Assembly (NCBI GenBank): GCA_021292105.1
Contig: CM037869.1
Span: 41,561,849 to 41,625,848, forward strand
Length of the DNA: 64,000 nt
Source of the DNA: Anadara kagoshimensis
Lineage: Eukaryota > Mollusca > Bivalvia > Arcoida > Arcidae
Direction of reading: 5' to 3'
The notes below the pieces were generated by a model that was given only the letters and a program-made list of their open reading frames with translations, made no database searches and was not told the DNA's origin. How positions within the stretch are numbered: the first letter of the stretch is position 1; every line of letters starts with the position of its first letter. The translations under genes and the position numbers were made by a program. Positions 1 through 64,000 of this stretch are shown in pieces.

Positions 1-528
1 AACATTGTTTCAGCGACTGAAAGACCAGACCGATCGCCTCGATAAGTGTAAGTATGGACATGTTTATTTTCTCGGATAATCAGACCGGTTCATTACATAT
101 TATACCAGTGTTGCTTTTACAACACTAGACGGTCGTTCGGAATACAACATCTCATCAAAAGTGCTTAGACCGAAACTGTGAAACCAAAATTTCTTAAGGG
201 GGTTGAAAAATATGAAAAGGACCAAAATTGAGCTTAAGAAATACTAGGGTATCCCAGAAATGCGTAAATCAAGGTTGATTTGATCCCAACTGCATCTCAA
301 TTTTTTCACGCTAAATTTCGATTTTGGTTGTTAGCAAAGGCATGTATTGTTGTGTATATACAAAACATTTATGTTGTTTGCAATTTTGACCACTACTCAA
401 TTGGTTAAGTGTTCGGTCCGTATGTGGGTAGGTCTACGATACTGAAACTCGAAAAGACATTACTAAAAATATAAAATATACGATGTTAAAAATGAAATAA
501 GTAAAGTAGGTTTGTAGTATACACTATC
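1..528. other. Unannotated AT-rich stretch
   Basis: I see no open frame, SINE head, MITE end or tandem array in this stretch. Confidence 0.5.
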
Positions 529-533
529 CAGTG

Positions 534-875
534 CAAGGGCGTAGCTAAGCATACGCACGTACGACTGTGCGTAATTTAATTTTCTCAAAAATCGTATTCC
601 GAAATTTAAAAAATAATTATATGACAACTATCTTAAAACTTGAAAGTAATAAAAAAAAATTCGAATGCCGTAGTAAAAATTTATCTGATTTAATCTAATT
701 TGCTCTTGTAGATAAGGGTCGAAATTCATGGAAAACGCACCATTTTTAGTGTATTTTTTCAAAATTTCCCGGAAGGGGGGGGGGGGTGTGCCCCATACTC
801 CCTAGGAAAACGCGCATATGGCGCATGTTTCAGTTTACGGTGCGTAATTTACCAACATGCTTAGCTACGCTTCTG
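534..875. mobile_element. Inverted-repeat element with 5-bp direct repeats
   Basis: The two ends form a roughly 19-bp imperfect inverted repeat (16 of 19 match) sharing GCGTAGCTAAGCAT. The 5-bp repeat CAGTG lies just outside both ends (529-533 and 876-880). The interior is non-coding and holds a G homopolymer near 776-786. The ends and the G/C-rich interior recall the element nested at 41982-42660, which is also flanked by a 5-bp repeat. I cannot assign a superfamily; a 5-bp duplication argues against hAT. Confidence 0.6.
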
Positions 876-1380
876 CAGTGTGACCAAAATTACAAAACAA
901 AATAACCAATGAAGTCAGACAATTCAAGATTAGATGAACAACTACATATGGAGGGAACTTACAGATATTTTGTTCTGATTGCTTATTTTCTTAAATGCAT
1001 TGTATTAGATTTTAGCAAATTATTATTGAATACAAGTCATTTCGACGACAACATAAGAATAATACAGTGTTCAATCTAGAACTTCAATCTAGAACTATAT
1101 AGTTTGTGGGGTCATCCTGACATATGCCTTATATGACATAAAGACCATGTTTTCAAAAATAAGCTCGTTATAATAATTTGATGCATTTTATTGGAAAAGA
1201 TCGGTATTGAAACATCCACATCTCTTTATTAATGCCTGTCACATTGTCTCTTGTAACCTATAACCAGTTTGTTTCAGTCAAAGAAACAATATATAATGAA
1301 TGAGGAAGAGGTAGAGCTACATTTACTCAAGGCTCAACTAAGACTGTAAGATGGGCCTTGGTTGTCCAAAGACAGTAAGG

Positions 1381-1764
1381 TTGGTTGGTTGAATGTTGCT
1401 TAACGTCGCATCAGCAATTTTTCAGCTATTCGCGACAAGAACTATTTTATTAATCTCTATGGATTAATCTATGAACAGTTTTGTGTATGCATGTGAAGTG
1501 CGAATGTGTTGTATGGTCTGCCTTGTACTAGCGCGCACTCAGGGCGACTTTAACGTGCTAGCTCACAGGGTCAGTACGCCGCAGACAAGCGTACCACTCC
1601 CCGAGTCCATTATTCTGATACCAATAAAGGCCAAGGGCAAGGGAAATTCACTTTAACAAGGAAAATTCACTTTCCCACATGTGGTCCGAGCGGGATTCGA
1701 ACTCACAACGGTGAGAATCCCTGGATTTGAACAATGACGTCTTATCCATTAGGCCACCGCGGCC
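1381..1764 (-). mobile_element. SINE-R (tRNA-Arg-like head), complete
   Basis: Read on the minus strand it starts with a tRNA-Arg-like head at 1764. Box A resembles TGGCCTAATGGATAAG and box B resembles GAGTTCGAATCC. A body and a 3' end in repeated TTGG/CCAA units near 1381 follow. The 16-bp sequence TCCAAAGACAGTAAGG occurs at 1365-1380 and 1765-1780 as a target-site duplication, so this is a clean target-primed insertion. A second copy is at 60862-61209 and a shorter one at 45821. A short open frame inside it (1471-1656) is not a gene. Confidence 0.88.
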
Positions 1765-1927
1765 TCCAAAGACAGTAAGGGATGGGGGGGGGGGGCAAAT
1801 TATTATTTTTGGGCCAATCATGCACAAGGCCCCTTCTAGAACACTGATAATGTAAATAAGTTGATACAAGAGTGTGAAAAAAGCTAGACATTTTGACAAA
1901 ATGATGCCACATATTGCAAGTTAAGAA

Positions 1928-2114
1928 CAGTACAGGCATGTCAAAAATTAGCACTGAGAGAACGAATAAGTGGCGAAACGAACCTTATCTCGGTGTCTAG
2001 TTAGCTAGATCTCGACAGTTTTTTGGGCACCTCTCTGTTTCTCTCTGTAGCCACTATCTAACCATGTCTCGTCCATTCGACAGTCATTATATAATTATCG
2101 ACAGGTCTGTACTG
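1928..2114. mobile_element. TA-MITE-1 copy
   Basis: The left end CAGTACAGGCATGTC and the right end GACAGGTCTGTACTG are inverted copies of the family ends. It is 187 bp, non-coding and diverged inside. Confidence 0.75.
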
Positions 2115-2662
2115 TCACAAAGTTCTGGTGGTCCCATCAGTAACAAACTTATTTTACAATAAGTGTTCCATGTAACTACATATTTGTAAATTCAAAATAA
2201 ACCTTACTTTCTTTACCAATCAATAAACCGAGAAGAGTATTTAAACCATCAGCCCGGAATGTGTATGTTTATGGTATGGGCATTTTTCTTTTGAGATCGC
2301 GGGTTGGACATGGAGTATCCATGAATATTTCTTATGGGATATTTATTTGTTACCCTTCAAAGAATTTTTTCTCATTACGACTAAATAACTTGCTCTGTAT
2401 GCATATACGGGAAGCAATCTTACATCGCATGTGACTGGGGGTACAGAAATATTTTCGCATTACGCTAGGATGAATTGCCATACTACATGGATCAAATGCA
2501 TACAAAGGAAGTAACTTTTAAATCGACTGTGGCTGAGGGTACAGAAATATTTAACAGTCTACATGGGATCCTGTATCCTGACAAAACCATTTAAACTTTT
2601 AAATATTATACATTTTTTAAATTATGGAATAAATCTTGCCAGTAACAAAACGCGTTTTACTA

Positions 2663-2877
2663 CAATACAGGCCTATCGAAAGTTTAGCACTTCGATAACG
2701 AATTGGTGCCAAATAAGTCCATATAGCTCATCAGTCGGTCCCTCGTTATCTATACCTTGGCAGCTTTTGACAGCTGCTTTCTATATCTCTGCATCTTTTC
2801 TGTCTCTCTGCCTCTTGTTAACCGAGCTTTGATTCCTTTTCGTTAGCTCAAAGTTTAACTTTGGACAGGTCTGTATA
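2663..2877. mobile_element. TA-MITE-1 copy
   Basis: The left end resembles CAATACAGGCCTATCGAAAG and the right end GACAGGTCTGTA, in inverted orientation. The right end has decayed beyond CTGTA. The open frame at 2563-2832 runs across it and is not credible as a gene. Confidence 0.7.
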
Positions 2878-2962
2878 TTAGTTCATATAAGTTAGCCAAA
2901 TCAATTTGTCTCTCATCGGAATAGTTCGACAAAGTGACAAAGCCAAATCTCTGGATGTAAAG

Positions 2963-3254
2963 GTAATGGATTGTAACGTCACAGGCAAGAATATTCACTT
3001 ATATCGAGGCATCGCAAGCTTCTTAGTATAGGCGAAGGTGCAGAAATTGTGCCTATGCATTGCGCTAATGCGGCATTATACAGCAGGGTTAAAGGTTCCA
3101 TGTCGTGTCACACCTACTGTGACACGGGACCTCGTTAATTTTAAGCTCCCATCCGAAAGAACCGTGACTTTCGTTTCGTAATTCCGAGTTCTTGAACCCA
3201 CGACCTCCCACTTACGGATTGAGCACGCTACTAACTGAGCTTCGACAGTGGTTA
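2963..3254 (-). mobile_element. SINE-G, internally deleted
   Basis: The plus strand begins with the reverse of the SINE tail (a CAAGAATATTCACTTATATCG-like motif) and ends near a box-A-like tRNA head around 3235-3254. The segment between the conserved AATTCCGAG motif and the head is shortened relative to the copy at 61793-62128. Confidence 0.75.
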
Positions 3255-3930
3255 GAATTATCTACATGCAAATGTACTACCATTATCGTTTCCGATTCAG
3301 ATTTTAGAATACGATATACACTTCTGGTTTCCGGGTCCATGAGTGTTTCCCTAAGTTTATCGCCAAACTCGTTATACCGCCAAATTTTGCCTGGACAAAT
3401 TATGGCGTTATAACGAGGTTTTACTGTACATCATTACTTACAAATGTACTAGCAGTCTAATCAAACTCAAACATCCCGGTCCACGTTTAAAATAAAAGTA
3501 AAGCCGGTTAACGCTTGTAAATTAATTAAGTTAAACAAGGTTGGTTAGGCCGAGTGCTTAGGAAAAGTAAGCACCTCATGTTTATCTAGATTCATCCAAC
3601 AAGTCAGAAGTATGCAATGAAAATTTGAATATAAAACGAACATTGAAACACGAGACGTCAAATCATATCAAAAATGTAAGTGGTGTTAAGCGAACAATAG
3701 AAGAAAACGGATTGAAACTATCACAGTTAGAGTTGATTAAAGAAGTTAAATCTTGAGATTAATGAGCCAAATGGCCGAGAATAGTTGAAAAACTACTGAT
3801 GCGACGAAAAATTTCAAACTGTCAAAATTTCTCACATTAAAAAAGTTCAGTAGGAGTTACCTCTCTTTGGTCGTATGCATACGGATTATGTATTGATACA
3901 AGAGTTGTCTCGCTTTATACTGCTCTCATT
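3255..3930. other. Mostly unassigned; one repeat fragment
   Basis: Positions 3355-3430 read, on the minus strand, TACAGTAAAACCTCGTTATAA and resemble the units of the 51.2-51.8 kb array. The rest shows nothing I recognise. Confidence 0.4.
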
Positions 3931-3933
3931 ATA

Positions 3934-4255
3934 CAAGTTGAGTTCAGAAATGGTGTTTAACGTCTTAGTCAAGAATATTTCACCTATATTGAGACGTTGC
4001 CAGCTATAAGCGAAGGCGCAAAAATTTTGCCTGTGCATTGCGATGATGACATTATAGGGCAGGGTTCTTTATCGTACCACGCCTTCCGTGACACAGGACC
4101 TCGTCCCCATCGTGACTTTAATTTCGTATGGTGAGTTCTTGGCAAAAGAACAGTCACAACTCATTTTCAAGTCTTGGGTCAGACCCGGTCGGGGTTCGAA
4201 CCCACGACCTCCCACTTACGGAGCGAGCACTCTACTAACTGAGCTACCGCTGTGG
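3934..4255 (-). mobile_element. SINE-G, near full length
   Basis: On the minus strand it runs from a tRNA-like head with box A (GTAGCTCAGTTAGTAGAG, near 4250) and box B (GGTTCGAACCC, near 4195). The conserved body follows, then a tail resembling ATATAGGTGAAATATTCTTG near 3975. No clear target-site duplication remains. Confidence 0.85.
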
Positions 4256-4394
4256 TTATTAATATGAGGTACAGTATAAACATTTTCATGATGCACATTG
4301 TCTGCGTTACAATAATAATCCAAAAAGTTGAATGACTGTCATAAAAAATATCGTTGATAAATATATTTCTATACATCCTTGTTTATCTTAGATA

Positions 4395-4605
4395 TCTTTG
4401 ACGTTCCATAATTTCATTTCCCTTCAATTCTCAATTCTGACTACACACGTGGTGATTGTAGCTAGCTAATCAGGAGGTGGTTAACGTTCCGGAGCATCCA
4501 ACGGAAGTTCACGTGTGTACATTAATATACGACTTTTTACCTTGCTTTTGGGATTGTGATTTGGACCTGAGTACGGGTTTTTGGTATAATTTTACTTATA
4601 AAAAT
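4395..4605 (-). repeat. Block D repeat
   Basis: It shows the family hallmarks: a CACGTG site near 4447, a TTCCGGAGCA core, a second CACGTG near 4512, and a 3' part resembling GCTTTTGGGATTGTGATTTGG. Related copies occur in the 11.8-14.5 kb array and at 49.7, 50.0 and 60.1 kb. Confidence 0.7.
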
Positions 4606-4959
4606 TAAAAATCTAATTTCATGAACACAACACTATGATTTCGCTGGAGCAGTTTTTGATTAAATGGCAATATAATGACACAATCAATAAAATAAATGCC
4701 ATTTCTGGGTAAACCAGGACAGGGAATTCTATTAAACTATTAAAAATAAACTAACTCTAAATGATTAATTTATTTACTTAGTCATATATTTAACATGACA
4801 AAAGGATGATTTCTGAATGTCTTAAAAATAACTTAATAATTGGTGTGCCGGTCACGTGGTATGGTAATGTTTAACACCAGATAGTATCGCTTACAGTTTA
4901 AAAAGACAATATGGTGCACACTTACAATGGATGTCGGGAGATATAGTTAAATTATCGCC

Positions 4960-5111
4960 GTCACCTATCAATTTATCAATTTTATACCGAGTGAACCTCC
5001 GACTTGGATTGTTAAATAACAAACGACTCAAAAATTCGGAGCCAAAGGATTGATTTGAAATTACTTCTGATGTATATATGTATATTTAGCGATTTATGTT
5101 TGCATGGTATG

Positions 5112-5150
<39 letters not shown>

Positions 5151-5324
5151 CATTATCCAGTGAACTTCCGACTTAGATTGTTAAATAACAAACAACTTAA
5201 AAATTACCAATTTATCAAAGAGTAAGGTTTGGATAAATAAGGACACGACATGTCCTCACACAAAAATGGCCCCCATATGACAAGCGAATCTTTAATCTCA
5301 TGTTGTGCTCACTTTTACGTTTAC

Positions 5325-5366
<42 letters not shown>

Positions 5367-5659
5367 CTTTGTACCAATATATGTAAAAGATCTTTCAACC
5401 ATTGACCGGGGGACAGTAATCACCCCAATCACAAGCAGAGTGGGGACACCACCAACAAATGTGGGGACAAATCCTACGGTAGGATAGTTGAAATGCTATT
5501 AAACGTTATTTACAATAGAGTAGGGTTAGGTGAGATGGGGACAAAACATGTCCCCCAATTAAAATACTGAAAATGTCCTTACATTGCAGGTAAAAGAGCT
5601 AACAAATTTCTTATAAATATTCAATCCACTTGTCCCTACTTTACACTGATGAATTAACC

Positions 5660-5715
<56 letters not shown>
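4960..5715. repeat. (GA)n-bearing dispersed repeat, copy 1
   Basis: Three GA microsatellites (5111-5150, 5328-5364, 5661-5714) punctuate a sequence that recurs at 22310-22735. Shared motifs include GTTGAAATGCT, TGGGGACAAA-like and ATACTGAAAATGTCCT. A short segment with CCGACTTGGATTGTTAAATAA is also duplicated within the copy (about 4997 and 5168). Open frames through it read RE/SL dipeptides and are artefacts. Confidence 0.65.
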
Positions 5716-5717
<2 letters not shown>

Positions 5718-5730
5718 ATAGTGAAATAGA

Positions 5731-5850
5731 GTGCTTGGCGAAAGTACAGTCGCCACCCACATACAAGACTTTGGTCAGACTCGGCAGGGGTCGAACCTTT
5801 AACCTTCCACTTACGAAGCGATCACTCTACCAACTGAGCTACCACAGTGA
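5731..5850 (-). mobile_element. SINE-G head fragment
   Basis: Minus-strand tRNA-like head with box A (GTAGCTCAGTTGGTAGAG, near 5845) and box B-like TCGACCCC, followed by the conserved CAAAGTCTTG-type body. The 3' part is missing; the break abuts a GA microsatellite. Confidence 0.75.
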
Positions 5851-6834
5851 AATAGTGCTTCAATTTTACTATAAGAACTTTTTTCAAAATTGAAACTAAA
5901 GCCTGGAAAATATCTGATATCTTTCTTGTCCAACTACTGGTTGTCTCGGTGCTAATAACGTGGACTCGGTGTTGGAGTTGATTATAACAGAACACCTCTC
6001 GCCATCTATGTTCTTATCCTACTCTAACAGATCTAACTTTCTGTTCTGGCATACTGGTTTCCTAAGTATGAAATGCCATACTCGATACAGCTTAAAGAAT
6101 TTTGACTGGAACGTAACAAGCCATTACTCTACTTCAATCCACTCAAAAAACCACTATAATGACCTAAGTGGTCTATGTTTTGCATGCATCTTCGCCATTA
6201 TTGGAAAATAAATCAACAAATACAAAAAACGAACATATATAAATAGCCTTCAAGTAAAACTAAAAAGATAACAAACTGCTGTAAAATGCCGATGCGACGT
6301 GAAACAACTAACTTTTCCTTTACCTCGGGATTTCGTTGACGAGGTCTAAACTACCGGGTTACAGTCTCTATAAACCTTAGTCAATCACCACTCAATAAAC
6401 AGAACAGATGATAGTGTGAGTAAAAATGACCAGTTCCCTAGCCGAAGGCCTATGGTTTTTCTCCAGGCACTCAGATTTCCTCCATCATCCCAGAACCAAC
6501 ACCTTAATATAAGTATAGAATCTTGCGTTAACCACTACTTTTCAATTTCTTAGACATTTGACATTGTTATATAACGGAAGTTACATAATCGGTAGTATGA
6601 GCTGATGCTAGTTGGTCTTTGGACACACCATTCTTTATTTTTGAAATATCTGCACATTAAAAAATAAGAAAAGGAAGATGTGTGGAGTTTTGGTTTTCTT
6701 TCCATTCTAAGACGGCTTGACTTTTTAAAAGTCGTTACATCAAGATTTATATTGAACTTAGGAAGATTGCGCCTATACTTATTAGGAACCGATAATGTTA
6801 TATAAAAAACAAACTTACTCATACATGTCCACAT
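5851..6834. other. Unannotated stretch
   Basis: Two short open frames (5960-6211 plus, 6550-6834 minus) show no recognisable motif or codon signature. Around 6425-6500, GGTTTTTCTCCAGGCACTC resembles the SINE-S central segment and may be a relic. Confidence 0.4.
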
Positions 6835-6839
6835 TAGGA

Positions 6840-6990
6840 TCCCGAAAGCAAACTAAAAACTTTGAAACTGACAAAATAGGCCAAATATGTTAACTTTTAC
6901 CAAGGAAGTGACTCTGAGGCCGGATTCCCGGGAGGTTAATCACCTTCTGTTTAGCTGGCTACAACCGCCACGTGTGTAAAAAGCAACACA
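6840..6990 (+). repeat. Block D repeat, diverged
   Basis: Retains AAAAACTTTG, an ACCAAGGAAGTGA motif and the terminal GCCACGTGTGTAA. The first CACGTG is lost. Its end lies inside the tandem duplication that follows. Confidence 0.55.
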
Positions 6991-7148
6991 AATTCCAAAA
7001 CCCAGAGACGAGAACAGAAGTCGATGAAGACAAGACATAAAACATGTGTATGTATCTATAAAGTTCGACGTGAGCTTATAAAACAACGGTTATAATGTCC
7101 GGTTCAAAAATATCAAAGAGACCAAAGAACCTTAAAACTGAAGTATAT

Positions 7149-7370
7149 CAGTACTTACCTGTCGAAAGTTTAACAATGAGCTAACGACAAAAAGCCGAAG
7201 CTCGGCTGCTGTGTGGTCAAGATATGGATAGCTAGAGTCTGAAAAGCTTTCAAGAGATAGATTTAGCAGCTGCCGATATATAGCTAACAAGGAACCGAGA
7301 TGAGCTTCCGATTCAGTAATTATTTGTTAGCTTAGTGTTAAAGTGTTAAACTTTCAACAGGCCTGTACTG
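7149..7370. mobile_element. TA-MITE-1 copy
   Basis: Ends are CAGTACTTACCTGTCGAAAG and CAACAGGCCTGTACTG, inverted. It is part of tandem unit 1. Confidence 0.85.
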
Positions 7371-7565
7371 TAGCTAATCCTGCCACGTGTGCAAAAAAGC
7401 AACAAAAGTTTCAATGTCAGTGGTGAGAACAGAAGTCGACGAAGACTAGATATAAAACATGTATATGTATCAATAAAGTCCGGTGTGAGCTTGTAAAACA
7501 ACGGGCTATAATATCCGGTTCAAAAATATCAAAGAGACCAAAGAATCTTTAAACTGAAGTATATC

Positions 7566-7786
7566 AGTACAGACCTGTCGAAAGTTTAACACTGAGCTAA
7601 CAATAAAGAGTCCAAACTAGACAGCCGTGTGGCCGAGATATGGACAACTACTGAGAGATAAATATAGCAGCTAATTCGAGATCGATATAGCAGCTACCGA
7701 TATATAGGAAATGAGGGGCCGAGATGAGCTGCAGAATCAGCAATAATTTGTTTGCTTAGTGTTAATCTTTAGACAGGGCTGTACTG
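7566..7786. mobile_element. TA-MITE-1 copy
   Basis: Ends are CAGTACAGACCTGTCGAAAG and GACAGGGCTGTACTG. It is part of tandem unit 2. The interior is diverged from the first copy by small indels. Confidence 0.85.
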
Positions 7787-7984
7787 TACAGAGTTCCTAC
7801 AATAAATCGTTAGAAACAGCAGGGATATTGCCGAGTGTATGTCATCCCGGAAATAAATATTATAGTTCAATCGGCAGACAATGGCGGATCAACACAGACC
7901 GGTATCACAATAAAACAGCAATAGCTACTTTATTTATCAATATTAGACACGCCACTGTAATTATGAAAATATCAAAACAAAATC

Positions 7985-8650
7985 AATACTTATAATTGTA
8001 GTATAACTCACAAATCATGACCTTGAAAGAAATCGTATTATGATACAATGGTTCGGCCTTTCCCGTCGCACCTCTAAAACGACTTGTAAGGTGTTAAAGA
8101 CCGAACGATGTTCCGATTTTTACGTCTTTCCACGACTTATATCAATAATCAATACTTATCATAGTAATAATATAAACACATGAATCAAAGTTTGAAGCTA
8201 ATTGTATTTTGACACAATGTTTCGGTCTTTTCCGGGTCAATTCGCAAAAAGACGGAAAAGACTAAATGATGTTCCGACTTTATCGTCTTTCCACGACTAA
8301 TATCAAAACCTAATCAATATTTATAATATATTAACTCTCAAATCAAGATCTTGAAGCAAATCGTATTATGGCACAAAAGTTCGGTCTTTTCCGTCGCGAT
8401 TCGCAAAAAAGACGGAAAAGACCGAATGATGTTCCTATTTTACTATCTTTCCAAGAATAATATCAAAACATAATCAATATTTATAATAATAATATAAACT
8501 CGTAAATCATGACCTTGAAGCAAATCATATTAGGTTCTCAACGCTTTGGCCTTTTCCGTCGCAACTCGTAAAAACCTGTGTAACGGAAAAGGCCGAGAGA
8601 TGGTCCGAATTTTACCGTCTTTCCACAATTATGATTTTACAGCATAATAA
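7985..8650. repeat. Four-unit tandem array (about 164 bp) with hairpins
   Basis: The marker TCGTATTATG recurs near 8033, 8200, 8361 and 8526. Each unit has an inverted repeat around TTCGGTCTTTTCCGTC. In unit 3 this is a perfect 16-bp stem (8380-8395 with 8411-8426) and a 15-base loop. Unit 4 keeps the stem with changes on both sides. Confidence 0.8.
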
Positions 8651-8773
8651 TATACTTCTTAAATACAAATCGTAACCAGTTACAGCTTTAGCAGGCAAAT
8701 ATTCAAACTTTTTAATAGATTATCTCCCAGAATTTAGGAAAGTTTGAAATCAATGACAAGATCCTCTTGACCA

Positions 8774-9082
8774 CTGTTACGCCACATAGCGGTGTTGTCG
8801 CATAAACGTGTTCCAACACGTCTATGCGGGGAATTTCAACGCATAAAGAGAACGCTTTTATGCGACGAAAAGCCTACCTTCAAACGCATAAAGAAAACAT
8901 TTAAAGCACGATACCATAATATCCTCCACTATCATCACCTACACCTCCATCATCATTATCAGCTTCACTAAAAACACCACCATTATCATTATCATCCATG
9001 ATTGTGACGATGATATGATGCTGATCACCATTATCATTATATTATTATCTTCCCGCCCTCAGGGGTGAAGGGGTATAGTAAT

Positions 9083-9144
<62 letters not shown>

Positions 9145-9488
9145 ATATGTAATTCGGTTTTCGTGCATTTGAAAGAAAACCGCACATCCGATTGAGCTGA
9201 AACTTAGTCAGTTGATTAATTATGGTGGGGAGTTGTATGTGATTGCCACCACCACGCATCATCAATATCACCACTACTTTTTTTGTCGAGATATAAAAAC
9301 GTTTTAAGATTCGTTTAAATTAGTCCTCTTTATGCGTCAAAAAGACACCCTTCCGCCGCATATAACCAACACATCTTTATGCGTTGAACGCCACCGCATA
9401 AACGTGGCCGACCTCTTTATGCGTTGGAATTCCCCGCATAGACGTGTTGGAAGTGTTTATGCGGCAACACCGCTATGTGGCGTAACAG
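8774..9488. mobile_element. 715-bp element with long terminal inverted repeats
   Basis: The first 79 bp (from CTGTTACGCCACATAGCGGT) match the reverse complement of the last 79 bp with few differences. ACCA flanks it at 8770-8773 and 9489-9492, a possible 4-bp target-site duplication. Subterminal copies of AACGCATAAAGA recur on both sides. The interior has a CT microsatellite (9089-9137) and no transposase. It is non-autonomous; a 3-4 bp duplication with CTGTTACG ends does not let me pick a superfamily. Confidence 0.8.
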
Positions 9489-9665
9489 ACCACGATGACA
9501 AGTTTATGTGTTGCCTTGAAAACCAGTTATTACAGATGGATTTCAAATTTTTGTTACACATGCATCTCTGCATATAAGAACTCCATATACCACACACCAG
9601 ATTCAATATCCCGTGAAATGACATATTCAAAATGCGTCATCAGTGAAATAAAACAGTGAAGATTT

Positions 9666-10025
9666 GAGATGGCTAGGACATGTTTTAAGAATGGAAGAAA
9701 GTAACATCACTCTTAACTGTTTCTTCAGCCGCTGTTGGTTATCAAAACAATAAAGATTCAAATATAATCAACAATGAATTGCCTTGAGTGGTTGCAACCT
9801 ATTTCACCAAAGCTATCCTTAGATGGACACCACTGGGAAAACGTCCACGGGACAGGTAAAAACACAATCTGGCACAGAACAGTCGAAGCAGACCTCAAGA
9901 ACCGAACCTGGCATGGGAAGAGGTAGCGGCCAAAGCCAAGAATAGAACTAAGTGGCCAAGTCTTGTGTTGACCTCTTGTTCCATCGAGAGCGAGGAGGAT
10001 AGGTAGGTAGTTATGTAAGTACGGA
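9666..10025 (+). pseudogene. Non-LTR retrotransposon (LINE), dead C-terminal end
   Basis: Fragments in different frames recover the common C-terminal tail of many animal LINE polyproteins. Near 9666 the plus strand reads LRWLGHVLRMEE; near 9820 it reads ALRWTP-like (ILRWTPLGKRPR); near 9868 TIWHRTVEADLKNR; and near 9907 LAWEEVAAKAKNRTKWPSLV. Between the first and second blocks lies about 100 bp of foreign sequence, and two frameshifts and a stop follow, so it is inactive. GTAG-like units near 10000-10015 resemble a LINE 3' tail. Reverse transcriptase and endonuclease domains are absent. The clade cannot be set from this tail. Confidence 0.85.
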
Positions 10026-10375
10026 GATTCGATATCTAACTTTGTTTTCGAAAAGGAGAGTAAAAACCTATTAAAATGTCAAATAAATAAACACCAATAC
10101 ATTCTGCAGTTAACAGGAATACACATCATGAATTAACTTATATAGCATATAATGTTCAAGTTTGTGTAAGTACGTTCAATATATCACTTATATCGAGACA
10201 TCAGATCTAGGTGAATACATACATGCATACCTACGCAATTCGCATGTGGCAAGGAACTTTTTGGGATCGTTTTTTGTGATCACAGAATTTGATTTTATCT
10301 GTTGCCAAAGAGAATAAGTAGCGTTTTATTTTTCACAACTAAAGGTAAAGTGTGTCAGGTCAACAGTTTAATATG

Positions 10376-10853
10376 TACAGTCCTGTCGAAATGTTAACAC
10401 TTTGATAACAAGTGACCGAGATAAGTATAGCTAATTGTGAAAAAAGCTGTCTAGAGATACGCTAATAGATGGCAGCTGGCGAAAATCTGCTGAGACATAA
10501 CTGGGGTAAAGTGATCATGAGTCGGACACCCACTATAAGCTCGGCCCCATATATACCTTTGAGAAGTCAAACATAACCGATGGCTTGTATCGGGTTATCT
10601 CGGATGTTTATTTCGAGTACCATAGTGAATTACATACAGATAAGAGTGGAAAAGTTCCGAAAATCCCGAAACTACGTTTTCGATCGTAAGTCGGATAGGT
10701 CTGATATTGAGTCGGACAGTCAAGACTGGCATCATTTCCATTACCGTAGCTAGACCCCACAGTTTCCTTTCAACCTAACGAGGGTCCCATATGAACTATC
10801 GAGTCGACACTAAATTGTTAGATCAGTGTGAAACTTTCGAGAGGTCTGTACTG
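10376..10853. mobile_element. TA-MITE-1, long variant (about 478 bp)
   Basis: The left end reads TACAGTCCTGTCGAAATG and the right end AGAGGTCTGTACTG. It is about twice the usual length; the extra central sequence has no visible terminal repeats of its own. Confidence 0.65.
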
Positions 10854-10911
10854 TTCATACCACTTAAATAAGCTGTCCACACACCTATCAGTTTCTACAG
10901 AAAATCAAATA

Positions 10912-11013
10912 CAGTCAAACCTGTCTATAAAGGCCATCTAAGGGAACCAGTAAAAGTGGTTTTTATGAGCAAGTGGCCTTTATATGGAAGTGGCCTTTAA
11001 GCAGAATGGACTG
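10912..11013. mobile_element. TA-MITE-2 copy
   Basis: TA precedes CAGTCAAACCTGTCTATAAA and follows AGAATGGACTG. The interior repeats the GGCCTTTATATGGAAGTGGCC theme. The TA target and CAGT start fit the Tc1/mariner type. Confidence 0.8.
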
Positions 11014-11036
11014 TATTCCCAATTTAAAATAAATAA

Positions 11037-11118
11037 GAAGAACGAGGGGTCTGGATGAACTGTCGAATTCGACACTAATTCGTTAGCTTAAGTATTAAAC
11101 TTTCGTTCAGCCTGTAGT
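11037..11118. mobile_element. TA-MITE-1 right-end fragment
   Basis: It carries the family's right half (ATTCGTTAGCTTAAGTATTAA, then CTTTCG and CCTGTAGTA) with no matching left end. Confidence 0.6.
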
Positions 11119-11845
11119 ATACGTACCCTTTTCAAAAGCTCTGCACACAACTTTCAGTTTCTACAGAAAGCCAAATATTCCCATTGAAATAAAAATAAAT
11201 TGAATTAAATTTCTAATCAGGAATTTCCTGTATGCAATCATAATGTATTAAATACATTTAATGTAAGGCTTTTAAAAATTGATTTTTCTTTTTAAATTAA
11301 AGCGCTGCGTGGTTATCATTAAGAATATTTTTAAATGAGCTATAGACTTGTATATAAAAACGTTATTGAATTGCATATAGAATAGTATCTACTCTCTGAA
11401 CAACAGCTGAAAACGGCAATAACTGAATATAACCATTGTACCATTCAAATTATGACTTTAGAACTCTTATCGAAAATATTTGATAAAAATCCAGAAGAAA
11501 TCAAATGGCCTTTTTTCTCCGATTCTTAAGTTGGCAATTGATACAGTTTCTTTGAAAAAGTTTCTTTCAGCTAGGATCGACATGCGGTCTAGGTTGATAT
11601 TTTTGGTTTGACAACTTCAAAAAAGACTATTTGTAAACTTTCTCTTTTTAACTTGCCAAGTTTTGAAAAGAGGTAAGTTTGTAAAAAAGTCTAGTGTTGA
11701 ATATTTGTTAGGACCAAAGTTTTTCATTTTGATAAATAATACTGTATAAGTACATGTAAATTATGTGTAAATAAAACGTTACTGCAAATCTTTCTGAAAA
11801 GACTTTGATTTTAAAATCCGATATTTCATAACATTTAGATAAATA
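11119..11845. other. Unannotated AT-rich stretch
   Basis: No open frame or repeat end is recognised here. Confidence 0.4.
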
Positions 11846-14545
11846 ATTATATACAGCAGAACATTCAATTTACCCAACTATGTGTCGTAATAGTAACGTA
11901 ATTCAACCTGTCATTTAGTAGCTTGTTGGTAGAGAGACTGTTTCCAATTACGGGAAACTTTATACAACAATGCAAGCTGCTTATAAATAAATTGTTGACC
12001 CTTGATAATCAAAATATTTTATGACCGTCATCATGATGTCTCTGTATCTAAAACTACCCTTGATATATTTTACATCCCTTAGTTCCTTTCATTCTCACTA
12101 TTGATTAAACACGTGATAGGTATGATAGCTAATCAAGAGGTGCTTACACATTCGGAACACCCGGCCTCACTTCCCTAGTGAAAGTTCACGTGTCTAACCT
12201 AACTTGTCAGTTCCAAAGTTTTTACTTTGCTTCTGGATTGTGATTCGGACATGGGTTAGTATGTTTGTTTTTGATTAGATATGTAATTATATAAAGAACA
12301 TTTAATTTACCCAAAAATGATTCGTAATAGCAACTCAACTTGTTATATGGTAGTTTATTGGTAGATAGACTGTTTCCAAAACATGAACTTTATACAACGA
12401 AGCAAACTGCTTTCAAATAAATTGTTGACCAAGGTATAATCAAAATGTTCTATTTACCAAAATATGTTTCCTAATAGCAACTCAACCTGTCATTCAGTAA
12501 CTTGTTGGTATAGTCTGTTGCAACTTTTGCAACCTTTATACAACAAAGCAGGCTGCTTTCAAATAAGTTGTTTTACCTAGGTATCAATCAAAATGTTTTA
12601 TGGGCGTCATCACAAGATTGCTGATCACTATGATGTCACTGTATCCAAAAATACCCTGAATATGTTTTACATCCCTTAGTTCCTTGTTCCTTTCATTCAG
12701 AATTTTGATTACACACGTGACAGGTGTAGGTAGCTAGGCAGGAGATGCTTACTCTTCTGGAGCAACCGGTCTCACTTCCCTGGTGGAAGTTCATCTAAGT
12801 AACGTAATTGGTCAGTTTCTACTTTTTACTTTGCTTCTGGATTGTGATTCGGACATGGGTTAATATGTGTGTTTTTTATTAGATATGTAAAAGAGAACAT
12901 TCAATTAACCCAAATATGTTTCATAATAGTAACTCGACCTGTCATTCAGGAGCTTGTTGGTAAAGACTGTTTCCACTATACGAACTTTATACAACGAAGC
13001 AAGCTGCTTACAAATAAATGTTGACCCAGGTTAAATCAAAATGTTCAATTTACCCAAATATGTTTCGTAATAGCAACTCAACCTGTCATTCAGTAACTTG
13101 TTGTTAGAGAGACTATTACCCACTACGCAAACTTTAAACAACAATGCAAGCTGCTTACAAATAAATTGTTGACCCAGATATCAAAATGTTTCATGACCGT
13201 CATCACAATATGGTTGATTAGCATGGTGTATCCAAAATTGCCCTGGATATATTTTTCATCCCTATAAGTTCTATGCTCTTTTCATTCTCAATTTTGACGA
13301 CACTCTCCATGAACAGGAGTTATTTATCTTTCTGGAACAACCGGCCTCACCTCTCTGATGGAAGTTCCTGTTATTAGCCTTTTTGCCAGTTTCAAGGTTT
13401 TACCTTTGCTTTGGGACTGGATTTTGACATGAATTGATATGTTTATGTTTAAACATTACGATATGTAATTATATACAACAGAACATTTAATTTATCCAAA
13501 TATGTTCCACAAAAGCAAACGTCAAACCCTCTTCTGTTTTAAAAACAATTATGTGTGCTATTCTATTATTCCGTACCCCTAAGTAGAACTTAAGATTATA
13601 CATTCGAATATTCATTTTTAAAATTTGCATAAAAACATCATCTGTGACCTACGAAAAATGCACTTTATATACAGAGTATCCTTTTATAGAACTATATGGT
13701 CGGTTTGGTTGCAATATAAATAGTTGTTCTGTACATAGAAATGTTCGCTACATCAGTTTTTACTGTTCTATTCATTTTTATTCGATTGTAAAATAAAGGG
13801 GAATTTTCATCAAATCAGAGATAATTTATATTTCAATTACTCAGTGTGTTGTTAAGTTGTAAGATGCTGTTCCATCAAGCTAACGCACACTGTCGGTAGT
13901 ACATTAACATTTATATGAAATCGTATATATTTCCTTTCACTCTCAATTGTGATAACATACACATGGAGGGTTTAGCTAGTTAAACAGGATGTATTTGCTT
14001 ATCCTTCCGGAGCACCCAGGCTCACTTTCCTGGAGGAAGTAAACGTGTTTCGACTAATTTGTCAGTTTTAACTTTGTTTCTGGATTGCAATTCGGACATG
14101 GATTAGTATGTTTGGTTTTATCTTTGAGATGGTTAAAACGAATAGACCTCTCGACACAATCGGTTTGAACGTAGTGGTAAAGAAAAGTAAAATAAAGAAT
14201 GCCCATCAATGTCAAACTGATTTTTTTTTCAAATTGTGATTGTTATAACTTCTAGCAGTGTAACATTTGCTTACCCTTCCAGAGGAAGCGACCTCCCTTC
14301 CCTGGTAGAAACTTATGTATTTTAACTCAATTTCCTAGTTTTCAAAAAAGTTTTGAACAAATTCTTATTTTACCCCGATAGGTAATTTTTCATTTAAATC
14401 CTAATCGCAAAAGGATAAACCATTTAGTGTTATACCGGTATGTGGAAGCATACATGTATTTTTTGTCAGTTTACAAAGTTTTTACTTTGCTTTTGGGATT
14501 GTGATTTAAACATGGACTGTTATGCTCCTGTTTGATTAATTTGGC
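11846..14545. repeat. Higher-order tandem array containing block D
   Basis: About 2.7 kb of repeating units. An A-type block (about 150 bp, marker CAACCTGTCATTCAGTAAC) starts near 11846, 12284, 12440, 12892, 13040 and 13468. Block D (marker TTGCTTCTGGATTGTGATTC) lies near 12070-12275, 12690-12885, 13270-13460 and 13940-14115, with fragments to 14540. Units with one and with two A blocks alternate. CACGTG is kept near 12110, 12187 and 12712. Confidence 0.8.
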
Positions 14546-14940
14546 AGATATGAAGTAAACCTTCGATCAAAGCCGCGACTGGTCCATTCAGATCCATGAG
14601 TTCTAAAGAGGGTTATCAATTAATTAAAGGGGACTTAAATAAAGATACATACATAAAATAATGATTTTGAACAATTATATATATTCTTTTAACATTTTAT
14701 TCAATGATCGTAAAATGAGATCCCTTTGTGATATAGTTAGTACTTGGATTACAGTTCTGTATATCCTTTTCTCAATAAATCTAGCATTCGTTCGAAGTAT
14801 GAAGTAGTTTTACATACAGTGGTCGCTATAAGTACATGTATACAATACTTTAGACATGGACTGGTATATTTGTTTTTAAATATATAGCGCAGTACTTCAA
14901 ACAACATCAAGCATATAGGGTAGAACTGCATAAGTTCAAA

Positions 14941-15700
14941 GTTATGGGATCAAATCCAGAAACTTGCACATTCGATATAACATTTTGATTAACTTGACCA
15001 TTTGCATTTTTAAAGATGAAATTCGTGATACTTCAAACAACAGCTAACATACCAGGCAGGATTGTATGTGTTTAGGGTTATGGGATCTAATCCATGGATT
15101 TACACGTGTCCAGGAACCCGGGCAAAACATTTTGATTTATACAGACTTGACTATTACCATGTAAAAGACCAGGAAGCTAGATATTTCAACCAACTAATGT
15201 ACCAAACACAATTGTTCAGGAAATCTCACGTGTTTAAGATTACGGGATCAAATCCAGGAAGCGATACATTCTTCAAAGCATTTTAATTTACACAGACATG
15301 CGAGATACAATCGCACCTGCCTTAAAGGCCACCTCTATATAAAGGCCATCTGCTTTTGAAGGTCACTAAAATTTTATCCCAAATGGTCTTTTTTTTCAAG
15401 CTATTTGAACCTCTTTATAAGGGCTACCTGCCCATAAAGGTCAATTTTACTGGTTCCCTTTGGTGGCCTTTACAGACAGGTTTAACTGTAATTCATGCAA
15501 AATCTAACATACAATGTACCCATGTATTTTTTTAAGGTTATGGGATCGATTCCAGGAAGCCATATATTCCACAAAATATTTTGATGTGAAGTCTTGACCT
15601 TTTGCTTTTTAAGGACACGACAATAATATCTAACATACCATGTACAAGACATAATTTGTATGTGTTAAAGGTTATGGGATCGATTCCAGGAACCCGTACA
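14941..15700. repeat. Tandem array, about 120-160 bp units
   Basis: The marker GTTATGGGATC (A or G)A(A/T)TCCAGGA recurs near 14941, 15076, 15238, 15538 and 15671. Each is followed by ACATTTTGAT-like sequence. One unit is interrupted by the TA-MITE-2 copy at 15308-15488. Confidence 0.75.
15308..15488. mobile_element. TA-MITE-2 copy inserted in tandem array
   Basis: TA lies at 15306-15307 and 15489-15490. The ends are inverted relative to the other copies (right end CAGACAGGTTTAACTG). GGCC-TTTATA motifs fill the interior. It splits a unit of the surrounding array, so it is younger than that unit. Confidence 0.82.
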
Positions 15701-15720
15701 TTTCACAAAACATACTACAT

Positions 15721-17115
15721 GTAGTAGTATAAACTACTTCTATGTAGATATTTTGTATTTGTTTTTGTTTGTTGTCATTAATATTTATGTCGCTTGCAGC
15801 ATGTATATAGTGTTTATGTTATTTTGATGTAAAACCATGTATTTATAATCTCTATTGCAGAGGAACTAAATAAATAAAGAATAGAAAAGATCTTCACACT
15901 CATGACCATTTGCGTTTCATGGTCCACCGTAGGTCTAATATTTTTACACGCTATATATCAAGGTGTACTCAAACTACCACCTCACGAACTCGGGTCTCGT
16001 GAAGCTAATCTTAAGTTGTGTATACCACTTCAATTATGGTGCTCATCAAAACTCCAAGGTGGACATAACTGTTTTAAGACGTCTCAATATAAGTGAAACA
16101 ATCAATTTCTCACATACCAACAAAGTATATAACCGTGGTTTAATTAAATTAAATAAAATACTTTGCCTACCTTGATGTCGTCTGCTTCTGCTTCTATCCT
16201 CTATTATGCTGACTTCTCATGTGACAGGTAATATCCAAAAACAATGAATTAATAATTAAGATCCATATGTGATAATCTCGTACACACATAAACACTTTAT
16301 CTTTGAAATAATCCCAAAACGAATTATCCGTAAGAAAATAAATCCGCTGGTAAAATTTACCCATCATGCAATGGATATCCACCATAAAACCAATCCAAAC
16401 CTGTAATAAAAAGGACAAGAATTCTATGAAACCGGTATAAAATTGCGTTTCACAATATCTCGAGTGATATCTTCTGTAAGTAAGCACAAAAGTGTTATTA
16501 TTATTTAAAGGGGGGTAATTTAAATGAATTTTTATCTTTTGTTAAGCGTTTAAAAGAGTAAGAAGTCAATTGTCCGAGTTAGCAATATCTTATTTCGATT
16601 TTAAACAAAAATGTCTATGTTGTAAGCTTTTTAGTAATATGTATTCTATCCCCGTCTCACTTTTCCATTTTATTCAACCAGGCCCGTAAACAAATCCCAT
16701 ATAATTGTATCCGAAGTTTCGCAACAGTGATGTAAAAATATTCCCCTTCTTTTGTATATTATGTTAAATTTGCCTATTCTTCTCGAGCTATTATATACCT
16801 ACTCTTAAGAAATATCACTCCGACATGACAAAGAACCTTTTCAATATCTTGGATGATAAAATTCACAATTTTCTTTATACTGTTTAGAAAGTGTGTAGGA
16901 ATATTTAAACCCATCTATTGATAAAAGCCGGATTTTTAAAAATTATTCTAAAAATAATTTGTTAGTATTTCAATTGACCAGATTTCATCTTTTTTCCTTT
17001 AATATAATGTTATACACTTTATTGAATCAACTCCTAGATCAATCATCGCTGGAAAATTCAATATGTCACACGTTAAATTGTCAGACATATTTACTTCATC
17101 TGTCAGACGGTTATT
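15721..17115. other. Unannotated stretch
   Basis: Only low-scoring short open frames are seen. Two AATAAA motifs at 15868-15885 follow a T-rich tract and could be the 3' end of an old retroelement. Nothing else is supported. Confidence 0.35.
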
Positions 17116-17119
17116 TTCA

Positions 17120-17990
17120 ACTACTTTTTTAACTTGACTGGATTGAAGTAATGGAATTTTACGCCCCAGTAAAGGGTATGAGAAAGTCAGTTTGGGGAGT
17201 GTAGAGCTAACTGAGTGCCCGGAGAAAACCACCGACCTCTCATTAGCAAGCTTTCTCGCATTAGGATCCTTCATGAGTGGGGTGGAGTGGAGTGAAGTAA
17301 CGGAATTTTACGCTCGAGTAAAGATTCTCACACTTTTATCTATACCATGGAACTCGGTTCAGGGATGGTAGAGGAAACTGAGTGCCTTGAGAAAACCACC
17401 GACTTACTACAAGCAAGCTTTCTCGCACCAGGAGCTGTCATGAATGGAGTGGAGTAATGGGTGCTTGAGGTCTCAGTCAAGATTGTTTTACTTATATCAA
17501 GGGGGTAGTTCTGAGATAGTGGAGGAAACCGGAGTGTCCAGAGAAAACCACCGACCTTCTTCATGTATGAGCATACTTTTCGCATTAGTATATGTATTGA
17601 GTGGGTGGAGTAATAGGTGCTTGAGGTCTCAGTCAAGATTATTTTACGGTATAACAAGGTGGTTAGTTCTTAGATGGTGGAGGAAACCGGAGTACCTGGA
17701 GAAAACCACCAAACTCTTAAAAGTACAAGCCAAATTCCTCGCACTAGGATCTGTCATGATATGGAGTGGAGTGAAGTAATAGTGTTTAAGGTCCCAGTGA
17801 AGATTTTTTCACATATTAATGCGGTTAGTTCTGGCCAACTTCTGGGATGGCGGGGAAACCGGAGTGCCCGGAGAAAAACCACCGGCCGTATACAAGCGTA
17901 CTTATTCGTGCTAGGATCTACCACGACAGGAGTGATTGAGTTTTACACCCCAATAAAGATTCTGTTGCTAAAGCCTGTAATGTCGCAGTC
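17120..17990 (-). repeat. SINE-S-derived satellite, about 162-bp unit x5
   Basis: GGAGTGGAGT-type markers fall near 17276, 17439, 17599, 17757 and 17925. Each unit holds the SINE-S central motif (GGAGTGCCCGGAGAAAACCA-like) and the reversed SINE tail (CAAGATT..TTTCACTTATATC-like), but no tRNA head. Open frames on both strands here are periodic by-products. Confidence 0.8.
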
Positions 17991-18193
17991 AGTTTCTTCA
18001 CGGTTTCTAGTCAGTAATAGTGAAGTCTTCAATATCAGTATGACACATAGTCTCCTGCGCGACAAGTGACTAGACGTTTCCAGCATTGAAGTTATTGACC
18101 TAGAGATATTATAAAGGGGAAAACCCTGTGCATATCTTTAATGTTTTCTGAATCGACCACCGTATCATAAAAAGATTACAAGGCCGAAATAGG

Positions 18194-18412
18194 CGCCCGG
18201 TGGCTGAATGGTCGAAAACGCGAGCTTAGGGATTATATCGCCTCTCACCACCTGGGTTCGAATCTCACTCGGGGCAGATCTTAGTTCGCCGTTCGACTGC
18301 CGAGGAAAGTGAGTGGTTTACTCAGGGACACTCCGATTTCCTCAACCGATCTTGATCCGACTGCCTTGATATACGCGAAAATTGAAAAATCCTGATTGGG
18401 GAATAAAACATC
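18194..18412 (+). mobile_element. SINE-S (tRNA-Ser/Leu-like head)
   Basis: Head: box A-like GTGGCTGAATGGTCGAAAAC at 18200-18219 and box B GGTTCGAATCTC at 18254-18265. A central GGACACTCCGATTTCCTCAA and a degenerate tail ending in GGGGAATAAAAC follow. No target-site duplication was found. Confidence 0.8.
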
Positions 18413-18810
18413 ATTCTAAAGAAAGAACATAAATATTTTACCTTTAAAAGATCCATTTCTTCAAATATTTCTCCAAAAATTAAATATTTAACAATTTTTC
18501 CAATACATGTATATCGAATAAATTGTGACACATCGTACTGACGGACGTGTGTGTACGTGTGTATATATATACATATATGTAGATATATACACATATAAAT
18601 AAACATATTATAATAAACTGTATAGATATCCTTTTAGCATTTCTTGTTAAATTAAGACTTTTGTTAGTTGGGACAGTTTATATTCCGTGGTGGAGAGAAT
18701 GCTATTAGAGTCGAACAAAGCGACAAAAAGCTCTATTCGGAGTCAATTGTTGTGTTACATAAAGCGGAATTAAAGAGTCCGACAAATAGCCTATATATAA
18801 ATATATATAG

Positions 18811-19030
18811 AACAGCTGTCAAAAGTTTAACATTAAGCTAATCGAAAAAGGAATCAAAGCTCGACTGACGAAAGACCTCAAGATATGGATAGCTGGTTGA
18901 CGAAAATTGTCGAGCTGTCGAGAGGTAGATAACAGCTGCCGAAAAGTCGTCGATATATAGCCCATGAGAGACCGAAGGGGGCTGTGTTAATTTTTTAGCT
19001 CAGTGTCAAACTTTAGACAGGGCTGTACTA
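18811..19030. mobile_element. TA-MITE-1 copy
   Basis: The left end AACAGCTGTCAAAAGTTTAA and the right end TTTAGACAGGGCTGTACTA are inverted. Confidence 0.75.
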
Positions 19031-19299
19031 TCCGTGTATATTAAGTCCTATTTGGTGGTTACAATTATTCTGTACAAGAATTACATGTCATTATATTAAG
19101 TTGAAAAGCGCTCTTTTCAAAAGTCACCTTTAATACAAAATATCTTGTATATATATTTATCAAAATATAAATTTATACCTATATCTAAGATCTTGAATCT
19201 ATACAGAAACTTACACAATAAATTTGAAAAGAACACATTTTAAGGCGCTTGGATTTTATACACCTTATGCCACACAAAGAGGGTATTGAAAACTAAATA

Positions 19300-19710
19300 T
19301 GTTCAAGTTATACCAAGTCATTTTTGGGGTTTATTAAAAAAGAAAGAACGAAAAAAAGAAGAAACATTTTCATTCAAATTCACCAAGTGTGAAAGTTTTT
19401 TTAAGCAGCCGTGCCTTTTACAATTACATATAGGTACAAGTTAGACCCAATCATTTTTGGGGTTTATAAAAAAAGAGGGGAAAAAAGAAGAAACAGTTTA
19501 ATTGAAATTCACCAAGTGTAACAGTTTTTTTTTAGAAAAATACTTTTAAAGCCACCGTGCCTTATACAATAGCGTATAGGTACAAGTAAGACCCAATCAT
19601 TTTTGGGGTTTATTAAAAAGGAAAGAAAGAAAAAGAAGAAACAATTTCATTAAAATTCACCAAGTGTGAAAGTTTTTAATATTTTTAAAGAAACCATGTC
19701 TTTTACAATA
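19300..19710. repeat. Three-unit tandem array, about 133-146 bp
   Basis: CATTTTTGGGGTTTAT recurs at 19319, 19452 and 19598. Each is followed by a purine tract (AAAGAAAGAA-like) and CACCAAGTGTGAAAGTTTTT. Confidence 0.85.
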
Positions 19711-19925
19711 GCAAGCCTTTTGAAACTGGTTAAACAATTATGGACGATTTTATTCAGAAACAACATTAATGTTTTTTGTTTAGAATTTCAACCAGGCATT
19801 TCTTTCCGAACAAACTGGTTTGCTATATTGTGAAAAACGTGTTTCCAATAGATTACTTTTTGTATGAAATTTATTTCTTAAATAACATGCATTCATGTTA
19901 TGTTTTCAATACATAGCAAGCATAA

Positions 19926-19935
19926 CCCCCCCCCC

Positions 19936-19988
<53 letters not shown>
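19926..19988. repeat. C/CT/GT microsatellite
   Basis: A C-run is followed by (CT)n and then (GT)n. Confidence 0.95.
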
Positions 19989-19989
<1 letters not shown>

Positions 19990-20109
19990 ATATATTGTGT
20001 ATTTAATAGTGTATCATGTGGTGGGGAGAGTGTGCGAGAAAGAAATGTCGGGTACAAAGTGAGTTAAATAGGATACACGATATTCCATTAACATTTTTGT
20101 AAGAACAAT

Positions 20110-20270
20110 ATCAAATTTCCCCACATCTACATATCTAATTGAAAAATAGCGTTTACCATTCCGGAGCACCTGATATAACTTATACACGTGTTTTATTAAC
20201 TTTGTAAATTTTAAAAATATAAACTATGTTTTTTAGATTGTAATTTGAACATGGTCTGGTTAGTTTGTGC
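20110..20270 (-). repeat. Block D repeat, diverged
   Basis: Retains CATTCCGGAGCACC, one CACGTG near 20187 and TAGATTGTAATTTGAACATGG. Immediately after it, TAATAACTTCCGTTCGCGCA occurs twice in direct order (about 20296 and 20334). Confidence 0.6.
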
Positions 20271-20515
20271 GATTGGTGGATACAGTAAGATTGATAATAA
20301 CTTCCGTTCGCGCATGTCTTCTGTGTAACTTATTAATAACTTCCGTTCGCGCACGTCTTTTTTAGTCTTGTTAACAGAAGACAATTAATTCCAGATACTG
20401 GTTGTTTTTATCATAAACTTCTCAACACATTGATTATTTACGTATAAGAAAGCACAATTCTGTAATTGGATTCCGACTCAATACTAAGCAGTTTGAATAC
20501 CTTTTATAACATCAC

Positions 20516-20935
20516 CGTACAGACCTGTTCAAAGTTTGACACTGATCTAGCAAAAGGAATCAATGCTCGTTTGCTGATGATAGCTTGTGGCTGAAAAGCT
20601 GTCGATAAATGTATAGCAACTGCCGAAAAGCTGTCGATAAATATATAGCAACTGCCGAAAAGCTGTCGATAAATATATAGCAACTGCCGAAAAGCTGTCG
20701 ATAAATATATAGCAACTGCCGAAAAGCTGTCGATAAATATATAGCAACTGCCGAAAAGCTGTCGATAAATATATAGCAACTGCCGAAAAGCTGTCGATAA
20801 ATATATAGCAACTGCCGAAAAGCTGTCGATAAATATATAGCAACTGCCGAAAAGCTGTCGAGGTACTGAATAGCTAACAAGGGTGAAGGATGAACTGTCG
20901 TTGTTTTATCTTAAACTTTCGACAGGTCTGTTCTG
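20516..20935. mobile_element. TA-MITE-1 with internal minisatellite
   Basis: The left end CGTACAGACCTGTTCAAAGT and the right end TCGACAGGTCTGTTCTG frame a copy enlarged to 420 bp by the internal array at 20592-20862. Confidence 0.85.
20592..20862. repeat. 32-bp minisatellite inside a MITE
   Basis: About eight near-identical 32-bp copies of a unit containing AAAAGCTGTCGATAAATATA and ending CAACTGCCG. The same segment exists once in ordinary family members (for example AAAAGCTGTCGAGATATAGC at 50877). Minus-strand open frames through it repeat LYIYRQLFGSC and are an artefact of the period. Confidence 0.95.
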
Positions 20936-20952
20936 TATCCTTTATTACATCA

Positions 20953-21165
20953 CGGTACAGACTTGTCGAAAGTTTAAAACTAAGGTAACCAGTCAGTGTC
21001 GAATTGACAGCACATCCCGCTCATTGGTAAGTTATACTGAGACAGATTTTCGACAACTTCTATCTGTCTCTTAGATCACTAGTTATCCATATCTCTGCCA
21101 CTCATCAGCCCAGCTTTGGCTCATTTTCGTTAGCTCGGTGTTAAACTTTCGACAGGTCTGTACTA
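20953..21165. mobile_element. TA-MITE-1 copy
   Basis: Ends CGGTACAGACTTGTCGAAAG and TCGACAGGTCTGTACTA. Middle of three tandem units. Confidence 0.85.
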
Positions 21166-21182
21166 TACCTTTTATCACTCTA

Positions 21183-21409
21183 CGTTACAGGCCTGTCCAA
21201 AGTTTAACACTAATCTAACAAATAAGTGTCATATCGACAGGATACCTCGACCCATCCTTAACTTTATCTCGACAGTTTCCCCGACAGATGTTGTCGATAT
21301 TTTTGCAATTTTTCGATCACTAACTGTTCATATCGATCTCGACCACTCGGCAGACGAACTTCGACTCCTTTTCGTTAACCCAATGTTAAACTTTCGACGG
21401 GTCTGTTCT
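21183..21409. mobile_element. TA-MITE-1 copy
   Basis: Ends TTACAGGCCTGTCCAAAGTT and TTCGACGGGTCTGTTCT. Third tandem unit. Confidence 0.8.
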
Positions 21410-21703
21410 TTAGCTCGATTATCAAAACCATGGTTTTATACAAATTCAATTCATCTTTGCATTCAAATAAGCACGCATTCGTTTTCTGAAAGGGCTTTGA
21501 TTTTTCCTCCATTTCAATAGCATTCGTTTTCTAAAAGGTCTTTGATTTTTCTCTCCAGTATAGTGTATTTCTAAACATTTCACAATTGGTTATCTGCAAT
21601 TTATTTGCATGGGAATAGAATAATTCATATTGGCACTATTCAAAAGCAAAAACCTTCCTAAGCCAGCCCGTATTAATTAAAACGGAATCTTTAGAAATCA
21701 TTA

Positions 21704-21917
21704 CAGTACAGGCCTGTCGAAAGTTTAACACTGAGCTAACGAAAATGAATCGATTGTCGGTTGCTTAGTCGTAAAGATATGGGTAGTTAATGGCTGAAAA
21801 GCTTCCGAGAGATAGATGACTGCTGTCAAAATAACGGAAAAAGTACAGCTAAGGAGGGGGCCGAGATGAACTGCCGATTTGTTAGCTCAGTGTTAAACTT
21901 TCGACAGGTCCGCACTG
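21704..21917. mobile_element. TA-MITE-1, reference-quality copy
   Basis: TA at 21702-21703 and 21918-21919 flanks CAGTACAGGCCTGTCGAAAG and TTCGACAGGTCCGCACTG. The TA target and CAGT ends fit a Tc1/mariner-mobilised MITE. 214 bp, no coding capacity. Confidence 0.9.
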
Positions 21918-22309
21918 TATCTTATGTTGAACAAAGACGAAACTTTTAAAAGCTGTAAAGAATAGATGGCGGTTATTGAATTGGCTTCTGTTCTAAATAA
22001 ATTGTATCGTTTTTCATGTATAATACATAAAATAGTCTTTTCATCCTTTAACTGGTTGCCATGGTAATAAATTCAACGCATTTAGAAAAATAAACAATAA
22101 GCAAGAGAGATATGCATAATTTTAAAAACTAGCATCTTAAACGCTATTTACCGGTAATGGTAATCTATTGTTGATGTACATATATAATGTAGTCTGTCGT
22201 GTTAAGGAAATGAATTTTAAACCACTCACAACATAAGGAATATGATATTACAGACAATATTTTTTAACATTGGTCAAAAATGCTAATTCTAAAATGTCGC
22301 ATTGAAGGA

Positions 22310-22384
22310 GAAGAGGAGGAAGAAGAAGATGAAGAGAGAGATGCTCCAGCTATAGATCTTGGGGCAATTATTACCGCCATCACC

Positions 22385-22419
<35 letters not shown>

Positions 22420-22676
22420 TCAAGTCATCAAACTCTTAGTGGGGGTACCAACAATGTGTATGTGGGGCCAAATCTCGTGCCCCCATATCTACGATAGGTT
22501 AGTTGAAATGCTCTAAAACACATTTACAATTGAATAGGATTAGGTTTGATGGGGTCTTTCAATATCCTTACAAAAATATCCCCACATTTAATACTGAAAA
22601 TGTCCTCAAAAACAATGTATTTCTTATGAATTTCACTACATTGTACCCAGTATTTACCTCACTAAGACTTGACCAC

Positions 22677-22730
<54 letters not shown>

Positions 22731-22735
22731 GGTTT
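22310..22735. repeat. (GA)n-bearing dispersed repeat, copy 2
   Basis: GA runs at 22387-22416 and 22679-22728 flank sequence matching copy 1 (5.1-5.7 kb), including GTTGAAATGCTCTAAAACA and ATACTGAAAATGTCCTCAAA. The spacing of motif and microsatellites is similar in both copies. Confidence 0.7.
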
Positions 22736-23189
22736 ACAATATTTCAAGAACAAATACGAGGCAAAAATAATACTTGGCAAATTGGCACAGCCAATTTCTT
22801 TGCTATTTCTATTTTACTCCCAAATGACGTCATGTTATGTTTATGACGTAATGATTATAACGCCGATCTTATTAGTGCAGTCATCGATAGAATGGGATTA
22901 AGGCCTAGTGGTACAAATGGGCACCATCCTACAATTTTCTGATTTTTTCACACTTGTAAAACTTATTGAGGCGCATCCTAAGTAATGGTGTTCATACGCA
23001 TTAGTGAGTATTCTTTTATTTCGAGACAGTCAGACTTGCATGCTAAATTCCGGAGGCATGACTCTAACTACTCTGATTTCCTCTCGTCTTGAACTGTCCA
23101 TTCTGGATTTCAGTGAAAGATTGTGATTCATGATTTTCGAAATCTATCAAATAGATATTTCTTGTCATTTCTTTGCTTCAATGTGGCGT

Positions 23190-23395
23190 AATAATTCCCC
23201 CCTTTCCACGTTAAGAGTCCATTCACCTAAATCGAGACAGTCCGTTCAGTGATGGCGGAGGTCACCGGAGTACCCAGAGAAAAACCCACCGACCTCCAAC
23301 AAGCGAACTGGCACATTATTTCACACCAGAATCTGCCCCGAGTAGGATTCGAACCTTGGCGTCAAGAGGCGCTATGGTCTGTAAGCGAGGAATAA
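23190..23395 (-). mobile_element. SINE-S, degenerate
   Basis: Read on the minus strand, box B-like GGTTCGAATCC lies near 23355. Then comes the central GGTGGGTTTTTCTCTGGGTA near 23290 and a tail remnant (TCGATTTAGGTGAA) near 23240. Box A is poorly preserved. Confidence 0.65.
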
Positions 23396-23400
23396 ACCCT

Positions 23401-23920
23401 GAACGTTTAGATATGAAGATGTTAACATAAGTAATGTTTTATCACGTAGGACTTTAAAACATGTACATGTATTATATAGTTGTCAGACCAAGGCATTTTA
23501 AAAAAACCGTTTAAAATTCACTGAACACGTTCTACAAACTTCTGCACAATTCACCTTATGGTTTCCATAATCACAACACCAGAACAGAAAATTCCACAAC
23601 ACATCATCCACAAGAACTCAGCAGATATACATGTATATGCAGTGTATCCCGTTTGACCGTAGCTTTGTTTGTCTTGTACTGTTCTTGTTGTTGTTGACAC
23701 AAGCAAAGGAAAGGACAATTACTGATACCGTTTTTTTCGCATTCAAAAACACTAAAACAATACACGAATTAAACATATTCCACAATGCATCTCAAGACTC
23801 TCCATTTCAAAATCTACCTGCTTTGTGCACAATGAATCTAAAGGCCTGGATAGTTTGCACCCCGACCAAAACAGGAAGTTTTGCATGTAAATTTCATGAC
23901 ACAACTTCACTTACAATTAT
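23401..23920. other. Unannotated; one weak open frame
   Basis: An open frame at 23631-23954 starts with a hydrophobic stretch (LVLFLLLLTQA) but runs into the adjacent MITE end and has no other support. I do not call it a gene. Confidence 0.3.
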
Positions 23921-23921
23921 T

Positions 23922-24144
23922 ATACAGACCTGTCGAAAGATTAACATGGCGTAAATGAAAAGAAGACCTAGTAGCCGAGATATACATCACCAGTAACCGA
24001 AAAGCAACCAATAAGATAGATAACAACTGCTGAAAAGCTGTCGAGATGTACATGTAGCTAACGGGGGGGGGGGGGGCCGAGATGAGCTGCCGATTCGGCA
24101 CTAATTCGTTTGTTTAGTGTTATACTTTTGGCAGACCTGTACTG
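23922..24144. mobile_element. TA-MITE-1 copy
   Basis: Ends ATACAGACCTGTCGAAAGAT and TTGGCAGACCTGTACTG. A G homopolymer (24063-24077) lies inside. Confidence 0.85.
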
Positions 24145-24357
24145 TATGTTTTAACGTCTGCTTGGCCTTGTTCTACTAACGTACATGTAGACCTTACGTC
24201 ATGAGCATGTCTCTGATTCGAAAAAGGCCGTCTGCCTTTTCGGCCTTTTCGGCTTGTCACAGGAAATGTACACGCAGTAAATTCAACAGTACAGCTAGAC
24301 TGAATTTCAGCAGATGAATTTTTTTGTATAGACATTAACCTGTCCGTTTGACCTTTA

Positions 24358-24534
24358 CAGTCAAGCCTGTCTATAAAGGCCACCCAAGGGAACCAGTAAA
24401 AGTGGCCTTTATGGGCAGGTGACCTTTATATACAGGTTGAAATAATAAGAATAAGAACAGTTGGGATGCAATTAAACTGGCCTTTATAAGCAGGTGGCCC
24501 TTATATAGAGGTGACCTTTAAGGCAGGTTGGACT
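24358..24534. mobile_element. TA-MITE-2 copy
   Basis: TA at 24356-24357 and 24535-24536. Ends CAGTCAAGCCTGTCTATAAA and AGGCAGGTTGGACTG. The interior repeats GTGGCCTTTAT motifs. Confidence 0.88.
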
Positions 24535-24809
24535 GTAATTTAAATATTCATCATGAACGAGTTCATTTATATAGGCAAACAAGTTTGACCTGTCCACTTG
24601 ACCTATCATTAATATTTATATAGCAGAATCCACTTAATGCATGTTTGTTTGTATGTAACCTTGAATGGTATTTAAATTTTTCTGAAACTTTTTAAAGCGT
24701 ACACGCGTCTGTACATTTTCGTCTGACCAATAATAATAATAGTTCTTGCACAGACCGCCTCGAAATAAGTAAAAAAAAATCTTGACAGGGGCGTAAAACG
24801 CCATTGTTC

Positions 24810-24810
<1 letters not shown>

Positions 24811-24850
<40 letters not shown>
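24811..24850. repeat. (AAT)n microsatellite
   Basis: Uninterrupted TAA/ATA triplets. Confidence 0.97.
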
Positions 24851-24852
<2 letters not shown>

Positions 24853-25009
24853 CTTTAGTAAATTCCATAATGCATGGCCATTTACTGAATTCCAACAAAT
24901 ATTTTCAATTCACAATCAGACACTCCGTCTTGAAAAACTAGACATAGTCAGAATACTTGGGTTGTTTTTTCTTCTTCTAAATTTGAAGGAACTGTCTCTC
25001 TTTTGAACG

Positions 25010-26060
25010 GACTGGTAATACCAAAAGTTATTCACAATATAGCTCCGTTTAGTACCAAAATCGGAAGATATTCAGAATTAAAAGTTCTCCACAAAAATAT
25101 ATATTAACTCCATTTAGTACCAAGATCAACAATTATCCACAATATAACTCCGTTTTAAACCAGAATCAGAAAAAAATCACCATATTACTCTCTCTTTTTT
25201 GGACCAGAACCGGAAGTTATTCACCATATAACACTCCGTTTTGAACCAGAATCAGAAAATATTCAACATATTATTTTGTTTTGAACCAGAATCAGGAGTT
25301 ATTCACAACACAGCTCTGTTAAGTACCAAACTTACAAGTTATAGTATTTACAATATAACTTCCTACTTGACACCAAAATCCGATTTTATCCAACATACAA
25401 CCCCGTTTGGAACCAGAATCGTCAGAAGTTATTCACAATATTAAAACTCTGTTCAAGTTATTGCCAAACTTATCAGCAGTTTTGAACGTCTGTTCGGTTT
25501 AACTCTCCCAAAATAAACGTAACTTCCTTTTTCCACCAGAAAAGCAGTTATTCAGAATAAAGCTCCGTTTTGACCTTGAATCTGGAGTAATTTAAGTTAT
25601 TAACAATATAGCTCCGTTTTGAACCAGAACTTATTCGTCATATATAACTCCGCTATCAACGTCTGTCCTGTTCGGTTTAACCCTGCCATAATATCTAGAT
25701 CTACCAGTTGAATAAGCAATTATTCAGAATAAAGCTCCGTTTTACACCAGAATCAGAACTTATATGCACAATAACTCCGTTTAGTACCAAATTCACAACT
25801 TCGTTTTGAACCAGATCCAGAACTTATTTACAATATAAACTCCACATTCATCGTTTAACCTTGCCATAATAAACATGGAAATGTAAAGACTTGTACACTA
25901 CCAAAAATATAAAACTTTTTCACAAAACAACTCCGTTTTGAACCAGAATCATAACTTATTCACCATATATAACTCCGCGCATTCAACGTCTGTCCTGTTC
26001 GGTTTATCCCTGCCATAATAAAACTTGGAGACGTAAAGACTCGTACAGTATAAATCAAAA
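25010..26060. repeat. Degenerate tandem array, about 40-60 bp units
   Basis: About 20 imperfect units built from AACTCCGTTTTGAACCAGAA and TCAGAAGTTATTCACAATAT. From about 25480 a longer pattern with CAACGTCTGTCCTGTTCGG and CTGCCATAATA recurs near 25650, 25850 and 25985, suggesting a higher-order unit. A short open frame (25241-25444) is a by-product. Confidence 0.85.
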
Positions 26061-26317
26061 CCCATTGACAAAACAACGGACTAAAAACTTCTATTTTTCT
26101 ATCAAACAATGTTAAAATGGGTAAGTATTGTTAGAGAGGACAGTCGAACATTAAAGATATTGTGACCGTATTGTATCGCTTCGCCAGATGTTTCTCACTT
26201 TGTCAATGCTAGTAGCTATTCTGTATTCGATTGTATTTATGACATTACAATAAAATTTCCTCCATATTTCCAATGTTTCTTTAGTTTTAAATTGTTCACA
26301 AGTTTTCAAAAGCCTAT

Positions 26318-26590
26318 TCAGAAATCCACACAGTTCTGCACAATGGCATCCCTAGCACTCGGGTTATAATAAATGAATGAAGGCAACCGGCATGCTGTTT
26401 TTCCGTATTGTAATAATTCATTTAAATTTCCAATGCATCCTGCTTTATGATAATTCAGTCGTGGTGTTATAACACAATCAGTTCGGTATGCAGCTTTTCT
26501 GCACTGAAAATCAAATCTACCATTGTATTTTATGAAACAACAGTATTCTGTAGCACAAGAAAACGCCACACACATCCTTACTCCATTCAC
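26318..26590 (-). CDS. Hypothetical cysteine-rich open frame
   Basis: This 90-codon minus-strand frame contains nine cysteines (for example CVAFSCATEYCC at residues 7-18, then single cysteines to near the C-terminus). It is free of simple repeats. Just upstream of the ATG, on the minus strand, TATCTTAG resembles a splice acceptor that would keep the frame open, so it could be a last exon. I do not recognise a family. There is no clear signal peptide within the frame and no upstream exon was found; the upstream side is occupied by a foldback and a SINE. It may well be chance. Confidence 0.25.
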   Translation of the reverse strand: MNGVRMCVAFSCATEYCCFIKYNGRFDFQCRKAAYRTDCVITPRLNYHKAGCIGNLNELLQYGKTACRLPSFIYYNPSARDAIVQNCVDF

Positions 26591-26610
26591 AACTAAGATA
26601 CATGTAGCTC

Positions 26611-26676
26611 TGTAAAATCTCCTAATGTAGTAGTCCGGACTTCATTAGGCGTTGGACTACATTAGAAGTTGTCACA
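26611..26676. mobile_element. Foldback X, 66-bp copy
   Basis: TAGCTC occurs at 26605-26610 and 26677-26682 as a 6-bp direct repeat. The element starts TGTAAAATCTCCTAATG and ends CATTAGAAGTTGTCACA, nearly inverted copies. The centre reads AGTCCGGACTTCATTAGGCG. Confidence 0.7.
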
Positions 26677-26838
26677 TAGCTCGCTTTGTCCGGGGGGGGG
26701 GGGGGGGGGGTCGTGAGCTCGAACCCCAGATGGGGTCAAACCAAAACTTGAAAATTGGTAGTGGCAGTTCTTTTGCCAACGACTTCGCATTTAGAAATGA
26801 AAGTCGCGGGGTCCTTCTGCCATATACATTGTACCATT
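26677..26838 (+). mobile_element. SINE-G, truncated
   Basis: A degraded head with box B-like GAGCTCGAACCCCAG is followed by the conserved body (CCAAAACTTGAAAATTGGTA and GAAATGAAAGTCGCGGGGTC). A 19-G run (26692-26710) replaces the anticodon region. Confidence 0.7.
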
Positions 26839-26932
26839 TTTTTTAAATTTAATCATAAAATACATTCAAAATATGGTATATGACAAATACCATTATTTTT
26901 AATGTATTTTATGATTAAATTTAAAAAATGGT
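26833..26932. repeat. Near-perfect palindrome, about 34-bp arms
   Basis: Arm 26833-26866 contains TAAATTTAATCATAAAATAC. It is mirrored at 26899-26932 (GTATTTTATGATTAAATTTA), with a 32-bp loop. It could be a small foldback element or a hairpin-forming sequence. Confidence 0.85.
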
Positions 26933-27084
26933 ATATGACACTTCGTTAATCCGTTTCACGACAGGCTTTTAAAAAGAATCTTCTTTAAATTTTAGTTTCT
27001 GCAACTTCAATTACGCGATCTTGAGATCTTATATCCGTGTTGCAATACATAACGAAATGAATCGAATAGACGTTAAAATATATA

Positions 27085-27118
27085 TGAGAGAGAGAGAGAG
27101 AGAGAAGCGAGAGAGAGA
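27085..27118. repeat. (GA)n microsatellite
   Basis: GA run with one AAGC interruption. Confidence 0.95.
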
Positions 27119-27736
27119 TCAATTTCATGTCGATTTCATTCTCTATCCCTTCTAACATCATAAATAAAAGTACGGATCAAGAATTCCCGAGAAAATCTAT
27201 GCTAATCAATAATCAATCAATGATAGATCAAAACCAATCAGTAATCATCGATCAATTATCAATTTTTACCATATATAAGAAATTCACCCGACTTTGTCTA
27301 CATGTACCTACCGTATATAGTTGTTGGTTGACGTTGTCAAGCACACATCGAGTATGGATAGAAATTCTATTGAAAAATAGCATTTGATTGTAAATGTAAA
27401 TATATGTAATTATTTTATTTTAGTCCCGTGTATAAATGAGACATTATTTTATTAAACCCGTATTAAACAGAGTAACAAATAGTTATTCATTTAGGATCTA
27501 GCCAGCCTTATTCACACGTATTAATGAAAGATTTTTGTCCATTCAATTAGCCCGACTATTTTCCATTGCTATAGAATTGTGAACAAACGCCCTTATTCAA
27601 AGTCACAATGCACGTTTATTCAACACAATACCGGCTTAGATAAGCTTGAAACACGCGTTTAAAGAAGAAGAATTTAAGTATTTAACATACAAATTGACTT
27701 CCTATTTTAGTTAGTTAGGTTAGGTTCTCGGACGCC

Positions 27737-27768
<32 letters not shown>

Positions 27769-27900
27769 AAAATGGGAAAAAATGAACTCAATCAAGCTAC
27801 AGACTGAAATTTTCTTACAACTTATTTATTATATTTATTTATTTATTTATTTATTTATTATTATTATTATTATTATATTATTATTATTATTATTATTATC
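27737..27900. repeat. (ATTT)n and (ATT)n microsatellites
   Basis: ATTT units at about 27737-27768 and 27828-27860, then ATT units to 27900, separated by about 60 bp of ordinary sequence. Confidence 0.9.
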
Positions 27901-27929
27901 AATAAACCACTACCACACCTCAGTTGATA

Positions 27930-28085
27930 GCTTACTAGCTTACTCCTAGTGTGGGAGGTCGGGACTCGAACCCCGACTGGATTCAGGCAAAAATTGAAAA
28001 ATGTAGCGACTGTTTCCGTCCACTTTATCTGACATGTAGCGGGTGACGTCTCGATATAAATACAAATATTCTTGACTAGGAAAAA
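27930..28085. mobile_element. SINE-G relic, rearranged
   Basis: Box B-like GGACTCGAACCCCGAC (minus sense) at about 27960-27975 and a plus-sense tail (GTGACGTCTCGATATAAATA) at about 28043-28062 lie next to each other in conflicting orientation. This suggests two fragments were joined. Confidence 0.55.
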
Positions 28086-28093
28086 AGTTCATT

Positions 28094-28096
<3 letters not shown>

Positions 28097-28138
<42 letters not shown>
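28097..28138. repeat. (CT)n microsatellite
   Basis: Uninterrupted CT run. Confidence 0.97.
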
Positions 28139-28142
<4 letters not shown>

Positions 28143-28149
28143 TCGATAT

Positions 28150-28640
28150 TCATTCAATCATGTATTTGTCGTACATGCAATATGACAAAAATTGACTCGT
28201 TTAGGGTTCATGAAAAAATCCTAAAATTATGAAATTAAGCAAATCATATGCTGTGAAGAGTAACTGTTCAAAATTTTATTCAGAATTTAATAGATGGAAG
28301 GGAAGGGCGGTTACAAATGGAAGTTTTCCCTGTTTGAGATGATAATATTGTAAGAGATCTTCATTGTAAATTTATACATTTTGTACCTATATTATTTTGT
28401 CCCAGACTTAAATTTTTATATAAATTGGTACTTTCATATTTTAATATTATCATCGAACAATACGATGGCTATATATATGCCTTCAAGAATCGAGGCATAA
28501 TAGAGCATTTTAAGTACGTACGTATGTTTCGACTTGATTGACCTGTTGTCTTGACCCCATGACTTTAGGCCAAAAGGATAATTCCGATTTCTTATTGTAG
28601 GGGGAAATACTCTGTTGGTAATGTACAAACGTAAGCAATG
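28150..28640. other. Unannotated left flank of helicase element
   Basis: No gene or repeat is recognised. Minus-strand short open frames run from here into the left inverted arm without identifiable motifs. Confidence 0.4.
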
Positions 28641-28655
28641 CGGAAGAAACATGGG

Positions 28656-28956
28656 CACAGGCATTTGTTTCTATGAATGAAAAAAAAATCGAGAAATTAC
28701 TATATAATAACACAAGGTGGTCATCTCTTTTTCAGGAGAATTACCACCAGTCCGCTTCAAACTGATTATTTCCATTTTTGCACGATAAAAATTCAAACAA
28801 ACCTGGTACCGTTCGATTCAAAACACTTTTATCTTTACGGTAATACACATTTTTGTATCCCTCGATAACCCCTCGCTTGAATAATTGACATATTTCTCAG
28901 CTATTCCAACGACTACGACAAATATCACACTTCCACTATATTCACTTCCGGTCCGC
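28656..28956 (+). repeat. Left terminal inverted repeat (301 bp)
   Basis: I compared it with 33859-34159 by eye and found no mismatch, including the 9-A homopolymer at 28680-28688. Identity stops abruptly after GGTCCGC (28956) on the inner side and before CACAGG (28656) on the outer side. Confidence 0.93.
28943..28951 (-). promoter_or_regulatory. ETS-type site in left arm
   Basis: CACTTCCGG (CCGGAAGTG on the other strand) matches the classic ETS/GABP core found in many animal promoters. It sits 5 bp from the inner edge of the arm, about 155-270 bp upstream of candidate plus-strand starts. Function is inferred only. Confidence 0.4.
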
Positions 28957-29107
28957 AGTTAATATTATTTTGAGTAAATAAAATGAGTTGTTTAAAAAAT
29001 ATAAACGTATAACAGTTTTAACATTTATATTTTTACACAAACAAAATAATACATATCTTAATTTAAAATCTGTGTTTTATTATTTTGACTATATTTATGT
29101 TCTCAAC

Positions 29108-31177
29108 ATGTACGCCATGACAAGTCAAGAGGGTTTCCAAATAAGAACGATAACTCCCGATGAAATCAAATTGACATTTGGTGGGAAATTTAAAACGGAC
29201 AATTTTGATACTTTTCAAAATGAGTGAATGCAGAAATAATTTTGCAATTACTTTTTGGTAAGTATAATGAGAGAACTCTCAATTTGTAATACAGCCAATT
29301 ATATTGACGTTTTGGGGAAATATATAAAGGAGATAGTACCAAATGAGGCTTTCTATGGTACTAGTACCTAGTCAAATTTGTGTTTCTGTAAACATGGAGA
29401 ATGCAGCATAGAGTTAAAAAAAAAATGACGGTACCTACATTTGTACGGGGGGGGGGGGATCAGATTTATGGACTGGCACAACATTTATGCAGTAAAAAAA
29501 AAAAAAAGATTAAAAAAAAAATGTTCAAAGTTTATTATGTTCTATATGTTCATGAGAGTGCATATTTCTCACAGGCACTTGTTTCATGAATAAAAAAAAT
29601 TATCGAGAAATTTTTGATTGTCAATATATATTTAGTTGATATGCAATTCTATGGCAGACCAAATGGGTTTTTATTCAAAAAATGGAGTTATCTACATTTA
29701 AACAGATATCTTTATTTCAAATAAAGATATCTCTTTCAAATACAGATATCTACATTTTCCAAAAATTAATGCTTTAATACAGATATCTCTAATTCAAATA
29801 TAGATTTCTGTATTTGAAATAGAGATATCTATATTTCATGTTTATGCATTGATTAAATAGGGTAAGGTGTTTTACGCCTACTCAAGAATATTTCACTTAT
29901 ACGAGGCGTCCAGTTTTCCATGGTGGAGGAAGACCCTGGTTTCACGAGGAGACGCCAGGTAGAACCACCGACCTGCGGTAAGGGAACTGAACAAACCCTT
30001 TCTCAGATAAGGCCGCGCTGTGCGGATTCGAACCTGCGACCTCATTGCTGAGAGACCACATGATTGTTGGCGCCCTGCCTAACCACTCGGCCACTGCGGC
30101 CTAATTGATTAAATAAAGTCAAATGCAGATATCTGTACTTATGTAGCTAAACGTTTACGTCGTAACAATTTCATTTTAGTGGTCAAAGTTTCATATTCAG
30201 AATTCTGTGAAAAAAAATTTAGTGATCCCCAATTGAAATCAACAAATAACTAATTTTTTAATGGGTCTCTAAAATGGTGGTGAGGGAGCAGTTATTAACC
30301 GACATCAAATATGAAACTAAAGTTAATAATCAAATATAAAAAGTCCCATCACCTTCTAAATAAAGATATCTGTATTTGAAACAAAGATATCTTTTTTGCA
30401 TTTCAGTGTCACTAAATAGAGATAGCTGTATTTGAAATATATATATCTTCATTTGTAACACAGATATCTGTATTTGAAATTCAAATATATTTATTTAGGG
30501 TTAGAATGTTCGTTTAATATAGATATCTATATTTGAAATAGATATATCTTTATTAAGTATATCAAATGTCGATATCTGTATTATGAATGTAGATATCTGT
30601 ATTTGAAATGCAGATATCTCTATTTATTGAATGAAAATCCATTTGGCTTACCATAAAATTCAGTAGCAATATTTACAAAAAAGAGAAATAAAATTTAAAA
30701 TAAGTTAAAATATAATTTTGCTCAAGAATGAAATGGCTCAATTTAAATAAAAAAAACTTTTTCTTAAGAATGAAAATGGCTCCCTTTAAATACTTAATAT
30801 AAGCAAAACATTGTTTACTTTGTAGGTTATCAGAGCATCTTGCATTTAATACTGGAAATACATCTCTTCATTTAATTTATGAACAATTGAAAGAAAACAG
30901 TATAATCCAAAACAAGGATCATGAGCATATAAGTGTTAACCTTGTTGCACATTTAATATCTGTATTATTTAAAAATGTACAAAAATCAACAGTCCACTGT
31001 CAGACCACAGGGAAACTTTTACAAAGTTACAAAAATATTTCAATACTACCATCTGTATGTAACAAAGAGATTCCATTTGAAAGTGTGTACAAAATGTTAC
31101 CTCCTAACTGGTTTATCTTTCATAAAGACTCCATCTCAGTTACATTTGGTCATTTATCTGAAGTTCGATTTTTGTAA
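29108..31177 (+). CDS. Possible second gene of the element (split, unassigned)
   Basis: I do not recognise this product. The best-supported part is 30825-31177. This open frame follows an acceptor-like TTTACTTTGTAG (ending 30824) and encodes about 117 residues (SEHLAFNTGNTSLHL near its start, LPPNWFIFHKDS near its end) before a TAA. A donor-like TTTTTG|GTAAGT at 29257/29258 ends a short frame from ATG 29220 in the compatible phase. A separate 39-codon frame from ATG 29108 (MYAMTSQEGF start) overlaps it in another phase and would need a one-base shift to join. The inferred 1.57-kb intron holds later insertions. The 3' end overlaps the helicase 3' end by 24 bp, convergently. Exon choice is inference. 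Confidence 0.3.
29401..29545. repeat. Homopolymer-rich stretch
   Basis: Successive A-runs (29417-29426, 29493-29506, 29511-29520) and a 12-13 base G-run (29447-29459) inside the putative intron. These are typical places for sequencing length errors. Confidence 0.85.
29570..29615 (+). repeat. Diverged internal copy of the element terminus
   Basis: CACAGGCACTTGTTTC, then ATGAATAAAAAAAA and ATCGAGAAATT, parallels the first 45 bp of the left arm (CACAGGCATTTGTTTC, then CTATGAATG and ATCGAGAAATT) in the same orientation. No matching inverted partner was seen nearby. It may be the left end of an older related insertion. Confidence 0.6.
29649..30656. mobile_element. Nested inverted-repeat insert rich in GATATC
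   Basis: Left end CTATGGCAGACCAAATGGGT and right end, reversed, TTATGGTAAGCCAAATGGAT, form an imperfect inverted repeat of about 50 bp (about 80 percent by eye). AATT borders both ends (29645-29648 and 30657-30660), a possible 4-bp duplication. About 16 copies of AGATATCT or close variants, often followed by GTATTTGAAAT, fill the interior on both sides of a later SINE. Non-coding. Confidence 0.6.
29860..30103 (-). mobile_element. SINE-S inserted inside nested insert
   Basis: ATTGATTAAATA lies at 29848-29859 and 30104-30115 as a 12-bp target-site duplication. On the minus strand: box A GTGGCCGAGTGGTTAGG near 30095, box B GGTTCGAATCC near 30026, a central segment, and a tail GTGAAATATTCTTGAGTAGG near 29895. 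This is the cleanest SINE-S copy in the window and the youngest layer in the helicase element. Confidence 0.92.
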
Positions 31178-33763
31178 AGTTTTTAAAGATGACATTCCAT
31201 GGTCAAATATGAAAGATTTTAACTTCAGATGTGTACTTAGTTTGTTGGCAGACTTGTCATTACAGAAAGCTTTGATGTTCAGTTCTGATGTAAGGGTAGA
31301 CTTAACATCAACCCTTTTGCGTAATGCATCAGTTTTTATTTTACCAACTTTATGAATGAAATCTTTCCTAAACTGATTGTCAGCCACACGACAAAATCTC
31401 TGAATAATGTCAGAATAAAGTTCTCGCAAACAATGATCTGCACTATCTTTATCAATAAACAAATATTTATCAGACTGTTCAAAAGACTGAAACAAAATTC
31501 TCCATTTGTTGAAAAGAGTTTCATTTTCTAGGAGGACAGAATGACAGTGATTTAAAAATTCCGTTCCATATAATTTAAAATTGCTTTCAGTTTGAACAGA
31601 AAGTCTCTCTTTTTCAATCGCTTGAACAAAAAGAAAAGCAGAATCAATGATGTTGGTTAATCCTTGGGAGAGATTTTGTTTACGCTGTGTTTCGAAAAGG
31701 GATTCCTTATATTCCGAATTATTTTCCAAATCTGCATAACTTGTTGTTAACGAGTCTAACATTTTAACTTTCAAAAAGGCTTTCCCAACTGAAATTCTAC
31801 TTTTTTTATTGTACATGTTGTTTTTTGCATGTTTCATATGATGATATCTACATTTCGCAACACAACGTCCAAATATATATCTTAACTTACCCTTAACAGA
31901 TTCAGAAATTTCTTTTCCTGTTGTATCTTTTGACACAGTTAAATGTTCTGACTGTTTTTCTATTACTAAAGACTTCACTTTATCAAAAATGTTACTACAG
32001 ATTTCATAATAGATATCTGAGGGCTCACCATCAGATATCAAGTGAACAAGAGCAGTGTATTCTGCAGATACAGAAAAGTTGTATAGTTCTGTACAGAATG
32101 CTGTCCATATCTTTGAATCTGTTGACACTGTTTTAACATTTCCACATGTTGCTTGAAAAATATCACTGAATTTGTGAAAAAGTTTATTTGAAAAAGTTTC
32201 CACAGTATTGATTCTGTTTTCAGTTAATGATTTAAAATAAGAACTTACCAGTTTTTCTCTTGGCGAAACTTTCTCTCCAGAAAAAATACTACAGATTTCA
32301 TTCATGTTAATGACTTTATGAACCTGTTCCTCTGGATCAAGAACATCAGAATCACTACTCATCAAAAAATCAATTTCTTCAATTTCTGTGTCACTAAAAT
32401 CAGATAATTCCTCCCCCTCCTCAAAGATTGAAATTGCAGGATGTGCTTTCTCTTCAGTCTGACTGGGAACAAAGTCAATTTTGCAACAAGTTGTGTCTTG
32501 AAAAAAATTCTTATGGCACTTTACACAGTCATCATAAAAGTCATATAAAATTTTCTCGTGTTTTATGACACAAGATGGATTAAAGCCCATTATACGTAGA
32601 CCCTTTTTTTCTGTTGCCCGACCTATTGCCACGCCAAACTGACCAGCTGCAAATATGCAACTGGCATCAACTTCTAACCTACTTAATGTCAACCCCTGAG
32701 ACTTATGGATTGTAATGGCAAATGCCAAACACAGAGGCAATTGTCTACGTGTTGCTACAACTTTATTGTCAGTGGTACTGAAGACAGTAAATGTTTCCTT
32801 TCTCAACTCTGTGTATAAAGTACTTTCAAAGTTTTTATTTTGGAAGTTTACACCAACAGTTTTATTAGTTTTGTCAATTTTCACACACAGTACCTCTTAA
32901 CCCATTGACAAGTTTGTCAGATAAATTTTTTAGCAGTAGAATAGAACAGCCAATCTTAAGGTGCAGTGTTTTAGGAACAGGCATTCTCTCAAGTTTGTTT
33001 GTATCACCCTCGTCAACTGAATGAAACACATGGTCATCACCTTCAATTTCCATTAATTACAAGCATTAAAAATAAAACAATCAAAATTCCGTGCACATAG
33101 ATGGATAGGTTCCTCGCCAGGTGGTAAAGGACGACTCAAGCGCTTAATTAAATTAAGAGTGTCATCAGGTAAATTTCCTCTCGACACATCATTCACAGCC
33201 TTAATAAAGTCTGGCTGATTTTGACGCATGACATCAGTTAATACAAATTTATGAATAAAATAGGTTTTAAAAATATCCGAGACAAAACAATATTCTCCTG
33301 GGTCATCCTTTAGGATGTCAGGAACTGGGGCTAACTGAAAAAAATCACCAACCCCCAGTACCTGAATTCCCCCAAATATTTTCTCACTTTTTCTTGTTTT
33401 CCTGCAAATATATTCTAATTGTTCGAATAAGCGTTTTGACAACATAGAAATTTCATCAATGATTAAGCAGTCTGTTGTTAAAATATTGTTCTTATATATT
33501 AAAAAATGTTCATTGTTAGAAATTTTGTCCAGTAAATTTTCGTTCGAATATCTACCATCGCCAATACCACACCACGAATGAACAGTTTGTCCCCCTATAT
33601 TAAGGGATGCTATCCCTGTAGTGGCTGTAAGCCTTACATTTATACACTTTTCTTTAAGTTTACGGGCAATTTCTTTACAAACAAAACTCTTTCCAGTGCC
33701 ACTCTGGCCTAAAATTAACAAGGAATGGCCATTTACCGCCTTTTGAACAATATCGTCTTGCAT
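31154..33763 (-). CDS. PIF1-like DNA helicase with long C-terminal extension (two frameshifts)
   Basis: Superfamily 1B 5'-3' DNA helicase. From ATG 33763 the first 236 residues carry Walker A GQSGTGKS (19-26), motif Ia RLTATTGIASLNIGG (44-58), Walker B IIDEIS (101-106), the PIF1-type motif III GGIQVLGVGDFFQLAPV (131-147) and motif IV LTDVMRQ (175-181). The frame then breaks near 33053. A second frame keeps the conserved LKIG..LLKNL and NGLRG motifs, and a second break falls in a GT run near 32885. The third frame carries motif V (AFAITIHKSQGLTL) and motif VI (QFGVAIGRA). The gap encodes helicase core, so it is not an intron. About 480 further residues include an acidic stretch (EEGEELSDFSDTEIEE) and no domain I know. 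It resembles cellular PIF1 more than Helitron helicase; no Rep domain. The breaks may be mutations or base-calling errors. Confidence 0.9.
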
Positions 33764-33858
33764 TCTTGTCGTTTTACCTGTTTTACAATTTCTACTTTCG
33801 ATTTGTGATTCTATTTATTCACCGACCAATCAAATATGGTCATCATATTCCCTGCGCA

Positions 33859-34159
33859 GCGGACCGGAAGTGAATATAGTGGAAGTGTGATATTTGTCGT
33901 AGTCGTTGGAATAGCTGAGAAATATGTCAATTATTCAAGCGAGGGGTTATCGAGGGATACAAAAATGTGTATTACCGTAAAGATAAAAGTGTTTTGAATC
34001 GAACGGTACCAGGTTTGTTTGAATTTTTATCGTGCAAAAATGGAAATAATCAGTTTGAAGCGGACTGGTGGTAATTCTCCTGAAAAAGAGATGACCACCT
34101 TGTGTTATTATATAGTAATTTCTCGATTTTTTTTTCATTCATAGAAACAAATGCCTGTG
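33859..34159 (-). repeat. Right terminal inverted repeat (301 bp)
   Basis: Reverse complement of 28656-28956 with no difference seen. The helicase start codon lies 96 bp inward, so this arm probably supplies its promoter. Confidence 0.93.
33864..33872 (+). promoter_or_regulatory. ETS-type site in right arm
   Basis: CCGGAAGTG, mirror of the left-arm site, about 100 bp upstream of the helicase ATG. A promoter role is inferred from motif and position. Confidence 0.4.
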
Positions 34160-34167
34160 AACATGGG

Positions 34168-34750
34168 GTGTAAATTTCAACAATTGTGCCCCAATTGCAA
34201 AATGGAATCGTCTTGACATATAGGCCAAATAAGGTCAAAAGGGGAGGGTTAAACATGTCACATTTCACTATTATAAAATATATAGATTCAACTATAACAA
34301 TAAGAGACCGGGTTTCTTTTGAAATTGAAACCAGCTCTATTGAAAATATGTCTCACGCTTCCGTGATTACCAAAAACTCAATTGTCACAATAACAATTTC
34401 TTTTAACAATAGAAAGTATAAAATATAACAAATTAAACTTCTAACTATATAAAAAAGACCCGTCACTTATATAGAATTAGGTATGATAAATACATGTAGT
34501 AATAGTTTGGTTGCATCTTGAGTTTTAAGGTGCCCCTTGGCCTGATTCAGGTTCTATAACTCTCTGGGAAAGCAATGAGTATAATTGTAATGTACATGCA
34601 GTGTATAGACTAGTAGTCTGGTGGAAAAAAATTGAAATTTCACAATAGGGGGACATGAGTGTTCAAAGCTGGCAACATAGCTGCCCTATATCATCATAGG
34701 TTAGGGGTCAAGAATCAACCTGTTGCAATTTGGTTTGTAGTTGCAAGTTT
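34168..34750. other. Unannotated right flank
   Basis: A short plus-strand frame (34186-34428) and AT-rich sequence without recognisable content. Confidence 0.4.
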
Positions 34751-34754
34751 CTAC

Positions 34755-35105
34755 TGGTAAAATGAAGACTTGAAAGTGGGTAGTGACTGGGTTTTTTTTT
34801 TTTTTTTTTTTTTGCCAAGCACTCGGCATTAAGAAATGTTACGAGAAAAGTCATTAAAAGACGGCTTATGTTGGAGGTCGTGGGTTTGTACCCTGGCCAA
34901 GCAAACGGCAAAGTCATGGTATCCTTCGGAAGGCACCTCAAAACGATGTACCGTGTCACGACCACGTTAAAGAGCCTTTTCTGCATAATGCCTAGAACAC
35001 AATGAAAAGGTTAAACATTCTGTCACTTCACTTATAGCTGGTGACGTCTCGATATCATTGAAGTATTCTTGTTTGGGACATAAACCCTAACAATGAATCA
35101 ATCAA
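34755..35105 (+). mobile_element. SINE-G-type copy with poly-T and rearranged head
   Basis: GACTTGAAAGTGGGTAGTGAC, a T-run (34791-34813), then GCCAAGCACTCGGCATTA, a second box-B-like GTCGTGGGTTTGTACCC, the body, and the tail GTGACGTCTCGATATCATTG at about 35041. The order suggests one SINE inserted into another. Confidence 0.7.
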
Positions 35106-35479
35106 TTTAGAGACAGCTGCGACATGTTCGTGGATTTTGCTAAAGCCTTCGATAAGTACAAATGTACAACATTAAGTGGTTCCTAAATAGATCTAACATA
35201 AAAACATTTCCAATAATTTGGAGGGGGAGGGGGGTACAACTTGTCTATTTGACTAATACCTAACCAACTCGCGACGGTGTTTCGTCGAATGACTGCCAAT
35301 CAAAATGCACGAATGCTGTTAGACTAGTTTTTGGTACCACAAAATTACCAAAAAACCACAGTAACCGAGTTGTCATGTCGTTACTGGGTCTTTAAAACCC
35401 AAGACACCCTACCCGGTCGACAGCAATTGGTCACCAAGGCCATTCTGGTTTTTGCGGAAGTTCATCATGAAGTCAGATA

Positions 35480-36780
35480 CTGGACTATATACATCCTACT
35501 GGTTATCCTACCATCCCTGGCAACTTCATTACTCCACTCCACTCCACCATCCCTCTAACCGATTGTCTCGATATAAGTGAAATAATCTTGACTGGGGCTT
35601 AAAACTCCATTACTCCACTCCACTCCATCATACTTAAAAGTACTACCTTGATATTAGTGAAGGAATATTGACTAGGGCGTAAATATACATTACTCCACTC
35701 CACCATCATCCTAGAACTGACTGTCTCGATACAAGTGATTTTTTTACTGGGGCGTAAAACTCCACCATTCCAATCCACTACCCTCAATCTGACGGCCTCG
35801 ATGTATACGTAGGTGAAAAAAATCTTGACTGGTGCATAAAAATCTCTGAACCAACGGCCTCGATATAAGTGAAAGAATCTTGAGTGGGGCGTAAAAATTT
35901 ATAATTAGACTCTACTTCAATCCACCCCACCATGACAACTGACTGTGTCGATATTTAAGTGAAATAATCTACACTGGAGCCTAAAACTCTATTTCATCAC
36001 CACACTTCGCCATGTCTGAACTGACTGTCTCGATATAAGTGAAAAATCTTGACTGCTGGGTAAAATCCCCATACTCCACTCCACCATCACTGGACTGAAT
36101 ACATGGATACAAGCGAAAGAACTTAAGTGGGGCGTTAAACTCCATTAAACTACTCCACCATCTCTAAACTTACTGTTTCTATATAAATAAAAGAATCTTG
36201 ACTGGGCCGTTAAACTCAGTCACCACTCCACCATCCCTGAACTAACTGCCTCGATATAAGTGAAAGAATCTTGACTGGACCGTAAAACCCCAATACTCCA
36301 CTATCCCTGAACTGTCTCTATATAAGCAAAACAATCTAGACTGGCGGCTTAAACTATTACACCAACCCACTTCAAAATGACTGGTGGGTAAAACCCTAAC
36401 ACTCAACTCCACCATCCCTGAACTGAATATCCGATATAAGTGGAAAAACTTGAGTGGGGCGTACAGCTCCGTCACTACTCCACTATCCCTGAACTAACTG
36501 TCTCGATATAAGTGAAAGAAACTTGTCTGGGGCAAAAAACTACAATATTCCACATACAACCAACAACTCTGAATATCTAAGTGACTGTAGTATCAAACTC
36601 CACTATTCGACTCCACCCTCCTGATCTGACTGGCTGGATATAAGTGACTGACTGTAAAACTCCAATCTCCATTACTCGACTCTACAATCCCGAGTTGTCC
36701 GTCTCGATATAAGTAAAAAAAATCTTGTCTGGGCTGTAAAACTCCGAGGCAAAACTCCACTCACTCTACTCTACGTTTAT
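35480..36780 (+). repeat. SINE-tail satellite, about 75-bp units x15 or more
   Basis: Each unit has CTCGATATAAGTGAAAGAAT, CTTGACTGGGGCGTAAAACT and CCATTACTCCACTCCACCAT, then CCCTGAACTGAC. The first two motifs are the shared 3' tail of SINE-G and SINE-S. Unit starts fall near 35568, 35651, 35728, 35800, 35861, 35947, 36030, 36105, 36179, 36252, 36312, 36432, 36506, 36640 and 36703. No tRNA head is present. Confidence 0.9.
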
Positions 36781-37935
36781 TTTATACCCAGTGATTCCCG
36801 AATACGTGTATTTAAAAATAAAAATAAAAAATTAAATAAACAAACTTACCTTAAACGTGTGACAGTGTAGTCCTAAGTTCGGTATGTAAATGAATGAAAT
36901 AAATATACATGTACTTATGTACATACATATATACTTATGTATCACAAAATATCAAATAATCCTTACGAAACACTCGTTACAACAGCAATCACTAATACAA
37001 CATCCAACCTGAATCGAACGCAGCCAGTCGGCTAAAGAATCTATAGACTGGTTATAGTGTATTTATATCCAATCCGAACGTGTCTAGCTAGTTCGATGCT
37101 GAAAACTAAATGCCAGGCGATTGTATTAAAATTCTAAGGAGCACAATAATAGCTGGTGTTTCTGTAAAACTATTGTTTACTGTTTTCAATACACAAAACA
37201 CCAGCTTGATTACAACAAAAATATTAACCTCCGCCATGACATCAAAACAAACGGCGATTGTTTCCAACTGGGTTTTAATTTCTTTTCCTACATACAAGTT
37301 TTTTCATTCTTTTAAGGCGCCTATTTACAATTTTATTGAACATAGAGAACGCCTAAGTAAGCCTATTGAAGTTGTACATTATGGTATAGGATATTCGCGG
37401 AGCTGTTTTTTGATTAGGAATAGGTTTTATGAAACATAAAAGCCGACCGATTGTTAGTGTTACAATAACGCAAAACCCATTATAAGTCAAAATCATTCCG
37501 AGTATTACAATCTTTATCAAATTCTGCATAATAAAAGTTTGAAAAGAGAAGTATTATTCGGCCTAATCGATGTAAGTTTCTGGCATGCCTTGCATTCAAA
37601 TCAGGCGAAGCGTCATGTCGCTTGTTTGTTTCCAAATAATTTAAAGAAATAACTTCAAAGACGTTTTTATTCATGTGATTAGCCGTTTTTATTTAGACTA
37701 CAATAGCAAAATATTGCTAAAGTTTTTCCTCTATGCTTAAATAGAAAAGATATTGTTCAATTTCAATAGTATACTTTTAAATATTTCAATGGGTACATTA
37801 AATTTGTTAACATATAATTTAAATACTTGATTTTAAAATCTTTTATTCACCCATAGACCGATACAAGTTGAATGTCACGCGCATACGTTTGAAAGGAACA
37901 TATCGTAATGAAATTGATTCGCTACGAATGATTTA
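36781..37935. other. Unannotated stretch; one unassigned open frame
   Basis: Apart from a 109-codon plus-strand frame (37110-37439) without recognisable motifs, nothing is supported. Flanking signals for a gene were not found. Confidence 0.3.
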
Positions 37936-38155
37936 TCGTACAGACCCGTCGAAAGTTTAACATCAAGTTGACAAAAAATCGGCTGCCAAGTGGCCGAGAT
38001 AAGGATAGCTTATACCAAATAAGCTGTAGGGATATATATGACTGCTGCTGTCAAAAAGCTGCCGAGATCTAGCTAAATTAAAAGGGGCCCAGATGAGCCG
38101 CCGATTCGGCACTTACTCATCAGTTCAGTGTTAAACTTTAGACAGGTCTACACTG
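37936..38155. mobile_element. TA-MITE-1 copy
   Basis: Ends GTACAGACCCGTCGAAAGTT and TTTAGACAGGTCTACACTG. Confidence 0.85.
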
Positions 38156-38289
38156 TACTTTGTGTAATTTGTATTATAAAAGGCAAATATCGCTGAACTG
38201 TTACTTCGATGAATGAAAGCCATTCAGTGTTCAAATTTAATATTCATGACGACATGAATTAAAATAAAAATGTTACAACATTAAGTATG

Positions 38290-38905
38290 TGAAAAATTAA
38301 GTCAAAATTCTTCCACTTATATCGAGTCGGCCATGCTGCAATGGTTGGGTAAAGTGGAGTAATGTCAATGTCAAGATTATATTTATTATTATCTAGGCGG
38401 CCAGTCTTTTGATGGTGGAGTGGGATGCAGAATTGATGTTTTACCCCCCCCCCCCCCACACACACACCCTAGGGATTTGTTCACTGAAACCGAGGCGATA
38501 TCTAGGCGGTCAGTTTTGCGACGGTAGGGTAATATTGGAGTAATGCTGCATAACGCTTCAGTCAACATTAATTCACTTATATCTAGTCGGTCAGTTCTGC
38601 AGTGGTGAGGTTGTGTGGAGAAATGATGTTTTGTGCCTCAATCGGATTAAGATTATTTCACTTATATCGAGACGGTCAGTTCTGGGAAGGTGGGATTGAT
38701 TTGAATAATGGGGGTTTGCGCCAATCAAGTTTCTTTCACTTCTATCTAGGCGGCAAAATCTGGTATGATGGAGTGGAAAAATGGTGTTTTATACCACAGT
38801 TATTTTTTCCACTTATATCAATGCGGTTAGTTCCGAGATTGTGGAATGGAGTGCATTGAGTAATGATGTTTTACCCCAGTCAAGATTCTTTCACTTATAT
38901 ATGGG
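38290..38905 (-). repeat. SINE-tail satellite, opposite orientation, about 8 units
   Basis: TTTCACTTATATCGAGACGG-like markers recur near 38323, 38380, 38490, 38574, 38655, 38735, 38812 and 38892. Between them lie TGGTGGAGTGG and AATGATGTTTT motifs. It mirrors the array at 35.5-36.8 kb. Confidence 0.85.
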
Positions 38906-38973
38906 TGAACACTGAAAGAAAAAGTATAGATTTTGGACGCTTATTCGTAGAATTCTTGACTTTGACCAGGCAG

Positions 38974-39075
38974 TGTAACAGCTCCTAATGAATTTCAACG
39001 CTTGATAAAGTGTATCAAATCATTCCGAACTTTGTTAGGCGTTGACAATATCGACGCCTAATGAAGTCCAAAGAG
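38974..39075. mobile_element. Foldback X copy, decayed
   Basis: Starts TGTAACAGCTCCTAATGAA and includes GTTAGGCGTTGACAATATCG and CGCCTAATGAAGTCC. The right terminus is missing. Confidence 0.6.
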
Positions 39076-39161
39076 TGGGGACGCTCTAGACGAGTAGCCT
39101 TAGCTAAAATTGGGATAGTGCAACATGATGCACATACAAAATGCGTTTTTATTTGTCCACG

Positions 39162-39356
39162 ACTGATTGATTGATTGATGAGATTTTACGTCCCAGTCGA
39201 GAATATTTCACTTATATCGAGATATCATCAGTTATGGATGAAGCGGCAGAAATTTTATCTTTTGCATTGCGCCTGGGCGATGTGCAGGGGGTTCTTTGAT
39301 GTGCCACGCCTGCCCTGACACGGGGCGTCGGGTTCAAGTTCTCTTCCGAAGGAAGA
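39162..39356 (-). mobile_element. SINE-G 3' half
   Basis: Plus strand reads GATTTTACGTCCCAGTCGAG, then TTTCACTTATATCGAGATAT, then a conserved body with CCACGCCTGCCCTGACACGG. The head is absent. GATT repeats precede it. Confidence 0.75.
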
Positions 39357-39780
39357 TTTCTAAATATTTGTAGAATATGACTGTATCTCTCTTCGATGAA
39401 ACATACAGAAGCAATTGTATTGCAATTCCCGTTGAAAGACAATTGGGGTGGGGTCATGACCTTTTTCCAGCAATATTACGTCATGTCCCACACAGGCGGC
39501 CACGTGGTCATGCTAGATACGCCGATCTCGCATGGCTAAAAACCACCCTATGTCATGGAAGAAATAGCGCCAAGGGTTGAAACAAATATGGGTACAAAAT
39601 ATTTATCGAAAGAAAGAATTGTAAATATAAGAAATTCAGTTCTGCTCGTGGTATTTCAAGGGGTAATGCAAGGTAGTGTGGCGCGTGCATAATTAAAAAT
39701 GAAGGACGCGTGCCAAATTCAATGAAAGACAAAGTCCCACTGTCATGCATTCATTACCCCTGAAACTACATGATCAGAAT

Positions 39781-39856
39781 GTCATTTCTTAAATACCTAG
39801 TGCTTGGTGGAAGAACAAGTCACTACCTATTTTCAAGTCTTGGTCAGACCCGGCAG
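39781..39856 (-). mobile_element. SINE-G fragment
   Basis: Minus-sense body segment (GTGCTTGGTGGAAGAACAAG through GGTCAGACCCGGC) abutting, head to head, the next plus-sense copy. Confidence 0.7.
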
Positions 39857-39862
39857 ACCGAG

Positions 39863-40194
39863 CTCAGTTGGCAGAATGCTCGCTCCGTAAGTGAAAGGTT
39901 GTGGGTTCGATCCACTGTCGGATCTGACCCAAGATTTGAAAGTGGGTAGTGACCTTTTTTACCAAGCACTTGGCATTACGAAATGAAAGTAATAGTTATT
40001 TCGGATGGGAACTGAAATTAAACGAGGTCCTATGCCACTGTAGGCTTGGCACGATAAAGAACCCTGCTGTATAACGCCATTGGCATAAATTACGGGAAAA
40101 CTTTCTGCACCTTCGTCTATAGCTAGCGACGTTTCGATATAAGTGAATATTCTTGACTGGAACGTTAAACACCATTACTCAATTTTACTCAACT
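39863..40194 (+). mobile_element. SINE-G, near full length
   Basis: Box A AGCTCAGTTGGCAGAATGC near 39871, box B GGGTTCGATCCAC near 39902, the body, and a tail GACGTTTCGATATAAGTGAA near 40128 ending TTAAACACCATTACTCAA. Together with the preceding fragment it forms an inverted SINE pair. Confidence 0.85.
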
Positions 40195-40468
40195 TTTGCA
40201 TTATACAATACAAATATTTAAAGAAACAACAACACCCTACATTTGTAATTGTACATGTATATTGTTCAGCTAATATTACGATATTTAAAAAAATATATAT
40301 ACGAGTATAAGCTGGTTAATGCACAAAAAAATTAAAGACGAATTGCATTTCAAGGAAGCTATTTAAGAAACCTAAGACGTTATCAGTAGGTTTAGAGGAA
40401 AAGTGTTGTAAGACCAAATAAGGGTTAATATAAGATATGGGAAGGTCCCCGTGAATTTCATGTCTTAA

Positions 40469-40580
40469 TGCTTAGTATTTTGCGAAAGTACAGTCACTAC
40501 CTATTTACAAGTTTTGGACATATATATCCAGGCCGGAGTTCAAACCCACGACCTCCTACATACGGTGCAAGCACTCGTCC
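40469..40580 (-). mobile_element. SINE-G head fragment
   Basis: Minus-sense body and box-B-like GAGTTCAAACCCACGACC near 40535. Confidence 0.65.
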
Positions 40581-40640
40581 TTCAGAGAAAAGGGACACGG
40601 GATAGAGAATCATTTGGGTAAACGACCTGAATATAAACAC

Positions 40641-40846
40641 CGTGTATGGCTGTCAAAAATTTAGCACGTAGTGCCGAATTTGCAGTTCACCCCAGTCCCT
40701 TGTTTCCTACATGTATTTCTCGGTAGCTTTTCAGCAACTACATGGTAGCTTTGCATTTCTCAGTCACTCGGCTTGCTTCGGCTCCTTTTCGTTACCTAAG
40801 TGGGTTTTTTGTTTTTTCTTCTTGTTTTTTTGACAAACCTGTACTG
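40641..40846. mobile_element. TA-MITE-1 copy, decayed
   Basis: Left end TATGGCTGTCAAAAATTTAG; right end TGACAAACCTGTACTG preceded by a T-rich insertion. Confidence 0.65.
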
Positions 40847-40849
40847 TAT

Positions 40850-41850
40850 GCGACTACATGTGTTTTTATTATATAATATCATTGTAAAGTAGCACATAAC
40901 GAAAATGTACATATATATCATTTGTTTTACTGTAAAAGTATAGAATTATATATAGACCTTACCTCTTATACATAGAGTTAAGTATACTAGTCAAATCCAA
41001 TTAATCCATGGACACAGCATCGTTTTAAAACTTCTTAAATACACAATGGCTTAAACTGTAAATGCACACCGAAAGCTATCAGAGGTTTGCACACATGTCA
41101 CATCGAACTGAATATAAAAGTTGTATAGGCCTTTTCAATCCTTGAATTGTCAATTTTATAATTAAATGTTGAAATGTTGTTAATCCTATAAGCGGTATTA
41201 CGACAATATAGAAAGGATACTGCTTTTCTCTAAAGCGTCATAATTCATTTCATGGTAACGCAATGAAAAGGCATATAGATTCTGTATTAAAATACTACTC
41301 ATAAATCACTATTCTTCTATTATGTTTTGGACATAACTACACACTAGGGTATTTATCGCCATATAGCACAATCGCCTACCGGTTTTCTATACAATTTAGA
41401 AGATTTCCATTTCAAAAGTCCGGGGAAAATCTGTGCACACACTCACACATTTAGAGAGAAAGAAACGACACGCATATTGTGAGAATTATAGTAAGGAAGA
41501 CCTCTTTTTCATGTGGCTTATTGTCCAAGAATTGGCCATACAGAAAAATCAAGAGTGGATATTTTTAAATATTGAAATGGTGTAATTAAATATGGCCGGT
41601 ATATTGTCAATTCTCTACAGGGACATAATTTTCAATTCACTACATTCAGGAAAATGTGTCCCCAGAGTTTAAGGTGAATCTATGGCACGCGCGGCCAATT
41701 GTGGCCTAATGAGGCATGATGCAGCCTTTTTACCTGGTCGCCATTTCAAGTAAAGGGTAATCATTTTGAATGAGATATAAGGTCGAAAGAAGCAGACGAT
41801 AAGATTTTAATTATAAGTTGTTAATACGTACGCACTCTAACAAGTTCAAA
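40850..41850. other. Unannotated AT-rich stretch
   Basis: No repeat family or open frame recognised. Confidence 0.4.
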
Positions 41851-41981
41851 CTACAGTACAGACCTGTCAAAAGTTTAACACTGATCTAACAAAAAGGGAT
41901 CGAAATGGCCGAAATATGGATAACTAGTGGCTGCCGAGAAATAAATAGCAATTGTAAAAAAGCTGTCAAGATATTAGCTAA

Positions 41982-42063
41982 CAGTGGCGTACCGCCCTAT
42001 ACGCAAAAACGCAAGTGCGTACACATAAATTGGTCACAAAAACTATTTTAAAATAAAAAAGAG

Positions 42064-42109
<46 letters not shown>

Positions 42110-42660
42110 TGTGTGTGTGTATGTGTGTTTTCCAAAATTTCCAGCTAGTTTGTATGGAGCCGTTTTCGGTTTACACTCATAATCTTAAACTTTAAAGTTT
42201 CAGTAAACAGTCTGTAGTTTGAGGGTTATTCCGTAGACAATGGCCAGTGTCCCAGTCACTTTGTTTTTGTTGTTGTTTTTTTTTTTTTTTTTTTTTAATT
42301 TTTTTCGTCTCAAATATTCGCACAAAACATAGACTGGATTGGATAAGATTGAATGGTGTTTTACCTCAATTCAAGAATATTTCACTTATCCCGAGGCAGT
42401 CAGTTCAGGAATGGTGAATCTATGATACAAACGCAGAGAACAATCAGTAGGATCCGCATATTTAAAACTTGTAATTAATCTCCAATTTGTATCAAAAATT
42501 CAACACGAGAAGGTATTGTATATCTGTCTCAAAATGCATTTTAAAGCATATAGATTTAAACATTTTCCGGGGGAACATGCCCCCGGACCCCCCTACCGTG
42601 GTCGCGCCTTTGGCGCTCCAAGTTTGCATACACATATAATCAGGTCACGGTACGCCGCTG
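41982..42660. mobile_element. Nested 679-bp element with 5-bp duplication
   Basis: Begins CAGTGGCGTACCG and ends CGGTACGCCGCTG (inverted, one mismatch). GCTAA at 41977-41981 and 42661-42665 is the target-site duplication. It contains a GA microsatellite (42066-42107), a long T-run (about 42277-42296) and a G/C-rich segment (CCCCCGGACCCCCC). Non-coding. A related end occurs at 534-875. Confidence 0.85.
42335..42420 (-). mobile_element. SINE tail fragment within nested element
   Basis: Plus strand reads GAATGGTGTTTTACCTCAAT, then AAGAATATTTCACTTATCCC. This is the shared SINE 3' tail without body or head. Confidence 0.65.
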
Positions 42661-42957
42661 GCTAACGATTGACAGAGATGAGCTGCCGATTTGGCATTTA
42701 ATAGATAGCTTTGTGTTAAACTTTTGACAGGTCTGTACCGTCTATTTTTCTTAAAGTCTTCTCTTCTTTATGTTATCTTCAATGCATTTCATCCCGGTGT
42801 TGAATTACGTTTAATTGAAACCCGCATTTTTTAGAACTCTTTTCTGTAGAAGATAAAGAAATCGTACTTCCGGAACACAACAAATCATTTTGTTGTTAAT
42901 TCTATAGGTTGAATAATGTAAAATAAAGATGCGGTTTTACGGTTTGACTATCAAACA

Positions 42958-45110
42958 AGCATTAAAGTACATAAGTCATAGTCAGCAAGTAAGTAAATAA
43001 GTGAGCGAGTGAGTGAGTGTGTAAGTGAGTGAGTGAGTGTTTGAGTAAGAAAGTGAGTGGTTGAGTGAGTAAGAAAGTAAGTGAGTGAGTGAGTGAGTGG
43101 GAAAGTAAGTGAGTAAGTACGAACATGTTAGTAAGTAAGTAAATCAGTAGGTAAGTTAATAAGTAAGTAAGTGCAGTTAGTAAGTTAATAAGTGAATGGG
43201 TAAGTTATGTAGTAAGTAAAAAAGTAAGTACGTTCAAAAATAAGTAAGTATGAACGTGTACGCAATTAAGTGACTAAGTCGATATTTAATATAAATAACC
43301 AACTTAATAGTTACTAGAGTAAGTAAGCAAGTGCACAAGTTGATAACTGAGTAAGTGAATAAATATAAGTAAGAAAGTAAGTAAGTGAGTGAGTGAGTGA
43401 GTGAGTGAGTAAGAAAGTGAGTGAGTAAGTGAGTGATATGTAAGTAAGTAAGTAAGTAAATAAGCAAGTACGTAAGTGAGTGAGAAATTAAAGAAGCAAG
43501 TAAGTAAGTACACGAGAAAGTAAGGAAGCTAGTGAATAAGTGAGCAAGTAAGTTAGTGAGTGAGTAAGTAACTAAGTAAGTAGATAAAAAAGTAAGCATG
43601 CAAGTGAGTAAATAAGTAGGTAAGTTAGTAAGTAAGTGAGAAACTAAGGAAGCATGTAAGTAAGTGAGTGTGAACGTACGTAATGTGAGAAAGTAAGTAA
43701 GTAAGTGAGTAGATAGGTAAAACTAAGTTATTAAGTAATTAGTAAGAAAGTAAGTGAGTGATTAAGTAAGTAAGTAAGTGAGTGATTAAGTGAGTGAGTG
43801 ATTAAGTAAGTAAGTGAGTGATTAAGTAAGTAATTGAGTGATTAAGTAAGTGATTACGTAAGTAAGTGAGTGATTAAATTAGTTATTAAGTAAGTAAGTG
43901 AGTGATAAAGTGAGTAAGTGAGTGATTAAGTAAGTAAGTGAGTGATTACGTTAGTAAGTGAGTGAATAAAGAGTAAGTAAGTGAGTGATTAAGAAAGTAA
44001 ATAAGTGAGTGATTAAGAAAGTAAATAAGTGAGTGATTAAGTAAGTAAATAAGTGAGTGATTAAGTAAGTAAATAAGTGAGTGATTAAGTAAGTAAATAA
44101 GTGAGTGATTACGTTAGTAAGTGAGTGAATAAAGAGTAAGTAAGTGAGTGATTAAGAAAGTAAATAAGTGAGTGATTAAGTAAGTAAATAAGTGAGTAAG
44201 TAAGTGAGTGATTACGTTAGTAAGTGAGTGAATAAAGAGTAAATAAGTGAGTGATTAAGTAAGTAAATAAGTGAGTGATTAAGTAAGTAAATAAGTGAGT
44301 GATTAAGTAAGTAAATAAGTGAGTGATTAAGTAAGTAAATAAAGTAAGTAAGTGAGTGATTACGTTAGTAAGTGAGTGAATAAAGTGTAAGTAAGTGAGT
44401 GATTAAGTAAGTAAATAAGTGAGTGATTAAGTAAGTAAGTAAGTGAGTGATTAAGTAAGTAAATAAGTGAGTGATTAAGTAAGTAAATAAGTGAGTGATT
44501 AAGTAAGTAAATAAGTGAGTGATTAAGTAAGTAAATAAGTGAGTGATTAAGTAAGTAAATAAGTGAGTAAGTAAGTGAGTGATTACGTTAGTAAGTGAGT
44601 GAATAAAGTGTAAGTAAGTGAGTGATTAAGTAAGTAAATAAGTGAGTGATTAAGTAAGTAAGTAAGTGAGTGATTAAGTAAGTAAATAAGTGAGTGATTA
44701 AGTAAGTAAATAAGTGAGTGATTAAGTAAGTAAATAAGTGAGTGATTAAGTAAGTAAATAAGTGAGTGATTAAGTAAGTAAATAAGTGAGTAAGTAAGTG
44801 AGTGATTACGTTAGTAAGTGAGTGAATAAAGTGTAAGTAAGTGAGTGATTAAGTAAGTAAATAAGTGAGTGATTAAGTAAGTAAGTAAGTGAGTGATTAA
44901 GTAAGTAAATAAGTGAGTGATTAAGTAAGTAAATAAGTGAGTAAGCAAGTGAGTATGCCCGTCAAAAATAAGTACGTACATAAGTATGTACACTAGTTAG
45001 TGACTAAGTTGATAATATAAGTAACCAAGTAAATAGTTAATAAGTAAGTAGGTAAGTACACAAGTTAATAGCTGAATAAGTAAATAAGTAAGTAGTTTAT
45101 ACTTTTTCAC
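42958..45110. repeat. 2.1-kb (GTAA/GTGA)n array with higher-order repeat
   Basis: Tetranucleotide-based array. From about 43740 it is organised in 24-bp units (GATTAAGTAAGTAAATAAGT then GAGT). The rare variant TACGTTAG marks 43947, 44110, 44213, 44361, 44584 and 44807. The last three are exactly 223 bp apart, a true higher-order unit. Serine/threonine/leucine-rich minus-strand frames are artefacts. Confidence 0.95.
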
Positions 45111-45820
45111 ATAACGCAGTTAATGATTATTAACAATATGTATTGTCACGTGTTGATGTTGAATTTTTATTAAATTAATACATTCAAAATCAGCTCATGA
45201 CAGTATAAACACATACTGCACATTAAAAATCAGTGTGATACCCTGATTAAAAGACATACGAGTTAATTTGCATAAAATTATTGATTAAAATAAATATCAA
45301 TCGCATACATGTATATGCAACGGCTTGATAAAGAAAATAAACATCACTCATTTTACTTCTTTTATAGATATTCTTGTCATACACATGATAATTAATATAA
45401 TTTATCATTAAATATTTAATAAGCCTCGCGTATTTCTTATATCTTTCAGTTTGAGACTTTTGGCATTTATAGGACTTCCATTTCAAAACAGAATAATTGT
45501 TATAAAAATTTACAATCACTGATTTTTTTAACATAATCGGTACTGATAAGAATAACTTTTACACTTCAGTATTTCTCATAATTTTGAAGAAGCAAACTTT
45601 TATGAAAATTGCCACTTCCAAAATCTTCTTTATTCCCATAAACCATACCAAATTGAAAGTTATTTCTAAAATACATCAAGATGGTTTTAAGACACTGTTC
45701 TTCTATTACACCAAAACGGTTTTCATTTTGTGTTTTGTATTCATATTTCGCTCATTCAATATTGTTCTTCTGTCTTACTTTTGTTGCTTTTGCTAATGCC
45801 TTGAAAACCATACACAAGAG
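45111..45820. other. Unannotated AT-rich stretch
   Basis: Short open frames on both strands (45247-45534 minus, 45584-45796 plus) lack recognisable features. Confidence 0.35.
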
Positions 45821-45990
45821 GCCGCGGTGGCCTAATGGATAAGACGTCAGTCTTCAAATCCAGAGTCTCTCACCGCTGTGAGTTCGAGTCTCGCTCGGAC
45901 CACTTGTGGGAAAGTGAATTTTCCTTGGCGTTGGCCTTTACTGATTCACCTGGTATAAAGGACTGGGGGAGTGGTATGCTTGTCCCTTGA
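45821..45990 (+). mobile_element. SINE-R 5' part
   Basis: tRNA-Arg-like head: GGCCGCGGTGGCCTAATGG from 45822 and box B GAGTTCGAGTCTC near 45880, then GGGAAAGTGAATTTTCC and GACTGGGGGAGTGGTATGC. It stops where the next tRNA-like segment begins. Confidence 0.88.
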
Positions 45991-46080
45991 ATCGAAATCA
46001 CTAGGTTCTACCTTGTGACAAACCTGTTGGTAGGCCGCTTCCCAGAGTGCTCTACCACTGAGCTACCCAGACCGCTACAC
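45991..46080 (-). mobile_element. tRNA-like head, minus strand
   Basis: Minus strand reads GCGGTCTGGGTAGCTCAGTG with GTAGAGCACT following (46045-46075), then GATTTCGATTCAAG as a degraded box B. It is joined 3' to 3' with the SINE-R copy. Confidence 0.65.
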
Positions 46081-46348
46081 ATTATTGTTTTATTATAGTT
46101 AATGTATTCTTAACGAAATGGATAATCTTGAATCCCGCATTCCTAAATTTGACGTTCACAATCTTATTATAGCAATATAGTAGAGGGAAAGAGTTCCGAC
46201 ATTTGTACCCTCCACTAAAATTTTAATTTCGGCTAAAAAAAGTCTAAAAATGACGGAATCAAGCAATTTTGAACATTTCTGTTAAAAATATTTTTTCAAA
46301 AATTTTACAAATAATTTAATAGGTGGGGGTACAAAAGAAACGTTTGCC

Positions 46349-46585
46349 AAGTAGAGACCTATCGAAAGTTTTTTAAAACACTGCTAAGCTAACGAGAAAG
46401 AGTCAAAGCTCGCGATCGGTTGTTGAGTGGCTGAGATATGGGTAGATAGTGACAGAAGAGACTCAGACTGATAGGAAGCATCTGCCGAAAATCTGTCGAG
46501 ATATAGCTAACAAAGGGCTGAGATGAGGTGCCGATTCGGCACTAATTCGTCAGATTTGTGTTTAACTTTCGACAGGCGTGTACTG
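46349..46585. mobile_element. TA-MITE-1 copy
   Basis: Ends AGTAGAGACCTATCGAAAGT and TTTCGACAGGCGTGTACTG. Confidence 0.82.
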
Positions 46586-46687
46586 TATATCCTTCAAAAC
46601 GTTATTGTTCCCATTATAGACAATATATCCTTAATTAAATGGGTAATCTTGAATCTAACATTCCATAATTTTGACGTACAGCAGTAC

Positions 46688-47258
46688 AGCAGAGACCTAT
46701 TCAAAGTTTTGAGAACACTGCTTAGCTAACGGGAAAGAGTCAAGGCTCGTGATCGGGTGCTGAGTGGCTGATATGCGTAGCTAGTCACAGAAGAGACTCA
46801 GACTGATAGATAGCATCTGCCAAACATCTGTCGAGATATAAAGTTGAGTAATGGTGTTTAACGCCCTAGTCAAGAATATTTCACTTATATCGAGACATCT
46901 ACAGCTATAGGCGAAGGTACAGAAATTTTGCCTATGCGTTGCTCTGATGGCATTATATAGCAGGTTTCTTTATCGTGCCAAGCCTACCCAGACACGGGAA
47001 CTCGTTTATTTTAAGTTACCATCCGAAAGAACCGTGACTTTCATTTTGCAATGCCGAGTGCATGGCGAAAGAACAGTTACTACCCACTTTTAAGTCTTTG
47101 GTTAGACCCGGCCGGTGTTCGAACCCACGACCTCCTACTTACGGAGCGAGCAATCTACCAACGGTCTGTCGAGATATAGATAAAGAGGGACTGAGATGAG
47201 CTGCCGATTCGGTACTGATTCGTCAGCTTTGTGCCAAACTTTCGACAAGTCTGTACTG
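46688..47258. mobile_element. TA-MITE-1 interrupted by SINE-G
   Basis: Ends CAGCAGAGACCTATTCAAAG and TTTCGACAAGTCTGTACTG. The insertion at 46841-47164 splits it. Confidence 0.85.
46841..47164 (-). mobile_element. SINE-G inserted in TA-MITE-1
   Basis: TCTGTCGAGATATA at 46827-46840 and 47165-47178 is a 14-bp target-site duplication. The copy is truncated within the tRNA head (ends at GAGCGAGCAATCTACCAACG). The tail TTGAGTAATGGTGTTTAACG is intact. Confidence 0.92.
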
Positions 47259-47380
47259 TATTTTTTCTCTAAATTTATCTTCATAATATTATTGTTCTCA
47301 TTAAAGGCAATATATTCTTAATTAAATGGATAATCTTGAATCCAGCATTCCCTAAATTTGACGTATACCATTTCACAATA

Positions 47381-48245
47381 GGAATAGCTATCTGAATGAA
47401 GATTTGTTCATTGGAGCTGACATTCACCATTACTCGCTTCAAGTAAACTCTTTTATCTTGTGGCAAATCCAAATTAATTTTGTTCTATATGACGAATAAC
47501 AGTTAAGTATGGGCCTAACATTAAATCCTCACTTCGACAGCTGAGCTCGGCCTTAGGTTATTCAAGATAAATAATGCCTTTTGAATTCTTTTCAAAGTAT
47601 TTCAATTCTCTATTTTGGGAATCGAAATTTCATTTCCGTGCACAGAAAACGTTTTAGAATCCATGAACAAAGGGGATCTATTCTGCTATCACGGACTCTT
47701 CAAGTTGCGACGAAGACCAAAGCGAAAGCTGAGCAGAGATAATTGACGGGGTTTTAGCCCTTTCAATAGAGAATCGGATAAGCATTAGATAAAGCTTCTT
47801 CTTAATCGAAATCTTTTATAGTGAGGTCCACAAGGTTATAAATTCACTTTAGGAGTAAATTATATCTTCTGTTAGCAGACGCGAAAAGACCGCGCATGTA
47901 AACACATCTTTTGATTTCCAACAAAATTGCTTGTCTCTTGGAGAATGCATGTTGTTAAGTTTGGTAAATATAAAATGAATTGTACTGTCACATCGTAATT
48001 CTCTGTCCGTAACCAAAGTTTGGCTGGTAAATAAACTGGATCAGAGAAAATATTCTACTGAAAGGTTTTTGTGTGGTCAATAAGTGAATTATGTTTAGAG
48101 CGATAATTTGTATGAAAACCCAATAGGGACATTTGTAGGTGGAATTATTTCTTATAACCGAAACCGTTGCAGCTTAGACTACATGTACATCAGGGAGTTC
48201 GGATTTGTAGAGGGAATGAATGAAATGATTTCGTTTGTTCGAGAT
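47381..48245. other. Unannotated stretch
   Basis: No repeat or gene recognised. Confidence 0.4.
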
Positions 48246-48248
48246 CAC

Positions 48249-48450
48249 GACGAAAGCTCAGTTGGTAGAGTGCAGTGCATGCTTTTTATGTTGGCGGTCA
48301 GGGTTTAAACCCCGACTGTTTCTGACAGAGACTTTAATATAAGTAGCGCTAGTTCTTTCGCCAAACATTCGGCATTTCAAAATGAAAGTCATAGGTTCAT
48401 TCGGGGGAGGCATTAAAACAGATATCCCGTGGCAACGTTTGTTTTTGCCA
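48249..48450 (+). mobile_element. SINE-G, diverged 5' part
   Basis: Box A AAGCTCAGTTGGTAGAGTGC near 48255, box-B-like GGTTTAAACCCC near 48301, then CGCCAAACATTCGGCATTTC and GAAAGTCATAGGTTC. The 3' tail is missing. Confidence 0.75.
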
Positions 48451-48480
48451 TTTACATGAATTCTTTCCACTAATAACATT

Positions 48481-48838
48481 TAAACCACTGCGGTAGCTCA
48501 GTTGGTAGAGTGCTCGCTCCGTTAGTGAGATATTGTGGGTTCGATCCACGGCCGGGTCTGACCCAAGATTCGTTAGTAGGAAGTGGCTGTTCTTTCGCCA
48601 GCCAAGCACTCGGTATTACGGAATGAAAGTCACGGTTCTTGCAGAGGGGAACTTAAAATAAACGAGGACCAATGTCACAGTGGGCTTGGAACGCTAAAGA
48701 ACCCTGCTGTATAATGCCATCAGCGCAACGTAATGGCAAAATTTATGCACCTTTGCCTATGTAGCTGGCAACGTTTCGATATTAGTGACAAATTCTTGAC
48801 TAGGACATTTAACATCATTACTCAACTCAACTCTAAAT
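48481..48838 (+). mobile_element. SINE-G, full length with duplication
   Basis: TAATAACATT at 48471-48480 and 48839-48848 is a 10-bp target-site duplication. Head CCACTGCGGTAGCTCAGTTG, box B GGGTTCGATCCACG, full body, and a tail GGACATTTAACATCATTACT. Confidence 0.92.
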
Positions 48839-48979
48839 TAATAACATTGACCAAAGACACCATACGCGGTATGGCTAGTGATGTATGGTATACTGTTAGG
48901 GTCAATTTTTCATTATTGCTCCTTCGCTTCTACGAGTTCAGGTCGAAGCACGATGGCGAAGGAGCGAAGATACAAAATA

Positions 48980-49477
48980 CAGTACAGACCTGTCCGAAGT
49001 TTGACACTGAGCTAAAGAAAATTAGGCGAAGTCCGGCTTCTAAGCAGCTAAAATATGGATAGGAAGTGGCTGAACAGCTACCGATAGATAAATAGTTTTT
49101 GTTTAATTTTTTATGATTTTCCGATTATACTAATTGATTAATTGTTTAAACATTAGGCAAATTAATCGGTTTTCACTTACAAGCGATTTTGCCATCACTA
49201 GCGAATACAAATTTAACGTAGGTGTATAGATTTGTAGCGAAATTGCATGACGTGTGGAAGGGTAAAATAGACAAAATATCACAACTATTCAAGTGAAATT
49301 TTCGCTAGGGGAAATTTTAGCGATTTTTCTTCACCGTGAATACACACGCGAAAAAATCCCGATATACGGTACATGCAGCAATTGCCGAAAAGCTGCCGAG
49401 ATATACAGTAGCTAATAGCTGCCCATTCGACACAAATGTGTTAACATAAAGTATTAAACTTTCGACAGGTCTGTACT
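48980..49477. mobile_element. TA-MITE-1, enlarged copy
   Basis: TA precedes CAGTACAGACCTGTCCGAAG; the right end is TTTCGACAGGTCTGTACTA. About 280 bp of extra sequence (about 49092-49375), rich in short GCGAAATT-type motifs similar to the element at 55616-55806, sits inside. Confidence 0.75.
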
Positions 49478-49724
49478 ATAAGCTTGCGAAGAAGCGAAGT
49501 TGCAAAGGCGAAGGAGTGGTAGTATCATCGCTCCTTCGCTTCCTCGCGTAATCACCGCTTTAATTTGCAAACGTGTTTTCAGTTCTTTGCTAATTTGGCC
49601 CTTACGGGACACCATGCTGATGAAATGTTCTAAAATATCGACATATTTTTGTGTTTTCATTTTTCTCTGACACTAACTTTGTTTTATCTTAGTGAGTTAT
49701 ATTTAGTAATTGCGTTTAATATAA

Positions 49725-49910
49725 TCAAAAACAAACATACTAATCCATATCAGAATCACAATCCAGAAGCAAAGTAAAAACTTTGGAACTGACAAGTTAG
49801 ACTAGACACGTGAACTTCCACCAGGGAAGTAAGGTCGGGTGCTCCGGAAGGGTAAGCACCTCTTGTTTAGCTAGCTTCACCCGCCACGTGTGTAATCAAA
49901 ATTGTGTGAA
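49725..49910 (+). repeat. Block D, well-preserved copy
   Basis: Runs from CAAAAACAAACATACTAATC through CCAGAAGCAAAGTAAAAACT, CACGTG near 49809, GGGTGCTCCGGAAGGGTAAG and CACGTG near 49882. It is the best single copy for a family consensus. Confidence 0.8.
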
Positions 49911-49984
49911 AGGAACATGGAACTATGGGACCTTCATATGATCAATTGTTGATTAGTGAACATGTGTTTCTGTTTATTGTTTAT

Positions 49985-50145
49985 GGTACACGTGGCTGGT
50001 GTAGCTAGCTAAGCAGGATGTGTTTATTCTTCCGGAGCACCCGGCCTCACGTCCCTAGTCGAGTATCACGTGTTTAACCTAATTTGTCATATCAAAGGTT
50101 TTACTTTTCTTTTGGATTGTTGCTTAGGAATGGATTAATAATTTG
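49985..50145 (-). repeat. Block D, inverted neighbour
   Basis: Same family in the opposite orientation (CACGTG near 49988 and 50067, TTCCGGAGCACCCGGCCTCA between), about 75 bp from the previous copy. Confidence 0.75.
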
Positions 50146-50340
50146 ATTATTGGTCACATATATTTTCAAATACCATTAACACGATTCGTCTTTTATACAT
50201 AAAGAGTTGTTTGCAAGCTACATAAAAGTGTCATGTCACGATCGTGTCGTGTCGTGACATAACGAACAATGTAGTCAAAAAATGACCATATAAAACAGCG
50301 AGGTTTACAATTCTACTGATCTCGGAGAAGTAAAATGGTA

Positions 50341-50568
50341 CAGTATCTACCTGTCAAAAGTTTAACACTGAGCTTACGAAAAGAAGTCGAAGATCGACGG
50401 CCGATATATGGATAGCTTATATCCGATTTAATTAGCTGCTGAAAGAAAGATTACAACTATACCGAAAAAACTGTCTGGATATACATGTAGCTAACAAGAG
50501 GCTGATATGAACTGTCGGTTCGGTACTTATTCGGTAGCCGCTAGTGTTAAATTTTCTACTGTACTGTA
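50341..50568. mobile_element. TA-MITE-1 copy
   Basis: TA then CAGTATCTACCTGTCAAAAG; the right end is decayed (TTTTCTACTGTACTGTACTA). Confidence 0.75.
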
Positions 50569-50752
50569 CTATAGCAGTTAGCGTTAATTCAAAGAATGCC
50601 AGTTTAATGCAATATTTCCATTAAAATGAAATAGATTTTCACGTTAATGGTTCGCCATTGATAGCTTTGATAATACAACTCTGCGAGAACAAAAACTACA
50701 CACGAGAAACGCACACAGAAAGCGAATTGTGTTTTCAAAAGAACCGCATATA

Positions 50753-50975
50753 CAATACAGACGTGTCGAAAGTTTAACTCCGACGACGAGTTAAGGAAAA
50801 TGAATGCCCGGGAGCTAGGCAGTCTAGATTAATAGCTAGTGGCTGGAGAATTGTAAATGATAGATAGCAGCTGCCGAAAAGCTGTCGAGATATAGCTAAC
50901 ATAGGAGTTTATATGAGCTGCCGATTCGATAGCAATTTATATGTCTAATGTGAAACTTTTGACAGGCCTGTACTG
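50753..50975. mobile_element. TA-MITE-1 copy
   Basis: Ends CAATACAGACGTGTCGAAAG and TTTTGACAGGCCTGTACTG. Confidence 0.85.
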
Positions 50976-51224
50976 TCAAACGCTGGAGAAACTTGCCGCC
51001 AATTAGCGAAATTACGACATTTTAAATTCAATAACGTTGCCATGGTAAAAATTATATAAATTGTGAAATATGAGCTTTTAATGCTAGATTACAATTGCAA
51101 TGAAACTTCCATTGAAAAATATCTCAGAACACCACTGTTAAACGTTGATAGCCCGACAATGCCGAATTATAAATTATCCATTGTAAATTATAAGAACATT
51201 ACATCATGAAATTAATTTCTGGCG

Positions 51225-51835
51225 AACAGTAAAACCTTGTTATAATGTCCCGAAATAACATTTCCCCCGTTTTTATTGCCTTGGTAAAACCTTGTAATAT
51301 TGCCTCGTAATAACTTTGCCATCAGCCTTTTTACCACGGTAATAACGTATATAATGACAGATATCATTATGAAATCTATTATCGCAACAGAAAAATGGCC
51401 TTCAATAACTTTGCCGAATATATTATCGCCGCAGTAAACCCTCAATTTTATGCCCCACAATTACTTTGCCATCTTCCATATCGCCGCAGTAAGGTCGCGT
51501 TATAATGCCTGCAATAACCTTGCAACCGCCCTTATCACAACAGTTAAACCTTGATATGATACTACTAGATAATATTGCCACTTTGCTTATCGCCATAGTA
51601 AAACATCGTCGTTTTGATGCCCCTCAATAAATTTGCCACCTAAATTGTATGCCCCACAATTACTTTGCCATCTCCCATATGGCAGCTGTAAGGTCGCGTT
51701 ATAATGCAATAACCTTGCAACGGCACTTATCACAACCTTGATATGATGCCACTAGATTACTTTGCAACTTTCGCTTATCGCCATAGTAAAACATCGCTTT
51801 GATGCCCCTCAATAACTTTGCCACTTTTCTTCCTT
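51225..51835. repeat. Degenerate tandem array with about 200-bp higher-order unit
   Basis: Short units combine AGTAAAACCTTGTTATAATG, CAATAACTTTGCCATC and CTTATCGCCGCAGT. TATGCCCCACAATTACTTTGC occurs near 51448 and 51648, starting two copies of a unit of about 200 bp. It resembles the fragment at 3355-3430. Confidence 0.8.
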
Positions 51836-52130
51836 GTAAGAGTTGGTAGAGTCCTTGCTCCGTATGTGAATGGTTGTGATTCGACCTTGGCAGGGCCTGG
51901 TCAAGACTTGAAAATAGGTAGTGACTGTTCTTTCGCCATGTACTCGGCATTTAGGAATGAAAGTCACGGGGTCCTGTAGAGGAGACCTTTAAACCGATGC
52001 CTTCTGTCACGGTAGTTCCCTCATTGCACATTGTCCTGAACGTACTACAAAGATTTAATATCTACCTCTTCACTTACAGCTGGTGACTTCTCGATATACA
52101 TAAGTGAAATATTCTAGACTGTGAAGTAAG
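51836..52130 (+). mobile_element. SINE-G, decayed head
   Basis: GAGTTGGTAGAGTCCTTGCTC (box A remnant), GTTGTGATTCGACCTTGGC (box B remnant), body with GAATGAAAGTCACGGGGTCC, and a tail TTCTCGATATACATAAGTGA. Confidence 0.8.
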
Positions 52131-52309
52131 AATATGGATAAAGCGCAATTTTTTGGGATTACCGGAACAAAGTTAACGAAAATCACTGCGAAATCATAGC
52201 CAATTTTCGCGGTTCCAAGAAATTCGCATTATGTTAGAGTCATACATTTTTTAAGCACAAACGATACACCTGAAGGGCCAGATCCATAGCAAATAAAATA
52301 AGCAAAAAC

Positions 52310-52420
52310 AAACAAATACATCTCAAAATCACAATCTCAAAGGAAAAGTAAAAATTATGAATCTGGTAAATTAAACCAAAAACTCGAACTTTGACCAGGG
52401 AAATGAGACCGGGTGCTACG
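52310..52420 (+). repeat. Block D fragment
   Basis: AAACAAATACATCTCAAAAT, then GGAAAAGTAAAAATTATGAA and ACCAGGGAAATGAGACCGGG. Both CACGTG sites are lost. Confidence 0.55.
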
Positions 52421-52503
52421 GAATCATTTCTTCTCTATGATTTGTCTTTTTATACAAAGCAAAATTTCAAATCTTTGAAGTTTTGTTAATGTTCAAGTTA
52501 TTA

Positions 52504-52946
52504 GGGTCCTGGGATCACAAACAATATACTAGGCTAGTTGTTATAGATAAATCTAAGTTTTTTCTTAACTCCGAGAGTGAAAAAAATTAGAAAGGAAATG
52601 AATCGCGAAACAAACTTAACTTATTTTTCACTTAAAAATCTAAGTTCCAACTTCTCATAGACAAGTATATCCGGCCCTGGGATCAGGAACAATACTTATT
52701 TTTTTGCACTTAACTTAGTTAAGCCAAAACTTATATTTTGAAAATAAGTTTTTTCTTAATTAAGTATTGTTCGTGATCCCGGGGCCATGGCTTTTAGGTG
52801 TCACTTTTAAGATCACTTCTAGCTCAAAACATTTCAATTGCATTTAGTTTTGTCAAAAAATAATAAGTATTTTCAAAGAAAATTATCAAAAATTGCTTAA
52901 AAAAGTAAGAAAAATCGTAGTTAAAAATGCTTTTCGGAAACTGGGG
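52504..52946. mobile_element. Foldback-type repeats, nested
   Basis: An inner inverted repeat spans 52674-52786 (GGCCCTGGGATCAGGAACAA against the reversed GGCCCCGGGATCACGAACAA, then ATACTTA). An earlier related arm at 52504-52533 and GGAAACTGGGGCC at 52930-52942 suggest a larger outer element. Confidence 0.65.
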
Positions 52947-53410
52947 CCAGAAACACAAGCAAAAAACCCCATAAAGATGCGTTAAGTAGGGAAAACTGTT
53001 TGTCGCAAATAGCTAAAAAATGACCAGGCAACCAATATTTAAGAAGACATTTTCATGAATTGCATTTCACACGTTTTAATCCTATTATAAGTTTGGTGAT
53101 AAAATAACCATAATTAATAAAAAGAATAAACAAACATTTAAAACCCGACTTATACCGAGTCTATTTTCAAAACACGCTTTTAATCCAATAAAATTTTATT
53201 TTTATATATTCTTTTTTTGAAAATCAATTTCAAAATTAAAGTGTACTTACCCCATCTTAAACAGAGAAAAAGTCAAAAGAGTGTCCCATCCTTGTCACCA
53301 ATCTGGAGCAAGTGCGTAGCTATAACATCACATGCACAATAAACTGTCTTAAGCTTCATCTTAACGTCTTAAAAGAATATTCCATTTTATCCAGAATTCC
53401 GAATGGCGTA

Positions 53411-53600
53411 CAGTATAGATCTGTCGAAAGTTTAACACTAAGCTAGCAAATTACTGCTCATTTTTGGCCGCTCGTTAGCTATATATTTCGGCAGCTGCTA
53501 TTTATCTGTCGACAGCTTTTCGGCTACTAGGTATCCATATCTCTACCACTGGGCAGCTTATATTTCTTTCCGTTCGCTAAGTGTTGACAGTTCTCCACTG
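53411..53600. mobile_element. TA-MITE-1, short copy
   Basis: TA flanks CAGTATAGATCTGTCGAAAG and GACAGTTCTCCACTG. 190 bp. Confidence 0.82.
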
Positions 53601-53909
53601 TATCAACAATAAAGAATACTTTTGCACAGTTCTTTACATGATACTTCAAGATCTCAAGTGATTTTACGTTTTCTTTAAATTTTTAACGTTTTTGCATGTA
53701 GTACAAGCATGTCCAAAATTAAAACCAAAAGGTAACTAATTAAAGTCGAACAGAATAGAAGTTCATCTTGTGTTCTGGTCAAAGTTTCACATCTAGATTA
53801 AAATGTTTAAAAAATTTATTTGTAGTTTAAAAAAAAAAAAATTGTAAAAATTTGTTAAATTTGAGTTTAAGGAAAATCTTGGTTACGAAATAATTGTGAA
53901 ACTTTGGCT

Positions 53910-54205
53910 TGGTTACCTTAATCTTTCCGTCAAATGCTATATATCCCTCAACAGCTTTTCGTCCACAAGCCATCTTTATCGTGGTCAATCATTGAGCTTT
54001 GCCTCCTTTTCTTAAGCCCATTGTTGAGCTTTCGGGACAACCACTCATCTGTATTTTGGCCAATCAGTAACCAAGCTTTGCCTCCTTTTCTTAACCCCAG
54101 TGTTGAGCTTTCTGGACAAACACACATCTGTATCTTGGTCACTCAGTAGCCAAGCTTTGACTTCTTTTCGTAAGCCCATTGTTAACCATTCCACATGTCT
54201 GTTTT
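53910..54205. repeat. Three-unit tandem array (about 88 bp) from MITE end
   Basis: AAGCTTTGCCTCCTTTTCTTA recurs near 53995, 54074 and 54152. It is followed by AGCCCATTGTTGAGCTTTC and then a short ACAT/CATCTGTNTT spacer. The motif echoes the right part of TA-MITE-1 (CTCCTTTTCGTTAGCTCAGT then CTTTCGACAGG). Confidence 0.7.
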
Positions 54206-54261
54206 GATGCTTCACTTATCAGTTCTACGGACTATAAAAAAATCTGTATTAAAATGAAGTG

Positions 54262-54510
54262 CAATACAGCCCTGTCAAAAGTTTAACATTGAGCTAACGA
54301 AAAAGACATCGAATCGCCGCTGCCGAGTGGCCGACATATGGATAGCTACAATGTCCGAAAACCTGTCAAGACGAAGATAGCATCTGCTGAAAAAATGTCG
54401 AGATATAGCTTCGAGAGTTGTTGAGCTATAGCTAACGAGGGACCGTGATCAGCTGTCGATTTGGCACTTATCCGTCAGCTTTGTGTAAAACTTTCGACAG
54501 GTCTGTACGG
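54262..54510. mobile_element. TA-MITE-1 copy
   Basis: Ends CAATACAGCCCTGTCAAAAG and CTTTCGACAGGTCTGTACGG. Confidence 0.85.
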
Positions 54511-55035
54511 TATATTTATACACTATCGATGCAAAAAAGTAGTTTTGTGTGAAGTATGCATCAATTACATATTGTTAATACAATCCATATTTAGATGATG
54601 CACGCGATATTGTCATTCATACCTTTCGATGAATTCTTAATAAGAATTCAAACACGCGTGTATGCTTCCGACATTATAATGAGTCCCTATTCATACGCCT
54701 TCCGCTCAAGCGTAATTACGCATATGGTTATGAACCCGTCTTTGTTACTGTAACAATTTGATTCTAAAACACAAAAAGGTAATAGATACAAAAGAATGAC
54801 CCGATTCAAATTTTACGTTTATAGTACTAAAAGAATACAATGGGTAATTGGAGTGTAATTAATTCAACTGCAATTCTGAGTACTTTGAGATCAATACGAA
54901 AACATTTTAATAACCGCCAGAAACTTTAAGCTTCAGTTCTATCGCGCATGCTCCGTCCGTCATTGGTCTCTAAAAGATACGCGAGATCTTAGTACAGTGG
55001 CATGGGTTGCTGACAAATTATCTTTTTACTTTTTC
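54511..55035. other. Unannotated stretch
   Basis: No repeat or gene recognised. Confidence 0.35.
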
Positions 55036-55130
55036 TCGGCTCGTCGGTGGACACATGGTCTAACGCACGCGCTTACTGATCAAAGTGATTCTCATCGCCC
55101 AGGTTTGAATCCATCTCGGGCAGATCCTTC
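55036..55130 (+). mobile_element. SINE-S head fragment
   Basis: Box-A-like GTGGACACATGGTCTAACGC and box-B-like GGTTTGAATCCATC near 55102, then CGGGCAGATC as in the 18.2-kb copy. Confidence 0.6.
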
Positions 55131-55221
55131 TATCTTAAATGTCTACATTTTAGCGTGTACTAATTTTAGCACAAAAAGGTACACTGCTAAAATTAATACC
55201 TTTTCAGTAAATGCAAAAGAA

Positions 55222-55440
55222 CTATGGTGGCCCAGTTTGTACAATGGCTGTTTCGTGTGTTAGAGGCAGAGGTTCGAATCCCGATCGAGCCTGACCAAGA
55301 CTTGAACATCGGTTTTCTTTCGCAAAGCACCCAGAAATAAAAATAAGGTGTCCTTCAGAAAAAAAACTAACCTTATAAGTGATGCACAGTGTCACGGTAG
55401 GCGGGGCACGTTAAAGACTTCTCGCTGCATATGCAAAGAC
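55222..55440 (+). mobile_element. SINE-G, truncated and diverged
   Basis: Box B GGTTCGAATCCCGATCG near 55271, then CTGACCAAGACTTGAACATC, CGCAAAGCACCCAGAAATAA and GTGTCACGGTAGGCGGGGCA. The tail is missing. Confidence 0.8.
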
Positions 55441-55477
55441 CAAACTGAAAGGGTCGAAATTTTTGTCAATTGTATAG

Positions 55478-55881
55478 CACAGACCTGTCAAAAATCATCA
55501 AGTTAACACTAGGCGAACGAGAATGGGTCGAAACTCGGCTGTTAAATGGCCTAGACATGGATAGCTAGAGACATAAAAAATGCTAAGAGATAGATATAGC
55601 AGCTGCCGAGATATACTGTAAACGCATTTAATTTCGCGTGTATTTATTTTCGTGGTATAAGAAATTGAGACATATCCGCGTAGTTATATTTTTGCGTTTT
55701 TGAAACATGCACTATAACACAATAAGCATAATAAAATTTTTGCGCAAAACAAATGATCGCGAAATAAGCGAAAATTAGTACACCGCGAAAATAAACACGT
55801 TTACAGTAGCTTACGAGGAACCCGGATTAGATTCAAACACATTTTTTAGTTTATTGTTAAACTTTCGACAGTCATGTACTG
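55478..55881. mobile_element. TA-MITE-1 interrupted by another TA element
   Basis: Ends GCACAGACCTGTCAAAAATC and CTTTCGACAGTCATGTACTG. The insert at 55616-55806 accounts for the extra length. Confidence 0.82.
55616..55806. mobile_element. Nested 191-bp TA element
   Basis: TA at 55614-55615 and 55807-55808. Ends CTGTAAACGCATTTAATTTCG and, inverted, CTGTAAACGTGTTTATTTTCG. Interior rich in GCGAAAAT motifs. Confidence 0.9.
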
Positions 55882-55884
55882 TAG

Positions 55885-56800
55885 GTGGTGACGTCCTGCA
55901 GGTGAAATATTCTTGACTGAGACTTAAACCCCAAATTAATAAATCAATCAGTATATAGCTGGTTATGTCTTGATATAAGTAAAATACTCTTAACTGGGAC
56001 ATAAAACTCAATTATTCAATCAATCAAATTAATCATTTAATGCATGATATGTACAGACGTATTTTTAAGTTTAAATATCTGATACAAACAAGTTGACGAT
56101 CTGATTCTGCCATTTCATCTAAAGCTGGTAACGTTTCGATATACATGTAAGTGAAATTCTTGACTAGGACGTACAAATCTATATAATAAATCAATTAATC
56201 AGTTCATGCATGATACGTACAGATGTATTTTTAAATATTGGTATCTGACATAAACGAACCTTGAGAAAACCTTGAGAAAAGTTGACCGTCTGAATCTGCC
56301 ACTTCTTCGAAAGCTGGTAACGTTTCGATATAAGTGAAATATTCTTGACTAGGACGTACAAATCTATATAATAAACCAATTAATCAGTTCATGCATGATA
56401 CGTACAGATGTATTTTTAAATTTTGGTATCTGACATAAACGAACCTTGAGAAAACCTTGAGAAAAGTTGACCGTCTGAATCTGCCACTTCATCGAAAGCT
56501 GGTAACGTTTCGATATAAGTGAAATATTCTTTATTGGGACGTAAAACTCCTTAAATCAATCTATCAGTACCTGGCTGACATATACAGGTATTTTTAAACT
56601 TTAGTGTCTGACACCTTAAGAACTGATCCTGTCATTTCATCTATATCTGGTAACGTCTCAATATAAGTGAAATATTCTTGGCTGGGACTTATAACTTCAT
56701 TCAATCAATAAGTGCATGCATGGTTTATATAGAGCTTCATGTATTTTTCAATATTTGTATCTGACAAACATATCTTGAGAAAGAGTTGACGGTCTGATTC
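55885..56800 (+). repeat. SINE-tail tandem array, about 165-bp units
   Basis: Five or six units each hold AGCTGGTAACGTTTCGATAT and AAGTGAAATATTCTTGACTA, then a spacer with CATGCATGATACGTACAGAT and GTATCTGACATAAACGAACC. The units at 56195-56350 and 56370-56530 are nearly identical. The first two motifs are the SINE 3' tail. Confidence 0.88.
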
Positions 56801-57329
56801 CGGTGATTGGTAATGGGAAATTGATTAAAACATATCTATTGTGTAAAAATATTCAAATCTATTGGCCTATTGTATAATTGTGTCCGGACAACAATGCGAA
56901 CTACTTTTTCATATAATCTCGTAGTCTTACATTTGTGTAAGTGGGTAATTTGGCAGTATGGGGAACAAAACAGTTTCCAGAGATTTGCATATTGCATTGT
57001 AACGAATTTTATAATCGTGTATTGACCAACAATGTTCTTATCAACAAACCCTCACGTAAGTAGCATCTTGGGAATTTTGTCTTTGTGGACTGGCTGTTGT
57101 CAGCATAGAAATTTTATAAATTTGCCTTCAAACAAATGAAATTGTTTTATTCTTGAAGTGAATGCGTCAATCTTTATTAGAGGAAGGTATTCAGTGGAAG
57201 GCAGTTAGTGTGAGATTTTAATGCAGTATTATGGAGTTTGGTACATAATTTATAGGATTGGTGTCGGGGGTTGATGTATCTGACAAAAGAGTCCTTTGTG
57301 CGACAATAAAATGAAGAGATTCTATAAAT

Positions 57330-59465
57330 TCTATCGACGGAGTTTTTTTTTTACTAATTGATCTTAGCTCTCTACGACGGAGTTTGTTGTTTGTCATCTT
57401 TAAGGTTCTGCTACAAGGGAAACGCTATCGTCTATTTTTATTTCCTTATCCGTTATTTGTTGACGTTTTGCTTCGAAAAATCATGTCGTCTGCTACAGAT
57501 GAACACATTTTTTCTATCGTGTAATATTTGATCTTAGCTTTCTAAGCCGGAGTTTGTTGTTTGTCATCTCAAAGGTTCTGCTACAAGAGAAACATTATTA
57601 TTTGCTACAAGGGAAACACTATCGTCTGCTTTTATAATTTTCTATTTCCTTATCCATTATTTGTTGACGTTTTGCTTCGAAAAATCATGTCGTCTGCTAC
57701 AAATGAACACATTTTCCTTCTGTCGTGTCATATTTGATCTAAGCTCTTTACGCCGGAGTTTGTTGCTTGTCATCTCTAAGCTTCTGCTACAAGGGAAACA
57801 TATTATCGTCTGCTATTAGTTTCTATATCCTCGTCTTTTATTTGTCGTCACTTGTTTTGGAAAATCATGTCGTCAGCTAAAGACAAACACATTTTCCGTT
57901 TATCGTCTGTTCGAATACATTTTTGTCAGTTAATGTTTGTTATAAATTGTCACTTCTTCATTTGTTATTTGATGTCGCCTTTGATAAAAGCTTGTCTTCT
58001 GCTATATCTTAGCTTTTTGCTGCATCGTATATCGTCTGCCAATAATTTCCGCTATTTCTCGTCGGCTTTGGAAAATATTGTCTTCTGCTATATCTTAGCT
58101 TATTGCTGCATCATCTATCGTCTGCCAATAATTTCCGCTACTTCTCGTCGGCTTGGGAAAATATTGTCTTCTGCTATATCTTAGCTTACTGCTGCATCAT
58201 CTATCGTCTGCCAATAGTTTCTGCTATTTCTCGTCGGCTTGGGAAAATATTGTCTTCTGCTATATCTTTGCTTATTGCTGCATCATCTATCGTCTGCCAA
58301 TAGTTTCTGCTATTTCTAGTCGGTTTGGGAAAATATTGTCATCTGTTATATCTTAGCTTATTGCTGCATCGTATATCGTCTGCCAATAGTTTCCGCTATT
58401 TCTCGTCGGCTTAGAAAATAACCCCTTTTGTCTGCTTTATGCCAACTTCTCGTTGTAGAAGAACCCATTTTAGTTAGTGTGAGATGATAATGCAGTATTA
58501 TGGCGTTTTCTACATTATTTATAGGATTGGTGTCGGGGTTGATGTATATGACAAAAGAGTCCTTTGTGCGACCATAAAATGAGGAGATGTCTATAAAGTC
58601 TATTGACGGAGTTTTTCACTAATTGATTTAAGTTCTCTACGCCGGAGCTTGTTGTTTGTCATCTGTAAACTTCTGCTACACGATCGTCTGCTATAAGTTT
58701 CCATTTTCTCATGTATCATTTGTCGTCTCTCTTCCAGGAAAAACCGCTACACATTTCTCATCTATCGTCTGCCAATAGTTTCTATTTTTTAATTCGTTAT
58801 TTGTCGTCGTTCGGCTTCGAAAAACCGCTACAGACGAACAAATTTTTCATCTGTCTCATTACTTTTCACTAATCGATCAGTTATTTGTTGTCGGAATGGA
58901 TAGACCATTTCGTCTGCCATCTGACAAAAGAACCCTTTGTACGACAATAAAATGACAAGATGTCGATGAACTATACCGACGGAGTTTGTCGCTAATTGAT
59001 TTTCCTCCCTAGCCGGAGCTTCTGCTACAGACTCTATCATTTATCGTCTGCTATTTGTTTCCATTCCACAATCCGCTATTTGTCGTCGCTCTGCTTCGAA
59101 AAAGAATGTCGTCTGTTAAAAAAGAACACATTTTTCATCTATCGCCTGTTTTAGTAACCATTTTCTTGTCCGTTATGTGCCGTTAACAAGGAAATTTTTT
59201 ACCCTCTACTTTCTGACAATGGAGTCCATTGTGCGACAATAAAATGAGAAGATATATATAAAGTCTATCGCTAATTGTTCTTCCTATTTTGTCGTCTGTC
59301 AACTGTTAACTTTTACTGTAGCAGACGAACACTATATATATATTCTATAGTCTGACTGCTATTAGTTTCCAATTCCTTATCTTTTATTTGTCGCTTGGTT
59401 GGCAAAGCGTATTGCAAAATCATCTGATTTCTTTTCGGTTATTATTTGTGGTCACTCAGCTTGGA
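57330..59465. repeat. TCGTCTGC-motif satellite region
   Basis: About 2.1 kb of related units with GTCGTCTGCTA, TTATTTGTCGTC, TTCTGCTACAAGGGAAAC and CGGAGTTTGTTGTTTGTCAT, of uneven length (about 90-200 bp). A larger block (GTGTCGGGGTTGATGTAT to GACAATAAAATGA) occurs near 57260, 58525 and in parts near 58930 and 59220. Confidence 0.85.
57985..58420. repeat. 86-bp tandem repeat x5
   Basis: GAAAATATTG starts at 58071, 58157, 58243 and 58329, exactly 86 bp apart, and a decayed start is at 58414. Units contain GCTATATCTTAGCTTATTGC and ATCGTCTGCCAATA. Because 86 is not a multiple of 3, the frames shift each unit, so plus-strand open frames here are by-products. Confidence 0.96.
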
Positions 59466-60295
59466 TAAACAAAAATCAAAAACAAACATACTAATCCATG
59501 TCCGAATCACAATTGTGCTGTCACACCAGCGATTTTATTTTCTAACCCGATTTGGTGTCGGACTAAATCCTTAACCTTTAGAGTTATCGAACTTTGTACT
59601 TTCAGTTTTGTATATATAGGTTAATTTATTCGGGTAATTAGGGATTTCAAGTCACACGATCAGTTTCGCGGGAAAGGTCAGTTAGCGGCGCTACCAGCTG
59701 GGTTATTTCCAGTTATCAAACTTCTCTTAATTGATGGACTTTTTTACTGCCACCATTGTGTAAGTTCTTTAATAATTATTCGAATTATTATTTAGTTCAT
59801 CTTTATTTGTATTTTATCGCGTATTATATTGTATTTTCGCTGTTATATCGGAACGCGCCCTGTTTGTTATAAATATGGTCTTATGTAATTTTGTGATGTT
59901 ATTTAAATTATAAAGTGACATTATTTAAAATTATGCTTATGTATATAAGTAGTGTTTTAGAGACATTATGGGGTTGTATGGGTCATGTTTTATTATGTAT
60001 TTATTATGTACATGTTATTTGACCATCATGTTTATTGTTTGCTACATTGTACATTGTAGTTCTTTACCTTCTCCGGAGGTTTATGCTTATATTTGATTTA
60101 AATAAAAGTGCTACACAGCATAACAATGCAGAAGCAAAGTAAAAGCTTTGGAACTGAAGAGTTAGGTTAGACACGCGAACTTCCACCAGGGTGGGGAGGC
60201 CGGGTGCTCCGGAAGGGCAAGCACCTTCTGTTTAGTTAGCTACACGCGCCACGTGTGTAATCAAAATTGTGTGAAAGGAACATGGAACCATGGGA
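59466..60295 (+). repeat. Block D split by an LTR
   Basis: The 5' part (CAAAAACAAACATACTAATC, to ATCACAAT at 59513) and the 3' part (GCAGAAGCAAAGTAAAAGCT from 60128) join into one block D once the LTR and one copy of ACAAT are removed. The second CACGTG is at about 60251; the first has become CACGCG. Confidence 0.85.
59514..60122. mobile_element. Solo LTR, 609 bp
   Basis: It starts TGTGCTGT and ends ACAGCATA, an 8-bp inverted repeat with one mismatch. It is flanked by ACAAT at 59509-59513 and 60123-60127 (5-bp duplication). AATAAA lies near 60100, about 20 bp before the end, as expected of an LTR polyadenylation signal; TATAAATA near 59870 could be a TATA box. No gag or pol remains, so recombination between two LTRs is the likely origin. 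Orientation is most likely plus, given the AATAAA position. Confidence 0.85.
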
Positions 60296-60394
60296 CGTTT
60301 GCCATAAAGTTTCAAACGTAGCCTTTTGTGAGCGTCATAATTCAGGTATAAGTCTAAATATGAAGCAGAACTTGAGGAATCAGTTGTGTCTTTT

Positions 60395-61310
60395 ATTTCA
60401 AGCTCACTAGGATAGAGTCGTCTGCTACAGATCTAGACGAACACGTCTTCTTACAGTTTCCGTTACCTCATCCGTTATATGTCGTCGGCTTGAAAAGATC
60501 ATATCGTCTGCTTTATGTTCGCTTCTTTTTGCAGTCGAAATCTATCTAATTTCATCCAACAATTATCATTAGTTTTTTTCCAGAGGAACACGGTTTCATC
60601 TGCAGTTTGCTAATAGTTTATATTTCCTCATCCGTTATTTGTCGACGCTCAAGTTAAAAACCCATCTCGTCTGCTACAGACAATAACTATTTCATCTATT
60701 GTAGCTATCGAATGTTCTTAATTCCATTTCCACATCTATTATATGTCGTATGCTTTGGAAAAAACCCGTTTGTCTGCTATATGCAAGATTCTTGTTGCAG
60801 TCGAATATTATTTAATTCTATCTACTATTATCCGGAATGTTTTGAGTTTCTTTTTCAGAGATTGGTTGGTTGGTTGGTTGAATGTTGCTTAACGTCACAT
60901 CAGCAATTTTTCGGCTATTCGCGACGAGAACTATTTAATTAATCTCTATGGATTAATCTATGAACAATTTTTGTGTATGCATGTGAAGTGCGAGTGTTGT
61001 ATGGTCTGCCTTGTACTAGCGCGCACTCAGGGCGACTTTACCGTGCTAGCTCACAGAGTCAGTACGCCGCAGACAAGCATACCACTCCCCCAGTCCATTA
61101 TACTGATACCAGGTGAATCAGTAAAGGCCAACGGCAAGGAAAATTCACTTTCCAACATGTGGTCCGAGCGGGACTCGAACTCACAGCGGTGAGAGACCCT
61201 GGATTTTAATCTTTTTCAGAGAGACACTGTTTCAACTGTCGTCTGGTATTATTTCCATCTTCTGACATCATCCATTATTTGTCGCTTATCTGGGAAAAAT
61301 TATCTTAGTT
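60395..61310. repeat. TCGTCTGC-motif satellite, continued
   Basis: Same motifs as 57.3-59.4 kb (CGTCTGCTACAGA, CATCCGTTATATGTCG). It resumes after block D and is split again by the SINE at 60862-61209, continuing to about 61310 with GTCGTCTGGTATTATTTCC. Confidence 0.75.
60862..61209 (-). mobile_element. SINE-R, 5' truncated
   Basis: TCTTTTTCAGAGA at 60849-60861 and 61210-61222 is a 13-bp target-site duplication. The body closely matches 1381-1764. It ends inside the tRNA head (box B CGAGTTCGAACT-like region present, box A lost). Confidence 0.93.
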
Positions 61311-61633
61311 TATTGCAGATTATATTCTGCTGGTAATTGTCTTAACCAGTTAAAAATTAGATTTTATCAAACGGAGCGAAAATTGATGTAACCCATGTAA
61401 TCTAATTTCAATGAATTCTATAAACTAACTTTTAAAAGATACTTCAGATTCAAACTGCATCTAATCGATAAAAAAGTAACCTTGGCGAACGCATCTAAAA
61501 TAGATCCGTTAGCTGCTTAGGTGAACGGTATTACTACAACATAATCGAGAGCTTATCAAAAGTGCATTAAATGCTTGTTTTTATGCTTCTTAACTGACAT
61601 CTAAGAGCCATACACACACGCTACTTATTCATC

Positions 61634-62172
61634 AATATAGGCCTGTCGAATGTTTATCACTGAGTTAACGAATTAGTGCAGAATGGGCAACACATATCAG
61701 CTCGTTAGCTATTTCTCGACAGCACGGCAGCTTGTCCATAACTCTGCCACTCACAGCTAAACTTCTTCTCCTTTTTCTAAGAATAACCGCTGCGGTGGCT
61801 CAGTTGGTAGAGTGCTCGCTCAGTAAGTGGAAAGTCGTGATTTCGATCCCCGGCCGGGTCTGACCCAAGACTTGAAAGTGGGTAATGACTTTTCTTTCGC
61901 CAAGCACTCGGCATTACAAAATGAAAGTCACGGCTCTTTCGGATGGGAACTTAAAATAAACGAGGTCCCGTGTCACGGTGGGCTTGGCACACTAAAGAAC
62001 CCTGCTGTATAATGCCATCAGCGCAACGCACAGACAAAATTTCTGCACCTTCGCCTATAGCTGGCGACGTCTCGATATAAGTGAAATATTCTTGACTGGG
62101 ACGTTAAACACCATTACTCAACTCAATTCTTTTTTCTTAGTTCACTGCTAAACTTTCGGCATGTCTGTACTT
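61634..62172. mobile_element. TA-MITE-1 interrupted by SINE-G
   Basis: Left end ATATAGGCCTGTCGAATGTT; right end TTTCGGCATGTCTGTACTT. The insertion at 61793-62128 splits the TTCTTTTTCTTAG region of the MITE. Confidence 0.82.
61793..62128 (+). mobile_element. SINE-G, best full-length copy
   Basis: Head CCGCTGCGGTGGCTCAGTTG, box B GATTTCGATCCCCGG near 61845, intact body (GCCAAGCACTCGGCATTACA, GTGTCACGGTGGGCTTGGCA) and a tail ACGTCTCGATATAAGTGAAA through TTAAACACCATTACTCAACT. T-rich sequence on both sides hints at a blurred duplication. Confidence 0.93.
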
Positions 62173-62287
62173 CAAATGATATTACCAGTAACCACAACAC
62201 AATCGAGAGTTTGTTAAAAGTGCATTAAATGATCGTTCGTTTTGATGCTTTCGAACTGACATCTAAGAGCTATACACATACACAAGT

Positions 62288-62455
62288 TGCACTGTTGAAA
62301 GTTTACCACTAAACTAACGAATAAGTGCCGAATCGGCAGATCATTCGGCTCCTCATTAGCTGTTTCTCGAACTCTTTTCGAGCGGCCGATAGCTATCTCT
62401 AAGCGGCTTTACATAACTGTTTTTGTCAGCTCAGTTTTTCGACAGGTTTATACTG
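62288..62455. mobile_element. TA-MITE-1, short copy
   Basis: Left end TTGCACTGTTGAAAGTTTAC and right end TTCGACAGGTTTATACTG. Confidence 0.75.
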
Positions 62456-62575
62456 TTAATAGCATTACCATAACGTAATCAATAGCTTATCAAAAGTGCA
62501 TTAAATGCTCGTTTTTATATGCTTTCTTAATGACATCTAAGAGCCACACATACTGTATATCCCTCAAAATTAAAG

Positions 62576-62687
62576 AACAGACCTTTCGAAAGTTTACTAC
62601 TTAGCTAACGAATTAGTGCCGAATCGGCGGCTGAATTTTGATTCCTTTTCGTTAGGTCAGTGTTAAACTTTCGACAGGTCTGCACTG
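62576..62687. mobile_element. TA-MITE-1, minimal copy (112 bp)
   Basis: Both ends are present (AACAGACCTTTCGAAAGTTT and CTTTCGACAGGTCTGCACTG) with most of the centre deleted. Confidence 0.82.
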
Positions 62688-62730
62688 CACATAACGAGAA
62701 ACCAGTCAAGCTTATTCAAAGTACTTTATT

Positions 62731-62734
62731 CCCC

Positions 62735-62771
<37 letters not shown>
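62731..62771. repeat. C-run followed by T-run
   Basis: Twelve C then about 29 T. Confidence 0.97.
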
Positions 62772-62774
<3 letters not shown>

Positions 62775-62909
62775 TTCTGGCTGACATCTAAGGATCATAC
62801 ACACAGCGCACATCCTTCAAATCTCAGATAAAATGATAACTTCAAATAATATGTTTAAAGAGTTAGGTACTAGTATCTTCAGCAACATTGTATTTTGAAC
62901 GAAAATATT

Positions 62910-63180
62910 GATGGATTTTACGACCCAGACCAGGATAATTCACTTGTAGCGGGACGTCACCACCCACAAGTATTAGGTGAAGCAGTTCGATAAAACATTA
63001 TTTTAAGCAGGGAGTGTTCTTTAGCGTGTAACAGCTCCAATGACACGGGCCATCGAATTATCAGGTATCTTCTAAAGTACTCTGTCACTACTGATATTCA
63101 AGACCCGACCGAGTTTCTATTACCAAATACCCACATTCGGCCCGGACACTCTACAAACTCGGGCATCGCTGTGGTAGCAT
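62910..63180 (-). mobile_element. SINE-G, strongly diverged
   Basis: Plus strand reads GGATTTTACGACCCAGACCA, then AATTCACTTGTAGCGGGACG, a body with ATGACACGGGCCATCG, and a head remnant CATCGCTGTGGTAGC at the right. Confidence 0.7.
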
Positions 63181-63308
63181 AAAAATAGAACTACAGAGAA
63201 ATTATTAAAAGGCAATAAATAATCAAAAGTCTTGTGTTTAACATCATAGTTAAGGCCATTCGGATAACGCAAATGTCCATCCTTGTTTCTATACTAAGTT
63301 TAAAACCA

Positions 63309-63868
63309 CTACGGAAGCTCAGAGGCAGAGTGTCTGCTTCTGCTTGGAAATCATGGGTTCGAACCCAGGCCAGGTCTGACCAAGATAGTGACTGTTTTTT
63401 CGCCAAGCATTCAGAAATGAAAATCACGGGGTCCTTCGGAAGAGGCCTTAAAAACCAATGTCCCGTGTCACGACAGGCGTAGCACGTTAAAGAAACCTTC
63501 CTGTACATGGTCCTGAGCGCACTGCTAAGGTAACAATATCTGCCATGTAACAACTCCTTATGAAGTCCGGACTTCATTAGGCGTCGAAATTGCAACGTCT
63601 AATGAAATCCGGACTTCATTAGTGGATCTAAAGTCGTAAAATTTTAAGATCATTTTTTTGTAGTATCCAAGAAGTCTCCTCATCTGGACCCCCAATCTGT
63701 GGACTTCATTAGGCGTCGAAATTGTCAACGCCTAATGAAGTCCGGGCTTCATTAGGCGTCGGACTTCATTAGGAGTTGTTACACTTGCCACTTTACCTAT
63801 AGCTGTTGGCGTTTCGATAAGAGTGAAATATTCTTGACTGAGACGTCAAACCCCATTCAAACAATCAA
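63309..63868 (+). mobile_element. SINE-G interrupted by foldback X
   Basis: Head CCACTACGGAAGCTCAGAGG, box B GGGTTCGAACCCAGG near 63356, body to AATATCTGCCA. After the foldback it resumes at TTGCCACTTTACCTATAGCT and a tail GCGTTTCGATAAGAGTGAAA. Confidence 0.88.
63546..63785. mobile_element. Foldback X, 240-bp copy
   Basis: Starts TGTAACAACTCCTTATGAAG and ends CATTAGGAGTTGTTACACT. TGCCA at 63541-63545 and 63786-63790 may be a 5-bp duplication. Inside are several alternating copies of GGACTTCATTAGGCGTCG and its reverse. Confidence 0.8.
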
Positions 63869-63893
63869 TCTATGTTTCAGCTCTGTCTTTTTG

Positions 63894-64000
63894 CAGTACA
63901 GACCTGTCAAAAGTTTAACACTGAGCTAACCAAAAACAGCTAAAGTTCGGGTCTCAAGTGTCCTAGATCTATATGGATAGTTTGTTGCCGGAAATCTGTC
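63894..64000. mobile_element. TA-MITE-1, cut by window end
   Basis: Left end CAGTACAGACCTGTCAAAAG, then TTTAACACTGAGCTAACC. The right end lies beyond the window. Confidence 0.82.

Follow-up and report, generated by a model that had tools for sequence, protein, structure and literature searches.

A transposon, very probably of the P superfamily, with long inverted ends and a PIF1 helicase gene in Anadara kagoshimensis

P elements are a standard model for cut-and-paste transposition and for the repair of the gap that remains after excision. The P-type transposase cuts and inserts, and interrupted gap repair has been proposed for the Drosophila P derivatives. Eight-bp target duplications are also made by hAT elements. 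Helitrons are rolling-circle elements with a Rep-helicase fusion, its helicase being of the PIF1 type, and have neither inverted ends nor target duplications; Mavericks or Polintons carry a protein-primed DNA polymerase and a retroviral-type integrase. For Drosophila P, the accessible text of PMC7776569 gives inverted ends of 31 bp and internally deleted derivatives coexisting with complete copies. Galileo, of the P superfamily in Drosophila, has inverted ends of up to 1.2 kb, 7-bp target duplications and chimeric copies without matching duplications; helicases mentioned in the available portions of the Galileo papers are neighbouring host genes and not part of the element (PMC2775673, PMC3573991). 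In Kolobok-1_CCri a RecQ helicase is encoded on the complementary strand (PMC9587614, excerpt). The literature search, based on partial texts, found no P-type element with a PIF1 helicase; a description in Repbase is possible. Long inverted ends in the P superfamily and a RecQ helicase in another superfamily are known already, and the new feature would be the pair of P-type transposase and PIF1 helicase.

The DNA analysed, here called the window, is a stretch of 64 kb. The initial annotation described perfect 301-bp inverted arms, an 8-bp direct repeat and a PIF1-type helicase inside, in an element without recognisable transposase that fits no known group. Arms and repeat stand as described: 301 of 301 arm bases are identical in inverted orientation, and AACATGGG flanks both arms exactly and directly. 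This octamer is found twice on the plus strand of the 64-kb window and its reverse complement 0 times. Inward and outward sequences were compared, and the inverted identity ends at the arm borders. The element proper spans 28656-34159; the interval 28648-34167 additionally takes in both target duplications. By identity and anatomy, it is very probably a non-autonomous copy, shortened by an internal deletion, of a P-superfamily cut-and-paste DNA transposon that measures 8.9 kb when complete. At full length this transposon has 301-bp inverted ends with CACAGGC at the start, 8-bp target duplications and two convergent genes, one for a P-type transposase and one for a PIF1 helicase that bears a PHD finger; in the window copy the 3' part of both genes is missing. 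The following features were assigned in the window:

28648..28655, no strand: left target-site duplication AACATGGG; at the paralogous site C13:40546900-40548100, which is uninterrupted, AAGATGGG occurs once
28656..28956, plus strand: left terminal inverted repeat, 301 bp, terminus CACAGGCATTTG
29570..29612, plus strand: internal repeat of the 43 outermost bases of the terminus, imperfect (77% ungapped, about 88% gapped)
29697..30648, no strand: subterminal block with repeated AGATATCT palindromes
29862..30103, minus strand: SINE-like insert with tRNA-like A and B boxes (by eye), present in complete copy L009 too
30803..31171, plus strand: 5' remnant of the P-type transposase frame, residues 1-123 of 790
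31171..31172, no strand: internal-deletion junction, 3394 bp missing (2524-5917 of 8907 in the complete element), 1-base overlap
31157..33814, minus strand: PIF1 helicase remnant, residues 1-886 of 1049, 3 stops, PHD end lost
33053-33814, 32874-33056 and 31154-32896, minus strand: open pieces of the helicase remnant, namely PIF1 core, 2B domain and tail
33859..34159, minus strand: right terminal inverted repeat, 301 bp
34160..34167, no strand: right target-site duplication AACATGGG

The element is larger than Drosophila P (8.9 against 2.9 kb), has longer inverted ends (301 against 31 bp) and differs from it by the second, convergent gene for a PIF1-PHD helicase and by the absence of THAP in the frames read. 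Long inverted ends are shared with Galileo, the target duplication being 8 bp here instead of 7 bp. An accessory helicase in a cut-and-paste element is shared with KolobokH and Kolobok-1_CCri, which belong to another superfamily and have RecQ instead of PIF1. The helicase of the window copy is present, but as three minus-strand pieces in different frames: the core (E 2e-33), the 2B domain (E 8e-10) and a tail in which no domain passes its cut-off. In L009, 12 of 13 AGATATCT sites fall within the subterminal block. The SINE-like insert is common to L009 and the window copy and thus was probably inserted before the last amplification; ARAGORN detected no tRNA in the whole window.

The insertion is seen directly at an uninterrupted paralogous site on contig C13. 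At C13:40547022-40547470 lies a paralogue of the left flank with 92% identity, and the window flanks, joined with one AACATGGG, align uninterrupted to the site with 93% over 896 columns. The site carries the 8 bp once, as AAGATGGG. Since the joined flanks match without interruption, the inserted part consists of the element and one 8-bp copy. The arm is not single-copy: a genome search yielded 136 candidates, and the 40 that were scored each had 99-100% identity. The exact 26-bp terminus had 71 + 71 occurrences on both strands, versus 0 for the reversed control pattern. Pairing of the 100 listed terminus places, of 142 in total, revealed at least 48 copies, with 4 ends unpaired. These 48 listed copies comprise 11 complete ones (about 8.9 kb), 19 of 1.6-5.6 kb, the class of the window copy, 17 of at most 120 bp and one of 17.8 kb. 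Many copies and an empty paralogous site bear out the annotated mobility, and the long inverted ends, the 8-bp duplications and the element's own helicase are likewise confirmed. Judged from these sequences, an assembly artefact appears ruled out by copies on many contigs with separate sites, duplications and deletions. Six of the 19 copies in the 1.6-5.6 kb class form one tandem array (C5:48829286-48862624, part in L016), in which deleted copies of about 1.9 kb each recur at a spacing of about 6.29 kb. Two array copies that were read share the duplication CTAGTTAA, and the array probably is a host segment multiplied in tandem following one insertion. At C11:37822115-37839934, a complete-length copy is enclosed by another end pair, 17.8 kb in total; 17820 - 8907 leaves 8913 bp, so apparently one copy was inserted into another.

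Twenty fetched regions and the window gave 21 copies with both ends; L026, with one end, was left out. Seven copies were complete (8906-8910 bp). Six of them had pairwise zero substitutions and merely a few single-base or short indels, and the seventh, L010, had 8 substitutions, all within 20 columns. The element has recently been active and has spread recently. Exact 8-bp target duplications were present in 19 of the 21 copies. The exceptions, L014 and L019, resemble the chimeric copies of Galileo in that their duplications do not match. The two copies in L016 share one duplication and hence count as one event, and L016b was excluded as a duplicate from the 14 shorter copies prior to junction reading. 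All 13 others lack the middle, each with a unique pair of breakpoints. The junction overlap was 1-6 bases in ten of these 13; L014 had a 21-base overlap within a match having 7 mismatches, L024 a 3-base insert and L028 a filler of about 1.5 kb. One or two bases of overlap are expected by chance, so the microhomology at the junctions is at most suggestive. Ten of the 17 listed micro-copies were read, with lengths of 91-116 bp and an exact 8-bp duplication in each. One 116-bp sequence recurs identically in three of them, each at a different site, and another micro-copy is one base shorter. Micro-copies are without the AGATATCT block and have an arm portion of at most about 58 bp; with their exact duplications they indicate that about 58 bp of arm is enough in cis, if they were inserted in that form. 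Alternatively, they may have arisen by deletion at the palindrome centre after insertion. The lineage unites a P-type transposase, long inverted ends and apparently mobile micro-copies down to 91 bp.

Complete copies contain two long facing frames, of 790 aa on the plus strand and 1049 aa on the minus strand. Both are open in three of the seven complete copies, and the remainder are interrupted by small indels, either genuine or due to assembly errors. Uninterrupted, 100%-identical frames in the genome number at least 15 for the 790-aa protein and nine for the 1049-aa protein. A search of the complete copies for the missing transposase found it in the open 790-aa frame, which is of the P-element type; the window copy retains its first 123 codons (30803-31171). 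The initial annotation was right in its option of a non-autonomous element for the window copy, whose transposase gene is mostly deleted, and wrong to deny the element a transposase and a known group.

The P-superfamily features found here are the 8-bp duplication, terminal inverted repeats, the P-type RNase H domain of the transposase group and a predicted GTP-binding insertion domain. The family-1 transposase (P0001, 790 aa) itself is below both Pfam cut-offs. Only in the C4 relative does the predicted GTP-binding insertion domain PF21788 exceed its cut-off (26.3 vs 24.8 bits); it is weak in P0001 (16.1) and L030 (17.8). A relative piece on C6 reached 20.3 and 17.8 bits, under the Pfam cut-offs, and one on C14 had no Pfam match. 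The candidate catalytic residues D379, D480 and E724 of P0001 sit in conserved motifs. The structure model of the family-1 transposase itself was poor (pLDDT 34.5, 2 rows), and the fold was modelled instead for a relative of 42% identity, from an alignment of 16 rows (mean pLDDT 57). Foldseek matched this model to the Drosophila P transposase with E 4.5e-11 versus E 8e-3 for Hermes; PDB sequence searches with the transposase, single or as a 7-row profile, missed the Drosophila enzyme, which the fold alone reached. An affiliation to hAT was rejected on the weaker Hermes match and because Pfam, up to E 1, assigned no hAT domain to P0001. By its family, the transposase would catalyse both cutting and inserting. 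The C2CH pattern of a THAP domain was absent from all six frames of a complete copy. In the transposase frame residue 97 is the first Met, yet residues are conserved from about 5 onward; an upstream exon is therefore likely, and a split THAP domain is conceivable. Scans of viral contigs, with single-protein queries suited to close relatives only, revealed two pattern-matching stretches for the transposase and one for the helicase, none of them confirmed, so that neither protein had a viral relative in these scans.

The complete helicase (P0002, 1049 aa) has Pfam matches to PIF1 (E 4e-32), the 2B domain (E 2e-8) and a PHD finger (E 5e-7, residues 999-1047). Its tail had no convincing Pfam match (E 0.03 or worse); residues about 430-990 are common to the C4 family, with the motifs RYI.G....AK and ETQRKQNLS.GL recognised by eye. 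Among PDB sequences, the closest chains are named 'ATP-dependent DNA helicase PIF1' (E 3e-68 to 8e-57), and Helraiser is a weak match with 6e-14. The PIF1 chains are far nearer and so give no hint that the gene was borrowed from a Helitron, a judgement from PDB sequence matches and not from a tree. Helitrons and Helentrons likewise encode a PIF1-type helicase; a Helitron was rejected because the Pfam matches listed (4 of 4 for P0001, 25 of 29 for P0002) include no Rep domain and 8-bp duplications are present. A Maverick or Polinton was rejected as L009 has two frames of more than 120 aa, neither with a polymerase or integrase domain in the Pfam matches listed. Family 1 and the C13 family (37 bits, cut-off 24) both have a PHD finger that passes the Pfam threshold; the match of the C17 copy, 20.1 bits in a separate frame, falls short of it. 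PDB matches of the finger in P0002 include the PHD fingers of ALFIN-like, TAF3 and BPTF, which read methylated histone H3 lysine 4. Between families, the helicase had dN values of 0.27-0.77 at dS values of 1.3 to saturated (6 of 6 comparisons), and the transposase showed the same slow protein change relative to dS (4 of 4). Open frames or open pieces were compared, and dS was too saturated for exact ratios; the values are signs of a protein constraint on both genes.

Outside family 1, 19 transposase loci and 17 helicase loci were obtained as the best-scored candidates listed. A helicase locus was located within 20 kb of ten of the 19 listed transposase loci, nine within 6 kb and one (C6) at 13 kb. 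All ten pairs are convergent, with a chance expectation of 0.012 pairs; several of them represent one family (C4, two on C17, C18). The pair of P-type transposase and PIF1 helicase is a lineage trait. The proposed capture of the helicase by one copy is not borne out, as the gene recurs beside the transposase in several divergent families. Nine of the 19 transposase and seven of the 17 helicase loci listed were unpaired within 20 kb. Two of the nine are on C16, where 10.7 kb was read directly and contained no helicase. There, at C16:10116182-10122334 (L040, L029), about 2 kb separates two relatives of the P-type transposase in facing orientation; the C16 relative with an open 803-aa frame is 50% identical. 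The family-2 copy on C4 has a length of 9.7 kb and inverted ends of 531-538 bp (97.8%) starting with CACAGGCGCTTGG; neither in it nor in the family-2 copies on C17 was a clean direct 8-bp duplication found. On C13 the ends of the copy are 262-307 bp long (75%) and start with CACAGGCACATG; its exact 8-bp duplication, TCTAGCAT, is the only clean one seen among the divergent families. For the C1 family one end was found, with no arm pair within the 9.9 kb read.

The most likely role of the helicase, which we infer tentatively, is long repair synthesis from the sister chromatid that restores the donor site. The transposase would excise the element and leave a donor gap, the element's PIF1 would drive long gap-repair synthesis off the sister chromatid, and the large element would be restored at the donor site, turning a nominally conservative jump into the gain of a copy. 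Failed or interrupted gap repair would result in internally deleted copies, and the deletion of the window copy probably arose by such an interrupted repair after excision. Kocak et al. in 2019 reportedly found fly PIF1 to be required for efficient gap repair when POL32 is absent. The available sections of PMC8951532 name host helicases, including PIF1, in the repair of P excision gaps in flies, and those of PMC8096244 describe a stimulation of polymerase delta D-loop extension by yeast Pif1. The fly gap repair and the yeast D-loop extension led to the proposal of an element PIF1 in long-tract repair. An 8.9-kb element should need long-tract synthesis more than a 2.9-kb element; many copies lack the middle despite the helicase of the lineage, so any help in repair would be incomplete. 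A P-type lineage with its own repair-synthesis helicase, in which repair failures leave the deleted copies seen, is possible as a whole but doubtful. The copy gain of the element depends on the filling of excision gaps, and a P-type lineage with its own PIF1 lets one ask whether a transposon steers the repair of its own excision gap.

A service of the helicase in transposition itself, opening the ends or the AGATATCT block, clearing hairpins of the 301-bp arms or processing transposase-bound ends, is rather unlikely. Long arms and many palindromes could form structures, and Pif1 helicases aid replication past barriers such as G-quadruplexes (PMC8998199, in the part available); the micro-copies with exact duplications, however, would make the block and full arms dispensable in cis for insertion, if they were inserted so. 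As an anti-silencing or chromatin-reading factor, the helicase would target open chromatin by its PHD finger, for which the matches above cut-off in family 1 and C13 and the likeness to readers of histone H3 lysine 4 methylation speak. The low-scoring, separate PHD match of C17 and the conservation of PIF1 core and tail as well render this quite unlikely. A passenger gene, captured once and unused, would agree with the unpaired transposase loci (9 of the 19 listed) and the broken gene of the window copy, but open frames of 1049 and 1047 aa at 34% identity, the constrained protein evolution and the same convergent order in 10 of 10 pairs make it very unlikely. A new mobile group moving by a helicase without transposase fits the window copy alone and, with the P-type transposase in complete copies, is extremely improbable. 

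Two arrangements of repeats were observed in addition. At C17:12150000-12162500 (L037+L038), GTCTATAG separates family-2 copies in head-to-tail order, and at the far end stands CTATAGAC, the reverse complement of GTCTATAG; such an arrangement is not produced by simple insertion. In the window, positions 35045-36000 immediately right of the element form a direct-repeat block with units of 37-71 nt and 60-84% identity.
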